NCBI RefSeq assembly: GCF_003583935.1
Contig: NZ_QYRN01000001.1
Location: 558,001 to 622,000 of the forward strand
Direction of reading: 5' to 3'
Length of the DNA: 64,000 bases
Source: Aureimonas flava
GTDB lineage: Bacteria; Pseudomonadota; Alphaproteobacteria; Rhizobiales; Rhizobiaceae
Program-made: the position numbers and the translations under genes
Notes under the pieces: generated by a model
Seen by the model: the letters and a program-made list of their open reading frames with translations, nothing else
What the model was told of the DNA's origin: nothing
The model's database searches: none
In this document: positions 1-64,000 of the stretch, one piece after another
How the letters are laid out: every line of letters starts with the position of its first letter
How positions within the stretch are numbered: position 1 is the stretch's first letter

Positions 1-1
1 C

Positions 2-94
2 GTTGGCGTGGTCCCGCCGGTGCGCGTGCCCTTCGCCTCGGCCCTCGGGCTGGTGGGCGATCACGGGCGCGGACTGCGCGAATTCTCGGCGTGA
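2..94 (+). CDS. C-terminal fragment of an unknown protein (cut by window edge)
   Basis: An open frame enters from the left edge and ends at TGA 92-94, leaving 30 residues that end in GLREFSA. Codon choice is GC-rich at third positions like the neighbours, which is the only coding evidence. No motif is long enough to name a family. The next gene is on the opposite strand and ends about 150 bases away, so this fragment ends its own transcript. It could be a chance frame. Confidence 0.4.
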   Translation, partial: VGVVPPVRVPFASALGLVGDHGRGLREFSA

Positions 95-240
95 GCGGCA
101 CGGTTCGCCGTCGAAAGCACACCCCCCTATCGCGGGCGAATGGTCGCCGGGCGGCATGACATGCCAAACGGCGGAGCAGGGTGGAGAGTGGGGCGGTCCG
201 CATGCCGGTCGGCTCCAGGACGGAAGCGGACCCGGACCCT

Positions 241-555
241 TCAGGTTTCGGATGCCATTGTCGGCTCCGGCTCCAAGACGTCGAATTGCTTGAGATCGCC
301 GCGCATGCGGTCCCCCCAGCGCGCGACGAAGGCGATGGTGTCCGCGGCGCCCCGATGCGCGTCGAGGGCGGCTTGGTCGCGCCATCTCTCGGCGACGAGC
401 ATGCGCCCGGTGCCGGGATCTTCGGCCGCGACGCCGAAGAACAGGCAGCCGTCGCGAGCTCGCGCGCGCGGAGCGAATACGGCCATGTCCGCGGCGAACG
501 CCTCGACGTCCCCCGGTGCCACATCGATGTGACCGATCAGGATCAGCATCGTCAC
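241..555 (-). CDS. Antibiotic biosynthesis monooxygenase (ABM/YgiN-like) domain protein
   Basis: A 104-residue protein made of one ABM ferredoxin-like domain: an N-terminal strand (MLILIGHIDVAPGD), a central segment DGCLFFGVAAEDP and the family-typical VAERWRDQAALDAH strand-helix. Such proteins act as dimers, as quinol or small-aromatic monooxygenases or as heme/aldehyde-modifying enzymes; the substrate cannot be read from sequence. Its start overlaps the end of the upstream oxidoreductase by 4 bases (552-555), so the two are almost surely co-translated. The pair suggests a reductase-monooxygenase module for quinone or electrophile handling under the divergent LysR regulator. Fold confident, substrate unknown. 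Confidence 0.85.
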   Translation of the reverse strand: MTMLILIGHIDVAPGDVEAFAADMAVFAPRARARDGCLFFGVAAEDPGTGRMLVAERWRDQAALDAHRGAADTIAFVARWGDRMRGDLKQFDVLEPEPTMASET

Positions 556-1589
556 GCGCCGCCCGCATCCGACGAGCGATCGACCAGGAGAACGATCTTG
601 CCCTGGATGCCGCCCCGCTCGGCGCGCTCGTGCGCGCGTGCGGCCTCCTCGAGGGGAAAGACACTGTCGATCACGACGCGAACCGTGCCGTCATTCAGAA
701 GAGGCGCAACCTGCTGGAGCTGGGCGCCGTTGGAGCGGACCTGCGTCGCCGACACGGTGATGCCCAGGCGCCGCGCTTCGTCCGCCGCGTCGAAGCCGAG
801 CGGGAAGACGAGGAACAGGGCGCCTCCCGGCTTCAGCACCTGGAGGAAGCGGCGCGCGTCCTGCCCCACGCAATCGAGCACGAGGTCTACGTCGCGGACG
901 ATCTCCTCGACCGCCACTTGGGTGTAGTCGACGAACCGCTCGGCCCCGAGCTCGTGCATGAGCGCCTCGTTCTTGCCGGACGCGACGGCGATCACGTGGG
1001 CGCCCTGCCATCGGGCAAGCTGGACGGCAAGATGCCCGACCCCACCGCCGGCGCCGTTGACCAGCACGGTTCTGCCGGCCAGCGGCAAGGGAACGTGTGC
1101 CGTGGGCTGGAAGGGGTTCGCAGCGTCGTGGCCGAGATCGATCAGGAACTGCCAGGCGGTCAGGAGCGACATGGGCAGCGCCGCCGCCTGCGCATGGCCG
1201 AGGCCGTCGGGTTTGGGCGCCAGATCCGAAGCGGGAACGCTCACATACTCCGCATAGGCCTTGCCACCCTCCATCACGTCGGCGGGGAAACGCACCATGG
1301 CATAGACCTCGTCGCCGACGGCAAACCCGCCGACGCCGGCGCCGAGCGCCTCGACCACGCCGGAGATGTCCGACCCGAGGATCAGAGGAAACGCAGGATG
1401 GGGCTGCCATTCGGGCGGCAGGGTGCGGTATCCGTCGCGCAGGTACCAGTCGGGCGGATTGAGCCCGACGGCGTGGACGCGCACCAGCACCTCGCCCGGC
1501 CCCGGTTCGGGTCTCGGCGCGTCCTCGTAGCGCAGCACGTCGGGCCCGCCGAACGCGTGCAGGCGAACCGCCTTCATGATGTCGCCCAT
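552..1589 (-). CDS. NADP-dependent medium-chain oxidoreductase, quinone-oxidoreductase type
   Basis: 345 residues of the zinc-independent medium-chain dehydrogenase/reductase family. The N-terminal GroES-like part carries MKAVRLHAFGGPDVL and PGPGEVLVRVHAVGLNPPDW; the Rossmann part carries the cofactor signature VLVNGAGGGVGHLAVQLA at about residues 175-192. The catalytic-zinc Cys/His set is missing, as in quinone oxidoreductases. Predicted role is NADPH-dependent reduction of quinones or enones in the cytosol. I chose the start at 1589 because GGAGA lies a few bases upstream; a second in-frame ATG at 1577 begins the conserved MKAV and is also possible. It precedes the monooxygenase gene with a 4-base overlap and is divergent from a LysR gene. 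Confidence 0.88.
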   Translation of the reverse strand: MGDIMKAVRLHAFGGPDVLRYEDAPRPEPGPGEVLVRVHAVGLNPPDWYLRDGYRTLPPEWQPHPAFPLILGSDISGVVEALGAGVGGFAVGDEVYAMVRFPADVMEGGKAYAEYVSVPASDLAPKPDGLGHAQAAALPMSLLTAWQFLIDLGHDAANPFQPTAHVPLPLAGRTVLVNGAGGGVGHLAVQLARWQGAHVIAVASGKNEALMHELGAERFVDYTQVAVEEIVRDVDLVLDCVGQDARRFLQVLKPGGALFLVFPLGFDAADEARRLGITVSATQVRSNGAQLQQVAPLLNDGTVRVVIDSVFPLEEAARAHERAERGGIQGKIVLLVDRSSDAGGA

Positions 1590-1678
1590 GATCGTCTCCG
1601 TTCGGTAGTGGAACCGGTCCGGATCTAGCGACGGGGCGGGAGGTTGATTAGGGAGGCGGAAGGCGGTTCAGTCATGCC

Positions 1679-2608
1679 ATGAAGGAGCCAATGGCATTGG
1701 ATCGCCTGACGGGACTGGCCGCCTTCGCGCGGGCCGGTTCGCTCGGCAGCTTCGCGGCGGCGGCCCGGTCCCTGTCGGTATCGCCCTCGGCGGTCAGCAA
1801 GAGCGTCCAGCGGCTGGAAGCGCAGCTCGGGGTCTCGCTCTTCACCCGAACCACCCGCTCCCTTCGTTTGACCGCCGAGGGACAGGTGCTTCACGACAAG
1901 GCCGTTCGGCTGTTGCACGACGCCGAGGCCATCGGGCAGGCAGCGGCGGCGACGCGTTCCGAACCGTCCGGGCCGTTGCGGATCGCGGCATCGCTGCCGA
2001 TCGGCGTTCACGTGATCGCGCCGATGTTGCCGGCGTTCCGTCGGGCCCATCCGAAAGTGAGCGTCGACCTGCGTCTCAGCGACCGGATCGTGGATATCGT
2101 CGAAGATGGCATCGACGTCGCCGTTCGTATCGGCGACCTGCCGGACTCGAACCTTCTGTCGCGCCGCCTGGCGCCGCATCGGCTCTGTTGCTTCGCCTCG
2201 CCAGGCTACCTCGCCGCGCGAGGAATCCCGCGGCGTCCGGAGGACTTGGAAGGGCACGAGACGGTGCTCCTTCGCTTCCAGAGCACGGGGCAGCTCCTGC
2301 GCTGGCGCTTCCAGACCGCGGACGGAGCACTCGATCTCACCCCCGCCTCGAAGGTGTGGGCCGACGCGAGCGAGGCGCTGGTGGCGATGCTGGTCGAGGG
2401 TGGAGGCATCGGCATGGCCGCGACCTTCGTCGTCGCCCCCCATGTCGCGCGCGGCGAACTCGTGCCGGTCCTCGCCGACTTCGCGGTCGAGCGCGACAAC
2501 ATCACCGCACTATGGCCGAGCAGTCGTCGCGCCAATCCCGCAGTGCGCGCGTTCCTCTCGGCCTTGCAGACGGCCTGCCGTGATCGGATGGGAGCGCGAG
2601 GCGGGTAG
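1679..2608 (+). CDS. LysR-family transcriptional regulator
   Basis: 309 residues. The N-terminal winged helix-turn-helix spans about residues 5-65 ([37 protein letters not shown]... with [15 protein letters not shown]), followed by a periplasmic-binding-like effector domain ([16 protein letters not shown] onward). It resembles the subgroup that controls adjacent oxidoreductases in response to small electrophiles. It is divergent from the oxidoreductase at 552-1589 across 89 bases, so that gap probably holds its operator; I could not pick a convincing T-N11-A site by eye. An alternative start lies at 1691 (MALDRL). The effector is unknown. Confidence 0.9.
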
Positions 2609-2748
2609 CGTCCGCCTCCAAGCTCGGCCTCGGGGCCGGGAAATGGCCGGGAGGGATCGGAACTGTCGGGGACGGCGGCTGCGCGGGCGAGAATCGGAGC
2701 CAGTGTCGCGGCTGATCGCTTCACGTGCGGGGAGGGGCTCGGGAGTGT

Positions 2749-2772
2749 GCAAAGCCCCGGTGGTCGCTTTGC
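2749..2772 (-). terminator. Hairpin downstream of tRNA-Val
   Basis: Arms GCAAAGC (2749-2755) and GCTTTGC (2766-2772) are perfect complements with a 10-base loop, beginning about 8 bases past the 3' end of the minus-strand tRNA-Val. No clear U-tract follows, so this may be a processing or weak termination hairpin rather than a full intrinsic terminator. Confidence 0.35.
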
Positions 2773-2779
2773 GGATACG

Positions 2780-2855
2780 CGGTGGGCGATGACAGGCTCG
2801 AACTGCCGACATCCTCGGTGTAAGCGAGGCGCTCTACCAACTGAGCTAATCGCCC
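2780..2855 (-). tRNA. tRNA-Val, anticodon TAC
   Basis: Read on the minus strand, the cloverleaf is complete: acceptor GGGCGAT pairing with ATCGCCC, D arm GCTC-AGTTGGTA-GAGC, anticodon stem CCTCG/CGAGG around loop CTTACAC, and T arm GGCAG-TTCGAGC-CTGTC. The anticodon TAC reads valine GUA/GUG codons. The discriminator is A and the following bases are CCG, so the terminal A of CCA is not encoded and must be added by nucleotidyltransferase. Confidence 0.96.
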
Positions 2856-3129
2856 CTTGCGGCAGGGGATTACGCGGTTCCGCCGCCTCGGGTCAAGGGC
2901 CCCGCCGATAGGCGCGCGTCCTCGCGGAAGGTTCGGGCGGATTCGCGAGAGAAGGGCGGTCGAGACGACCGTGGGGACGCGAAGCGGAGGGCGATTCCCG
3001 CCCTGTCGGGCCCGCAAGTCGCTGTTCCGAAGCGGTTTTCAAAAGGCGTGCGAAAGCGCGTTGACAGACGGAAGGGGAGCCCGTAAACGACCGCTCATGC
3101 CGCTGACGGTCACGCCAGCGACACAATGC

Positions 3130-3206
3130 GCGGGTGTAGCTCAGTCGGTTAGAGTGCCGGCCTGTCACGCCGGAGGTCGCGGGTTCGAGCCCCGTCACTC
3201 GCGCCA
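3130..3206 (+). tRNA. tRNA-Asp, anticodon GTC (copy 1)
   Basis: Full cloverleaf with encoded CCA: acceptor GCGGGTG/CACTCGC with one G-U pair, discriminator G, D arm GCTC-AGTCGGTTA-GAGT, anticodon loop CTGTCAC with anticodon GTC, and T arm CGGGTTCGAGCCCCG. It reads aspartate GAC/GAU codons. It lies 50 bases upstream of an identical second copy and on the same strand, so both are probably cut from one transcript. Confidence 0.98.
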
Positions 3207-3256
3207 TTGCCTTTGACGATCCACGTCGCCTTCGGCTTCCGTCGGCGACACAATGC

Positions 3257-3333
3257 GCGGGTGTAGCTCAGTCGGTTAGAGTGCCGGCCTGTCACGCCGG
3301 AGGTCGCGGGTTCGAGCCCCGTCACTCGCGCCA
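3257..3333 (+). tRNA. tRNA-Asp, anticodon GTC (copy 2)
   Basis: Sequence is identical to copy 1 across all 77 bases, including the encoded CCA. A large palindromic hairpin follows 50-80 bases downstream and may end the transcript before the nuo operon. Confidence 0.98.
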
Positions 3334-3384
3334 CTCTCCCTTGCTTTCCGTTGCTGATTCCGATGCCTTCCGCCGCACGTTGCC

Positions 3385-3416
3385 GGTCCCCGCAACGATC
3401 GTTGCGGGCGCGGACC
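3385..3416 (+). terminator. Perfect palindrome, possible terminator or operator between tRNA-Asp and nuoA
   Basis: Bases 3389-3408 form a 20-bp perfect palindrome (half-site CCCGCAACGA), with an outer GGTCC (3385-3389) and GGACC (3412-3416) that can extend the stem. No U-tract follows directly. It may end the tRNA transcript, or, since the half-sites have no loop between them, be a dimeric-protein operator upstream of nuoA. The rest of 3334-3628 holds no gene I can support. Confidence 0.4.
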
Positions 3417-3628
3417 GAAGATTGTTCGGACCTTTCCAAAGCCGCCCCCATGCTGCTTGCTTCCACATTAGGAAGGGTCTAAGCCTCGCCGCAATGCGAA
3501 GGGCGCAGCGTGGCTGTTGGACGCATTGAACCCGTCCACGAACCACATACGTCCCCGTCAGGTCTCAAAGCCGCATCGCCGAGGCCGGGTCGCGCATCTC
3601 GCGCTCCGGCCAAGAGGAAGACCCGCTT

Positions 3629-3994
3629 GTGAACGAGCTTCTCGGATCCTACCTGCCGATCGTGATCTTCGTCGGCGTCGCGCTCCTGATCGGAGTCGCG
3701 CTTCTCGTGTCTCCGTTCCTGCTGGCCTTCAAGGCGCCGGACGACGAGAAGCTCTCGGCCTACGAATGCGGTTTCGACGCGTTCGACGATTCGCGCATGA
3801 AGTTCGACGTCCGGTTCTATCTGGTCTCGATCCTGTTCATCATCTTCGATCTGGAAGTGGCGTTCCTGTTTCCCTGGGCGGCCTCGTTCGGCGAGCTCGG
3901 CTGGGCCGGCTTCTGGTCGATGATGGTGTTTCTCGGCGTGCTCACCGTCGGGTTTGTCTATGAATGGAAGAAAGGTGCCCTCGAATGGGATTGA
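3629..3994 (+). CDS. nuoA: NADH-quinone oxidoreductase subunit A
   Basis: 121 residues, the normal length for NuoA, a membrane-arm subunit near the quinone channel of complex I. Three transmembrane helices are visible (about residues 10-32, 64-84, 90-112). The loop carries the conserved [27 protein letters not shown] signature (about residues 46-72), including the Cys of the quinone-site loop. The start is GTG at 3629, preceded by GAGGAAG at a good distance. It opens the nuo operon and overlaps nuoB by 10 bases. Confidence 0.97.
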
Positions 3995-4542
3995 ACCCCG
4001 GTACCGCACCCTTCGCCGAGCGGTCCGACCTGCAGGTTTCCCCTGCGGCCGATCCGTTCGTCGCTGACGTCAACAACGAGCTGGCCGACAAGGGCTTCAT
4101 CGTCACCTCCACCGAGGACCTTATCCAGTGGGCGCGCACCGGCTCGCTCATGTGGATGACGTTCGGCCTCGCGTGCTGCGCGGTCGAGATGATGCAGATG
4201 TCGATGCCGCGCTACGACGGTGAGCGCTTCGGCTTCGCCCCGCGCGCCTCGCCCCGCCAGTCCGACGTGATGATCGTCGCCGGCACGCTGACCAACAAGA
4301 TGGCTCCCGCGCTGCGCAAGGTCTACGACCAGATGCCCGAGCCGCGCTACGTCATCTCCATGGGGTCCTGCGCCAACGGCGGCGGCTACTACCACTATTC
4401 CTATTCGGTGGTGCGCGGTTGCGACCGCGTGGTGCCGGTCGACATCTACGTGCCGGGCTGTCCGCCGACCGCCGAGGCGCTTCTCTACGGCGTGCTGCTT
4501 CTGCAGAAGAAGATCCGGCGCCTGGGAACGATCGAGCGTTGA
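3985..4542 (+). CDS. nuoB: NADH-quinone oxidoreductase subunit B
   Basis: 185 residues counted from ATG 3985, which overlaps the nuoA stop. An in-frame ATG at 3964 would add 7 residues inside nuoA and is less likely, since relatives begin MGL. NuoB (PSST/20 kDa) carries cluster N2, the last electron donor to quinone. The ligand set is visible: adjacent Cys pair in [23 protein letters not shown], and [14 protein letters not shown]. The N-terminus before ELADKGF is variable, as in other alphaproteobacteria. Peripheral arm, cytosolic side. Confidence 0.98.
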
Positions 4543-4549
4543 GGGCGGT

Positions 4550-5143
4550 ATGAACGAACTCGCGGACTATCTCGGCCCCCTGTTCGGCGACAGGCTCGTC
4601 AGCTCGGACATCCGGCTGGACGAGCTGACGCTGACCGTCGCGGCGCAGCACCTCGTGGAGGTCGTCACGCATCTGCGCGACGACCCGCAATGTCAGTTCA
4701 AGTCCTTCATCGACCTGTGCGGCGTGGACTACCCGGCGCGCGTCGATCGGTTCGAGGTGGTGATCCACCTCCTGTCGCCGTATCTCAACCAGCGCATCCG
4801 CGTGAAGGTGCTGACGGGCGAGGACGATCCCGTGCCGTCGATCACCGGCGTCTTCCCGGGCGCCGATTGGTTCGAGCGCGAGGCCTACGACCTCTACGGC
4901 ATCCTGTTCACCGGCCATCCCGACCTGCGCCGGATCCTGACGGACTACGGGTTCGAGGGCCATCCGCTGCGCAAGGACTTTCCGCTAACCGGCTTCGTCG
5001 AGGTGCACTACGACGAGCAGCTCAAGCAGGTGGTCTACGAGCCCGTGGAGCTTCGTCAGGAGTTCCGCCAGTTCGACTTCCTCTCGCCCTGGGAAGGCAC
5101 CGACTACGTGCTTCCCGGCGACGAGAAGGCGAAGGCGAACTGA
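4550..5143 (+). CDS. nuoC: NADH-quinone oxidoreductase subunit C
   Basis: 197 residues, separate NuoC (30 kDa type) and not fused to NuoD as in enterobacteria. The diagnostic motif [38 protein letters not shown] is complete at about residues 105-143. It is a structural peripheral-arm subunit packed against NuoD. It starts 7 bases after nuoB; a 36-base gap leads to a small membrane protein gene rather than directly to nuoD. Confidence 0.98.
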
Positions 5144-5179
5144 GCGGGGGAACCGGCGGCTCGAGAACGGAGTACAGGC

Positions 5180-5377
5180 ATGGGCACGTTCTCGGTATGG
5201 CACTGGCTCATTCTGCTGGTGATCATGATCGTCGTCGTCGTTCCGTTCTGGAAGATATTCCCGAGGGCAGGGATGTCGCGCTGGTGGTCGCTTCTGATGA
5301 TCGTCGGCCCTCTCAACCTGATTCTCCTGTGGGTCCTGGCCTTCAAGTCCTGGCCCGCTGATCGACGCGAGTACTGA
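5180..5377 (+). CDS. Small two-helix membrane protein inside the nuo operon
   Basis: 65 residues with two hydrophobic helices (about 8-26 and 36-54) joined by a basic turn ([10 protein letters not shown]), ending in a charged DRREY tail. The N-terminus [14 protein letters not shown] resembles the start of many small membrane proteins, and the G-x-S-R-W-W... [14 protein letters not shown] pattern recalls a widespread uncharacterised small domain; I do not know a function. The stop (5375-5377) lies one base before the nuoD ATG, so it is surely translated with the operon. A role as a complex I accessory or assembly factor is inference; it is not one of the 14 core subunits. Confidence 0.8.
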
Positions 5378-5378
5378 T

Positions 5379-6569
5379 ATGGCCGAGATCGACGTCCGCA
5401 ACTTCAACATCAACTTCGGCCCGCAGCACCCGGCCGCGCACGGCGTGCTGCGCCTCGTGCTGGAACTCGACGGCGAGAACGTCGAGCGCGTCGATCCGCA
5501 TATCGGCCTCCTGCACCGCGGCACCGAGAAGCTGATCGAGCAGAAGACCTACCTTCAGGCGATGCCGTATTTCGACCGGCTCGACTACGTCGCGCCGATG
5601 AACCAGGAGCATGCGTTCTGCCTCGCGGTGGAGCGGCTGGCAGGCGTCGAGGTGCCGATCCGGGGGCAGCTCATCCGCGTCCTCTACAGCGAGATCGGCC
5701 GCATCCTCTCGCACCTTCTCAACGTGACCACGCAGGCGATGGACGTCGGTGCGCTGACCCCGCCGCTGTGGGGCTTCGAGGAGCGCGAGAAGCTGATGGT
5801 CTTCTACGAGCGGGCGTCGGGCGCCCGGCTCCACGCCGCCTACTTCCGCCCCGGCGGCGTGCATCAGGACCTCGATCCCAAGCTCGTGGACGACATCGGC
5901 GTCTGGTGCGACGAGTTCCTGCCGCGCTTGGCCGATATCGACGAGCTCCTCACCGAGAACCGCATCTTCAAGCAGCGCAACGTCGACATCGGCGTGGTGA
6001 GCCTGGAGGACACGTGGGCGTGGGGCTTCTCGGGCGTCATGGTGCGCGGCTCGGGCGCTGCCTGGGACCTGCGCAAGTCGCAGCCCTACGAGTGCTACGA
6101 CCAGATGGATTTCGACATCCCGATCGGCAAGAACGGCGACTGCTACGACCGCTATCTCATCCGCATGGAGGAGATGCGCCAGTCCACCGCGATCATGAAG
6201 CAGTGCGTCGAGCGGCTCGCGGGCCGGGAGCGGGCGGGTCCGTTCGCCTCTACCGAGGGCAAGGTGGTGCCGCCCAAGCGCGGTGAGATGAAGCGTTCGA
6301 TGGAAGCGCTGATCCACCACTTCAAGCTCTACACCGAAGGCTTCCACGTGCCCGAGGGCGAGGTCTACGCGGCCGTCGAGGCGCCCAAGGGCGAGTTCGG
6401 CGTCTACCTCGTGGCGGATGGGACCAACAAGCCCTACCGCTGCAAGATCCGTGCCCCGGGATTCGCCCATCTCCAGGCGATGGACTTCCTGTGCCGCAAC
6501 CACATGCTGGCCGACGTCTCGGCCATCCTGGGATCCTGCGACATCGTGTTCGGCGAGGTCGATCGCTGA
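5379..6569 (+). CDS. nuoD: NADH-quinone oxidoreductase subunit D
   Basis: 396 residues, the usual length for the separate 49 kDa subunit that forms the quinone pocket with NuoB. Visible marks are [21 protein letters not shown] near the N-terminus (quinone-site His in the HPAAHG loop), [22 protein letters not shown] and the C-terminal [10 protein letters not shown] typical of the family. It starts one base after the small membrane protein gene. A 165-base gap with hairpins separates it from nuoE. Confidence 0.98.
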
Positions 6570-6577
6570 GCCGGGGC

Positions 6578-6700
6578 GACCGTCGCGGACGGTCCGAAGC
6601 GCCTCATTCGGGGGCGCATGAAAATCGAAACGACGCGGTGTCCGGCAAGGGGTCGGGCGCTGGTCTTTCATGCTTAATGTGTTAGAACGCGCCGCAACAC
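6578..6700 (+). other. nuoD-nuoE gap with hairpins and a possible internal promoter
   Basis: Just after the nuoD stop, GACCGT (6578-6583) and ACGGTC (6589-6594) form a small stem, followed by GCGCC...GGCGC around 6600. An AT-richer patch (CATGCTTAATGTGTTAGAA, about 6669-6687) stands out in GC-rich DNA and could hold a -10 element. This would allow separate expression of nuoE onward, but no convincing -35 was found. Confidence 0.25.
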
Positions 6701-6734
6701 GGGTGTGTTGGAACCGTTCTGAAGTCGAGGTCCG

Positions 6735-7919
6735 ATGTCCGTCAGACGTCTTGCGGAAGATGCCGTTCAGCCTCAGGGTTTCGCCTTCTCGGCGCAGAAC
6801 GCCGAATGGGCCGAGGCGACGATCCGCAAATATCCCGAAGGGCGCCAGCAGTCCGCCGTGATTCCCCTGCTCATGCGCGCGCAGGAGCAGGACGGCTGGG
6901 TCACCAAGGCGGCGATCGAGCATGTGGCGCAGCGGTTGCGCATGCCGATGATCCGCGTCCTGGAAGTCGCGACCTTCTACACCCAGTTCCAGCTCGCGCC
7001 GGTCGGCACGCGGGCCCACATCCAGGTATGCGGCACGACGCCCTGCATGCTGCGCGGCTCGGACGAGCTGAAGCGCGTGTGCCGCGAGAAGATCCACGAG
7101 CACCCGTTCCATCTCAACGAGAGCGGCACGCTCTCCTGGGAAGAGGTCGAGTGCCTCGGCGCATGCGTCAACGCACCGATGGTGATGATCTTCAAGGACA
7201 CCTACGAGGACCTCACCGGCGAGCGCCTGGGCGAGATCATCGACGCGTTCGACAGCGGCGAGGGGGCCGCGGTCCGCAAGGGGCCGCAGATCGACCGTCA
7301 TCTGTCGGTGCCGGAGGGCGGCCTGACGACGCTCAACACGTTCGACGACGAGGATCGGGGTCCCGACGAGGCGCGCAAGGCGCCGCAGACGGACGGCGCG
7401 TCTCCATCCGCCGATGGCGGCGCGACCACTGCGCCGTCGCAGGCCGGACGCGTCGACACGCACGCGGCCGAGACCGACCCGACCATCAAGGGACCCGCCG
7501 GCGCGCCGAAGACCAGCCCGGCCGCCGAGGAGGCCGCAAGCGTCGACCTCACCGAGGGCGGCACGGGCGGCCGGACCGGCGGCACCCGGCAGGGTCCGAC
7601 CGGCGCGGCCTCGACGGACGCCGCAGCCGAGCAGAAGAAGGCCGAGACGGTGGACGGCGAGGCCCGCACCGACGGTCCGCTGCGCGACAAGGGTGCGGCC
7701 GCCGAGGACGCGGTGGTCCAGGAGCACCGGCGCGTGGACGACGAGGGCGGCGCGTCGTCCGCCAAGGGCGGGCAGGACCTGTCCGGCAAGGATCACACCG
7801 CCACGGGCACGCTGGAAGGAAACCGGACCGACACGTCCGACGTGCAGCCCGACGCCGAGGCGGGCGACGGCGAGCCGGCCAAGGGCCGCCGGGGCACGAA
7901 GCCCAAGGCGTCGGAATAG
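6735..7919 (+). CDS. nuoE: NADH-quinone oxidoreductase subunit E with long disordered C-terminal extension
   Basis: 394 residues. Residues 1-200 are a normal 24 kDa subunit: thioredoxin-like fold with four ligands of the [2Fe-2S] cluster N1a at Cys99, Cys104, Cys140 and Cys144 ([11 protein letters not shown] and [10 protein letters not shown]). From about residue 203 to the end, the chain is low-complexity, rich in Asp, Glu, Ala, Gly, Thr and Lys, with no predicted domain. It works with NuoF in the NADH-oxidising tip. Many alphaproteobacterial NuoE proteins are longer than the enteric one, but this tail nearly doubles the protein. Codon use in the tail matches the rest, so it is not a frameshift. 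Confidence 0.95.
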
Positions 7920-7933
7920 GCGAGGATCGGAAC

Positions 7934-9241
7934 ATGCTTCAGGACAAGGACCGGATCTTCACCAACATCTACGGCCTTCGGGACAAGAGCCTGAAGGGCG
8001 CGATGAAGCGCGGCCATTTCGACGGGACGGCCGACATCATCGGCAAGGGTCGCGACTGGATCATCAACGAGATGAAGGCGTCCGGCCTGCGCGGCCGCGG
8101 CGGCGCCGGCTTCCCAACGGGCCTCAAGTGGTCGTTCATGCCGAAGGAAGTGGGCGAGCGGCCCCACTACCTCGTCGTCAACGCCGACGAGTCCGAGCCC
8201 GGTACCTGCAAGGACCGGGAGATCATGCGCAACGACCCGTTCACGCTGATCGAGGGCTGCGTGATCGCCGGTTTCGCGATGGGCGCGCATGCGGCCTACA
8301 TCTACGTGCGCGGCGAGTACATCCGCGAGCGCGAGGCGCTGCAGCTCGCCATCGACGAATGCTACGAGGCCGGGCTCCTCGGCCGCGACAACAAGTGCGG
8401 CTGGGACATGGACATCTACGTCCATCACGGCGCCGGCGCCTATATCTGCGGCGAGGAGACCGCGCTCCTCGAGAGCCTCGAGGGCAAGAAGGGCCAGCCG
8501 CGCCTCAAGCCGCCGTTCCCGGCCAACATGGGCCTCTACGGCTGCCCGACCACGGTCAACAACGTGGAATCGATCGCCGTCGCGCCCACCATCCTGCGGC
8601 GCGGCGGCGGCTGGTTCGCCGGCATCGGGCGCCCGAACAACACGGGCACCAAGCTGTTCTCGATCTCGGGCCACGTGAACCGGCCCTGCACGGTCGAGGA
8701 GGCGATGGGCATTCCGTTCCGCGAGCTGATCGACCGCCATTGCGGCGGCGTGCGCGGCGGCTACGAGAACCTTCTGGCCGTCATTCCCGGCGGCTCGTCC
8801 TGCCCGCTAGTGCCCGGCGAGCAGATCCTCGACGCGCCGATGGACTTCGACGGCATGCGCGAGGTGAAGTCCTCGTTCGGCACGGCCGCGGTGATCGTCA
8901 TGGACAAGTCCACCGACATCGTGCGCGCCATCGCCCGGCTCGCCTACTTCTACAAGCACGAGAGCTGCGGCCAGTGCACGCCCTGCCGCGAGGGCACGGG
9001 CTGGATGTGGCGCGTCATGGAGCGCATGGTGGTCGGCAACGCGCAGAAGCGCGAGATCGACATGCTGCTCGACGTGACGAAGCAGGTCGAGGGTCACACG
9101 ATCTGCGCGCTCGGCGACGCGGCCGCCTGGCCGATCCAGGGCCTGGTGCGCCACTTCCGCCCCGAGATCGAGCGTCGTATCGACGAGTTCTCGCGCAACG
9201 CCGACGCGGACCGCAAGCCGGTCCTCCAGGCGGCGGAGTAG
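7934..9241 (+). CDS. nuoF: NADH-quinone oxidoreductase subunit F
   Basis: 435 residues, full length for the 51 kDa NADH/FMN-binding subunit. The glycine-rich NADH/FMN loop [16 protein letters not shown] is at about residues 51-66 and [19 protein letters not shown] near 175. The N3 [4Fe-4S] ligands are Cys345, Cys348, Cys351 ([11 protein letters not shown]) and Cys391 ([13 protein letters not shown]). The start ATG 7934 is chosen because family members begin [11 protein letters not shown]; the frame is open further upstream but overlaps nuoE. Cytosolic end of the peripheral arm. Confidence 0.98.
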
Positions 9242-9248
9242 CCTTCCC

Positions 9249-9434
9249 ATGTCGGCGCCGCGCGGACCCCTCGAGATCGCAGGCGCCGACGAACTGCTTG
9301 AACGACTGACGGGACTTCCCCGCGAAGACCTCTCAGCCGAGACGAGTAACGTGAATTCATACCTGGCCACCGAAGCCGGTCGTCGAGAATTCGGCGACGT
9401 TCGCGCTTCGAAGGCCAAGTCCGATCGGGTCTGA
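9249..9434 (+). CDS. Small hypothetical protein between nuoF and nuoG
   Basis: A 61-residue soluble, charged ORF that fills the nuoF-nuoG gap almost exactly: ATG 7 bases after the nuoF stop, TGA 2 bases before the nuoG start. I do not recognise the sequence (begins [20 protein letters not shown]; ends KAKSDRV). The N-terminal half could form an amphipathic helix; there is no signal or membrane segment. Third-position GC is somewhat lower than in nuoF and nuoG. Its fit to the gap argues for a real translated gene, but it could be a chance frame; conservation would decide. Confidence 0.5.
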
Positions 9435-9436
9435 GA

Positions 9437-11512
9437 ATGGCAAAGATCAAAGTCGACGGCAACGAGATCGAGGTGCCCGACCACTACACGCTGCTGCAGG
9501 CGGCGGAGGAGGCGGGTGCCGAGATCCCTCGCTTCTGCTTCCACGAGCGCCTGTCGGTGGCCGGCAACTGCCGTATGTGCCTGATCGAGGTGAAGGGTGG
9601 CCCGCCCAAGCCCGCGGCCTCCTGCGCCATGGGCGTGCGCGACCTGCGCCCCGGCCCCAACGGCGAGGCGCCGGAGATCTTCACCAACACCCCGATGGTG
9701 AAGAAGGCCCGCGAGGGCGTCATGGAATTCCTGCTGATCAACCACCCGCTGGATTGCCCGATCTGCGATCAGGGCGGCGAGTGCGATCTGCAGGACCAGG
9801 CGATGGCCTTCGGCGTCGATTCCTCGCGCTACAAGGAAAACAAGCGCGCCGTCGAGGACAAGTATATCGGCCCGCTCGTGAAGACGATCATGACGCGCTG
9901 CATCCACTGCACGCGTTGCGTCCGCTTCACCACCGAGGTCGCCGGCATCTCCGAGCTCGGCCTCGTGGGCCGCGGCGAGGACGCCGAGATCACGACCTAT
10001 CTCGAGCAGGCGATGACCTCCGAGCTCCAGGGCAACGTCATCGACCTGTGCCCCGTGGGTGCGCTGACCTCGCGGCCCTACGCCTTCCAGGCCCGCCCGT
10101 GGGAGCTGTCCAAGACCGAGTCGGTCGACGTGATGGACGCCGTGGGTTCGGCGATCCGCGTCGACACGCGCGGTCGCGAGGTGATGCGCATCCTTCCGCG
10201 CGTCAACGACCTCGTCAACGAGGAGTGGATCTCCGACAAGACGCGCTTCGTCTGGGACGGCCTGCGCACGCAGCGCCTCGACCGGCCCTACGTGCGGCGC
10301 GACGGTCGCCTCCAGCCGGCCTCCTGGCCGGAAGCCTTCGAGGCGATCCGCCAGAAGCTCGCCGGCGTCGCGGGCGAGCGCGTCGGCGCCATCGCGGGCG
10401 ATCTGTCGGCGGTGGAGGACATGTGGGCCCTCAAGGGCCTGATGGCCCAGCTCGGCTCGGCGAACATCGACTGCCGGCAGGACGGGGCGAAGCTCGATCC
10501 GGCGGACGGACGAGCCTCCTACCTCTTCAACACCTCGATCGTCGGGATCGAGGAGGCGGACGCGCTCCTGATCATCGGCGCGAACCCGCGCTTCGAGGCT
10601 CCCGTCCTCAACGCCCGCATCCGCAAGCGGTGGCGCCGGGGCGACTTCCCGGTCGGCCTCGTCGGCGAGAAGGTCGATCTGCGCTACGCCGCGACCTATC
10701 TCGGCGCGGGTCCGCAGACCCTGTCGGACATGGAGAACGCCAACGGCGATTTCTTCGACGCGCTGAAGAACGCTGCCCGTCCCATGATCATCGTGGGGCA
10801 GGGCGCCATCAGCGGCGAGAACGGCGCGGATGTGCTGGCGAGCGTCGCCGCCCTGGCGCGCGAGATCGGCGCGGTGAGCGAAGGCTGGAACGGCTTCAAC
10901 GTCCTCCACACGGCGGCGGGCCGCGTCGGCGGTCTCGATATCGGCTTCGTGCCGGGCGAGGGCGGCAAGACGGCGGCCGAGATGGCCGCCGGCGGCATGG
11001 ACGTCCTGTTCAACCTCAGCGCCGACGAGATCGAGATCGCGCCCGGCGCCTTCGTGGTCTATGTCGGCACGCACGGCGACCGGGGCGCGCACCGCGCCGA
11101 CGTCATCCTGCCGGGCGCGACCTACACCGAGAAGTCGGGTACCTGGGTCAACACGGAAGGCCGCGTCCAGACCGGCGCGCGCGCCGGCTTCCCGCCGGGC
11201 GACGCGCGCGAGGAATGGGCGATCTTCCGAGCGCTGTCGGCCGTGCTCGGCAAGGCGCTTGCGTTCGATACGCTCGGCGCCCTGCGCCGCGAGCTCGTGG
11301 CCGCCCATCCCGTGTTCTCCGGCGAGGCGCTCCAGGCGGCCGACGCGGCAGCGATCACGCATCTCGCCGATCGCGCCGGCACGCCGTCCGGCGCCGCGTT
11401 CCGCTCCGGCATCGGAGACTTCTATCTGACGAACCCCATCGCCAGGGCCTCCAAGGTCATGGCGGAATGCTCGCGCCTCGCGCAGGCCGAGCATCTCGAA
11501 GCGGCCGAGTAA
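9437..11512 (+). CDS. nuoG: NADH-quinone oxidoreductase subunit G
   Basis: 691 residues, the length of the 75 kDa subunit in alphaproteobacteria and mitochondria. It has a ferredoxin domain with Cys34, Cys45, Cys48 and Cys63 for N1b, the His-Cys motif [17 protein letters not shown] for N5, [10 protein letters not shown] plus a later Cys ([15 protein letters not shown]) for N4, then a degenerate molybdopterin-oxidoreductase domain to the end. It passes electrons from NuoF toward NuoI and NuoB. The extra N7 cluster motif of the longer enteric NuoG was not seen. Start ATG 9437, 15 bases from nuoH at the other end. Confidence 0.98.
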
Positions 11513-11527
11513 GGACGGTACGAACCC

Positions 11528-12574
11528 ATGGAGCTGTTCTCCGCCTATGTCTGGCCGGCCCTGGTGATCCTCGGCCAGAGCCTCCTGTTCCTGGTGGTCC
11601 TGCTGGTCCTGATCGCCTACATCCTGCTCGCCGACCGCAAGATCTGGGCGGCCGTGCAGATGCGGCGCGGCCCCAACGTCGTCGGGCCGTTCGGCCTGTT
11701 CCAGTCCTTCGCCGACCTTCTGAAGTTCGTGCTGAAGGAGCCCGTGGTTCCGGCCTCGTCCGACAAGGTCGTGTTCCTGCTCGCCCCGCTCGTCGCGGTG
11801 ACCCTGGCGCTCGCGACCTTCGCGGTGGTGCCGGTCGGCCCCGGCTGGGTGATCGCCGACATCAACATCGGCATCCTCTACATCTTCGCGATCTCGTCGC
11901 TCGAGGTGTACGGCGTCATCATGGGCGGCTGGGCGTCCAACTCGAAGTACGCCTTCCTGGGCGCCCTGCGCTCCGCCGCGCAGATGGTGTCCTACGAGGT
12001 GTCGATCGGCTTCGTGATCGTCACCGTGCTCCTGTGCGCCGGGTCGCTGAACCTCACCGACATCGTCCTGTCGCAGGCGGATGGCGTCGGCACCATGGTC
12101 GGCCTGCCGTCGAGCTTCCTCGACTGGCACTGGCTGTCCCTGTTCCCGATGTTCGTGATCTTCTTCATCTCGGCGCTGGCCGAGACGAACCGGCCGCCGT
12201 TCGACCTGCCGGAAGCCGAGTCCGAACTCGTCGCCGGCTTCATGGTCGAGTACGGCTCCACCCCGTACATGATGTTCATGCTGGGCGAGTACGCCGCCAT
12301 CACCCTGATGTGCTCGCTGATGACCATCCTGTTCCTCGGTGGATGGCTGCCGCCGTTCGGCTTCGCGCCCTTCACCTGGGTCCCGGGCGTCATCTGGTTC
12401 CTGGCCAAGGTCGCGCTCTGCTTCTTCATGTTCGCGATGGTGAAGGCCTTCGTGCCGCGCTACCGCTACGACCAGCTCATGCGCCTCGGCTGGAAGGTCT
12501 TCCTTCCGCTGTCGCTCGGCATGGTCGTGATCGTGGCGCTCGTGCTGCAGCTCACCGGCTGGGGCAACGCCTGA
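11528..12574 (+). CDS. nuoH: NADH-quinone oxidoreductase subunit H
   Basis: 348 residues, eight or so transmembrane helices, the membrane subunit that forms the quinone entry channel with NuoB and NuoD. Conserved loops are visible: [25 protein letters not shown] near the N-terminus, the acidic cytosolic loop [20 protein letters not shown] at about residues 220-240, and a final [14 protein letters not shown] before the last helix. A 97-base gap with no gene follows before nuoI. Confidence 0.98.
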
Positions 12575-12671
12575 CCGGCTGCGGAGCCCGCCGGGCCCCG
12601 CGACCGCCCTTGATTGAAACGGCGAGGCGCCGCCTCGCTCCAAGCTCCGCCTTCGGAGATCGGATCGTTCG

Positions 12672-13163
12672 ATGAGTGCCCTTGCTCAGTCCGTAAAGTC
12701 GCTGTTCCTGATCGAGTTCGTTAAGGCGTTCCGCCTGTCGATGCGCTACTTCTTCGCGCCGAAGTCGACGGTGAACTACCCGTTCGAGAAAGGTCCGGTC
12801 AGCCCGCGCTTCCGCGGCGAACACGCGCTGCGCCGCTATCCGAACGGCGAGGAGCGTTGCATCGCCTGCAAGCTGTGCGAGGCGATCTGTCCGGCGCAGG
12901 CCATCACCATCGAGGCGGGCCCGCGCCGCAACGACGGCACGCGCCGCACCGTGCGCTACGACATCGACATGGTGAAGTGCATCTATTGCGGCTTTTGCCA
13001 GGAGGCCTGCCCGGTCGACGCGATCGTGGAGGGGCCGAACTTTGAGTTCTCGACGGAGACCCGCGAGGAGCTCTACTACGACAAGGAAAAGCTGTTGGCG
13101 AACGGCGACCGTTGGGAGCGCGAGATCGCTCGCAACATTGCGCTGGACGCACCGTACCGCTAA
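12672..13163 (+). CDS. nuoI: NADH-quinone oxidoreductase subunit I
   Basis: 163 residues, the TYKY subunit with two [4Fe-4S] clusters N6a and N6b. The eight ligands are Cys63, 66, 69, 73 ([12 protein letters not shown]) and Cys103, 106, 109, 113 ([12 protein letters not shown]). The N-terminal amphipathic helix ([18 protein letters not shown]) anchors it on the membrane arm. It bridges NuoG and NuoB in the electron chain. Confidence 0.98.
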
Positions 13164-13281
13164 TCCGCACACCGTGACGCCGCCCGGCGGCGCCACGCTC
13201 CGAACCGAATCTGCAGGCGGCGAACGGGCTCCACCGTTCGTCCGCCGCTTGATGCTACAGCGATTTCAGGGGGAGCCCGAC

Positions 13282-13899
13282 ATGTTGGGGCTGCAAGCCT
13301 TCTTCTTCTACGTGTTCGCCATCGTCTCCGTCGGATCGGCGATGATGGTCGTGCTCTCCCGCAATCCCGTTCACTCGGTGCTGTTCCTGATCCTGACCTT
13401 CGTGGCGGCGGCCGGGCTCTTCCTGCTGACCGGCGCGGAGTTCCTGGCCTTGATCCTGATCGTCGTCTATGTCGGCGCCGTGGCGATCCTGTTCCTGTTC
13501 GTGGTCATGATGCTGGATCTCGATTTCGGGCGCATCAAGCACGGGGCGCTTCAATATGCGCCGATCGGCGCGGTGATCGGGCTCATCCTGCTGGCGCAGC
13601 TCATCATCGCCGTCACCGGGAGCTACTACGATCCGCAGCTCAGCGCGCGGACCGTCCTGCCGACGCCGCCTCTGGAGCAGCTCTCCAACATCGAGGCGCT
13701 CGGGCACGTGATCTACACGCGCTACGTCTTCTTCTTCCAGATGGCGGGCCTCGTGCTCTTCGTCGCGATGATCGGCGCGATCGTCCTGACGCTCCGCCAC
13801 AAGCCGGGCCTGAAGCGGCAGTCGATCCCCCAGCAGGTGGCGCGCAATCCGGCGACCGCGATCGAGATCCGCAAGGTCGAGAGCGGCAAGGGCATCTGA
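13282..13899 (+). CDS. nuoJ: NADH-quinone oxidoreductase subunit J
   Basis: 205 residues counted from ATG 13282, preceded by AGGGGGAG, the best ribosome site; the open frame reaches back into nuoI but that part is not NuoJ-like. Five transmembrane helices include SRNPVHSVLFLILTFVAAAGLFLL and the pi-bulge helix region EFLALILIVVYVGAVAILFLFVVMML, which changes shape in complex I turnover. The C-terminal tail (about 25 residues) is polar. Confidence 0.97.
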   Translation: MLGLQAFFFYVFAIVSVGSAMMVVLSRNPVHSVLFLILTFVAAAGLFLLTGAEFLALILIVVYVGAVAILFLFVVMMLDLDFGRIKHGALQYAPIGAVIGLILLAQLIIAVTGSYYDPQLSARTVLPTPPLEQLSNIEALGHVIYTRYVFFFQMAGLVLFVAMIGAIVLTLRHKPGLKRQSIPQQVARNPATAIEIRKVESGKGI

Positions 13900-13920
13900 G
13901 GCAGATAGGAAACACGCACC

Positions 13921-14229
13921 ATGGCTGTCGGCCTCGGACATTACCTCACGGTTGCCGCGATCCTCTTCGTCACGGGGGTCTTCGGCATCTTCATGAACCG
14001 CAAGAACATCATCACGATCCTGATGTCGGTTGAGCTGATCCTCCTGTCGGTGAACCTCAACCTCGTCGCCTTTTCCGCCTTCCTGAACGATCTGGCCGGG
14101 CAGGTCTTCGCCCTGTTCATCCTCACCGTCGCCGCCGCCGAGGCGGCCATCGGCCTGGCGATCCTGGTGGTCTTCTTCCGTAATCGCGGCTCCATCGCCG
14201 TCGATGACGTCAACTCGATGAAGGGCTGA
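13921..14229 (+). CDS. nuoK: NADH-quinone oxidoreductase subunit K
   Basis: 102 residues, three transmembrane helices, the homologue of mitochondrial ND4L. The two conserved membrane glutamates lie in [13 protein letters not shown] and [10 protein letters not shown], which belong to the proton path. Starts 21 bases after nuoJ and ends 8 bases before nuoL. Confidence 0.98.
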
Positions 14230-14237
14230 GCGCGGCG

Positions 14238-16217
14238 ATGTATACCCTGATCGTCCTTCTCCCGCTGGTCGGCTTCATCGTCGCGGGCGTGTTCGGAAAC
14301 CGGATCGGCGCCAAGGCCTCCGAGTACGTCACGAGCGGTCTCCTGATCGCGGCGGCCGTCCTGTCGTGGATCGGCTTCCTGACGTTCGGCGGCGAGACGC
14401 TCCATATCCCAGTCCTGCAGTGGATGCAGGCCGGCAACCTCGACATCTCCTGGCAGCTTCGCGTCGACCGGCTGACGCTGGTCATGCTGGTGGTCGTCAA
14501 CACGGTGTCGGCGCTCGTCCACGTGTACTCGATCGGGTACATGCACCACGACGACTCGCGTCCGCGATTCTTCGCCTACCTGTCGCTCTTCACCTTCGCC
14601 ATGCTCACGCTGGTGACGGCGGACAACCTGGTCCAGATGTTCTTCGGCTGGGAAGGGGTCGGCCTCGCCTCCTACCTGCTGATCGGCTTCTGGTACCAGA
14701 AGCCCTCGGCCAACGCGGCTGCGATGAAGGCCTTCGTGGTCAACCGCGTCGGCGACTTCGGCTTCCTGCTCGGCATCTTCGGCCTGTTCGTCGTGTTCGG
14801 CTCGGCCAACCTCGACACGATCTTCGCCGGCGCCGGCCAGATGGTCGGCACGATCTATCCGGAAGGTGGGGGGGAGGCCGCTGCCGCCGCCGCGCCGATC
14901 CTCAACTTCGCCGGCTACTCGCTCTCGGCGGGCGGCGCGATGACCGCGATCTGCCTGCTGCTCTTCATGGGCGCGATGGGCAAGTCGGCGCAGATCGGCC
15001 TCCACACCTGGCTGCCGGACGCGATGGAAGGCCCGACCCCGGTGTCGGCGCTGATCCACGCGGCGACCATGGTGACTGCCGGCGTCTTCATGCTGGCGCG
15101 TCTGTCGCCGGTGTTCGAGCTCAGCCACTCGGCGCTGACCTTCGTCACCTTCATCGGCGCCACCACGGCCTTCTTCGCGGCCACGATCGGCCTCGTGCAG
15201 AACGACATCAAGCGCGTCATCGCCTATTCGACCTGCTCGCAGCTCGGCTACATGTTCGTGGCGCTCGGCGTCGGCGCCTATGGCGCTGCGGTGTTCCACC
15301 TGTTCACGCACGCCTTCTTCAAGGCGCTGCTGTTCCTAGGCGCCGGCTCGGTGATCCACGCCGTAGACGGCGAGCAGGACATGCGCCACATGGGCGGTCT
15401 GCGTAAGCACATCCCGATCACCTACTGGACCATGATGATCGGCACGCTGGCGCTGACGGGCTTCCCGTTCACGGCGGGCTACTATTCCAAGGACGCGATC
15501 ATCGAGAGCGCCTTCGCCGGCGAGAACGCCTTCGCGATGTACGGCTACATCATGACGGTGGTCGCCGCCGCGCTGACGAGCTTCTACTCCTGGCGTCTGG
15601 TGTTCCTGACCTTCCACGGCAAGCCGCGCGCGAGCCACGAGGTCATGCACCACGTGCACGAGTCTCCGCCGGTCATGACCACGCCGCTCTTCGTCCTGTC
15701 GGCGGGCGCGCTGCTGGCGGGCATCGTGTTCTACCCGTTCTTCCTCGGCGGCGGCTACGAGACGTTCTGGCACACGGCGCTCTTCGCCGGACCGGAGAAC
15801 CACATCATCCACGAGTACCACCACGTGCCGGCGCTCGTGGTCTACTCGCCGACGATCGCCATGATCCTCGGCTTCCTGATCGCCTACGTCTTCTACATCC
15901 GCCAGCCGCAGCGTCCGGCCCAGATGGCCGCCCGCAACCCCGGCCTGTACCAGTTCCTCCTGAACAAGTGGTACTTCGACGAGCTCTACGACTTCCTGTT
16001 CGTGCGCTCGGCCAAGTGGCTCGGCCGCTTCCTGTGGAAGAAGGGCGACGTCGCCGTGATCGACCGCCTCGGACCCGACGGCATCTCGGCCCGCGCGCTG
16101 GACGTGACCGGATGGGTGGTCCGTCTCCAGACGGGGTACCTCTACCACTACGCCTTCGTCATGCTGATCGGCGTCGCCGCGCTGGTCACCTTCATGATGT
16201 TCTGGGGAATGCGCTGA
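14238..16217 (+). CDS. nuoL: NADH-quinone oxidoreductase subunit L
   Basis: 659 residues, the largest antiporter-like membrane subunit, about 16 helices with the long lateral helix near the C-terminus. Typical segments are [18 protein letters not shown] (proton-path Glu), [32 protein letters not shown] (about residues 250-282, conserved Lys) and [20 protein letters not shown]. It pumps protons at the distal end of the membrane arm. Its TGA (16215-16217) shares its last base with the nuoM ATG. Confidence 0.98.
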
Positions 16218-17728
16218 TGTCCGGCTGGCCGATCCTATCGACCGTCACCTTCGCGCCGCTGGTCGGCGTGCTCATCATCCTGTTCACGCGGGACGATTCC
16301 GAGCTGGCGCGCCGCAACATCCGCATCGTCGCGCTGCTGGTCACGATCTTCACCTTCCTCCTCTCGCTGTTCATCTGGATCGGGTTCGACAAGTCGGCGG
16401 CGGGCTTCCAGATGGTCGAGGAGGCCGAGTGGCTGTCGGGCGGCATCGCCTACCGGATGGGCGTCGACGGCATTTCGATGCTGTTCGTCATCCTCACCAC
16501 GTTCCTGATGCCGATCTGCATCCTCGCCAGCCGCGACTCCATCACGGTGCGGGTGAAGGAGTACATGATCGCCTTCCTGGTGCTGGAGACGCTGGTGGTC
16601 GGCGTGTTCTGCGCGCTGGACATCGTGCTCTTCTACCTCTTCTTCGAGGGCTCGCTGATCCCGATGTTCCTGATCATCGGCGTCTGGGGCGGCAAGCGGC
16701 GCGTCTACGCGTCCTACAAGTTCTTCCTCTACACCTTCCTCGGCTCGGTCCTGATGCTGGTCGCCATCATGGCGATGTACTGGACCGCCGGCACGACCTC
16801 GATCCCCGAGCTCCTCGCCTACAACTTCCCGGCCCAGATGCAGACCTGGCTGTGGATCGCCTTCTTCGCGTCCTTCGCGGTGAAGATGCCGATGTGGCCG
16901 GTCCATACCTGGCTGCCGGACGCGCACGTCGAGGCGCCCACGGCCGGATCGGTGATCCTGGCGGGCATCCTACTGAAGCTCGGCGGCTACGGCTTCCTGC
17001 GCTTCTCGCTGCCGATGTTCCCGCTGGCCTCGGCGGACTTCGCGCCCTTCGTCTTCGTGCTCTCGGTGGTGGCGATCATCTACACCTCGCTGGTCGCACT
17101 GATGCAGGAGGACATCAAGAAGCTGATCGCCTATTCGTCGGTCGCGCACATGGGCTTCGTCACCATGGGCATCTTCGCGGCCAACGAGCAGGGCGTGCAG
17201 GGCGCGATCTTCCAGATGCTCAGCCACGGGCTGATCTCGGGCGCGCTGTTCCTGTGCGTCGGCGTCGTCTACGACCGCATGCACACCCGCGACATCGCCG
17301 CCTACGGCGGCCTGGTGAACCGCATGCCCGCCTACGCGGCGATGATGCTGCTGTTCACCATGGGTAACGTCGGCCTGCCGGGCACCTCCGGCTTCGTGGG
17401 CGAGTTCATGACGCTGATGGGCGTGTTCCGGGTGAACTCCTGGGTCGCCATCTTCGCCGCCACCGGCGTGATCCTGTCGGCAGCCTACGCGCTGTGGCTC
17501 TTCCGCCGCGTCATCCTCGGCCCGCTCGTCAAGGACAGCCTCAAGGCGATCCTCGACCTGACGCCGCGCGAGAAGGTGCTCCTCTATCCCCTGGCGGTGC
17601 TGACGGTCTTCTTCGGCGTCTATCCGATGCCGGTCTTCAACGTGACGACGGCCTCCGTGGACCAGCTCCTGTCGAGCTACACGGCGGCCATCGAGGCGGC
17701 GTCCAGCGTCGCGTCGATCCAGAACTAA
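16217..17728 (+). CDS. nuoM: NADH-quinone oxidoreductase subunit M
   Basis: 503 residues from ATG 16217, overlapping the nuoL stop by one base (TGATG). Antiporter-like subunit with about 14 helices: [21 protein letters not shown] (key Glu), [22 protein letters not shown] with the conserved Lys, and [18 protein letters not shown]. It forms the middle proton channel of the membrane arm. The overlap suggests translational coupling with nuoL. Confidence 0.98.
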
Positions 17729-17748
17729 AGAACGGGCAGGGCGAACCG

Positions 17749-19194
17749 ATGTTTTCGCAATTCGTGGCGCAAAGCCTTCCCATCGTCGGACCGGAGCTGA
17801 TCCTCGCGGTCGGCGCGATGGCGCTCCTGATGATCGGAACGTTCCTCGGCGAGAAGAGCGCCGGCCTCGTCACGTCGCTGACGGTGGGAACGCTGCTCTT
17901 CGCGCTGGTCTGGCTCCTGTTCGCGACCCCGGCCGGGGTGGCCTTCGGCGGCTCGATCATCCTCGATCCGTTCGCGCGCTTCATGAAGGCGCTGGTGCTG
18001 ATCGCGGCGGCCGCCGCCGTGCTGATGTCCACCGGCTACGCCCAGCGCGAGCGCTTCGCCAGCTTCGAGCTGCCGGTGCTGATCGTGCTCTGCACCACGG
18101 GCATGCTGGTGATGGTCTCGGCGGGCGATCTCATCGCCCTCTATCTCGGCCTCGAGCTCCAGTCGCTGGCGATCTACGTGATCGCCGCCATCCACCGCGA
18201 CCACGTGAAGTCCACGGAGGCCGGCCTCAAGTACTTCGTGCTCGGCGCGCTGTCCTCCGGCATGCTGCTCTACGGCGCTTCGCTGGTCTACGGCTTCACC
18301 GGCCAGATCGAGTTCAGCGCCATCGCCACGGCGGTTGCCGTGGACGGCGCCCGCTCGCTCGGCCTGATCGTCGGCCTCGTGTTCGTGCTGGCGGGTCTCG
18401 CCTTCAAGATCTCGGCCGTGCCGTTCCACATGTGGACGCCGGACGTCTACGAGGGGGCCCCGACGCCGGTCACGGCGCTTCTCGCGGGTGCGCCGAAGGT
18501 CGCCGCCGTGGCGCTCCTGACGCGCTTCACCGTCCAGAGCTTCGGCCCGATGACGCCGGACTGGCAGCAGGTCGTGGTGTTCCTGTCGATCGCCTCCATG
18601 CTCTTCGGCGCCTTCGCCGCGATCGGCCAGCGCAACATCAAGCGCCTGATGGCCTATTCCTCGATCGGCCACATGGGCTACGTGCTGGTCGGCCTCGCCG
18701 CCGGCACCGAGGCGGGCGTGCAGGGCGTCCTGATCTACATGGCGACCTACGTCACCATGACGCTCGGCACCTTTGCGCTGATCCTCTCCATGCGCCGTCG
18801 CGACGGCATGGTGGAGGATGTCTACGAGCTGGCCGGCCTCTCGCGCACCAACCCGATCATGGCTCTCGCCATGACGGTGCTGATCCTGTCGCTGGCGGGC
18901 CTGCCGCCGCTTCTCGGCTTCTGGGGCAAGTACTACGTGTTCATCGCGGCGGTGGGTGCCGGTCTCGTGCCGCTCGCCGTGATCGGCGTGGTCGCCTCGA
19001 CGATCGGCCTGTTCTACTACCTGCGCGTGGTCAAGGTCATGTGGTTCGACGAGCCGGCGGCCGGCTTCGAGCCGATGAGCACCGAACTCAAGCTCGTGGC
19101 GGGCGCGGCGACGCTCTTCATCTTCCCGGCCTACATCGTCCTGGCCGGGCCGCTCTTCGCCGCCGCGGCGGCGGCCGCCCACACGTTCTTCTGA
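17749..19194 (+). CDS. nuoN: NADH-quinone oxidoreductase subunit N
   Basis: 481 residues from ATG 17749, preceded by GGGCAGGG. Third antiporter-like subunit, with [14 protein letters not shown] (Glu), [28 protein letters not shown] (Lys) and [18 protein letters not shown]. Last core gene of the operon; birA follows after only 7 bases and is probably co-transcribed. Confidence 0.98.
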
Positions 19195-19201
19195 TCGGGG
19201 A

Positions 19202-19972
19202 ATGACGAGACCGGCCGCCGGGGCGAGACGGCATCTGGCGCTGGACGAGGTCGGCTCGACCAACGCCGTGGCGCTGGAAGCGGCGCGGGCCGGAGATCCC
19301 GGCCGCCTCTGGATCACCGCGGGCCGCCAGACGGCGGGACGCGGCCGTCGCGGCCGGTCCTGGCTGTCGGAGCGCGGCAACCTCTACGCGACCCTTCTCC
19401 TGGTCGATCCCGCGCCGGACCGGCACGTGGTCGATCTGCCGCTCGTGGTGGCCCTCGGCGTGCGCAACGGGCTGGCGGAGCTCTCGGGCCTCGAGCCCGG
19501 CCTCGTGCGCATCAAGTGGCCGAACGATATCCTGATCGCCGGCGCCAAGGCGGTCGGCATCCTGCTCGAGAGCGAGAAGGGCCGGGACGGCCGCCGGGCG
19601 GTGGCCATCGGCTGCGGGGTCAATGTCGAGAGCGGCGCGACCGAGACGCCCTACGCCGTCACCAGCCTGCGCGAGGCCGGGTACACGGGAACGCTCGCCA
19701 CGGTGTTCGACCATCTTGCCGCGGGCGTCGATGAGGCACTGGAATTGTGGGATGCGGGTCGCCAGTTTGAGCGGGTCCGTTCGGAATGGCTGCGCCATTC
19801 CGTCGGCCGTGGCGAGGGGTGCCGCGTCAACCTGCCGGATGGGACCTCGGTGGAGGGGACCTTCGTGGATCTCGACCAGGACGGTCGGCTCGTCCTCGAC
19901 GAGGGGCGGGGCCAGCGCCGTCACTTCTCGGCGGGCGACCTGTTCTTCCTGCGCGGCTCGACGGGCGCTTGA
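19202..19972 (+). CDS. birA: Biotin--[acetyl-CoA-carboxylase] ligase
   Basis: 256 residues, a monofunctional ligase without the N-terminal DNA-binding domain of E. coli BirA. The ATP/biotin loop GRGRRGRSWLS is at about residues 46-56 and KWPNDILIAGAKAVGILLE near 103-121; the SH3-like C-terminal domain ends in a small-barrel strand. It attaches biotin to AccB, whose gene lies at 55576-56052 in this window. Position directly after nuoN is the common arrangement in the order. Confidence 0.95.
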   Translation: MTRPAAGARRHLALDEVGSTNAVALEAARAGDPGRLWITAGRQTAGRGRRGRSWLSERGNLYATLLLVDPAPDRHVVDLPLVVALGVRNGLAELSGLEPGLVRIKWPNDILIAGAKAVGILLESEKGRDGRRAVAIGCGVNVESGATETPYAVTSLREAGYTGTLATVFDHLAAGVDEALELWDAGRQFERVRSEWLRHSVGRGEGCRVNLPDGTSVEGTFVDLDQDGRLVLDEGRGQRRHFSAGDLFFLRGSTGA

Positions 19973-20035
19973 GCACGGCTCGCGCCGATACCGAATTCCG
20001 GGTGCTCCCCGGCTCTTGAACGACAAGACGACTGC

Positions 20036-21730
20036 ATGCCTCCGCATGCCAGAAACGAAAGAACGACCACTTTGAACGAGCTTGTATTCGTGCCGCTCGG
20101 CGGCATCGGCGAAATCGGAATGAACTTCGGCCTCTACGGCTTCGGCCCGCCGGGCCAGCGGGAATGGATCGCGGTGGATTGCGGCGTGTCCTTCGCCGGC
20201 CCCGAGTTTCCGGGCATCGACCTCGTGATGCCCGACCTGTCCTTCATCGAGGCCCGCCTCGACCGGCTGAAGGCGATCATCATCACCCATGCCCACGAGG
20301 ACCACTACGGCGCCGTGCTGACGCTGTGGCCGCGCCTCAAGGCCCCCGTCTACGCGACGCCCTTCACGGCGGCGCTGCTCCAGGCCAAGCGCGAGAGCGA
20401 GCCGGGCGCGCCCAAGGTGCCGGTCCAGATCTTCCGCGCCGGCGACCGGTTCGACATCGGACCGTTCTCGATCGAGGCGATCAACGTCACCCACTCGATC
20501 CCCGAGCCCGTAGCGCTGGCGATCCGCACCTCGGCCGGCACGGTGGTCCACACCGGCGACTGGAAGATCGACGCGACGCCCGCCCTTGGCGCGCCGACCG
20601 ACGAGGCGCGCCTGCGCCAGATCGGCGACGAGGGGGTGCTGGCGCTCGTGTGCGACTCCACCAACGCCATGCGCGAGGGCGTCTCGCCCAGCGAGCAGGA
20701 CGTGACGCAGTCGCTGTCGCAGATCATCTGCGAGGCCAAGGGGCGGGTGGCCATCACCACCTTCTCCTCCAATGTCGGGCGCGTGCGCTCGATCGCCAAG
20801 GCGGCGGCCGATGCCGACCGCCAGGTCCTGCTTCTCGGGCGCTCCATGAAGCGCGTCGCCGACGTGGCGGAGGAACTCGGCTACCTCGAGGGTATCGCGC
20901 CGTTCGTCAGCGAGCAGGACTTCGGCTACCTGCCGGGCGACAAGGCGGTGATCGTGCTGACCGGAAGCCAGGGGGAGCCGCGCGCGGCGCTGTCCAAGCT
21001 GGCGCGCGACGAGCACCCGACGGTGGCCCTCTCGCGCGGCGATACGGTGATCTTCTCGTCGCGCTCGATTCCGGGCAACGAGAAGGCGATCCTCGACATC
21101 AAGAACGCGCTGATCGAGCGGGGCGTGCGGGTGATCGAGGATCACGACCAGCTCGTTCACGTGTCCGGCCATCCCCGGCGGAGCGAGCTGCGGCAGATGT
21201 ACGAGTGGGTGCGCCCCAAGATCGCGGTTCCCGCGCACGGCGAGGCGGCCCACCTGATGGCCCATGCAGGGCTCGCCCGCGAGCTCGGGGTGCCGGAGGT
21301 CGTCACCATCCGCAACGGCAAGATGGTGCGCCTCGCGCCCGGCGCCGCGAGCGTGATCGAGGAGGTGCCGTTCGGCCGCATCTACAAGGACGGGCATCTC
21401 GTCGGCACCGCCGAGCAGATGGGCATCGGCGAGCGCCGCCGCCTGTCCTTCGCCGGCCACGTCTCGGTGCTGGTGGAGCTCGACGAGAAGCTGGAGCTCG
21501 ACATCGACCCCGAGGTGGTGGCCATGGGCCTGCCCGAGAAGGACGACGAGGGCGAGGAGTTCGTGGACGTCCTGATGGAAGCGGCGGCAGGCGCGGTGGA
21601 GAGCATTCCGCGTGGCCGGCGCAAGGATCTCGAGCTCGTCCGCGAGGCCGTACGCCGCGCCGTTCGGGGCGAGGCCTACGACATCTGGGGCAAGAAGCCC
21701 GCCGTGACGGTGTTCGTCGTTCGCGGCTGA
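20036..21730 (+). CDS. rnj: Ribonuclease J
   Basis: 564 residues of a metallo-beta-lactamase/beta-CASP nuclease with 5'-to-3' exo- and endonuclease activity on RNA. The zinc motif THAHEDHYGAV has His85, His87, Asp89 and His90; TGSQGEPRAALSKLARDEHP and the HVSGHPRRSEL motif of the beta-CASP part follow, then a C-terminal dimerisation domain. The start is uncertain: ATG 20036, or TTG 20072, which would begin at NELVFVPLGG as in relatives. Together with RNase E and RNase R elsewhere in the window it covers the main mRNA decay enzymes. Confidence 0.95.
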   Translation: MPPHARNERTTTLNELVFVPLGGIGEIGMNFGLYGFGPPGQREWIAVDCGVSFAGPEFPGIDLVMPDLSFIEARLDRLKAIIITHAHEDHYGAVLTLWPRLKAPVYATPFTAALLQAKRESEPGAPKVPVQIFRAGDRFDIGPFSIEAINVTHSIPEPVALAIRTSAGTVVHTGDWKIDATPALGAPTDEARLRQIGDEGVLALVCDSTNAMREGVSPSEQDVTQSLSQIICEAKGRVAITTFSSNVGRVRSIAKAAADADRQVLLLGRSMKRVADVAEELGYLEGIAPFVSEQDFGYLPGDKAVIVLTGSQGEPRAALSKLARDEHPTVALSRGDTVIFSSRSIPGNEKAILDIKNALIERGVRVIEDHDQLVHVSGHPRRSELRQMYEWVRPKIAVPAHGEAAHLMAHAGLARELGVPEVVTIRNGKMVRLAPGAASVIEEVPFGRIYKDGHLVGTAEQMGIGERRRLSFAGHVSVLVELDEKLELDIDPEVVAMGLPEKDDEGEEFVDVLMEAAAGAVESIPRGRRKDLELVREAVRRAVRGEAYDIWGKKPAVTVFVVRG

Positions 21731-21823
21731 CCCGCCGCCTCGCTCGCGCCGCATGGCGGGTCCAGGAGTTCCGGCACGATGGCCGGGCTCCTGGCCCGCA
21801 CCCCGCAACCGGGAGGACCACGA

Positions 21824-22090
21824 ATGGGCATTCTCACCGCCGTGGCGATCTATTTCGTGATCTGGTGGACGGTTCTCTTCGTCGTCCTGCCGATCCGCAT
21901 GCGCTCGCAGGCGGACGAGGGCGAGATCGTGCTGGGCACCACGCACAGCGCACCCGCCCGCTTCAGCCTCGGCAAGGTCGCCCTCTACAACACGCTGGTG
22001 TCGACCGCCGTCTTCGCCGTGTTCTATCTCGTGACGGAGGTCTGGGGCATCGGTCCGGGCTCGTTCCCGCACATCGTTCCGGGCACCTGA
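21824..22090 (+). CDS. DUF1467 family membrane protein
   Basis: 88 residues with two transmembrane helices (about 4-22 and 54-72) and a polar middle; the N-terminal IYFVIWWTVLFVVLP and the GTTHSAPARF segment match DUF1467, a small membrane family common in alphaproteobacteria next to rnj or proS. Function is not known. The start at 21824 follows GGGAGGACC; an in-frame ATG at 21779 would add 15 atypical residues. A strong terminator follows within 25 bases. Confidence 0.88.
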   Translation: MGILTAVAIYFVIWWTVLFVVLPIRMRSQADEGEIVLGTTHSAPARFSLGKVALYNTLVSTAVFAVFYLVTEVWGIGPGSFPHIVPGT

Positions 22091-22107
22091 GCCGCCAAGC
22101 GATGCAC

Positions 22108-22143
22108 AAAAAAAATGCGAAGCTCGCGCTTCGCATTTTTAGG
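22108..22143. terminator. Strong intrinsic terminator after the nuo-birA-rnj block
   Basis: A perfect 12-bp stem, AAAAATGCGAAG (22111-22122) and CTTCGCATTTTT (22129-22140), encloses the 6-base loop CTCGCG. The A-run before and T-run after make it a terminator in both directions. It ends the transcript that carries DUF1467. Confidence 0.92.
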
Positions 22144-22487
22144 TGCTTGATCCGGGTTTCGCTCCGATGACACGACCGGGGCAGCGCATGGCGCGCCGGA
22201 AACCACGTCCTCCCATGACTGGACCGAGCGAGTCGCGCCGTTGAGGCGCTTGTCTTGACGGGACGTATCTAGGCCCGAAACCGTCCGGCTGTCGACTCGA
22301 ATCATGCGCTTTGTGACATTTTTTCGTCATGGTGCATGAATGTTGGGCAGCCGTTCGTCTGCATCAGCTTGCATCAAGCCTGCGTGCGCTCGGCGGCGGC
22401 CCGCCCGCTCGCTTCCCAACACCGGAACGAATGGTTAAGAGCTTCGGGACTCACGTCCACACGCCCGAACGCGAACGCAAGGTTCCC
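22141..22487 (+). other. proS upstream region
   Basis: About 350 bases with no gene I can support. A TTGACG hexamer at 22255-22260 and an AT-rich stretch near 22313-22330 could be promoter parts for proS, but I could not pair a -35 with a -10 at proper spacing. No tRNA, T-box-like or riboswitch fold was recognised. Confidence 0.4.
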
Positions 22488-23810
22488 ATGCGCCTGTCCC
22501 GCTACTTCCTGCCGATCCTGAAGGAGACCCCCAAGGAAGCCGAGATCGTGTCGCATCGCCTGATGTTGCGCGCCGGCATGATCCGCCAGCAGGCGGCTGG
22601 GCTCTATTCGTTCCTGCCGCTCGGCAAGCGCGTCCTCGACAAGGTGACGAAGATCATCCGCGAGGAGCAGGACCGCTCCGGCGCGATCGAGCTTCTGATG
22701 CCGACCATCCAGTCCGCCGACCTGTGGCGCGAGAGCGGCCGCTACGACGACTACGGCAAGGAGATGCTGCGGATCCAGGACCGGCACGAGCGCGACCTCC
22801 TGTTCGGCCCCACCAACGAGGAGATGGTCACCGACATCTTCCGGTCCTACGTGCGCTCCTACAAGGACCTGCCGCTGAACCTCTACCACATCCAGTGGAA
22901 GTTCCGCGACGAGGTGCGTCCGCGCTTCGGCGTGATGCGCTCGCGCGAGTTCCTGATGAAGGACGCCTATTCCTTCGACATCGACTACGAGGCGTCCAAG
23001 ACCGCCTACGACCGCATGTTCGTCGCCTATCTGCGGACCTTCGCCCGGATGGGCCTGAAGGCGATCCCGATGCGCGCCGACACCGGGCCGATCGGGGGCG
23101 AGCTGAGCCACGAGTTCATCATCCTCGCGTCAACGGGCGAGAGCGAGGTGTTCTGCCATCGAGACTACCTCGACATGAAGGTGCCGGGCGAGGGGGTCGA
23201 CTTCTCCGACGCCGGCGCCCTCGCCTCGATCGTGGAGACCTGGACGATGCCCTACGCCGCCACGGAGGAGATGCACGACGAGGCGGCCTGGAACGCCGTG
23301 CCGGACGCCGAGCGGCTCGCCGCGCGCGGCATCGAGGTCGGGCACATCTTCCATTTCGGCACCAAGTATTCCGAGCCGATGGGCGCGACCGTGACGGGGC
23401 CGGACGGCAAGGAAGTCCCCGTGCAGATGGGCTCCTACGGCATCGGCCCGAGCCGGCTCATCGCCGCGATCATCGAGGCGAGCCACGACGACAACGGCAT
23501 CATCTGGCCGAAGGGCGTCGCGCCGTTCGACGTCGGCCTCGTCAACATGAAGCCGGGCGACGCGGACTGCGACGCCGTGTGCGACCGCCTCTATGCCGAG
23601 CTTCAGGCGGTGGGCCATGACGTGCTCTACGACGACGAGGACACGCGTGCCGGCGCCAAGTTCGCCACCATGGACCTGATCGGCCTGCCGGTGCAGGTCA
23701 TCGTCGGCCCGCGCGGCGCCAAGGCCGGCGAGGTCGAGATCAAGGACCGCGCCACCGGCGCGCGCGAGACGCTGCCCGTCGGCGACCTCATGGCCCGACT
23801 GTCCGCGTGA
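22488..23810 (+). CDS. proS: Proline--tRNA ligase
   Basis: 440 residues, the short alphaproteobacterial ProS that lacks the editing insertion domain. Class II synthetase motifs: [14 protein letters not shown] (motif 1 region), [10 protein letters not shown]-type [32 protein letters not shown] (motif 2) and [14 protein letters not shown] (motif 3), then an anticodon-binding domain from about residue 345. The start at 22488 ([15 protein letters not shown]) is the family start; the frame is open further upstream without similarity. Its stop overlaps the lolC start. Confidence 0.98.
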
Positions 23811-25117
23811 CCGGGACGGAGACCCTGGAAGCGGCCGTCCACGGCGCGGAAGGGGCGGGCGGCACCCGCCCGTTCTCGCGCTTCGAGTGGATGATCGCGG
23901 GGCGATACCTGCGCTCGCGCCGCCGCGACGCCGGCGTCTCCGTGATCGCCGGCTTCTCCTTCGTCGGCATCATGCTGGGCGTCGCCGCGCTGATCATCGT
24001 CATGTCGGTGATGAACGGCTTCCGCGGCGAGCTGCTGACGCGCATCCTCGGCGTCAACGGCCATGTCATCATGCAGCCGATGGACACGCCGCTGACCGAC
24101 TACGACGAGGTCGCGCGGCGCGTCGCCGGCGTGCCGGGCGTCGCCTACACGATGCCGCTGGTGCAGGGCCAGGTACTCGCCACGGGCAGCGGCTCCACCT
24201 CCACCGGCGCGCTGGTCAAGGGCGTTCGCGGGGCGGATCTGCAGAAGCTCACGCCGGTCTCCAGCAACATCCAGCTCGGCTCGATCGAGCATTTCGACAC
24301 CGGGCAGGGGGTCGCCATCGGCTCGCGTCTGGCGCAGTCGCTCGGGCTTGGGCTCGGCGATTCCATCACGCTCGTCTCGCCGGAAGGCGACGTGACGCCG
24401 CTCGGCGTGACGCCGCGAGTGAAGTCCTATCCGGTGGTGGCGATCTTCGAGATCGGCCTGTCCGAATACGACGCGTCCTACGTCTACATGCCCCTCACGG
24501 AAGCCCAGCTTTTCTTCAACTCGGAGGACAAGGCGCAGTCGATCGAGATCTTCCTCGACGATCCCGATCGCGTCGCGTCCCTCCAGGCGGCGATCGAGCA
24601 GGCGGCCGGGCGTCCGAACTACACCGTCACCTGGCAGCGCATGAACGAGAGCTTTTTCTCGGCGCTCGAGGTGGAGCGCAACGTGATGTTCATCATCCTC
24701 ACGCTGATCGTGCTGGTGGCCGCGCTGAACATCATCTCCGGCCTGTTCATGCTGGTGAAGGACAAGGGCCGCGACATCGCGATCATGCGCACCATGGGCG
24801 CGACGCGCGGATCGATCATGCGCGTCTTCCTGATCACCGGGGCCTCGATCGGCGTCGCGGGCACGCTGGCGGGCTTCGTGCTCGGCACGCTGTTCTGCCT
24901 CAACATCGAGAACCTGCGCCAGTTCTTCTCCTGGGTGTCGGGCACGACGCTGTTCAACCCCGAGTTCTACTTTCTGTCTCGCCTGCCGGCGGAGATCGAT
25001 CCGGGCGAGGTCGTCACCGTGGTGGCGATGGCGATCGGACTGTCGTTCCTGGCGACGATCTTCCCGTCCTGGCAGGCCTCGAAGCTCGATCCCGTCGAGG
25101 CGCTACGCTACGAATGA
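23807..25117 (+). CDS. lolC: Lipoprotein-releasing ABC transporter permease (LolC/E family)
   Basis: 436 residues with a short cytosolic N-terminus ([15 protein letters not shown]), a first helix at about 42-68, a large periplasmic MacB-like domain, and three C-terminal helices of the FtsX fold (near 288-312, 340-362, 400-422), the classic LolC/LolE layout. It releases outer-membrane lipoproteins from the inner membrane to LolA, using LolD as ATPase. Only one permease gene is present here, so it probably works as a homodimer. The start is GTG 23807, overlapping the proS stop as GTGA. Confidence 0.95.
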
Positions 25118-25806
25118 GCACGAGTTCCTCCCTCCGCCTCGCCGCCGTCGAGCGGCACTACCTCCAGGGCGAGTCGCGCCTGACGATCCTCGACCAGGCC
25201 GACATGGAGATCGGCGCCGGCGAGATGGTGGCCCTGGTGGCTCCGTCCGGCGCGGGCAAGTCAACGCTCCTTCACATCGCCGGCCTCCTGGAGAAGCCGG
25301 ACGGGGGCGACGTGTTCGTCAACGGCACGTCCTGCGCCGGGCTGGACGACGCGGGGCGCACGCAGATGCGCCGCTCCTCCATCGGCTTCGTCTACCAGTT
25401 CCACCATCTCCTGCCCGAGTTCTCGGCGCTGGAGAACGTGATGCTGCCGCAGATGATCCGCGGCCTGCCGCGCAAGGTGGCGGGCGAGCGCGCGCGCATG
25501 CTCCTCGACTACATGCGCCTCGGCCAGCGCGTCTCCCACCGTCCGGCAGAGCTTTCCGGCGGGGAGCAGCAGCGCGTCGCCATCGCCCGCGCGGTCGCCA
25601 ACAACCCCTACGTCCTCCTGGCCGACGAGCCGACCGGCAATCTCGATCCGTCGACGTCGAGCTACGTGTTCGAGGCGATGACGGCCCTGGTGCGCCAGTC
25701 GGGCGTCGCCGCGCTGATCGCCACCCACAACCACGACCTCGCGCGCCGCATGGACCGCGCAGTGACGCTGGAGGGGGGCAAGATCGTGGACCACGTGCTG
25801 GGGTAG
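25114..25806 (+). CDS. lolD: Lipoprotein-releasing ABC transporter ATPase LolD
   Basis: 230 residues of an ABC ATPase. Walker [10 protein letters not shown] (about residue 43-51), Q-loop [10 protein letters not shown], signature [14 protein letters not shown], Walker [13 protein letters not shown] and the switch His in ATHNHD are all intact. The LLPEF after the Q-loop is typical of LolD. It energises the permease encoded just upstream, overlapping it by 4 bases (ATGA). Confidence 0.96.
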
Positions 25807-25876
25807 GGCGGATCTCGGCGCGATGCGGCCGTCCGCGAGGGGCCGGCGACCGCCCCTAGGCGGCCGCCGTCTCCCG

Positions 25877-26974
25877 TCAGGACCACGGCCGGACGTCGTG
25901 GCCGCCGAAGATGCGTTCGCGCGGCAGGTCGAAAACGAAGTAGGGGTTGAGCGTCGGCAGCGCCGTCGCCTCGTCCAGCCGCGTCCGTTGGTCGGCGGTC
26001 AGCGCGATGTCCAGCGAGGCGATGTTCTGGCTGATCTGCTCGGGGCGGCTCGCGCCGATCAGGATCGAGCCGACGCCCGGCCGGCGCGCGACCCAGGCCA
26101 GCGCCACCTCCGCCATCGAGCGTCCGGCCTCGCCCGCGACCTCGCGCAAGGTGTCGACGATCCGGAAGTTCCGTTCGGTGAACAGCATGCCGCCATAGGG
26201 GTTGTCGCCGTTCAGGCGGCCGTCGCCGCCGGCCTCGTCGGTTCCGCCGGCGCGGTTCGGCAGGCTTCCGGCAGGCCCTGCCTCGGCCAGCTTCTCGCGC
26301 CCGTACTTGCCGGTCAGCATGCCGAAGGCGAGCGGGCTCCATCCCACGAGGCCCATTCCCAGCGCACGCCCCATGGGAAGGACGTCGAGTTCGACACCCC
26401 GGTCGATCAGTGAATAGGCGTATTGCAGGCCGATCGGCTCGGGGAGACCGTGCGCGCGGGCGAGCGTCGCGACCTGGGCGGCGTACCAGGCCGGGGCGTT
26501 GGAGAAGCCGTAGTAGAGGATGTCGCCGCGCCGCACCGCATCGGTCAGCGCCCGCAGGACTTCCTCCGGAGGCGTCGTCCGGTCCCAGACATGCGTCCAG
26601 TAGACATCGATATGGTCGATGCCGAGCCGCCGCAGCGAGCCCTCCATGCCGTTGCGGATGTTGCGCGCCGAGTTGCCGCCCGCGAGCGGCGTGTCGTCCC
26701 GGCGCGGAAAGCCGGACTTCGTGGCGATCACCAACGCCTCGCGGACCCCGCGTTCCTTGACGAAGCGACCGAGCATCGTCTCGCTCATCCCGCCCGAATA
26801 GACGTCGGCCGTGTCCACGAAGTTTCCGCCGGTCTCGAGATAGGTGTCGAAGATCGCGAGGGCGCCCGCCTCGTCCACGCCCCATCGCCCCGCTCCGAAC
26901 GTCATCGTTCCGAGCGCGAGCGGGCTGACGAGAAGGCCGGAACGGCCGAGGGTCCGATAGGTCGCGTTGCTCAT
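25877..26974 (-). CDS. Aldo/keto reductase
   Basis: 365 residues of the AKR superfamily TIM barrel, NADPH-dependent reduction of carbonyls. The catalytic set is visible: Asp and Tyr in VDTADVYSGGMSE, Lys in VIATKSGFP, His in DVYWTHVWD; the cofactor end is IGASRPEQISQN. It resembles the YajO/AKR11-12-like group; the substrate is unknown. The start at 26974 (MSNATYRTLGRSGLLV) lies 97 bases from a divergent LysR gene, which is its probable regulator. The two start codons sit in the two arms of a 14-bp inverted repeat. Confidence 0.93.
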   Translation of the reverse strand: MSNATYRTLGRSGLLVSPLALGTMTFGAGRWGVDEAGALAIFDTYLETGGNFVDTADVYSGGMSETMLGRFVKERGVREALVIATKSGFPRRDDTPLAGGNSARNIRNGMEGSLRRLGIDHIDVYWTHVWDRTTPPEEVLRALTDAVRRGDILYYGFSNAPAWYAAQVATLARAHGLPEPIGLQYAYSLIDRGVELDVLPMGRALGMGLVGWSPLAFGMLTGKYGREKLAEAGPAGSLPNRAGGTDEAGGDGRLNGDNPYGGMLFTERNFRIVDTLREVAGEAGRSMAEVALAWVARRPGVGSILIGASRPEQISQNIASLDIALTADQRTRLDEATALPTLNPYFVFDLPRERIFGGHDVRPWS

Positions 26975-27075
26975 TGCTGCGTCTCCCTGCAAGATGCGGC
27001 AGAGATAGGAGCGCGCGGTGTCGCCGATTAGCGGGCGGAAGCCGCAAGGGTTCATGGGTCTGACGCAGCAATGAG
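26970..27075. promoter_or_regulatory. 14-bp inverted repeat spanning both divergent start codons
   Basis: CTCATTGCTGCGTC at 26970-26983 and GACGCAGCAATGAG at 27062-27075 are perfect reverse complements, separated by 78 bases. Each arm contains the start codon of one divergent gene (aldo/keto reductase and LysR). Possible roles are a regulator site pair that loops the DNA, or a shared translation signal; both are inference. Confidence 0.5.
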
Positions 27076-27976
27076 ACGTGGCGAGCTCGACGATCTGGCG
27101 GTGTTCGCGGCGGTCGCGCGATCCCGCAGCTTCACGCGCGCGGCAGCCGCGCTCGGCCTCTCGCCCTCGACGCTGAGCCATACGATACGCGGTCTGGAGG
27201 AGCGCCTCGGTCTTCGGCTCCTGGCGCGCACGACACGCAGCGTCGCTCCCACCGCCGCCGGCCGCCGGCTGCTCATGTCGCTGGAGCCGGCGCTCGCGGA
27301 GATCGACCAGGGGCTGTCGGCGCTGGCATACTGGCGCGACGCTCCTTCCGGCGCGCTGCGCCTCACCACCTACAGCCACGGGGCGCGCACGGTGCTCGCG
27401 CCGCGCCTGCCGCGCTTTCTCCTCGACCATCCCGACATCGCGGTGGAGGTGATCGTCGACGACCGGTTGGTGGATCTCGTGGCGGACGGGTTCGATGCCG
27501 GCATCCGCCTGGGGGAGACGCTGGAGGCCGACATGGTGGCGGTGCGCGTCGGCCCGGACCTGCGCACGGTGGTGGTGGGTACGCCGGACTACTTCGCAGC
27601 CCATCCCCATCCCGAGACGCCTGCCGACCTGAAGTCGCATCGCTGCATCAATTACCGCCTCGTCGGCGCGGGCAGGGTCCTGCCCTGGGAGTTCGAGCGC
27701 GCCGGGCAGGACATGAAGATCCAGCCCGGCGGACAGCTCGTGGTGAACGACGAGGGGCTGGCGGCAGCCGCCGTTCGGGCCGGCGCCGGGCTCGGCTACA
27801 TGATGGAGCACGATGTCGCCGCGGAGGTCGCGAGCGGCCAGCTCGTCCAGGTTCTGGGGGATTGGTGCGTGCCCTTTCCCGGCTGCCACCTCTACTACCC
27901 GCACCGACAGGTGTCGCCCGCGCTGCGGGCCCTGGTGGATGCGTTTCGCTGGAAGGGGGACGGCACGGCTTCATAG
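27071..27976 (+). CDS. LysR-family transcriptional regulator
   Basis: 301 residues. Helix-turn-helix at about residues 4-62 (LAVFAAVARSRSFTRAAAALGLSPSTLSHTIRGLEERLG, then LLARTTRSVAPTAAG), followed by an effector domain with GALRLTTYSHGARTVLAPRLP. The family usually autoregulates and controls the divergent gene, here the aldo/keto reductase. The effector is unknown. The ATG at 27071 lies within an inverted repeat shared with the neighbour's start. Confidence 0.93.
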   Translation: MRRGELDDLAVFAAVARSRSFTRAAAALGLSPSTLSHTIRGLEERLGLRLLARTTRSVAPTAAGRRLLMSLEPALAEIDQGLSALAYWRDAPSGALRLTTYSHGARTVLAPRLPRFLLDHPDIAVEVIVDDRLVDLVADGFDAGIRLGETLEADMVAVRVGPDLRTVVVGTPDYFAAHPHPETPADLKSHRCINYRLVGAGRVLPWEFERAGQDMKIQPGGQLVVNDEGLAAAAVRAGAGLGYMMEHDVAAEVASGQLVQVLGDWCVPFPGCHLYYPHRQVSPALRALVDAFRWKGDGTAS

Positions 27977-28373
27977 CCACGGCATGTCCGCGGCGCCGAC
28001 GCGAATGGAGCCTTCCTCGTCCGCGCCGCGCGTCATCCCCGTTCACTCCCCGCCCTACCGCCCTCGGCCTATGCTCCTCCCATCGCCGGCCCGTTCTGGA
28101 TGGGCGCGAATGATCACCGGGATCGTTCGGAAGGGCCGGCGAGCGGTGTCCGCGATGCGCGCCCTGCCGGAGGGCGCGTGGCCCGGACGGTTCCTGGCAT
28201 GGGGGGTTGGCTGTCCAAAACGAGGCGGCTCCTCTGAAAACTCGGCGCTGGAGACAGCCCACGTCCATCCGGTGAGAGCGGATGGGCCGATCGGGCCGAG
28301 GCGCCCTCCGTAACCCCCGTCGAAGGCGCATGGGCCGGCCTGGCACGCCGGTCCGGAACTGGACAACACCGCG
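27977..28373 (+). other. Gene-free stretch after the LysR gene
   Basis: No ORF with family similarity was found. A hairpin CGCGCCCT (28158-28165) / AGGGCGCG (28171-28178) is present and could weakly end the LysR transcript, though no T-run follows. The region is GC-rich and irregular in codon pattern in all frames. Confidence 0.4.
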
Positions 28374-28433
28374 CGGGACGCCGGAGGCGGACCACAACAC
28401 AACAACCAACGGAGGTTCGCCTCCGGCGTCCCG
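28374..28433. repeat. Perfect 16-bp inverted repeat with a CA-rich loop
   Basis: CGGGACGCCGGAGGCG at 28374-28389 and CGCCTCCGGCGTCCCG at 28418-28433 pair without mismatch. The 28-base loop is rich in C and A and ends in GGAGGTT. Such a stem is very stable in RNA. It may be a terminator without U-run, a small RNA hairpin, or a dispersed palindromic repeat of this genome. Confidence 0.6.
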
Positions 28434-28559
28434 TCGCCCACTCCCGGGCGGAACCGCGAGCGACGAGATCCCAACACCCCGGCCGCCGAGAGCGGTGCGG
28501 GCGCTTCCGTGCATCCGCACGAGGCTTCATGTTTCGTTCACCATCCGGTCCGCGACCCC

Positions 28560-28594
28560 TTGACGTTCCGTGCTCGATGGAACAAAAAAGGAAC
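28560..28594 (+). promoter_or_regulatory. LexA (SOS) box with upstream -35-like element
   Basis: GAAC-AAAAAAG-GAAC at 28580-28594 is, on the other strand, GTTC-N7-GTTC, the direct-repeat LexA site known from alphaproteobacteria. A TTGACG hexamer at 28560-28565 would place a -10 near 28583, inside the box, so LexA would block this promoter. A third GAAC occurs at 28599-28602. The target is the small ORF at 28617 and possibly dnaE. Confidence 0.65.
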
Positions 28595-28616
28595 ATAGGA
28601 ACGAAAGGGGAACGAC

Positions 28617-28700
28617 ATGCTGATCCTGAAGGAACTCGCTTCGCTGACCGCTCTCTCGCTCTTCTTCGCGAGCTTCGCGCTGGTCGTCCACTTTCTCTGA
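28617..28700 (+). CDS. 27-residue putative SOS-regulated membrane peptide
   Basis: A 27-codon ORF starting at ATG 28617 with GAAAGGGG six bases upstream, a strong ribosome site. The peptide begins MLILKELASL and ends ALVVHFL; apart from one Lys, one Glu and one His it is hydrophobic and would span the membrane once. It lies 22 bases after the LexA box at 28580-28594. Caulobacter SidA, a 29-residue SOS-induced inner-membrane division inhibitor, has the same size and layout, but I cannot claim sequence similarity. It may instead be a leader peptide of dnaE, whose ATG is 108 bases downstream. Confidence 0.6.
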   Translation: MLILKELASLTALSLFFASFALVVHFL

Positions 28701-28808
28701 CCACGATGGTTGTCCGGACGACCCTGGCGGGCGTCCCGGCGGCCTCTTATCTGGGGATGGGCCCTCGGGGGCGGGCCCGTCCTGAAATCCCAGGCTGGAC
28801 TCCGCCCC

Positions 28809-32408
<3,600 letters not shown>

Positions 32409-32430
32409 GCCGTCCGCGGTGGGCGGCCTC

Positions 32431-33093
32431 TCAGCCGCCCGCCACGATCTGCAGAAGCGCGGCCTCCGCGCCCGGCCAGCCCTCCGCGCGCACCGTGCCC
32501 GCCGGCATCGGCGGAAGGTGACGACGGAACTCGGCGTTGGCCATCAGATGGACGAGATGGACGTCCGGCACGCTGCGCCGGACGGTTTCGAGGTTGGGGG
32601 GCAGATCGTCCACGAAGGCGATCGGGCCGCGCCAGCGGGCGGCGAGTTCCGCGACCACGCCGCCCTTGGAGCGCTCGGTCGCGATCATCGGATCCGGCAG
32701 GCCCGCCGCGTCCAGGAGCCGCCGCCGCTGGTCGAAGAAGCTCGGCGTCATGGCGGTCAGGAACACGATGTCGGCGTCCCGCCGGAGTCGGTCCAGCGCC
32801 TCGCGCGCGCCCTCCACCGGCCGCTGGCGCCGCTCCTGCTCGGCGTAGAGCTGGTCGGTGACCCCGTCGAGCTGGTGACCGGTCAGGGCGGTGCCGGTGG
32901 CGACAGAGCGCACGTTGCCGGTGAGGCGGAAGCTGTCGAAGTGAAGCCGCGCGCCGTATTCGGCCAGGAGGTCGCAGAACGGAGCGATGAAGTGGAGGAT
33001 GACCTCGTCGACGTCCAGCACCAGAAGGGCGTCGTGGCGCTGCGGCAGGTCGGTGATCCGCGGCCCGCGCGTCGTGTCGCGTCGACCGCTCAC
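32431..33093 (-). CDS. HAD-like hydrolase family protein
   Basis: 220 residues. The HAD motif I is VLDVDEVILHF with Asp27 and Asp29; motif II is VFLTAMTPSF; motif IV is IAFVDDLPPNLETV, and the C-terminus carries a cap-less Rossmann-like core. The usual DxDGT has Glu-Val in place of Gly-Thr, as in several HAD subfamilies. Substrate is unknown. It is translated after the DUF3572 gene with a 4-base overlap (33090-33093) and converges on dnaE. Confidence 0.75.
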   Translation of the reverse strand: MSGRRDTTRGPRITDLPQRHDALLVLDVDEVILHFIAPFCDLLAEYGARLHFDSFRLTGNVRSVATGTALTGHQLDGVTDQLYAEQERRQRPVEGAREALDRLRRDADIVFLTAMTPSFFDQRRRLLDAAGLPDPMIATERSKGGVVAELAARWRGPIAFVDDLPPNLETVRRSVPDVHLVHLMANAEFRRHLPPMPAGTVRAEGWPGAEAALLQIVAGG

Positions 33094-33398
33094 GAGAGCG
33101 ATTCGGCGTAGTCGCCGCCGAGCGCGCGTCGGGCCGCGACCACGGCGGGCGGGCTCACGCCCGCATGCTCCGCGAAATCTCCGAGCGTCGCCTCGTCGCC
33201 GATCACGAAGTCCAGCACGCCGGCGAGGAAGGCCGGCTCCCCGGCGGCCTCGCGCAGGTTCTCCAACTCCAACCCGGTCAGGCGGAGGAAGCGATTGAAC
33301 AGCACCGTATCCGACGCCACGAACGACAGCGCGTCGATCGCCAAGGTGGATGCCTGATCTTCCGAAGTCCTATCCATTTCGAAGCGTTTCTTAACCAT
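33090..33398 (-). CDS. DUF3572 family protein
   Basis: 102 residues, all-helical, matching DUF3572 (ALSFVASDTVLFNRFLRLTGLELENLREAAGEPAFLAGVLDF is the conserved core, about residues 23-65). The family is small, found in alphaproteobacteria and often next to divK; its function is not known. An in-frame ATG lies 7 codons downstream (MDRTSEDQ). It is divergent from divK over about 118 bases. Confidence 0.88.
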   Translation of the reverse strand: MVKKRFEMDRTSEDQASTLAIDALSFVASDTVLFNRFLRLTGLELENLREAAGEPAFLAGVLDFVIGDEATLGDFAEHAGVSPPAVVAARRALGGDYAESLS

Positions 33399-33439
33399 GA
33401 CGATGCCTCACGCGGCCGGACGCTGCATTTCCACCTTTG

Positions 33440-33453
33440 TTAAATCAAATTAG
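33440..33453 (+). promoter_or_regulatory. Possible imperfect CtrA site upstream of divK
   Basis: TTAA (33440-33443) and TTAG (33450-33453) are 10 bases apart start to start, one short of the canonical TTAA-N7-TTAA of CtrA. In related bacteria CtrA acts on divK, which is the reason to note it. Weak match. Confidence 0.25.
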
Positions 33454-33516
33454 GGGTACTTTTGCGAACCGAGACAGGAACGGAAGCTGTTGGATTCCGC
33501 CAAGAAGGTTGCGTCA

Positions 33517-33888
33517 ATGACCAAGACCGTCATGATCGTCGAGGACAACGAGCTCAACATGAAGCTCTTCCGCGACCTCATCGAGGCCCATGGCTACCGC
33601 ACCGTCCAGACGCGCAGCGGCCTGACGGCCATGGATCTGGCGCGTGAAAGCCAGCCCGACCTGATCCTCATGGACATCCAGCTCCCGGAGATCTCGGGTC
33701 TGGAGGTGACCAAGCTGCTGAAGGCCGACGCCGATCTCCGGCGCATTCCGGTGATCGCGGTCACCGCCTTCGCGATGAAGGGAGACGAGGAGCGGATCCG
33801 CCAGGGCGGCTGCGAGGCCTACATTTCCAAGCCGATCGCGGTGACCAAGTTCATCGAGACGATCAAGTCGTTCCTCGGCGACGCGTGA
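33517..33888 (+). CDS. divK: Cell-cycle response regulator DivK
   Basis: 123 residues, a single receiver domain with no output domain. Phospho-acceptor Asp53 ([13 protein letters not shown]), acidic pair at Glu9/Asp10 ([14 protein letters not shown]), the switch Thr ([14 protein letters not shown]) and Lys in [11 protein letters not shown] are all present; the NELNMKLF stretch is typical of DivK. It transmits polarity signals from PleC/DivJ/DivL-type kinases to CtrA. The start at 33517 is the family start; an in-frame ATG at 33490 would add 9 residues. pleD, which often follows divK, is absent; rpmG is on the opposite strand. Confidence 0.95.
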
Positions 33889-33897
33889 GGGGCGCGG

Positions 33898-33912
33898 CCC
33901 TGCGTCGCAGGG
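33898..33912 (+). terminator. Short hairpin after divK
   Basis: CCCTGC (33898-33903) and GCAGGG (33907-33912) with a GTC loop, starting 10 bases past the divK stop, followed by TTAACC but no real T-run. It may be the divK terminator. Confidence 0.4.
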
Positions 33913-34205
33913 TTAACCATCCATGAAAAGATCACGTCTCGGATTAGTCCACAGGATTGATTCCGTCGCGATTCTCGGCAAGTCTCGGGCCGTGGGAAAA
34001 AGGGCGCAGGCAAGCCGCTCCCTTCGAGTTTCCCCATGGAATGCTCAGGTCCGCCGCATCTCCTGGGTCCCGTGGGGCGGTCGGTCGGCATCCGGTCAAT
34101 CGCGGTTTCCTCGTACCGTGATCGGATAGCCGACCGACCAACATCTCCGCCACCGTTCCCCGTCGTTCCTCGATCTCGCAATATCCGTCGGGCCAACAGC
34201 TCAAC
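33913..34205. other. Gap between divK and rpmG
   Basis: Roughly 290 bases between two convergent genes with no supportable ORF or RNA. This is where pleD would be expected in many relatives; no remnant of a GGDEF or receiver domain is visible here. Confidence 0.4.
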
Positions 34206-34233
34206 GCAAAACGCCGCCCCGAAGGGCGGCGGC
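34206..34233 (-). terminator. Intrinsic terminator of rpmG
   Basis: Read on the minus strand, GCCGCCGCCC-TTCG-GGGCGGCG is followed by TTTTGCG, a GC-rich stem with a stable TTCG tetraloop and a short T-run, about 25 bases past the rpmG stop. Confidence 0.8.
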
Positions 34234-34257
34234 ACGATCCCAGAAGGGATGATCGGC

Positions 34258-34425
34258 TTACTTGATCTTGGTCTCGCGGAACTCGACGTGCTTGCGCGCG
34301 ACCGGGTCGTACTTCGTCTTGACGAGCTTGTCGGTCATCGTACGGCTGTTCTTCTTCGTCACGTAGAAGAAGCCGGTGTCCGCCGTGCTCAGCAGCTTGA
34401 TCTTGATGGTCGTTGCCTTGGCCAT
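34258..34425 (-). CDS. rpmG: 50S ribosomal protein L33
   Basis: 55 residues, full length for L33. It begins [20 protein letters not shown] and ends VEFRETKIK, with the YVTKKNSRT stretch between; the zinc-binding Cys pairs are absent, so it is the C-minus form. It binds near the E site of the large subunit. It is monocistronic: a terminator follows and the nearest upstream gene, on the same strand, is 190 bases away. Confidence 0.97.
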
Positions 34426-34616
34426 GGTCTTCGGTCCGTCCGTCTGTCAATTGTCGTGTCCTGCGCCGGGCGGAGCGATGGGCGACCGTCGCGCGAGGCA
34501 TGCAGGGCAGGGTTCGAGAAGATTCGAGTACCGGACCGGGTTCAGGCTCGATGCTCGACGGGGCGGACGAGCCGCCTCGACTATCGCGGCGGACACTACG
34601 CATGGCCGCGCTCAAG

Positions 34617-35804
34617 TCAAGAGGGACGCCGCAGGGTGCGCACTCCGATCGCCATCAGATAGGCCGCGAAGAAGGCCGCCAGCGCGTAGGCGAAGCCATT
34701 CGGCCCAAAGAAGTCCATGGAAACGCCGAGCCCCTGCGGGCCCACCAGCATGCCGAGCGAGTAGCAGAAGATGAAAGCCGCGTTGGCGGCCGCGAGATCG
34801 GCGCCGCGAAGGCGCGAGCCGAGATGGGCGAGACCCACCGTGTAGAGCCCCGCCACCACGCCGCCCCACAGGAACAGCACGACGGCAAGGAGCATCCAGT
34901 TGGTCGCGAGAAGAGGCAGCAGCAGGGCCCCGACGAGACCCACCGCAGCGAAGGCGAGAAGAAGGTGTCGCCGGTCGGCCACCCTGTCGCTCAGCAGACC
35001 CAGGGGTATCTGGAGCGCGACGCTGCCGAGACCGACCGCTGTCAGCAGCCGCGCCGCCCCGCCCTCGCTGAAGCCGATCGACAGGCCGTAGATCGGAAAC
35101 AGCGCCAGGCCGCCCGATTCCACCGCGCCGAACACCAGCACCGCGCAGGTCGCACTCGGCACCACCCAGAGGTAGCGGTGGAACGACGCGCCGTGGCCCC
35201 GATCAAGCACGGGCTCGGAGCGTCCCGCGAGGAACAGCGGAACAGCCGAAAGGAGGATGATTCCGGCGCCGAGCCCGAAAGGGAGGAAGCCCCGGCTGCC
35301 GACCAGCGAGAACAGGAAGGGCCCGAGGGCGAAGCCGAGCGCCAGCACCGTGGCGTAGATCCCGAGAACGAGGCCCCGCCGTCGCGGTGGCGAAACCGAG
35401 CTGATCCAGAACTCGGACAGAATGAACATCACCGTCACCGAGAAGTGGAAGACGAGCCGCAGCGGAAACCACGTCCAGAACGGCTGGAAGAGGTGGAACC
35501 CGACCGCCGAGAGCGCGGCGGCGACGATGGCGAGAAGGAGGGTCCCGCGAACGCCGAAGCGACGCGCGAGCGGAGCGACGCCCGGCGCGGCCAGAAGCGA
35601 GGCGACACCGGCGATGGCCGTGTTGAGGCCGATCATCGAGGCGGACAGCCCGCGGTTCTCCAGGACGACGCTGAGCAGCGGCAGGCCGAGCCCCAGCGCA
35701 AGCCCCACCGCCCCGATGGAAGCGATGGCGGCCGTCGCCCCCATCCAGTCGATGCGCTCAGGGTCGTCGGGGGGCGGCTTCGTGGCGGAGTGGCTGGGGG
35801 TCAT
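34617..35804 (-). CDS. Major facilitator superfamily transporter
   Basis: 395 residues, 12 predicted transmembrane helices, MFS_1 type similar in build to E. coli YcaD. The A-loop between helices 2 and 3 reads LARRFGVRGTLL (RxG motif), and a second copy GLLSDRVADRRHLLL occurs in the second half. Substrate cannot be told; context gives no hint. Its stop-to-start layout with the NUDIX gene upstream overlaps by 4 bases (35801-35804), so they share a transcript. Confidence 0.88.
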   Translation of the reverse strand: MTPSHSATKPPPDDPERIDWMGATAAIASIGAVGLALGLGLPLLSVVLENRGLSASMIGLNTAIAGVASLLAAPGVAPLARRFGVRGTLLLAIVAAALSAVGFHLFQPFWTWFPLRLVFHFSVTVMFILSEFWISSVSPPRRRGLVLGIYATVLALGFALGPFLFSLVGSRGFLPFGLGAGIILLSAVPLFLAGRSEPVLDRGHGASFHRYLWVVPSATCAVLVFGAVESGGLALFPIYGLSIGFSEGGAARLLTAVGLGSVALQIPLGLLSDRVADRRHLLLAFAAVGLVGALLLPLLATNWMLLAVVLFLWGGVVAGLYTVGLAHLGSRLRGADLAAANAAFIFCYSLGMLVGPQGLGVSMDFFGPNGFAYALAAFFAAYLMAIGVRTLRRPS

Positions 35805-36499
35805 AGATACTCGGTGCTGTGCCCGGCGCCGTCGCGGCGGAAGAAGGGATTCGGCGCTCCGGGATCGCGCTCCGTCCCGTCCCGAATCCGCCGAAAGGCG
35901 GCCTCCAGCACGAGTTCGGTGATCCGGGCGATGCGATACCTCTTAAGCTCGGCCGATCCCACCCATGTGACGCTTTCGAACTCGTCGGACGGGGGCGAAA
36001 GGGTCGCAGGCCGATGCAGGAGGCAGTCGGCGGGGGCCAGGAAGAAGCGCGCGTCGAACCGGCGCGGCATGCCGGGCGGCGTGATGGCGCGGGCGAGCGG
36101 AACCAGGGCGCGCGGCGTCGGCACGGCCCCGGCCGCCGCGAACGGCGCCCAAGCGTCGTGGCGCACGGGCAGGGCGCCCGGCCGGGCGACGAGCAGGCCC
36201 GTCTCCTCCTGCGTCTCGCGAATCGCAGCGAGCGCCAGGGCCGAGGCGCGGCGGCGGGAGCCGATCTTCGGCCGGCCCAGCATCAGGCGATCCGCCACCG
36301 CGTCGTCCAGCGGCAGATGGCGCGCCAACGCGCCGTCGCACGGCTCCAGGCGACCGCCGGGGAACACGAGGTGACCGGGCATGAACAGATGGCCCGCCGC
36401 ACGGACGCCCATCAGAAACCGCGTCTCGCCGCCGCTCCTGCGGAAAAGAAGCAGCGAAGCCGCATCCTTCGGTCGGAGGCGGGGCGTCGGCGCCGTCAA
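35801..36499 (-). CDS. NUDIX hydrolase
   Basis: 232 residues from a TTG start at 36499 that overlaps the upstream DUF983 stop; no ATG fits the N-terminus of the fold. The NUDIX motif is split by an insertion, as in NUDT7/NUDT19-like proteins: MPGHLVFPGGRLEP first, then AIRETQEETGLL with the metal-binding REXXEE. It cleaves a nucleoside diphosphate linked to some other group; the exact substrate (CoA, cap or other) is unknown. Part of a tight minus-strand cluster with 4-base overlaps on both sides. Confidence 0.85.
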   Translation of the reverse strand: MTAPTPRLRPKDAASLLLFRRSGGETRFLMGVRAAGHLFMPGHLVFPGGRLEPCDGALARHLPLDDAVADRLMLGRPKIGSRRRASALALAAIRETQEETGLLVARPGALPVRHDAWAPFAAAGAVPTPRALVPLARAITPPGMPRRFDARFFLAPADCLLHRPATLSPPSDEFESVTWVGSAELKRYRIARITELVLEAAFRRIRDGTERDPGAPNPFFRRDGAGHSTEYL

Positions 36500-36906
36500 T
36501 GATCGGCTTCTGCGGCCGACCCACCGAAACCGTGCATGCGGATCGCCCACTGCAGCCCGATGGTCGCCCCCTTGAGGGGTTGCAGCAGGACCAGCGAGAG
36601 AATGAGGGTGACCGGAATCCAGATCGCCAGGTGGGCGGCGAGCGACAGCTCGACCCATTCCTCGGTGCCCATGAACAGCGCCACCACGATATGCCCGACG
36701 ATGAAGACCGTCAGGTAGGGCGGGAGGTCGTCCGCCCGGTGATGGGTGTAGGTCTCGTGGCATCGGTCGCAACGATCGACGCTCTTGAGGAAGCCGCGGA
36801 ACAGCCGACCCTCGCCGCAATGGGGGCAGCGCATGCGAAAACCGCGCCACATGGCCTGAACCACGTCGCGGCGTTCGGGCGGCGAGCCACCGGCCTCCGC
36901 GCTCAT
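36496..36906 (-). CDS. DUF983 family zinc-ribbon membrane protein
   Basis: 136 residues. Two CxxC pairs form a probable zinc ribbon (RCPHCGEGRLFRGF and DRCDRCHETY) in front of two transmembrane helices (about residues 62-82 and 88-112), the DUF983 layout. Function is not known; the family is widespread in alphaproteobacteria. The start at 36906 overlaps the end of rnr as ATGA. Confidence 0.9.
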   Translation of the reverse strand: MSAEAGGSPPERRDVVQAMWRGFRMRCPHCGEGRLFRGFLKSVDRCDRCHETYTHHRADDLPPYLTVFIVGHIVVALFMGTEEWVELSLAAHLAIWIPVTLILSLVLLQPLKGATIGLQWAIRMHGFGGSAAEADH

Positions 36907-39176
36907 CGCTTCTTCCTCACCTTGCCGGCGACGTTCTTGGCACGGCCGGCGCGGCCCGGGCGACCGCTGCGCATGCGCGTCTTGTGGAACGAGCCCGTCG
37001 TGCCCGGCAGTTCGCGCGCCTCCGTCAGCATCTCGAAGCGCATGGTCCCCGACAGCGGCGCGGCCTCCACGAGCTTCACCTCCACCGTGTCGCCCAGCCG
37101 GTAGCCGAGGCGCGTGCGCTCGCCGACCAGGGTGTGGGCGGCCTCGTCGTGATGGAAGTAGTCGCGCCCGAGCGTCGAGATCGGCACGAAGCCATCCGCC
37201 CCGTAGGCGGGAAGCTGAACGAACAGGCCGGCCCGCGTGACGCCCGTGACGCGCCCTTCGAAGGTTTCGCCGAGCCGCCCCGCCAGATGCTGGGCGATCA
37301 GCCGATCGACGGTGTCGCGCTCGGCCGCCATGGCGCGGCGCTCGGCCTGGCTGATCTCTTCGGCGGTCCGTTCGAACTCGGCCTCCTGCTCGCGCGTGAT
37401 GCCGCCGGCCCCGAGATCCAGCGCCTTGACCAACGCCCGATGCACCACGAGATCGGCATAGCGCCGGATCGGCGAGGTGAAATGCGCGTAGCGCATCAGG
37501 TTCAGGCCGAAATGGCCGATATTGTCGGGCGAGTAGTTCGCCTGGCTCTGCGAACGGAGCACCACCTCGTTGACGAGGCTTTCGTGCTCGCCGCCGCGCA
37601 CGGCCTTCAGGATGCCGTTGAAATGGGCGGGCCGCAGGTTGCCGCTCTTTGCGAGCGGCAGTTCCAGCGTTCGCAGGAAGTCGCGCAGCGATTCCATCTT
37701 GGCCATGGAGGGCGCGTCGTGCGCCCGGTAGATCAGCGCCTGCTTCTGTCGCTCCAGCGTCTCGGCCGCCGCGACGTTGGCCTGGATCATCATCTCCTCG
37801 ATCAGGCGATGGGCGTCGAGCCGGTCGGGCACCACGACGCGATCCACTCGGCCATTCGCGTCGAGGAGGATCTTGCGCTCGGGCAGGTCGAGATCGAGCG
37901 GCTGGCGCTCCCGGCGCGCCGTGACCAGGGCGCGGTACGCCGCCCAGAGCGGGCGCAACACCGTTTCGAGGATCGGCGCGGCCACTCCGTTCGGTTGCCC
38001 ATCGATCGCCGCCTGCGCCTCCTCGTAGGCGAGCTTCGCGTGGCTGCGCATCATGATGCGGAAGAACCGATGCCCGCGCTTGGCGCCCTGTGCGTCGAAC
38101 ACCATGCGCACCGCGAGCGCAGGCCGGTCGACACCTTCGCGCAGCGAACACAGGTCGTTGGAGATGCGCTCGGGCAGCATGGGCACGACGCGGTCGGGGA
38201 AGTAGACCGAATTGCCCCGAAGCCGCGCCTCGGCGTCGAGCTTGGTGCCCGGCCGCACGTACCAGGAGACGTCCGCGATCGCGACGGTGACGACGAAGCC
38301 GCCGGGATTGGCGGGGTCCTCGTCCGGCCGGGCATGGACGGCGTCGTCGTGGTCCTTGGCGTCACGCGGGTCGATCGTCACCAGCGGCAGGTCGCGCCAG
38401 TCCTCTCGGTGCTCCATGGTCGCTGCGCCGGCGCGCTCGGCCTCGGCCAGCACGCTTTCGGGAAACACGTGCGGGATCGAATGGGCGTGCAGCGCGATGG
38501 TGGAGATCGCCCGCTCGGTCGCCACGGAGCCGATGACCTCGGCGACCGAGCCTGTCGGCAGGCCCCGCCGCTGATGCTCGGCGGGCTCCACCTCGACGAG
38601 GTCGCCGTCCCTCGCTTCGCGGGTGCTACCCGGGGGAATGGCGTATTCGAGCTGACGGCGCTCCACGGGTTCCACCCGCCCGCCGCCGCCCGGCGTCGCG
38701 CGGAACACGCCGATGGCGCGCGCGGTGCGCCTTTCCAGCTTGCGGATCACCTTGGCGCTCGGGCCGTGCTCGCCCTCGTAGGCAAGCTGCGCGAGCACCC
38801 GGTCGCCGATGCCGACGGCCGGGCCGGATCCGCCGGCGCGCAGGGCGAAACGGGGGCGCGGGCCGCGCTCCTCTTCGTCCCAGCCGACCGGATCGGCGAG
38901 GAGGCCGCCGTCCGCATCGCGCGCGCGAACCTCAAGCACGCCGACCGTCGGCAGCTCGCCGGGACGGCGATAGCTCTTGCGGCCGCCTTCCAGAACCCCT
39001 TCGGCCTGAAGGTCGGCCAGGATGTCCTTGAGGACGTAGCGGTCGTCGCCCTTGACCCCGAAGGCCTTCGCGAGGTCGCGCTTGGTGGCGCGGCCCGGAT
39101 TTTCGGCCAGGAACCGCAGGACGTCTTCGCGGCTCAGCGAGCGCGCTTCTCCTTGGGGTTTCGCGCGCTTCGCCAT
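36903..39176 (-). CDS. rnr: Ribonuclease R
   Basis: 757 residues of the RNase II/R family, a 3'-to-5' exonuclease that degrades structured RNA. Order: a winged-helix N-terminus (EDVLRFLAENPGRATKRDLAKAFGV), a cold-shock-like domain, the RNB catalytic domain with the metal aspartates in TIDPRDAKDHDDAVHA, and an S1 domain (FEGRVTGVTRAGLFVQLPAYGADGFVPI), then a Lys/Arg-rich tail of about 25 residues. It lies 5 bases after topA, so topA and rnr are probably one transcript. Confidence 0.97.
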   Translation of the reverse strand: MAKRAKPQGEARSLSREDVLRFLAENPGRATKRDLAKAFGVKGDDRYVLKDILADLQAEGVLEGGRKSYRRPGELPTVGVLEVRARDADGGLLADPVGWDEEERGPRPRFALRAGGSGPAVGIGDRVLAQLAYEGEHGPSAKVIRKLERRTARAIGVFRATPGGGGRVEPVERRQLEYAIPPGSTREARDGDLVEVEPAEHQRRGLPTGSVAEVIGSVATERAISTIALHAHSIPHVFPESVLAEAERAGAATMEHREDWRDLPLVTIDPRDAKDHDDAVHARPDEDPANPGGFVVTVAIADVSWYVRPGTKLDAEARLRGNSVYFPDRVVPMLPERISNDLCSLREGVDRPALAVRMVFDAQGAKRGHRFFRIMMRSHAKLAYEEAQAAIDGQPNGVAAPILETVLRPLWAAYRALVTARRERQPLDLDLPERKILLDANGRVDRVVVPDRLDAHRLIEEMMIQANVAAAETLERQKQALIYRAHDAPSMAKMESLRDFLRTLELPLAKSGNLRPAHFNGILKAVRGGEHESLVNEVVLRSQSQANYSPDNIGHFGLNLMRYAHFTSPIRRYADLVVHRALVKALDLGAGGITREQEAEFERTAEEISQAERRAMAAERDTVDRLIAQHLAGRLGETFEGRVTGVTRAGLFVQLPAYGADGFVPISTLGRDYFHHDEAAHTLVGERTRLGYRLGDTVEVKLVEAAPLSGTMRFEMLTEARELPGTTGSFHKTRMRSGRPGRAGRAKNVAGKVRKKR

Positions 39177-39181
39177 CCGGG

Positions 39182-41911
39182 TCAGTCCGCCTTCGCCTTC
39201 GCCGCCGGCTTGCGGGCCGCCGGCTTCTTGGCAGCGGCCGTCTTGGTCTCGCCGGCCTTTGCCGAGGCCCGGCGTGGCGCCGGCTTCTTCGGCTTCTCCT
39301 CACCGTCCGCCTTCGCGGCCTTGGTCGTCTTAATCGCCTTCTTGGCCGGCGCCTTCTTGATCTTCGTGCCGGTCTTTTCGGCGCGCTCGTTGAGGATCTG
39401 GATCGCCTCTTCCAGAGTCACGCTGGCGGGGTCCTTGCCGCGCGGCAGCGTCGCGTTCACCTTGCCGGCGTTGACGTAGGGGCCGAAACGGCCCTCGCGC
39501 ACGGTGATCGACCCGCCGATGGTCGGGTGTTCGCCGAGCGTCGCGAGCGCCGCCGGCGTTCCGCGCCCGCGCCCCCCGCGCTCCTTCTTCTCGGCGATCA
39601 CGGTGACGGCGCGGTTGAGGCCGACCGTCAGCACGTCCTCGATCGACTCGAGGTTGGCATAGGCGCCGTCGTGCTGGAGGAACGGCCCGTAGCGGCCGAG
39701 GCCGGCGAGGATGGGCTTTCCCGTTTCCGGATGGATGCCCACCTCGCGCGGCAGCGACAGGAGCTGGCGCGCCTTCTCGAAGTCGATGTCGGCCACCTGC
39801 CAGCCCTTGGGCAGGGACGAACGCTTCGCCTCCTTGCCCTCGCCGCGCTGGACGTAGGGGCCGAAGCGGCCGGACCGCAGCGTCACCGGCTCGCCGGTTT
39901 CGGGATCGGTGCCGAGGTCCTTCGGCTCGTTCAGCCCGCCGTCGCCGTCCACGCCCTCGGCCTGGAGGTTGGTGCCGAGCTGCCGCGTGAAGCCGCATTC
40001 GGGATAGTTGGAGCAACCCACGAAGGCGCCGAACTTGCCCAGCTTGAGGCTGAGCCGGCCGTCGCTGCAGCGCGGGCAGGCGCGCGGGTCCGTCCCGTCG
40101 CCCTTGTCCGGGAAGACGAGCGGCGCGAGTTCCTCGTTCAAGGCGTCCAGCACGTCCGAGACGCGCAGTTCCTTGGTGCCGTCCACCTGGGCGGAGAAAT
40201 CGCGCCAGAACTCACGCAGAACATCCTTCCAGGACAGTTCGCCAGCGGAGATGCCGTCGAGCTTGCCCTCGAGGTCGGCCGTGAAGTCGTACTCCACGTA
40301 GCGTTCGAAGAAGTTGTGCAGGAAGGCCGTGACCAGCCGCCCCTTCGAATCGGGGAACAGCTTGCGCTTGTCCTGGACGATGTACTCGCGGTCCTGCAGC
40401 GTCTGGAGCGTCGCGGCGTAGGTGGAGGGGCGCCCGATGCCGAGCTCCTCCATCTTCTTGATGAGCGAGGCTTCGGAGTAGCGGGGCGGGGGCTCGGTGA
40501 AGTGCTGGGTCGGATCGACCGACAGGCGCTTCAGCGCATCGTTCGCGCTGATCTCGGGCAGGCGCGCGCTGTCGTCGTCGTCCTCGCTCGTCTCGGCGGG
40601 AGCCTTGGAATCGTCGCGGTGATCCTGATAGGCGCCGATGAAGCCGTCGAAGCGGATCACCGAGCCGGTGGCGCGCAGCATGGCGCGCCGGCCGCCGCCC
40701 GTCGCTTCGATCTCGGCCGTGGTGCGCTCGATCTCGGCAGACGCCATCTGGCTGGCGATGGCGCGCTTCCAGATCAGGTCGTAAAGCCGTGCCTGGTCGC
40801 GATCCAGGAAGCGTTCCACCTCCTTCGGATGGCGGTCGAAGCTCGTCGGGCGGATCGCCTCGTGCGCTTCCTGCGCGTTCTTCGCCTTGGTCGAATAGAA
40901 GCGCGGCTTCTCGGGCACGTAACGCTCGCCGAACGTCGTGCCGATCGCCTTGCGGGCGTCGGAGACCGCTTCCGGCGCCATCTGCACGCCGTCGGTTCGC
41001 ATATAGGTGATGAGGCCCACCGTCTCGCCGCCGATGTCCATGCCCTCGTAGAGGCGCTGGGCGATCTGCATGGTGCGCGAGGCGCCGAAGCCGAGCTTGG
41101 CCGAGGCTGCCTGCTGAAGGCTGGAAGTGGTGAAGGGCGGCGACGGGTTGCGGCGCGTCGGCTTCGCCTCGACCGACAGCGCCTTGAACGCGGCGCCGTT
41201 CAGCATGTCGCGCATCTCGAAGGCGCGCGCTTCGTTGCCGATCGACAGGCGCTGGAGCTTCTCGCCGTCGAAGGCGGTCAGGCGCGCGGTGAAGTCCTCG
41301 CCGCGCGGCGTCGAGAGGCGGGCGGCGATCTGCCAGTACTCGTCGGTCTTGAACCGCTCGATCTCGGCCTCGCGGTCGCAGACGAGGCGCAGCGCCACCG
41401 ATTGGACGCGGCCCGCCGAGCGGGCGCCCGGCAGCTTGCGCCAGAGAACCGGGGAAAGCGTGAAGCCGACGAGATAGTCCAGCGCGCGACGGGCGAGATA
41501 GGCGTCCACCAGCGGCACGTCGATCTCGCGCGGATTCGCCATCGCGTCCAGCACCGCCTTCTTGGTGATGGCGTTGAAGACGACGCGGCTGACCGGCTTG
41601 TCCTTGATGACCTTCTTCTGCTGCAACACCTCGAGCACGTGCCACGAGATGGCCTCGCCCTCGCGATCCGGGTCGGTGGCGAGGATCAGGCCGTCGGCGC
41701 CCTTCACGGCCTGCGCGATCTCGGTCAGGCGCTTCTGCGACGGCTTGTCGACCTCCCAATCCATGGCGAAGTCGTCGTCCGGGCGCACCGATCCGTCCTT
41801 GGGCGGCAGGTCGCGCACATGGCCGAAGGAGGCGAGCACCTTGTAGTTGCTGCCGAGATATTTGTTGATCGTCTTCGCTTTGGCCGGCGATTCGACGATA
41901 ACGACTTCCAT
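39182..41911 (-). CDS. topA: DNA topoisomerase I
   Basis: 909 residues, type IA enzyme that relaxes negative supercoils. The TOPRIM domain opens with VVIVESPAKAKTINKYLG and holds ATDPDREGEAISWH; the active-site Tyr is Tyr303 in GLITYMRTDGVQM. C-terminal parts are one zinc ribbon (CPRCSDGRLSLKLGKFGAFVGCSNYPEC) and several topoisomerase C-terminal repeats, then an Ala/Lys tail of about 70 residues typical of alphaproteobacteria and actinobacteria. The start at 41911 (MEVVIVES) is the family start; the frame is open 18 codons further. Upstream is dprA on the same strand. Confidence 0.98.
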   Translation of the reverse strand: MEVVIVESPAKAKTINKYLGSNYKVLASFGHVRDLPPKDGSVRPDDDFAMDWEVDKPSQKRLTEIAQAVKGADGLILATDPDREGEAISWHVLEVLQQKKVIKDKPVSRVVFNAITKKAVLDAMANPREIDVPLVDAYLARRALDYLVGFTLSPVLWRKLPGARSAGRVQSVALRLVCDREAEIERFKTDEYWQIAARLSTPRGEDFTARLTAFDGEKLQRLSIGNEARAFEMRDMLNGAAFKALSVEAKPTRRNPSPPFTTSSLQQAASAKLGFGASRTMQIAQRLYEGMDIGGETVGLITYMRTDGVQMAPEAVSDARKAIGTTFGERYVPEKPRFYSTKAKNAQEAHEAIRPTSFDRHPKEVERFLDRDQARLYDLIWKRAIASQMASAEIERTTAEIEATGGGRRAMLRATGSVIRFDGFIGAYQDHRDDSKAPAETSEDDDDSARLPEISANDALKRLSVDPTQHFTEPPPRYSEASLIKKMEELGIGRPSTYAATLQTLQDREYIVQDKRKLFPDSKGRLVTAFLHNFFERYVEYDFTADLEGKLDGISAGELSWKDVLREFWRDFSAQVDGTKELRVSDVLDALNEELAPLVFPDKGDGTDPRACPRCSDGRLSLKLGKFGAFVGCSNYPECGFTRQLGTNLQAEGVDGDGGLNEPKDLGTDPETGEPVTLRSGRFGPYVQRGEGKEAKRSSLPKGWQVADIDFEKARQLLSLPREVGIHPETGKPILAGLGRYGPFLQHDGAYANLESIEDVLTVGLNRAVTVIAEKKERGGRGRGTPAALATLGEHPTIGGSITVREGRFGPYVNAGKVNATLPRGKDPASVTLEEAIQILNERAEKTGTKIKKAPAKKAIKTTKAAKADGEEKPKKPAPRRASAKAGETKTAAAKKPAARKPAAKAKAD

Positions 41912-42030
41912 GAGCGAACGGTCCTGGGGAAGGGGGCGGACGCACGGGGCCGCCGGAAACTTCAAGCTTCGCTCACATGGACAGGCCGGGCGCGCCGGTC
42001 AACCCCGATACGCTCCGGCGGGCGCTCCGC

Positions 42031-43164
42031 TCAGGGCAGGACGCTGAGCCGACCGCCACTGTGGCGCTCCAGACGCCCGGCGAGGTCGAGCTCCAGGAGG
42101 AGCACCTGCGCGGCGCCCCACTCGACCTCGGCATGGGCGAGAAGATCGTCCAGCGATACGGGCGTCGCGCTCAGCGAACGCAGGAGGCGGGCGCGGTCGT
42201 CCTCGCCGGGCTCGGCGAAACCGCCGTCGTCCGCCCGGTCCTCGAAGAGGCCACGGCGCTGCGGCGCTCGCGCGTCGAGCGGCGCCAGAGCGGAGAGGAT
42301 GTCCGCCGGCTCGGTCACGAGCGTCGCACCGTCCTTGATGAGCGCGTTGCAGCCCGCCGACTTCGCGTCCAGTGGCGAGCCGGGGACGGCGAACAGGAGG
42401 CGCCCGAGCTCGCCCGCGAGCCTCGCGCTGATCAGGGTGCCCGAGCGCATGGCCGCCTCCACCACGAGGACGCCGAGCGCAAGCGCGACCACCACGCGGT
42501 TGCGCCGTGGAAAATCCACCGCTCGCGGCTCCCAGCCGAAGGGCATCTCGGTGAGCAGGCATCCGCCGCCGTCCACGATGCGGCGCATCAACGGCCGGTT
42601 CTCCGGCGGGTAGGGTTTGTCGAGGCCGCCCGCGAAGACGCCGACCGTGCCGGTGGCGAGGCTCGCCTCGTGCGCCGCCGCGTCGATGCCGCGCGCGAGG
42701 CCCGAGACGACGCAGTAGCCTTCGGCGCCCAGCCCTTGCGCGAACATCCGCGCGAGGCGGGCCCCGGCTGCCGTGGCGGAGCGCGCGCCGACCACGGCGA
42801 CGGCCGGGCGCCGGAACAGCGACGTCTGCCCCATCACCGCCAGCACCGGAGGCGCCGCCTCGGTGCGGGCGAGCATCTCCGGATAGTCGGCCTCGCCCTG
42901 GATCACGAAACGCGCGCCCATCCGGCGGGCGGCCGCAAGCTCCGCCTCGACCGAGGCCTCGGACGCCGCCGAGACGCGCCGTCGCGCGCCGCCTCGGGCC
43001 GCAAGGTCGGGCAGCGCGTCGAGCGCGGCGGACGGCGACCCGAAACGGGCGACGAGCCGGCGGTAGGTGACGGGGCCGACGTTCTCGCTGCGGATCAGGC
43101 GAAGCGCGGCGAGGCGCTCCGCCGCGTCCAGGACCGGCTCGGGCTCCGCCGCCGGCGAGATCAC
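42031..43164 (-). CDS. dprA: DNA-processing protein DprA
   Basis: 377 residues. It has a short SAM-like N-terminal domain, the Rossmann core with [20 protein letters not shown] and [34 protein letters not shown], and a C-terminal winged helix ([36 protein letters not shown]). DprA loads RecA on incoming single-stranded DNA during transformation. Its presence next to topA is the common order. The start overlaps the plsY end by 4 bases. Confidence 0.95.
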
Positions 43165-43763
43165 CCCTTGGACCCGATCCGGCTCTCCGTCCCAGCCAGG
43201 AGGCGGCGGATGTTGGGGGCGTGCTTGATGTAGACCAGGACGGTGAGCACCGCCGTCAGCCCCGCCGCCAACATGTTGCCGAGGAGGAGATAGGCGACCG
43301 GCACGACGAGTGTGGCGAGCAGCGCGGCCAGCGACGAGAACTTCCAGATCTTGGCCGCCCCGAGCCAGACCGCGGCGAACACCAGGACGCCCACCGGCGC
43401 GAAGCCGAGGAGCACGCCGAGATAGGTCGCGACGCCCTTGCCGCCACGGAACCCGAGCCAGACCGGGAAGAGGTGGCCGAGAAACGCGCCGAAGCCGGCG
43501 ACGGCCGCCGCCGGCGCCCCCCAGCGCCAGAAGATCAGCACCGGCACGGTCGCCTTCAGGAGGTCGCCGAGCAGGGTCAGCGCCGCGACCTTCTTGTTGC
43601 CGGTTCGCAGGACGTTGGTGGCCCCGATGTTGCCCGAACCGATCGAACGGAGATCTCCGAGGCCGAACAGCTTCGTCAGGATCAGGCCGAAGGCGATGGT
43701 GCCGCAGAGGTAGCCGACCAGAAGGGCGATCAGGAGGGTGGTCGGTTCGGTGTCTGCGCCCAT
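43161..43763 (-). CDS. plsY: Glycerol-3-phosphate acyltransferase PlsY
   Basis: 200 residues, five transmembrane helices. The catalytic motifs are [22 protein letters not shown] (motif 1, about residues 41-62), the [11 protein letters not shown] loop (motif 2) and a last motif near the C-terminus. It uses acyl-phosphate to acylate sn-glycerol-3-phosphate, the first step of phospholipid synthesis. It sits between dprA (4-base overlap) and pyrC'. Confidence 0.96.
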
Positions 43764-43773
43764 GGGGATCGCC

Positions 43774-45090
43774 TCAGTGCCGTTGATCGGGGAGGGAGAA
43801 GACCTCGCGGCCGGAGACGAAGGTCCTCGTCACCTCGCCCTGGAAGCGCGCGTTCTCGAAGGCGGTGTTCTTGGAGCGCGACTGGATGCGGCTCTTGTCG
43901 AACACGTAGGGCGCGTCGAGATCGACCAGCGCGAAGTCCGCCGGCCGTCCTGCCTGCAGGGTGCCCCGGTCGAGCTTCAGGAGACGCGCCGGTGCGACGG
44001 TCAGCGCCTCGACGATCCGCGACAGGCCCACCTGGCCCGCGTGATGAAGCCGGAGGGCCGCGGGCAGGAGCGTCTCTAGCCCGATCGCGCCCACCTCCGC
44101 TTCCGCAAACGGGCGCCGCTTGCCGTCCGCGTCCTGCGGATCGTGCGAGGAGCAGATGATGTCCACCGTGCCGTCGGCGAGCGCGGCAATCATCGCCTGG
44201 CGGTCGTCCTCGTGGCGCAGCGGCGGCGACAGGCGGAAGAAGGTGCGATACTCGCCGATGTCGTTCTCGTTGAGCGACAGGTGGTTGACGGAGACGCCGG
44301 CCGTGGCGTCGACGCCGCGATCCTTGGCGGCGCGGATGGCCTCGGCCGAGGCGCCGGTCGAGAGCTTGGCCGCGTGGTAGCGCGCGCCGGTCAGCGCGGC
44401 GAGGCGGAGGTCTCGCTCCAGCGGGATCAGCTCCGCCTCGCGCGGGATGCCGGGCAGACCGAGCCAGGAGGCGAGAAGACCCTCGTTCATGACGCCCGAG
44501 CCCGTGAGGTCGGCATCCTGCGTCTCGTGCGCGAAGAGGGCGTCGAAATCGCGCATATAGGTCATGATCCGCCGGATCAGCCCGCTGTCGCGCAGGGTGC
44601 GCCGCCCGTCGGTGAAGGCGCGCACGCCCGCCTGCGCCAGGAGGCCGATCTCGGTCATCTCCTTGCCCCTGAGCCCCTTGGTGAGGGCGGCCGAGGGAAA
44701 CACGTTGACCGATGCCGTCTCGCGCGCGGTGCGCATCACGAACTGCACCAGCGCGACGTCGTCGATCACCGGGTCGGTGTCGGGCATGGTGAGGATCGAG
44801 GTGACGCCGCCTGCAGCCGCCGCACGGCTGACCGAGCGGATCGTCTCGCGGTGTTCGCTGCCCGGCTCGCCCATGTGGACGCGGGCATCCACTAGGCCGG
44901 GAATCAGGAGCTGTCCCCCGGCATCGAGGATCCGCGCCCCGTCCGGCGCTCCCTGGCCGGCAACCGAGGCGCCCGCGGCGGTGATCAGCCCGTTCTCGAC
45001 CAGGAGGTCGCCGCGCTCGTCCAGCCCCTGCGAGGGATCGAGGATGCGGGCGCCGCGAACCAGCAGCGGGCGAGCGTCGGCGCCGGTCAC
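43774..45090 (-). CDS. pyrC: Dihydroorotase-like protein, active-site residues replaced (PyrC')
   Basis: 438 residues from GTG 45090, overlapping the pyrB stop (GTGA). The fold is class I dihydroorotase, but the metal site is broken: the HxH motif (usually DxHVHLREPG) reads [10 protein letters not shown], with Arg in place of the first His; the later metal His (usually HVST) reads AAKLST; and the catalytic Asp (usually TDHAP) is SSHDP. The same replacements are known from PyrC'-type proteins of rhizobia and pseudomonads, which lack activity and support aspartate transcarbamoylase assembly. So a second, active dihydroorotase should be encoded elsewhere. The symbol refers to the family only. 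Confidence 0.9.
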
Positions 45091-46049
45091 GATGCGGTCT
45101 CCTCGTTGCCCATCATCCATTCCATCACCGCCATGCGCACGGCGACGCCCATCTCGACCTGTTCCTCGATGACGCTCTGGGGGCCGTCCGCGACCTCCGA
45201 TGCGATCTCGACGCCGCGGTTCATCGGCCCCGGATGCATCACCAGCGCGTCCGGCTCGGCCCGCGACAGGCGCTGCGCGTCCAGGCCGAAGAGCCGGAAA
45301 TACTCGCGCACCGACGGCACGAAGGAGCCTTCCATCCGCTCGCGCTGCAGGCGGAGCATCATCACCACGTCGGCGCCTTCGAGCCCACGGTCCATGTCGT
45401 GGAAGACGCGCACGCCCATCTGCTCGATGCCGTTGGGCAGGAGAGTGGACGGCGCGACGACGCGCACGTCGGCGCCCAGAGCGTTGAGGAGGAGGATGTT
45501 GGATCGCGCGACGCGGCTGTGCAGGACGTCGCCGCAAATGGCGACCGTCAGCCGCGCGACGCGGCCCTTGCGGCGGTGGATCGTGAGGGCGTCCAGAAGC
45601 GCCTGGGTCGGGTGTTCGTGCGCCCCGTCGCCGGCGTTGACCACCGAGCAGCCGACCTTCTGCGCCAGAAGCGCCACGGCGCCCGCCGCGTGGTGGCGCA
45701 CCACCAGGATGTCGGGGCGCATCGCGTTCAGCGTCATCGCCGTGTCGATCAGCGTCTCGCCCTTCTTCACCGACGAGTTGGCGACCGACATGTTCATCAC
45801 GTCGGCGCCCAGCCGCTTGCCCGCGAGCTCGAACGAGGCCTGCGTGCGCGTCGAAGCCTCGAAGAAGAGGTTGATCTGCGTGCGCCCCTTGAGCGCCGCC
45901 TTCTTCTTGTCCCGCCCGAGACTGACGGCGATCTCGCGCTCGGCGAGGCTCATCAGCGCGTGAATGTCGGGAAGCGACAGGCCCGCGATGCCGAGAAGGT
46001 GGCGGTGCGGGGCGGCGGAGGGGGGCGAAATCGCTGTCATGGCGAGCAC
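45087..46049 (-). CDS. pyrB: Aspartate carbamoyltransferase catalytic subunit
   Basis: 320 residues. The carbamoyl-phosphate site [22 protein letters not shown] and the aspartate-domain marks [35 protein letters not shown] and [11 protein letters not shown] are intact. It makes N-carbamoyl-L-aspartate, the first committed pyrimidine step. No pyrI regulatory subunit is seen; control in this group is thought to pass through the PyrB-PyrC' complex. The start at 46049 could also be 46040 (MTAIS). Confidence 0.96.
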
Positions 46050-46163
46050 CGCCTATAGGAGAAACGGGCAGGGGCCACAAGCGCGACGACGGAGGCGCGG
46101 GACGCGGTTAACCATGTCGACCGGTTCGCGTTGCGGGGCGGGAGCGAAGCGGGGATGTTGGCG

Positions 46164-46178
46164 TTAAGCTTTCGTTAA
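46164..46178 (+). promoter_or_regulatory. CtrA-type binding site (TTAA-N7-TTAA)
   Basis: TTAAGCTTTCGTTAA is a perfect match to the full CtrA consensus, lying 18 bases before the start of the gene at 46197. A further GTTAACC occurs near 46108. CtrA sites this close to a start may act as repressor sites, or the promoter may lie just upstream. The pyrB gene on the other strand is the alternative target. Confidence 0.5.
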
Positions 46179-46196
46179 CCTTCGGAGGATCGGCCC

Positions 46197-46709
46197 ATGA
46201 AGCGCATCCCGACGACCTTCGCCCTATCGACATGGGCGGGGTTCCTCGCCGTGACCGGCGCGAACGAGATCCTCCATCTGAATGGCCACCTCGCCATCGG
46301 CGGCGTGGCGCTGGAACTGCCGGCGGGCACGGGCCCCGTGAGCTGGGGCGTGGCGATGCTCTGCATCGGCACGGCGGCGCTTCTGGCCGTCGGACTGATC
46401 CGCGTGCACGCGGCGGACGAGGCCGAGGCGCGCCGGGGCGAACTCCTCGGTTTCGCGGGCATCGGGATCTGCGCGGCCATGGTGATCGCGGCCTCGCTGT
46501 TCGGCGCACCCTTCGCGGCGGTGTTCGACCGGCTCGACCTCGCCGTCTGGTCGATCGGGCTCAGCCTCGTGGCGCTGGCTTTCGACGCGTGCATCTTCGC
46601 ACCGGACGACGAGGACGAGCTGGACGAGATCGCCTTCCGGCGGACGGTCGCGGCGATCAACGCCTCCATCCCGCGCCGGCGGGACGAGCGCTCGGGACGC
46701 GACGCCTGA
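46197..46709 (+). CDS. Hypothetical membrane protein behind a CtrA-type site
   Basis: 170 residues with about four hydrophobic helices (near 7-26, 46-68, 82-106 and 112-136), then a strongly acidic stretch (PDDEDELDEI) and a basic end. I do not recognise the family. A GGAGG-like ribosome site (TCGGAGGATC) precedes the ATG. It overlaps the next gene by one base (TGATG), so the two are an operon. The CtrA-type site upstream suggests cell-cycle timing, by inference. Confidence 0.7.
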   Translation: MKRIPTTFALSTWAGFLAVTGANEILHLNGHLAIGGVALELPAGTGPVSWGVAMLCIGTAALLAVGLIRVHAADEAEARRGELLGFAGIGICAAMVIAASLFGAPFAAVFDRLDLAVWSIGLSLVALAFDACIFAPDDEDELDEIAFRRTVAAINASIPRRRDERSGRDA

Positions 46710-47026
46710 TGCGCTGGCTGCTGTCGCTCTGGTTCCTGCCGATCACCTTCCTCGTCCTGTGGCTGACGCTGGCCGCGAACGACTGGAGCCTCGGCCTCCA
46801 CTTCTTCTCCCGCGAGATGTACGACACCGTGTTCGCCGTCTACGGCGGCGCCCTCGGCGTCCCGCCCGAATCCCTGCCGCCGCTCGTGGTCCGTGCGCTG
46901 GTGCTCGACAGCCTGATCGTGCTGGCGCTCTACGCGTTCCGCCGGCGCAAGCCGATCGTCGCCTATCTGCGCGAACGCTACTCGCGCGGCTCGGCGAGCC
47001 TGGAGAGCCTATCCAAGGCGCCCTGA
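46709..47026 (+). CDS. DUF6105-like small membrane protein
   Basis: 105 residues with helices at about 3-22 and 60-80 and a basic C-terminus. The segment [42 protein letters not shown] resembles a small family of Hyphomicrobiales membrane proteins that I believe is DUF6105; the match is from memory. Its last 49 bases overlap the end of ruvX on the opposite strand. Function unknown. Confidence 0.75.
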
Positions 47027-47457
47027 AGGATGAAGGACGCGGCGGCCGAATCGATCCGCTCGGCGCGCTGCCGCCGCGAGACGTCCATCTCCAGGAGCCC
47101 GCGCTCGGCGGCCACCGTCGAGAGCCGTTCGTCCCAGAACACGAACGGGCGCGTGTCGGCCCGCTCGTAGTTGCGCACGAAGGCGCGGGTGGACTGCGAC
47201 CGGGGGCCCTCGCTCCCGTCCATGTTGAGCGGCAGTCCCATCACCACGACGCGTGCATCGACGGAAGCAAAAAACGCCGTGAGGGCAGCGGCATCCGCCT
47301 GAAACTTCGTGCGGCGGATCACCGGACGCGGACTCGCCAGCCGCCACCCGAGATCGGACACCGAGACGCCGATGGTCTTGGTGCCGAGGTCCAGCCCCAC
47401 CGCGGTTCCGCCGGCGGCGCGCATGTCGAGGATGTCTGCGAGATCGGCGATCACCAT
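46978..47457 (-). CDS. ruvX: Holliday junction resolvase-like protein YqgF/RuvX
   Basis: 159 residues with the RNase H-like fold of the YqgF family. [27 protein letters not shown] is at about residues 19-45 (first catalytic Asp in LDLGTKTIG), [13 protein letters not shown] and [18 protein letters not shown] follow, and a C-terminal Asp lies near [10 protein letters not shown]. Members act in 16S rRNA 5'-end processing; a role at Holliday junctions is also proposed. It is convergent and overlaps the DUF6105-like gene. Confidence 0.93.
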
Positions 47458-47545
47458 GCTGCGTCCTTGATGTGGGGCCGACGGCGCTAGCTTCTTCGGC
47501 CAGACGGCCTATTCACGCGGCGGCCAAACCGGAGATCCCCCTAGC

Positions 47546-48247
47546 ATGAAGATGACCTATTTCGGCCACTCGGCCTTCCGCATCGACACGGGACGCTCCG
47601 TGATCCTGATCGATCCGTTCCTGAGCGGGAACCCGCACTTCTCGGGCGACGTCGCCAAAGCCTCCGAAGGGGTGACGCACATTCTCCTGTCGCACGGCCA
47701 TTCGGACCATGTCGGCGACACCGTGGAGATCGCCAGACGCACCGGCGCGAAGGTCGTCGGCACCTACGAGTTGGTGAACTGGCTGAAGTCGAAGGGCGTC
47801 GACACGATCGAACCCGCCAATACCGGCGGGACGGTCAAGTTCGCCGACTTCTCGGTGACGCTGACCCAGGCGTTCCACTCGTCCGCCAGCATCGAGGAGA
47901 ACGGCACGATCACCTATCTCGGCATGCCCAACGGCCTGGTGATCCACTTCGACGACGGCAACAGCGTCTACCATATGGGCGACACCGACATCTTCGGCGA
48001 CATGGCGCTGATCGAGGAACTGCACCAGCCCAAGATCGGCCTCGTGCCCATCGGCGACCGTCTGACGATGGGCGGCGCCGTCGCCGCCCTGGCCTGCCGG
48101 CGCTACTTCAACTTCAAGACGATCGTGCCGCTCCACTGGGGAACGATGCCGATCCTCGACGCCGATCCGCACCGCTTCCTCGAAGCGATGGAGGACGAGG
48201 CGTCCCGCGTCCTGATCCCCGAGGTCGGCCAGCCCTTCGACATCTGA
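47546..48247 (+). CDS. UPF0173 metal-dependent hydrolase
   Basis: 233 residues of a metallo-beta-lactamase fold. The metal motif is [12 protein letters not shown] (about residues 49-60, HxHxDH), with further ligands in [16 protein letters not shown] and LHWGT. It matches UPF0173, conserved in archaea and bacteria, substrate unknown. It precedes gatC by 86 bases on the same strand. Confidence 0.93.
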
Positions 48248-48333
48248 CCGGCGCGGCGCTTAGGCTCGACGGCGTTGCCTCCGGGCAACCCCGTCGATAT
48301 AGCACCGTCTCGACCACCAGTTCGGGAAAGCGC

Positions 48334-48621
48334 ATGTCCGTCGATACAGCCACCGTTCGTCGCGTCGCCCGGCTTGCCCGCATCGCGGTGTCCGAGGAGG
48401 ACGTCGCGACCATGCAGGGCGAGCTGAACGCCATTCTCGGATTCGTCGAGCAGCTCGGCGAGGTGGACGTCTCGGGCGTCGAGCCGATGACCTCGGTGAC
48501 GCCGATGGAGATGAAGAAGCGCGAGGACGCGGTGACCGACGGTCACAAGGCGGAGGACATCGTCGCCAACGCGCCGGCCACGCAGGAGCACTTCTTCCTC
48601 GTACCCAAGGTCGTGGAATGA
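48334..48621 (+). CDS. gatC: Aspartyl/glutamyl-tRNA amidotransferase subunit C
   Basis: 95 residues, the small scaffold subunit of Gat[37 protein letters not shown] and the C-terminal [29 protein letters not shown], the peptide that wraps around GatA, are typical. The complex turns misacylated Glu-tRNA-Gln and Asp-tRNA-Asn into the right products. It overlaps the following acetyltransferase gene by 4 bases instead of leading straight to gatA. Confidence 0.97.
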
Positions 48622-49145
48622 CGGGCGGCGACGTCGATATCCGCGTCGAGACCCCGCTGCAGGACGATTTGCGCGCCCTGATCGCCGAACTCAACGATGC
48701 GATCGACGCGCAGGAGCCGCATACGCCGGACGAGTTCAAGTTCCGCATGACCGCCGAGGAGATGGCGCGGCCGGACACCACGACGTTCCTCGTCAGGATC
48801 GACGGCGCGGCCGTCGGCTGCGGCGCGCTGCGCCGGCTCGATGGGCAGCTCGGCGAGGTGAAGCGGATGTATCTTCGCCCCGCCGCACGCGGGCGCGGGC
48901 TGGCCGCCCGCCTGCTTCAGCGCATCGAGGCGGAGGCTCTGGCGCAAGGGCTGGACGAGCTCGCGCTGGAAACCGGGATCGGCTTCCGGGCCGCCCGGCA
49001 GATCTACGAGCGGGCCGGCTTCGCGCCCTGCGGTGCCTTCGCGGACTATCCCGACAGCGGCTACGCCGCCTTCTATCGCAAGACGCTCGCGCGACGCGAC
49101 GCCGACCAGGCCGTGTCCCGACCATTCGACGCAGCGAGACCATGA
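48618..49145 (+). CDS. GNAT N-acetyltransferase between gatC and gatA
   Basis: 175 residues of a GNAT domain. The acetyl-CoA loop is [25 protein letters not shown] (about residues 90-114, with R-x-x-G-x-A), followed by [21 protein letters not shown]. The acceptor is unknown. Both ends overlap gat genes by 4 bases, so it is made together with the amidotransferase. A link to tRNA or ribosome modification is only inference. Confidence 0.9.
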
Positions 49146-50623
49146 CCGACTTGACCGAACTGACCATCGCCGAAGCGCGCGACGCCATGAAGGCCAAGAC
49201 CTTCACGGCGAGCGAACTCACCGAAGCCTATCTCGGCGCGATCGAGACGGCCAACGGCGCGCTGAACGCCTTCGTGGACGTGACCGGCGACAAGGCGCGC
49301 GCGATGGCCGCCGCGTCCGACGCCAGGCTCGCGGCCGGCGAGGGCGGCGCCCTCGAAGGCATCCCGCTCGGCGTGAAGGATCTCTTCGCGGTGGAGGGCG
49401 TGCGCACGCAGGCTTCGTCGCACGTTCTCGACGGCTTCCGCCCGCGCTACGAATCCACGGTGACCGCCAATCTCTGGGCCGATGGCGCCGTGATGCTGGG
49501 CAAGCTCAACATGGACGAGTTCGCCATGGGCTCCTCCAACGAGTCGAGCCACGACGGCCCGGTGGTGAACCCCTGGCGCCGCACCGGTTCGGACGTCGCG
49601 CTGGTGCCCGGCGGATCGTCGGGCGGATCGGCAGCGGCTGTGGCCGCGCGCCTGTGCGCCGGCGCCACGGCGACCGATACCGGCGGCTCGATCCGCCAGC
49701 CCGCGGCCTTCACCGGCACGGTGGGCATCAAGCCGACCTACGGCCGATGCTCGCGCTGGGGCATCGTCGCCTACGCCTCGTCGCTCGACCAGGCCGGGCC
49801 GATCGCGCGCGACGTGCGCGACGCCGCGATCCTCCTCGCGTCCATGGCCTCGTCGGACCCGAAGGATACGACATCGGTCGACCGCGCCGTGCCGGACTAC
49901 GAAGCGGCGGTCGGCCGCTCGGTGAAGGGTCTGCGCATCGGCATCCCGCGTGAATACCGCGTGGACGGCATGCCGGCCGAGATCGGGGCGCTCTGGCAGA
50001 AGGGTATCGCGACCCTGCGCGAGGCCGGGGCCGAGATCGTGGACGTTTCGCTGCCGCATACGAAATACGCGCTTCCCGCCTACTACATCGTGGCGCCCGC
50101 CGAGGCCTCGTCCAATCTCGCCCGCTACGACGGCGTTCGCTACGGCCTGCGCGTGCCGGGCAAGGACATCGCCGAGATGTACGAGAACACCCGCGCGGCC
50201 GGCTTCGGACGCGAGGTTAAGCGGCGCATCATGATCGGCACCTACGTGCTCTCCGCCGGCTACTACGACGCCTACTACCTCAAGGCGCAGAAGGTCCGCA
50301 CGCTCATCAAGCGCGATTTCGAGACCGTGTTCGCCGACGGCGTGGATGCGCTGCTGACGCCGACGACGCCTTCCGCCGCCTTCGCCGTGGGCGACGAGAC
50401 GCTCGCGGCCGATCCCGTCGCCATGTACCTTCAGGACGTCTTCACCATCACGGTGAACCTCGCCGGCCTGCCCGGCATCGCCGTGCCTGCCGGCCTGTCC
50501 GGCGAGGGCACGCCGCTCGGGCTCCAGCTCATCGGACGACCGTTCGACGAGGAGACGCTGTTCGCGACGGCCTCCGTGATCGAGAAGAGCGCCGGGCGCC
50601 TCGCGCCCGCGCGCTGGTGGTGA
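49142..50623 (+). CDS. gatA: Aspartyl/glutamyl-tRNA amidotransferase subunit A
   Basis: 493 residues of the amidase-signature family, the glutaminase of GatCAB. The Ser-cisSer-Lys triad is visible: Lys79 in PLGVKDLF, the cis-Ser near 159 in [14 protein letters not shown], and Ser183 in [12 protein letters not shown]. It supplies ammonia to GatB. It starts within the stop of the acetyltransferase gene and lies 60 bases from gatB. Confidence 0.98.
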
Positions 50624-50683
50624 CGGCCCGCCCGCGCCGATGATCGCCATGAGCCTGCGCCCCGAGACCTACGAGTTCGCCCG

Positions 50684-52183
50684 ATGACCCTCGTCGACAC
50701 CCGCACCCCCGATCCCAAGAAGCTGATCCCCGGCGCGACCGGCGACTGGGAAATCGTGATCGGCATGGAAGTCCATGCCCAGGTCCTGTCCGAATCGAAG
50801 CTCTTCTCCGGCGCCTCGACGCAGTTCGGCGCGGAGCCCAACGACAACGTGTCGCTGGTGGACGCCGCGATGCCGGGCATGCTTCCGGTCATCAACCTCG
50901 AATGCGTGCGGCAGGCGGTGCGCACCGGCCTCGGCCTCAAGGCGCAGATCAACCACCGCTCGGTGTTCGACCGGAAGAACTACTTCTACCCCGACCTTCC
51001 GCAGGGCTACCAGATCTCGCAGTTCGGGCAGCCGATCGTCGGCGAGGGCACCGTGATCGTGGCCGTCGGCCCCGATTCCAAGGGCCAGTTCGAGGAGATC
51101 GAGGTCGGCGTCGAGCGACTGCACCTCGAGCAGGACGCAGGCAAGTCGCTGCACGACCAGCACGCCACCATGTCCTTCGTGGACCTCAACCGCTCGGGCG
51201 TCGCGTTGATGGAGATCGTCTCCAAGCCCGACATGCGCTCGGCGGACGAGGCGCGCGCCTACCTCACCAAGCTTCGCACCATCCTGCGCTACCTCGGCAC
51301 CTGCGACGGCAACATGGACGAGGGGTCGATGCGCGCCGACGTCAACGTCTCGGTGCGGCGGCCGGGCGGCGCCTTCGGCACGCGCTGCGAGATCAAGAAC
51401 GTCAACTCGATCCGCTTCGTCGGCCAGGCCATCGAGTCGGAGGCCCGCCGTCAGATCGCGCTGATCGAGGACGGCGGCACGGTGGACCAGGAGACGCGCC
51501 TGTTCGACCCGGCCAAGGGCGAGACGCGGGCCATGCGCTCCAAGGAGGATGCGCACGACTATCGCTATTTCCCCGACCCCGACCTGCTGCCGCTGGAATT
51601 CGACGCGGCCTTCGTGGAGGGCCTGCGCGAAGGGCTGCCGGAGCTGCCGGACGACAAGCGCCAACGGCTGATGACCGAGGCCGGGCTCTCGGCCTACGAC
51701 GCGTCGATCCTCGTTTCCGAAAAGTCGATCGCCGACTTCTTCGAGCAGGTGGCCAGGGGACGCGATGCCAAGCAGGCGGCGAACTGGGTGATCAACGACC
51801 TGCTCGGTGCGCTCAACAAGAGCGGCAAGGGCATCGAGGACACGCCGGTTTCGGCCGAGCAGCTCGGCGCCGTGCTCGATCTGATCCGCGAGGGCACGAT
51901 CTCGGGCAAGATCGCCAAGGAACTCTTCGAGCTCGTCTGGGCGGAGGGCGGCGACCCGCGCGAGCTGGTCGAGAGCCGCGGCCTGAAACAGGTGACCGAC
52001 ACCGGCGCGATCGAGAAGGCGGTGGACGAGGTGATCGCCGCCAACCCGGACAAGGTGGCGCAGGCGCTGGCCAAGCCGACGCTCGCCGGCTGGTTCGTCG
52101 GCCAGGTGATGAAGGCGACGGGCGGCAAGGCCAACCCGCAGGCCGTCAACGACCTGGTCAAGGCCAAGCTCGGGCTGGAATGA
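50684..52183 (+). CDS. gatB: Aspartyl/glutamyl-tRNA amidotransferase subunit B
   Basis: 499 residues. The kinase/amidotransferase core has [67 protein letters not shown] and [11 protein letters not shown]; the helical YqeY-like tail binds the tRNA (PETD-like ending [14 protein letters not shown]). It phosphorylates the misacylated residue and transfers ammonia. Its stop overlaps the next GNAT gene start by 4 bases. Confidence 0.98.
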
Positions 52184-52683
52184 CGGTCTACTTCGTCCGC
52201 ACGGCCGGCGCGCGCGACATGGCGGCCGTCGGCGAGCTCCTCCGCGAGACGTGGCACGCGACCTACGATCCGATCCACGGGGCGGAGCGCGTGGCCGCGA
52301 TCACGACGGATCGGCATGGCGAAGCGGTGCTGCGGGCCCGCCTCAGCGAACCGGACACGGAGTTCCTGGTGGCCGACGACGGCACGCGGCTCGGCGGCAT
52401 GGCCTTCGCCCGCGCGTCCGCGGGCGACCGGACGCTGGTGACGCTCCATCAGCTCTACGTGCGGCCCGAAGCGCAGGGGCAAGGGATCGGCACCGACCTT
52501 CTCGGCGAGATCGCAGGCTGCTTTCCGCAGGCGACGCGCATCAGGGTGGAGGTGGACGAGGCGAACGCGCGCGCGATCGGCTTCTATGTCTCGCAGGGCT
52601 TCGCTCAGGTCGGCCGCTCGGACGATGGGTCGGGCCTGCCGGCGGTGGTGTTGGAGCGCCCGCTCGGCGCCTTCGACGCCTAG
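52180..52683 (+). CDS. GNAT N-acetyltransferase after gatB
   Basis: 167 residues from ATG 52180, overlapping the gatB stop. Cofactor loop [25 protein letters not shown] with the Q-G-x-G-x-G pattern at about residues 87-111, then [19 protein letters not shown]. The N-terminal [22 protein letters not shown] is a common start of this group. The acceptor is unknown. It is a second GNAT gene joined to gatCAB, not close in sequence to the first. Confidence 0.9.
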
Positions 52684-52737
52684 ACTTTTTCCGGCCGCGG
52701 CAGCATAACCCCGCCAAGGCCCAACGGACACGATGCG

Positions 52738-53118
52738 ATGAAACCCTGGCTGCTGCAGATCTTCACCTGGTGGAACGGCCAGACGATCGGAACGCGGTTC
52801 CACACCTGGCGCTTCGGCAAGCGCGTCGGCGAGGACGAGCGCGGCAACGTCTACTACCAGTCGGCCGACGGCAAACGCCGCTGGGTCATCTACGCCGGCG
52901 AGGCGGAGGCAACGCAGATCGGCGCCGGTTGGCACGGCTGGATGCACCACCGCGTCGACACGCCGCCGGTGGACGAGAACTACAAGCCGCGCGAGTGGCA
53001 GAAGCCGCACCTGCCCAACCAGACCGGCACGCGCTTCGCCTACCGCCCCAAGGGCTCGCTCCTGAACACGGCCGAGCGGCCGCGCGTGACGGGCGACTAC
53101 GACGCCTGGACGCCCTGA
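52738..53118 (+). CDS. Complex I accessory subunit NDUFA12 (B17.2) homologue
   Basis: 126 residues of the NDUFA12 family: LLQIFTWWNGQTIGTRFHTWRFGKRVGEDERGNVYYQ, WVIYAG, GWHGWMHHRVDTPPV and the C-terminal YKPREWQKPHLPNQTGT. In mitochondria and alphaproteobacteria this is a supernumerary subunit at the peripheral arm of complex I. It is encoded more than 30 kb from the nuo operon, the usual situation. It leads a pair with the DUF2155 gene. Confidence 0.93.
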   Translation: MKPWLLQIFTWWNGQTIGTRFHTWRFGKRVGEDERGNVYYQSADGKRRWVIYAGEAEATQIGAGWHGWMHHRVDTPPVDENYKPREWQKPHLPNQTGTRFAYRPKGSLLNTAERPRVTGDYDAWTP

Positions 53119-53135
53119 CGGGACGCGCCGCTTCC

Positions 53136-53543
53136 ATGCGGTTCAAGCTCTTCGCATCGCGCCTCGCGGCGGCCCTCGTGCTCGCCTCGGCTCTGCCGTC
53201 CGTCGCGTCCGCCGAACGGATCGCCAATCCGGAGGCGGTGTTCTCCGGCCTCGACAAGATCACCGGGCGGATCACGACCTTCACCGTGCGGATCGACGAA
53301 ACGGTCCAGTTCGGCGCGCTGCAGGTGACGCCGCGCGCCTGCTACACGCGCACCCAGGACGAAGCCCCGAAGACCGATGGCTTCGTGGAGGTGGACGAGA
53401 TCACGCTCGAGCGTGAGATCCGCCGCATCTTCACCGGTTGGATGTTCGCGGATTCGCCTGGCCTGAACGCCGTCGAACACCCGGTCTACGACGTCTGGCT
53501 CAAGGACTGCAAAACCGATTCGGCGGTGCCGCCGGCGCAGTGA
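53136..53543 (+). CDS. DUF2155 domain-containing exported protein
   Basis: 135 residues with a signal peptide (about residues 1-27, ending SVASA) and a DUF2155 core: [34 protein letters not shown] and the C-terminal YDVWLKDC, with two Cys that may form a disulfide in the periplasm. Function unknown. The gene order NDUFA12, DUF2155, aat, accCB is common in the order. Its last 58 bases overlap the end of aat on the other strand. Confidence 0.9.
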
Positions 53544-54157
53544 AACTCGGCCGGACGCGCGATCGCGTCCGCCAGGAGTTCGCGATAGCGCGCACGGCGG
53601 ATCTCGACGGCTCCGAAACGCTCGAGATGCCCGGTGATGAACTGCGTGTCGAGCAGCGTGAAGCCGCCGCGGCGCAGCCGATCCCACAGGTAGACCAGCG
53701 GCACCTTGGACGCGTCGGTGCGGCGCGAGAACATGCTCTCGCCGAAGAAGGCCGCGCCGAGGCTGACGCCGTAAAGCCCCCCGACCAGCTCGCCATCCGC
53801 CCAAGCCTCGACCGAATGGGCGTGACCCAGCCGGAACAGGGCGAGGTAAAGCTCGCGGATCTGCGCGTTGATCCAGGTCTGATCGCGGCCGGGCGCCGGC
53901 TCGGCGCAGGCATCCACCACCGCCGCGAAAGCGCTGTCGAAGCGGATTTCGAACGGCGCCTGCCGGATCGTCTTGCGCAGGGAGCGCGGGACGTGGAACC
54001 CATCCAGAGGCAGGATGCCCCGGAACGTGGGGTCGACCCAATGGATCGACGGATCGTCGGCACCCTCCGCCATCGGAAAGATGCCGGCGGCATAGGCCCG
54101 CAGCAGGATTTCCGGCGTGATCAGCGGCTCGAGGCCGTCCCGACTGCCGCGTGCCAA
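53486..54157 (-). CDS. aat: Leucyl/phenylalanyl-tRNA--protein transferase
   Basis: 223 residues. Family marks are [15 protein letters not shown] near the N-terminus, [56 protein letters not shown] and [18 protein letters not shown]. It adds Leu or Phe to proteins with N-terminal Lys or Arg, marking them for ClpS/ClpAP. The N-terminus lacks a long leader. It follows accC by 7 bases on the same strand. Confidence 0.96.
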
Positions 54158-54164
54158 TGGGATC

Positions 54165-55517
54165 TCAGGCCGCTTTCGCGGCGGCGGCGAGATACTGCTC
54201 CAGCCAGTGGATATCGTAGTTTCCGGCCTGGATGTCCGGCGTGTCGATGAGATCCTGGAACAGCGGCAGCGTGGTCTTCACCCCGTCCACGATGATCTCG
54301 TCCAGCGCCCGGCGCAGGCGCATCAGGCACTCGTTGCGCGTCCGTCCGTGGACGATCAGCTTGCCGATCAGCGAATCGTAGAAGGGCGGGATCGTGTAGC
54401 CCTGGTAGACGCCCGAATCGACCCGCACGCCGAGGCCGCCCGGTGCATGATAATAGCTGATCTGGCCCGGCGACGGCGCGAAGGTGCGCGGGTCCTCGGC
54501 ATTGATGCGGCACTCGATCGCGTGGCCGTTGAACTTCACCTCGTCCTGCGTCACCGATAGGCCGAGGCCGGCCGCGACGCGGATCTGCTCGTGCACGAGG
54601 TCGAGCCCCGTGATGGCTTCCGTCACCGGGTGCTCGACCTGCAGACGGGTGTTCATCTCGATGAAGTAGAACTCGCCGTTCTCGTACAGGAACTCGATCG
54701 TGCCGGCGCCCCGGTACTTCATCTGGGCCATGGCGTCAGCGCAGATCTCGCCGATGCGGCGGCGCTGCGCGTCGTCGAGAGCCGGGGAGCGGGCCTCCTC
54801 CCAGACCTTCTGGTGGCGGCGCTGGAGCGAGCAGTCGCGCTCGCCGAGGTGCACCGCCTTGCCCTTGCCGTCGCCGAACACCTGAACTTCGATGTGGCGA
54901 GGCTTGCTGAGATACTTCTCGAGATAGACGGCATCGTCGCCGAACGCCGCGCCGGCCTCGGCGCGCGCCGTGGACAGGGCAAGCGACAGGTCGGCGGCCG
55001 TATGCGCCACCTTCATGCCACGCCCGCCGCCGCCGGCCGACGCCTTCACGAGGACCGGAAAGCCGATGTCCTGCGCCACGCGCATCGCCTCGGCGTCGTC
55101 GGTCACCGCGCCGGCCGAGCCGGGCACGACGGGAATGCCCAGCGCCTTGGCCGTGCGCTTGGCCTCGATCTTGTCGCCCATCACGCGGATATGCTCGGCG
55201 GTCGGGCCGATGAAGGCGATGTTGTGCGCCTCCAGAATGTCGGCGAAGCGGGCGTTCTCGGACAGGAACCCGTATCCCGGATGGACGGCGTCGGCGCCCG
55301 AGATCTCGCACGCCGCCAGGATCTGCGGAATGTTGAGATAGCTGTCGCGGGCGGGCGGCGGCCCGATGCAGACGCTCTCGTCCGCGAGGCGCACATGCAT
55401 GGCCGCGTTGTCGGCCGTGGAGTGGACCGCGACCGTCGCGATGCCGAGCTCCTTGCAGGCCCGCAGCACGCGGAGCGCGATCTCGCCGCGATTGGCGATC
55501 AGTACCTTGTTGAACAT
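54165..55517 (-). CDS. accC: Acetyl-CoA carboxylase biotin carboxylase subunit
   Basis: 450 residues. N-terminal [29 protein letters not shown]-grasp marks [15 protein letters not shown] and [14 protein letters not shown], and the metal/catalytic [20 protein letters not shown] are intact. It carboxylates biotin on AccB, the first step of fatty acid synthesis. The start is 55517; the frame is open upstream without similarity. It is downstream of accB by 58 bases. Confidence 0.98.
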
Positions 55518-55575
55518 GAATGCCCTTCCGATGCTCGCCCGACCGCGAAACCGATGCGCGCCTCCTTGCGGAGGA

Positions 55576-56052
55576 TCAGCCGATGACGACCAGCGCCTCG
55601 CCGTATTCCACCGGCTGGCCGTTGTCGACACAGATGCGCTTGATCGTGCCCGAGCGAGGCGCGGGGATCTGGTTCATCGTCTTCATCGCCTCGATGATGA
55701 GGAGCGTCTCGCCCTCGCTCACCGTCTGCCCGATCTCGACGAACGGCTTGGCGCCCGGTGCGGAGGCCAGATAGACCGTGCCGACCATGGGCGAGGGGAC
55801 GGAGCCGACCTCGGGCCCGCTGGACGCGGCCGGAGCGGCGGGGGCCGCCGGAGCCTGGGGCGCCGCGACCGGCATGGGTGCCGGTGCCGGAACGGCATGG
55901 GCATAGCCGGCGGCCGCCACGTATTCCTTCTGGCGCGAGACGCGGATGCGCAGCTCGCCCTGCTCGATCTCGATCTCGGTCAGATCGGTGTCGTTCAGGA
56001 TGTCGGCGAGCTCGCGTACCAGCGAACGGTCCACAGTCGAATCCTTTTCCAT
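55576..56052 (-). CDS. accB: Biotin carboxyl carrier protein of acetyl-CoA carboxylase
   Basis: 158 residues: an N-terminal helix segment ([29 protein letters not shown]), an Ala/Pro linker at about residues 52-82, and the biotinyl domain with the biotin Lys at position 124 in IEAMKTMNQ, 34 residues from the end as in all carriers. BirA (19202-19972) should modify it. I chose the start at 56052 ([10 protein letters not shown]). An 11-bp inverted repeat lies about 140 bases upstream. Confidence 0.97.
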
Positions 56053-56189
56053 ATTGGTCCTTCGAACTCGCCGGGCGGGCAGGGCGGAATGGGCCACCCG
56101 CCGCCGGTCAATCATGCAACGCCGGGCCCGGACCACGAACGGTCCCGGCTCCGAAAGGGGCAGGCGGGAGCCTGCCGGTCAGCTTTGTG

Positions 56190-56228
56190 ACGGATCGAAC
56201 GCCGAAGCGACGCATCCGTTCGATCCGT
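56190..56228. repeat. 11-bp inverted repeat between dsbA-like gene and accB
   Basis: ACGGATCGAAC (56190-56200) and GTTCGATCCGT (56218-56228) pair perfectly around a 17-base loop. A TTATAC-like -10 for the minus strand lies just beyond (near 56231-56237), so the repeat may sit at the start of the accBC transcript, or it may end the dsbA-like gene. Confidence 0.5.
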
Positions 56229-56288
56229 GCCGTATAAACGCTTGCGGGCGGCACGGAAAGCCGGGACGACGCGGCCGGGCCGCCAGGA

Positions 56289-57092
56289 TCAGTCCGCGGC
56301 GGGCGGACAGGTGGCCGAACCGCAGGCGCGCACGCTGGCGATCTTCTGCGCCAGCGCGTCGGCCCCGACGGCACCCGGCACCAGCTCGTCGCCGATCACA
56401 TAGCTCGGCGTGCCGTTGATGCCGAGCGCGGTTGCCAGCTCCGCGCTCTCGTTAAGCGCCGCCGCGACGGCGGTGCCGCCCATCAGCGGGCGCAACGTCG
56501 ATTCGGGCACGCCCAGCTCGGCGGCGACTTCCAGCGCCCGCGCCTCGTCCACCTGCGCGCGGGAGCCCAGAAGCGTCTTCTGGAATGCGGGATAGGCGTC
56601 CGGCTTGGCTTCGCGGAAGGCGAGGCTGACGCGTGCGGCGGCTTCCGAGGGAGGGCCGAGGACCGGAATCTCCTTGTAGACGACGCGCAGCTTCGGGTCG
56701 CTTTCGAGCAGCACCTGGAGGTCGCTCGCGGCACGGCGGCAATACCCGCAATTGTAGTCGAAGAACTCGACCAGGGTGACGTCGCCTTCCGGATTTCCGG
56801 CGACCGTGCCGTCCGGAGAGGACACGAGCCGGTCGCGGAGTTCGGCGATCGTTTCGCCCTGGCCGGCCTTCGCCTCGGCCGTGCGCTTCGCCTCCAGGGC
56901 TTGGAGCGATTCGAGGAGCACCTCCGGATGCTCGATCAGGTAGTTGCGCACGATCGTCTCGATCTCGCTCGTCTGCGCCTGATCGAAGGCGTGCGCCGGC
57001 CCGGCAACGAGCGTCGCGCCGACGAGCAGCGGCGCCGTCGCCCGGAGGAGACGCGTCGCAGGGGAACCGATCCGTTGCCGGGGAGATGTCAT
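56289..57092 (-). CDS. DsbA-family thiol-disulfide oxidoreductase
   Basis: 267 residues with a signal peptide (cleavage near residue 35, GPAHA), an N-terminal ScsC-type helical part (QTSEIETIVRNYLIEHPEVLLESLQAL) and a thioredoxin fold with the redox pair Cys115 and Cys118 in FFDYNCGYCRR; the cis-Pro loop is GINGTPSYVIGD. Periplasmic disulfide oxidase or isomerase. The N-terminal part suggests oligomer formation as in Com1/ScsC. The start overlaps the M48 gene end by 4 bases. Confidence 0.93.
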   Translation of the reverse strand: MTSPRQRIGSPATRLLRATAPLLVGATLVAGPAHAFDQAQTSEIETIVRNYLIEHPEVLLESLQALEAKRTAEAKAGQGETIAELRDRLVSSPDGTVAGNPEGDVTLVEFFDYNCGYCRRAASDLQVLLESDPKLRVVYKEIPVLGPPSEAAARVSLAFREAKPDAYPAFQKTLLGSRAQVDEARALEVAAELGVPESTLRPLMGGTAVAAALNESAELATALGINGTPSYVIGDELVPGAVGADALAQKIASVRACGSATCPPAAD

Positions 57093-58471
57093 TTGCGGTT
57101 CACCTTCGTCGTGATGATGTCCTGCGCCTGCCGCCACTGCGGCGAGTTCGGACGGAACTTCTGTTGCGCGCGCGCCGCGAAAACCTTGGCTTGGCGGAAG
57201 TTGCCGCCCTCCCAGTATCCCTCGGCGGTGGCGAGCTCGGCGGCACCGATGTCGCCGGTCTTGCCGTAGGCCATGGCGAGGAACTGATAGGCGGTAGAGT
57301 TGCCCGGATCGCGCTCCAGCCCCCGGCGGATCTGCGCGATGGCGTCCTTCATCCTCTCCGGCTTGCCCCCGGTCACCAGCGCCTGGCCGACCGCAGCCTC
57401 GAGGATGCCGGACTTGGTGGGATCGAGCTTGGCAGCCTTGGCAAAGGCGGCGGCGGCCTCGTCGGACCGTCCGGCCGCCATAAGGATCTCGCCGCGGACC
57501 TCGTGGAACCACGGCGTGCCGGGCGATTCGGCGATCAGCGCATCGATCTTGGCGAGCGCGGCGCGCGGCGAGCCCGCCAGATGCGTCGCGATGGCGTCGC
57601 CGTAGCGGGCCGGAAGGCTGTTGAGATTGCGTCCGAAGGTGCGCCGGACCTGGCCCGCTCCGCCGTTGTAGGCGGCGATCTTGGCTCGCGCGAGGTCGTG
57701 GCGAAGCTGCAGGGCCGGCGGGTCCTTCTTGTCGAAGTAGGGGCTCTCCTTCGCCGCCGTCTGGAGGAAGCCGATGCGGTCCTGCGGCGCCGGGTGGGAT
57801 GTGACGTAGCGGTCCGACGAGACGCCCGACAGCATGTTCTTGCGCATCAGGCCGGCGAAGCTGTCGAGCAGACCCTTGGGCGACTGCTGGGTCTTCAAAA
57901 GATAGGTGAGGGCGGAGCGATCGGCGGTGGTCTCCTCCGTCCGCTGATAGGCGAAAAGGCCGCGCTGGGCGATGTTGCCGCCGCTGGTCATCAGGCCGCC
58001 GCCGAGCCCCGCGACAGATCCGGAACCGCTGGCCGCGCCGGCAGCCGCGACGCCCGCGCCGAGGAGGCCCGCCACCACCGCGATGGTCTTGGCGCGCTCG
58101 ATCTGGTCGCGCAGCCGCTCCTGGTGGCCACCGGCCAGATGGCCGATCTCATGCGCCAGAACGCCGATCGTCTCGTTGGGCGTCTCGGATTCGAGGATCG
58201 TGCCCGTGTTGATGAAGATGCGGCGGCCGGCCACGAAGGCGTTGAAGGCGAGATCGTTGACCAGCACGATCTCGACCCGGGCCGGCGAAAGGCCGGCGGC
58301 GCGCAGGAGGGGCTGCGAGTAGTCCTTGACGAGGCCCTCGATCTCGGCGTCGCGCACGACCGGCAGCGAGGCGCGGCGCGCCGTCTGCGCATGGGCCGGC
58401 GGTAGCGCGATGGCGAGAGCCAAACCGGCGGCGACGCCCTTGGCGAACAGGCCCTTGAACAAAAAATCCAC
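57089..58471 (-). CDS. M48 family metalloprotease with TPR repeats (BepA-like)
   Basis: 460 residues from GTG 58471. A TTG at 58462 with GGTGGA upstream is an equally possible start. A signal peptide (AAGLALAIALPPAHA) is followed by the M48 domain with zinc motif His107-Glu108-x-x-His111 (GVLAHEIGHLAGGH) and the third ligand region RTEETTADRSALTYL; the C-terminal half is TPR-like helices. It resembles BepA, which controls outer-membrane protein and LptD quality. It shares a transcript with the DsbA-like gene, consistent with oxidative folding. Confidence 0.92.
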   Translation of the reverse strand: MDFLFKGLFAKGVAAGLALAIALPPAHAQTARRASLPVVRDAEIEGLVKDYSQPLLRAAGLSPARVEIVLVNDLAFNAFVAGRRIFINTGTILESETPNETIGVLAHEIGHLAGGHQERLRDQIERAKTIAVVAGLLGAGVAAAGAASGSGSVAGLGGGLMTSGGNIAQRGLFAYQRTEETTADRSALTYLLKTQQSPKGLLDSFAGLMRKNMLSGVSSDRYVTSHPAPQDRIGFLQTAAKESPYFDKKDPPALQLRHDLARAKIAAYNGGAGQVRRTFGRNLNSLPARYGDAIATHLAGSPRAALAKIDALIAESPGTPWFHEVRGEILMAAGRSDEAAAAFAKAAKLDPTKSGILEAAVGQALVTGGKPERMKDAIAQIRRGLERDPGNSTAYQFLAMAYGKTGDIGAAELATAEGYWEGGNFRQAKVFAARAQQKFRPNSPQWRQAQDIITTKVNRK

Positions 58472-58576
58472 CCCAAGTCTTCCCAGGCTTGTCCACGCAC
58501 TTCTAGAACGCGGTTCCCCGGACGGCCATCCTCGGATCCTGGAAGGGCACTTTTTTCCGGCGTTTATGAGGCTTCC

Positions 58577-59752
58577 ATGTACGACACCCCGCCCGCCGCC
58601 CCGTCGCGCCGCTCCGACGTCGACCCGTTCCGGGCCATGGACGTGATGGCGGCCGCGAATCGGATGGTCGCCGCCGGGCGAGACGTGATCTCGCTCGCCG
58701 TGGGCCAGCCTTCGGCGCCCGTGCCGGGCACGGTGGCCGAGTCGGTCGGAGCGTTCCTGCGCCGGGGACGCATCGGCTACACGGACGCGCTCGGCCGGGC
58801 CAGCCTGCGGGCGCGCATCGCGCGCCATTACGCTGAGGCCTACGGCGTCGACGTGCCCGCCGAACGCGTGATGGTGACCACCGGATCCTCCGCCGGCTTC
58901 AACCTCGCGTTCCTGACCGCCTTCGACGTCGGCGACCGGGTCGCCATCGCGACGCCCGGCTACCCTGCCTATCGCAACATCCTGAAGGCGCTCGGCATCG
59001 AGCCGGTCGAGATCGAGGTGGGGCCGGAAGACGACTACGTGCTCACCGCCGAGGCGCTGGAGCGTGTCCACCGCGAGACGCCCGTGCGCGGCGTGCTGAT
59101 CGCGAGCCCCGCCAATCCGACCGGCACGGTCACGTCGCCGGACGAGCTGCGACGCCTGGTGCAGTTCGCGGACGCCGCCGGCATCGTCTTCGTCTCGGAC
59201 GAGATCTATCACGGGCTCGCCTTCGGGCGGGAAACCGCCTCGGCGCTCCAGTTCTCGGACCGGGCGATCGTGGTGAACTCGTTCTCGAAGTACTACTGCA
59301 TGACCGGCTGGCGGATCGGCTGGTTGGTTCTGCCGCCGCATCTGGTTCGCCCGGCCGAGCGCGTCGGGCAGAGCCTCTACATCTCGGCACCTGAACTCAG
59401 CCAGGTCGGCGCGGAGGCCGTGTTCGAGGCGACCGAGGAACTGGAAGCCGTGAAGCTCGGCTACGAGCGGAGCCGCGCGCTGCTGATGGATGCGCTTCCC
59501 GCCCTCGGCTTCGGCGACATCGCCCCCATCGACGGCGCGTTCTACGCCTACGCTTCCATTCCGCAGGGGTTCGCGGACGCGACGGAGCTGGCCCGGCATC
59601 TGCTCGACACCGCGCTCGTCGCCGCCACGCCGGGGCTCGACTTCGATCTGCGGCGCGGCCACCGGACGATGCGCCTGTCCTATGCCGGAGACCCGTCGGA
59701 GATCGCGGAAGCGGTGAGGCGGCTGCGGACGGTGCCCGGCCTCGGCGGCTGA
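58577..59752 (+). CDS. Class I/II pyridoxal-phosphate aminotransferase
   Basis: 391 residues of fold type I. The PLP Lys is Lys238 in NSFSKYYCMTGWRIGWLVLP; other marks are SLAVGQPSAP, GYTDALGRASLRARIARHY, SPANPTGTV (PLP Asn) and SDEIYHGLAF (Asp). The C-terminal Arg of the substrate carboxylate site lies in MRLSYAG. It probably transfers the amino group of an aromatic or branched amino acid or aspartate to 2-oxoglutarate; the exact substrate is open. It is divergent from the M48 gene and convergent with rne. Confidence 0.93.
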   Translation: MYDTPPAAPSRRSDVDPFRAMDVMAAANRMVAAGRDVISLAVGQPSAPVPGTVAESVGAFLRRGRIGYTDALGRASLRARIARHYAEAYGVDVPAERVMVTTGSSAGFNLAFLTAFDVGDRVAIATPGYPAYRNILKALGIEPVEIEVGPEDDYVLTAEALERVHRETPVRGVLIASPANPTGTVTSPDELRRLVQFADAAGIVFVSDEIYHGLAFGRETASALQFSDRAIVVNSFSKYYCMTGWRIGWLVLPPHLVRPAERVGQSLYISAPELSQVGAEAVFEATEELEAVKLGYERSRALLMDALPALGFGDIAPIDGAFYAYASIPQGFADATELARHLLDTALVAATPGLDFDLRRGHRTMRLSYAGDPSEIAEAVRRLRTVPGLGG

Positions 59753-59769
59753 ACGCGGCCCGTAAACGA

Positions 59770-59796
59770 AAAGAGCGGCCTTTCGGCCGCTCCCTC
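59770..59796 (-). terminator. Intrinsic terminator of rne
   Basis: GAGCGGCC (59773-59780) and GGCCGCTC (59785-59792) form a perfect stem with a 4-base loop. On the minus strand TTTTCGTTT follows, giving a good terminator 10 bases past the rne stop. It could also serve the convergent aminotransferase gene, but with a poorer T-run. Confidence 0.85.
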
Positions 59797-59801
59797 GTCG
59801 C

Positions 59802-62570
59802 TTACTCGGCGCTGCGGCGCGACCACCAGCCGCGGCGCTTGGGCTTTTCCTCGGCGCCCTCGTCCGTGGCCTCCTCGCCGTTGGCGATCAGGCGCAAACC
59901 GCGACGAACCGTGACCGTCTCCTCCTCGACCGGCTCCTCGTCCTCGGACGGGAAGACGGCGTCGAGCGGCGGGTTGCCGTCCATGGCGGCGCTCGCCTCG
60001 GCGGTGGTCGACATCACCTCGTTCTCGTCGGGAACCGCGACGTCGGCGTTGGTCAGCGCCTCGGCGGCTTCCTCGGACGGGTCGCCCTCGACCGCCTCCA
60101 CCGCGTCGGTCATCTCCGGCTCGAACGAGGCATCGGGAACTGCTTCCGCGAGGACCGGCAGTTCGGGCACCGCATCGTCGCCGGACAGCTCGGCGACGGG
60201 CTCCGCGCCGTCGTCGCCGCCGGCGGACGCCTCGTTGCCGGCTTCGTCGTCGCGGTTGCGGCGACCGCCACGGCGGCCGCGGCGACGGCGCTTGCGGTCG
60301 CCGCCGTTGCCTTCGTCGTCCGACGCTTCCGTGGTCGGCGCGGCCGGAGCATCGCCCTCCGCGGCGGCATCCTCGTCAACGTCGGCCTCGTCGTCGTTCG
60401 CGGCCGAGGTCGCGGCGCCGTTCTCATCGCCCCGACGACCGCCACGACGGCGGCGGCGGCGACGGCGAGAGCCGTCGCGCTGCTCCTCGCCATCCGAGCC
60501 GCCGGCGCGGGCTACGGCTTCCTCTTCGGTCGACTCCGCCTCGGACTCCACCACGACCTCCTCGATCTCGACCGTATCGGGCGAGACGGAGGAGAGGGTG
60601 GCGATGGCCTCGGGCTTCACGCGGCGCGTCGCCTCGGCGCCGTGCTCGATCGCCACGTGCTGGTGGCCGAAGCCTTCCACCGCCTCCAGGAGGATGCGCA
60701 GCCCGTAGTGGCGCTCCAGCTCGTCCAGGGTGGAACGCTTCTCGTTGAGCACGTAGAGCGCCGTCGCGGTCGGCACCTTCACCGTCAGGTCGTGCGTGCC
60801 GTGCTTCTGCAGGTGCTCCTCGATGGAGCGCAGCACCTGGAGCGCCAGCGACGACGACGAACGGATGAAGCCGTTGCCGTTGCAGACGGGGCAGGTCTGC
60901 GTGGTCGATTCCAGGACACTCGCGCGGATGCGCTGGCGGCTCATCTCCAGGAGGCCGAAATGCGAGATGCGGCCGATCTGGATGCGCGCCCGATCGTCCT
61001 TGAGGCAGTCCTTCAGCCGCTTCTCGACGTTCCGGTTGTTGCGCTTCTCCTCCATGTCGATGAAGTCGACCACGATCAGGCCGGCGAGATCGCGCAGGCG
61101 GAGCTGGCGGGCGACCTCCTCGGCTGCCTCCAGGTTGGTCTGGTAGGCCGTGTCCTCGACCGAGTGCTCGCGCGTCGAACGGCCCGAGTTCACGTCGATG
61201 GCGACCAGCGCCTCGGTCTGGTTGATGATGATGTACCCGCCGGACTTCAGCGTCACGTGCGGCTGCAACATCTTGTCGAGCTGCGCCTCGATGCCCTGCC
61301 GCGCGAAGATCGGGCTCTGATCGCGATAGGGCTGCACCACCTTTGCCTGGCTCGGCATCAGCATGCGCATGAAGTCCTTCGCCTCGCGGTAGCCGCTCTC
61401 GCCGGCCACGAGGATCTGGTCGATGTCCTTGTTGTACAGGTCGCGGATCGACCGCTTGATGAGGCTGCCTTCCTCGTAGACGAGGGCGGGCGCGGTGGAC
61501 TGGAGCGTCAGCGTGCGCACCGTCTCCCACAGCCGCATCAGGTACTCGTAGTCGCGCTTCACCTCGGCCTTGGTGCGGTTGGCACCGGCCGTGCGCAGGA
61601 TGATGCCCATGCCGCGCGGCACCTCGAGATCGCGCGCGACCTCCTTCAGGCGCTTGCGGTCGGCCGCGTTGGTGATCTTGCGGGAGATGCCGCCGCCGCG
61701 CGCCGTGTTGGGCATCAGCACCGAGTAGCGGCCGGCCAGCGACAGGTAGGTGGTGAGCGCCGCGCCCTTGTTGCCGCGCTCTTCCTTGACGACCTGCACC
61801 AGCAGGATCTGGCGGCGCTTGATGACCTCCTGGATCTTGTAATGCTTGCGCGGCGCGCGGTTGCTGCGAACCGGCACTTCCTCCATCGCATCTTCGCTGC
61901 CGAGATCGTCCACCTCGTCGGCCTCGTCGACCGCAGGCTCCTCCTCGGTCTCGCGCGAGCGACGCGAGCGGCGGCCGCGACGCGGCTTCCCGTCCTCCTC
62001 GACGTCGGCCTTGGCCTCGGTAGCCTCGGTGGCTTCGCCCGCTTCGTCAACGCCCGTCACCGCCTCGGCGGTTTCCGGACCGGCCTCGCCGGACGCGGTC
62101 TCGCTGCCGTCGGCCGCGGTATCCGCGATCTCGGCGTCGTCGCCGGTCTCGCCTTCGACCACTTCGGACACGCTGTCGTCCGTCGCCTCGGCGGCCTTGG
62201 CCTCGGCGGAGCGCGAGCGGCGGCTGCGCGAACGGCTCGGCTTGGCGGGCTTGCGCTCCTCGACCTCGTCGTCCTCCTCGGCCTGCGCGAGGTCGTGCTC
62301 GATCAGCGCCTGACGGTCGGCGTGGGGGATCTGGTAGTAGTCGGGGTGGATCTCGTTGAAGGCGAGGAAGCCGTGGCGGTTGCCGCCGTACTCGACGAAG
62401 GCGGCCTGGAGCGACGGCTCGACGCGCGTCACCTTCGCCAGATAGATGTTCCCCTTGATCTGCTTCTTGTGCTCGGACTCGAAATCGAACTCTTCGACCC
62501 GGTTACCCTTGACGACGACGACCCGGGTTTCCTCCGGGTGGGCCGCGTCGATCAGCATCTTGTCTGCCAT
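59802..62570 (-). CDS. rne: Ribonuclease E
   Basis: 922 residues from ATG 62570 (MADKMLIDAAHPEETRVVVVKGNRVEEFDFE). The S1 domain is split by a low-complexity insertion of about 170 residues (near 105-280, Ser/Arg patches and acidic stretches) before the RNase H/5'-sensor/DNase I-like core; the catalytic Asp residues are in AIDVNSGRS and VVDFIDMEEKRN; the zinc link is TQTCPVCNGNGF. The C-terminal 300 residues are acidic with Arg clusters, a scaffold for degradosome partners. It controls mRNA decay and rRNA/tRNA maturation. The long upstream gap fits the known autoregulation through the 5'-UTR. Confidence 0.97.
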   Translation of the reverse strand: MADKMLIDAAHPEETRVVVVKGNRVEEFDFESEHKKQIKGNIYLAKVTRVEPSLQAAFVEYGGNRHGFLAFNEIHPDYYQIPHADRQALIEHDLAQAEEDDEVEERKPAKPSRSRSRRSRSAEAKAAEATDDSVSEVVEGETGDDAEIADTAADGSETASGEAGPETAEAVTGVDEAGEATEATEAKADVEEDGKPRRGRRSRRSRETEEEPAVDEADEVDDLGSEDAMEEVPVRSNRAPRKHYKIQEVIKRRQILLVQVVKEERGNKGAALTTYLSLAGRYSVLMPNTARGGGISRKITNAADRKRLKEVARDLEVPRGMGIILRTAGANRTKAEVKRDYEYLMRLWETVRTLTLQSTAPALVYEEGSLIKRSIRDLYNKDIDQILVAGESGYREAKDFMRMLMPSQAKVVQPYRDQSPIFARQGIEAQLDKMLQPHVTLKSGGYIIINQTEALVAIDVNSGRSTREHSVEDTAYQTNLEAAEEVARQLRLRDLAGLIVVDFIDMEEKRNNRNVEKRLKDCLKDDRARIQIGRISHFGLLEMSRQRIRASVLESTTQTCPVCNGNGFIRSSSSLALQVLRSIEEHLQKHGTHDLTVKVPTATALYVLNEKRSTLDELERHYGLRILLEAVEGFGHQHVAIEHGAEATRRVKPEAIATLSSVSPDTVEIEEVVVESEAESTEEEAVARAGGSDGEEQRDGSRRRRRRRRGGRRGDENGAATSAANDDEADVDEDAAAEGDAPAAPTTEASDDEGNGGDRKRRRRGRRGGRRNRDDEAGNEASAGGDDGAEPVAELSGDDAVPELPVLAEAVPDASFEPEMTDAVEAVEGDPSEEAAEALTNADVAVPDENEVMSTTAEASAAMDGNPPLDAVFPSEDEEPVEEETVTVRRGLRLIANGEEATDEGAEEKPKRRGWWSRRSAE

Positions 62571-63118
62571 GGAAATACAACTCCGGGACCCGCGGGCGCC
62601 CGGATCGCGCGACCTCGAAGGTCGGACGCGGAGCTGGCGCTGGGGGGTCCGCAATGGTGCGTTCGGGCCGTGGGGAGGCGAGCATCCGCGACGGACGAGC
62701 GTCCGGCCCGATGGGGCGGGAGGCGGGCGTCGATGGGAGCCGGTATGCCAATGACACGCGAGAACGACCTGCAACATAGGATGGCCGCTTTCGCGGCCGA
62801 CGAGAACGCGACTTCGGCGGAGTCTTATCCATGCCTCGTTCGCGAAGAGACCGGTGAGCGTGTGAGACCCTGCCGGCACAAATCTGTGTGAGTTTCCCGC
62901 GCCGGTCGGATCGTGCGCCGGTCGAGGGGGCCGACCCGCACGGGCCGACGAATTCGACGACGCACCCGTTCTGGTGACGCGGGAGCCTCAATCATGCTTG
63001 TAAGGCTCTATAGTCCCGCAAACAAGGGGAGAGCCCGCCAAAGCGGCAGTTGCGGCTTTCGCCTCCATGTTGTTCGACCCGCCCAGCACGTGAACTCAGC
63101 ATCCGACGGTCGCCACTC
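62571..63118. other. Divergent region between rne and the amidase gene
   Basis: About 550 bases without a supportable gene. It should carry the rne promoter and long leader on the minus strand and the amidase promoter on the plus strand. On the plus strand TATAGT at 63009-63014 is a good -10 candidate about 100 bases before the amidase start, with only a poor -35. I saw no strong rne promoter by eye. Confidence 0.4.
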
Positions 63119-64000
63119 GTGTCCTTCCATCGCTTCGTACTCGCCCTGTTCGCTTCGCTCCTGCTGGCCGCCGCCGTGCGGCCAGCCTGGTCGGCGGGCG
63201 ATCCATCCATCGTCACGGCCATCCGCGAGATATCCGGCCCCGACGGATTCGGTCTCGACATCGACGTCGAAGGGGCCGCCAAGCCGCGGCTGATTCTGCT
63301 GCGCAATCCCTATCGCGTGGCCCTCGACTTCGACCACACGCTGGCGGCGGCGAAACTACCACCTGTCCCGGACGGCCCCCTGGTGAAGGATCTGCGGCAC
63401 GGGCTGATCGGGGCGGACCGCTACCGGCTGATCCTGACGCTGGCCCGCGCCGTGCGGCCCGAGCTCAGCGTGGTGCCGCGCGGCGATGCCTCGCGCGTCT
63501 CGCTGCACCTCGAGCCGGCGGCGGACGACGCTTTCGTCGCCGCGCCCGTCCGCAGCGCGCCGACGCCGGTCCAGGCCAAGGGCGGCGCACGAAGCCCCTT
63601 CGTGGTCGTGCTGGATCCCGGCCACGGGGGAATCGACCGGGGGGCCACGGGCGAGAACGGGACGGAGGAGAAGGCCGTCAATCTCGCCTTCGGCATGGCG
63701 CTGCGCGACGCCCTGGCCCGCTACCCCGGCGTGAAGGTGCTGATGACGCGCGAGGACGACACCTTCATTCCGCTGAACGAGCGCGCCGCGATCGCGCGCC
63801 GGGCGAACGCCAACCTCATGGTGTCGCTCCATGCGGATTCGATCCGCTACAAGGACCTGCGGGGAGCGACGGTCTACACGCTTTCGGAAAAGGCCTCCGA
63901 CAGCCTTTCGCGCGAGCTGGCGGACGTGGAGAACTCGGCGGACCGTTTCGCGGGCCCCGAATGGGACCAGGATGCGCCCGAGATCCACGACATCCTGGTC
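63119..64000 (+). CDS. N-acetylmuramoyl-L-alanine amidase (AmiC type), truncated by window edge
   Basis: 294 residues visible, the 3' end lies outside. From GTG 63119: signal peptide (ALFASLLLAAAVRPAWSA), an AMIN domain (about residues 30-140, with LILLRNPYRVALDFDHTL), then the Amidase_3 domain with VVLDPGHGGIDRGATGENG and a second zinc motif in MVSLHADSIRYKDLRG; the first His and the Glu near EEKAVNLAFG are ligands. It cleaves the peptide from glycan strands of peptidoglycan during daughter-cell separation. GTG was chosen because no in-frame ATG precedes the signal peptide. Confidence 0.93.
   Translation, partial: MSFHRFVLALFASLLLAAAVRPAWSAGDPSIVTAIREISGPDGFGLDIDVEGAAKPRLILLRNPYRVALDFDHTLAAAKLPPVPDGPLVKDLRHGLIGADRYRLILTLARAVRPELSVVPRGDASRVSLHLEPAADDAFVAAPVRSAPTPVQAKGGARSPFVVVLDPGHGGIDRGATGENGTEEKAVNLAFGMALRDALARYPGVKVLMTREDDTFIPLNERAAIARRANANLMVSLHADSIRYKDLRGATVYTLSEKASDSLSRELADVENSADRFAGPEWDQDAPEIHDILV

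Follow-up and report, generated by a model that had tools for sequence, protein, structure and literature searches.

A probable SidA-family peptide gene with a predicted LexA operator upstream of dnaE in Aureimonas flava

Just ahead of dnaE in Aureimonas flava lies a short hydrophobic open reading frame preceded by a GAAC-N7-GAAC motif, and the question that this locus raises is whether the pair is an accident of sequence, a leader of dnaE, or a gene in its own right that serves the SOS response. The reading that we consider probable is that the frame encodes a member of the SidA family, whose product, under LexA repression, would span the inner membrane as a single helix and halt division when the SOS response is on. 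SidA is described as a 29-residue, SOS-induced inhibitor of the inner membrane that interacts with FtsW (PMC4211646). The locus was analysed within a 64,000-nucleotide stretch of the A. flava genome (the window), to which the coordinates given here refer, and all of its features are on the forward strand.

The frame runs from 28617 to 28700, stop codon included, and encodes MLILKELASLTALSLFFASFALVVHFL, a peptide of 27 residues with a Kyte-Doolittle maximum of 1.98 over 19 residues, which is a measure of hydropathy only. A ribosome-binding site, read from the sequence as GGGG at 28607-28610, stands 6 nucleotides 5' of the ATG. Frame and ribosome site had both been noticed in an earlier, sequence-only reading of this DNA and were found again; the GAAC-N7-GAAC box of that reading, GAACAAAAAAGGAAC at 28580-28594, also keeps its coordinates, and a second one that it overlooked, GAACGAAAGGGGAAC at 28599-28613, overlaps the ribosome site, with a like arrangement in the closest members of the genus. 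The -35 candidate from the same source stood in part: TTGACG is present at 28560-28565, and TTGAC or TTGAT also lies 5' of the box in numerous genomes of the genus and family, but a simple scan recognised no sigma-70 type promoter at the locus, and the promoter is kept as a candidate.

Downstream, dnaE (DNA polymerase III alpha, 28809-32408) is identified by the Pfam domains PHP, DNA_pol3_alpha, finger and HHH_6 from the ATG at 28809, with the TTG at 28710 as a possible alternative start; it is treated as a neighbour that stands outside the proposed effector. Pfam and NCBIfam gave no model for the peptide itself, and individual members gave single weak matches to unrelated families, the best at E 0.033.

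Conservation of the frame and the nature of its box

Taken by itself the GAAC-N7-GAAC motif is unremarkable. The window holds three matches where 1.5 are expected, and at least three occur in 12 of 100 shuffles; the third, at 40208, lies inside a long coding frame and is set aside as chance. This near-expected count is what speaks for a chance hydrophobic frame beside a chance match to the motif, a reading that becomes scarcely credible, and is refuted by conservation, once the genus is considered. The frame is present, with 27 codons and an identical start, in all 21 genus genomes, including that of A. flava; of the 210 sequence pairs, 209 have a pN lower than pS, and variation is least at second codon positions. 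A box lies within 100 nucleotides of the peptide start in the 20 genus genomes that carry the peptide no more than 900 bp upstream of dnaE (exact in 19, one mismatch in one, against 0.1 exact expected from shuffles), and the remaining genome, G002, has an exact box as well. Upstream regions of 700 bp contained a box with a membrane frame in 19 of 21 genus genomes and in none in each of 20 shuffle rounds. Because the frame is conserved throughout the genus and under selection at the level of amino acids, it is a real gene and not a product of chance, and conservation also lifts the box above the chance level of its motif. The sequence-only reading had proposed looking for the box and frame together in relatives, and had named stop codons within the frame as grounds for dropping the idea; the pair was found in the genus, with 20 exact boxes and one with a single mismatch among 21 genomes, and the frame is open in every one.

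Two variations on this layout were seen within the genus. Three members (L008, L010, L011) carry a reverse-strand box, GTTC-N7-GTTC, 35 nucleotides upstream of the usual one, a different two-operator arrangement. In G002 the intact peptide gene is separated from dnaE by a nine-copy tandem array (L017, 1536-2390) whose 95-bp unit is a repeat of the peptide gene's 3' end and the intergenic stretch that follows it.

The A. flava genome as a whole gives the motif a context. There are 133 matches in it, compared with 32 for a control motif read backwards. Twenty regions were picked by eye among the matches listed, and in five of these the motif stands directly 5' of a gene named from Pfam and NCBIfam as lexA, uvrA, imuA-like, dinB or a uvrD/pcrA-type helicase; in most of the other 15 it either falls inside an open frame or adjoins an unrelated gene. 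The imuA-like protein falls under the NCBIfam curated cut-off, and its contig also bears a second dnaE-type gene. The boxes of the peptide gene are thus of the type that marks SOS genes in this same genome, and a LexA operator is predicted. The box at dinB, the gene for DNA polymerase IV, occupies 867-881 of its region (L355); for Caulobacter dinB, PMC1839093 cites no evidence of SOS control.

The peptide in the wider family, beside dnaE and away from it

Beyond the genus, 98 genomes of the family gave a dnaE match, and the upstream regions of 68 were read. Thirty-five of these carry the peptide no farther than 900 bp upstream of dnaE, and in the 34 loci with enough upstream sequence to be scored the box is exact in 30, with one mismatch in three and two mismatches in one. 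These family peptides are mostly of 28 residues, compared with 27 in the genus of the window. The other 33 genomes have no peptide at that distance from dnaE, and a search of their whole genomes found it elsewhere in 28, each time with an exact box in front. In one of them, G529, the box belongs to the second of two copies found, the first being without it. A convincing peptide is missing from five genomes (G526, G527, G609, G563 and G607): three are of 2.0 (G526), 1.1 (G527) and 1.5 Mb (G609), G563 is 76% complete, and G607, in 770 contigs, gave just a fragment match inside a long frame. The peptide is therefore kept with a LexA-type operator of its own in 63 of the 68 family genomes read outside the genus.

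These counts bear on the proposal, made in the sequence-only reading as an alternative, that the frame is a leader peptide or upstream reading frame coupling dnaE expression to DNA damage. Its proximity to dnaE is considerable: no more than 900 bp in 20 of 21 genus genomes, in 35 of the 68 family genomes and in all 24 Caulobacteraceae considered in the following section. A small frame in the dnaE1 5'-UTR of Sinorhizobium meliloti has, in addition, been proposed as a possible uORF (PMC10117765), and co-transcription is likely there. Against this stand the 33 family genomes in which the peptide is not near dnaE, in 28 of which peptide and exact box are found elsewhere; the tandem array that parts the two genes in G002; and the action of selection at the amino-acid level. 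An attenuator between the frame and dnaE was also considered and rejected, since the transcript stretch between the two has no more stable fold than its shuffled versions (z -0.75) and no terminator was found there on the forward strand. A role as a dnaE leader is disfavoured because the box accompanies the peptide even in genomes where dnaE is not its neighbour, and we regard such a role as improbable.

S. meliloti, which also has the peptide, deserves separate mention. In strain Ak57 the gene order is lipoprotein-releasing permease, ABC ATPase, a 28-residue frame encoding MADFVRDLAAFASMSLFIVSISVIALGL, and dnaE, and two overlapping GAAC-N7-GAAC boxes are present. No gene is listed for this frame in the table of PLSDB, a table that is incomplete. 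The frame is probably sORF25, which was detected by Ribo-seq in the dnaE1 5'-UTR and for which a possible uORF role has been suggested (PMC10117765). The likeness between sORF25 and the window peptide is that of small frames at the same place; the difference is that the published proposal concerns a uORF and not a division inhibitor. If the Ak57 frame and sORF25 are the same, the published uORF candidate becomes a testable SOS effector, and, with a transcript that runs into dnaE, levels of dnaE mRNA could also go up after damage, whether incidentally or as a second function. A record encountered in this connection, CP090106.1, is a 3.7-Mb S. meliloti "plasmid pSymB" that carries the lipoprotein-releasing permease gene and dnaE, and looks like a mislabelled chromosome.

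A few observations concern other copies of the peptide. G570 (L384, L385) and G529 (L345) hold extra copies or relatives that lack a LexA-type box, next to a box-bearing copy. One family peptide gave an 82% match to Sinorhizobium and a 64% match to Shinella, in keeping with a family that is here taken to be the Rhizobiaceae. A plasmid search with one of the dnaE-unlinked family peptides returned no match. On plasmid pRlX6 of Rhizobium beringeri (L382, 1480-1608), an annotated hypothetical protein of 42 residues, ARDGAAFLSMSLFIIAVSIA, has the family core; it is a weak match (E 6), and the stretch read 5' of it contains no GAAC box.

Relation to SidA of Caulobacter

For the comparison with SidA, 25 Caulobacteraceae genomes were hand-picked from 80 named loci. 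A dnaE match was found in 24 of these (18 titled Caulobacter, five Phenylobacterium, and one "Proteobacteria bacterium isolate CAULO1"), the exception being the C. vibrioides MAG 32-67-7. All 24 have a frame just upstream of dnaE, of 29 residues in 22 and 30 residues in two, as counted from the nearest upstream start (ATG in 23, GTG in one), and longer in-frame starts are possible at many of these loci. A box lies within 100 nucleotides, exact in 15 and with one mismatch in nine, where shuffles lead one to expect 1.8 of 24. The peptide of C. vibrioides OR37, of 29 residues, may serve as an example, with a Kyte-Doolittle maximum of 2.06 over 19 residues.

This Caulobacteraceae frame is probably SidA itself, as judged from length, locus tags and gene order. 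We take the older tag of Caulobacter sidA to be CC1927. In the newer numbering sidA is CCNA_02004 (PMC10769358). Published tags give CC1926 for dnaE and CC1983 for recN (PMC1839093) and CCNA_02062 for recN (PMC12700426), and from the resulting offset of 79 the tag of dnaE should be about CCNA_02005, adjoining sidA.

A profile was built from 54 peptides, all from the family of the window and several with starts set by hand at an inner ATG, and was run against 650 stop-to-stop segments from the upstream regions of the 24 Caulobacteraceae. Its best 24 matches were exactly the 24 Caulobacteraceae peptides, one per genome, at E 4e-4 to 0.12, with 14 better than 0.01; the next match had E 8.1. Fourteen distinct sequences represent the 24 peptides, and when each was compared with 300 composition shuffles, 13 beat all of them, and for the remaining one a single shuffle of the 300 scored as well or better. 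The reverse direction is weaker: a profile of Caulobacteraceae peptides only, run against 2576 segments, gave 14 matches at E<=1, all of them the peptide, where 55 loci carry it; three came from the genus of the window (L013, L014, L018), and the window peptide was not among the 14.

Direct comparison of single sequences is far less telling. The window and OR37 peptides share 5 of 27 positions in ungapped alignment, no better than in a shifted register. What the families have in common is a core near [KRQ][DE]x2[SA][LF]x[SA][VILM]x2F with equal spacing, and in 68 aligned peptides its columns hold D or E in 68, S or A in 68, L or F in 68 and F in 67. The window peptide is further like SidA in its length (27 against 29 residues), its single predicted helix, its control of the GAAC-N7-GAAC type and its place just upstream of dnaE; it is unlike SidA in its low pairwise identity and in missing the FVWM[MV] stretch that is conserved in the Caulobacteraceae. 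Homology is thus favoured on the strength of profiles in both directions together with gene position and operator, and not on pairwise identity, and the window peptide is linked to SidA by way of its relatives. The sequence-only reading had spoken of a functional counterpart of SidA, perhaps of separate origin; the profiles, position, length and operator motif go further and point to one and the same family.

The profile result also bears on another possibility, namely that the peptide is a SOS-induced membrane toxin of the kind found in E. coli, acting elsewhere than on the divisome. TisB is a short protein with a single hydrophobic helix and is under LexA control. These same features, found also in DinQ (PMC3567139), are fitted by the window peptide in length, predicted helix and operator type. 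Yet what the profile picks out is the peptide at the sidA position; the helix is of low amphipathicity (muH 0.22); and for a cis antisense RNA antitoxin, which a type I toxin would have, a search of 27900-29400 against Rfam gave no family at E<=1, although an antisense RNA outside the described families may exist. A toxin like TisB or DinQ seems to us quite unlikely, and membership in the SidA family remains the preferred reading.

Proposed action and range of the peptide

The proposed mechanism is carried over from published work on SidA, from which we infer LexA binding, induction by damage, insertion into the membrane and a block of division through FtsW. In an undamaged cell, LexA would sit on the GAAC-N7-GAAC boxes across the region of the promoter and ribosome site and keep the gene off. 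Upon DNA damage, RecA would trigger cleavage of LexA and the peptide would be made; it would then insert in the inner membrane and hold back the late divisome (FtsW/FtsI/FtsN) for as long as repair takes. Two genetic results from Caulobacter are relevant here: filamentation is reported to be lost in a lexA sidA double mutant (PMC12700426), and the FtsW substitution A31K to suppress SidA (PMC4211646). The A. flava genome encodes FtsW, and the residue aligned to A31 is Ala. This lends weak support to a target in the divisome, weak because the site varies among other carriers of the peptide, where it is Thr or Val. The 68 aligned natural variants may be of use in this respect, as their invariant residues point at a likely contact with the divisome.

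Comparable inhibitors are known. DidA of Caulobacter is likewise a small, damage-induced division inhibitor of the inner membrane that is described as acting at the FtsN/FtsW/FtsI complex (PMC4211646). It differs from the window peptide in having 71 residues and in being SOS-independent (driven by DriD), with no LexA control. YneA, SosA and like SOS division inhibitors of Gram-positive bacteria are larger proteins. They resemble the window peptide in being SOS-induced and membrane-bound, and YneA is described as interacting with FtsW (PMC13396833); a 2014 paper terms yneA, divS, chiZ and sidA unrelated genes (PMC4211646).

In the open literature searched, no description of SidA outside Caulobacter came up, though the defining paper (Modell 2011) may mention relatives; the same search found no SOS division inhibitor gene assigned in Alphaproteobacteria other than Caulobacter. 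The peptide would add a member to an established family and strongly widen its range, and would not be a new kind of system. The Rhizobiaceae include polar growers, and for rhizobia and their kin a conserved gene of 27 to 28 codons with a LexA-type operator is a concrete candidate for the SOS division inhibitor. The distribution suggests that a division brake of the SidA type is more widespread among relatives of Caulobacter than the one organism in which it was described. We lean, with some reserve, towards the wider view that SidA is an ancestral and largely overlooked SOS division brake of the Alphaproteobacteria, nearly family-wide and organised as a self-contained unit of operator and peptide that in many genera has moved away from dnaE.

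How far the peptide extends within the class was approached in two ways. Whole-genome searches with the genus profile gave a match in 128 of 387 genomes of the class at E<=1 and in 16 of 121 genomes of the order at E<=0.1. Apart from that in G386, these matches were noise-like and were discarded; two loci were read, of which L027 is real and L023 is not. A phage collection, for its part, held no relative of the Caulobacter peptide at E<=10. Reading anchored on dnaE took over from the whole-genome searches, and covered 80 of 233 matched genomes, hand-picked among the matches listed, with small genomes mostly skipped and three of the 80 from the same order as A. flava. A box lies within 700 bp upstream of dnaE in 18 of them, accompanied by a membrane frame under a strict rule in 11, compared with none in each of 20 shuffle rounds; at four further loci (L138, L175, L177 and L213) the box is joined by a suitable frame which the strict rule overlooked. 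Three boxes have no fitting membrane frame in the 700-bp regions, and the dnaE upstream regions of the remaining 65 of the 80 genomes contained no box with a peptide frame. When a joint profile was run against 2192 segments, the six best matches were box-linked peptides, three of them at E below 0.02 and the next three at 0.6 to 2.4.
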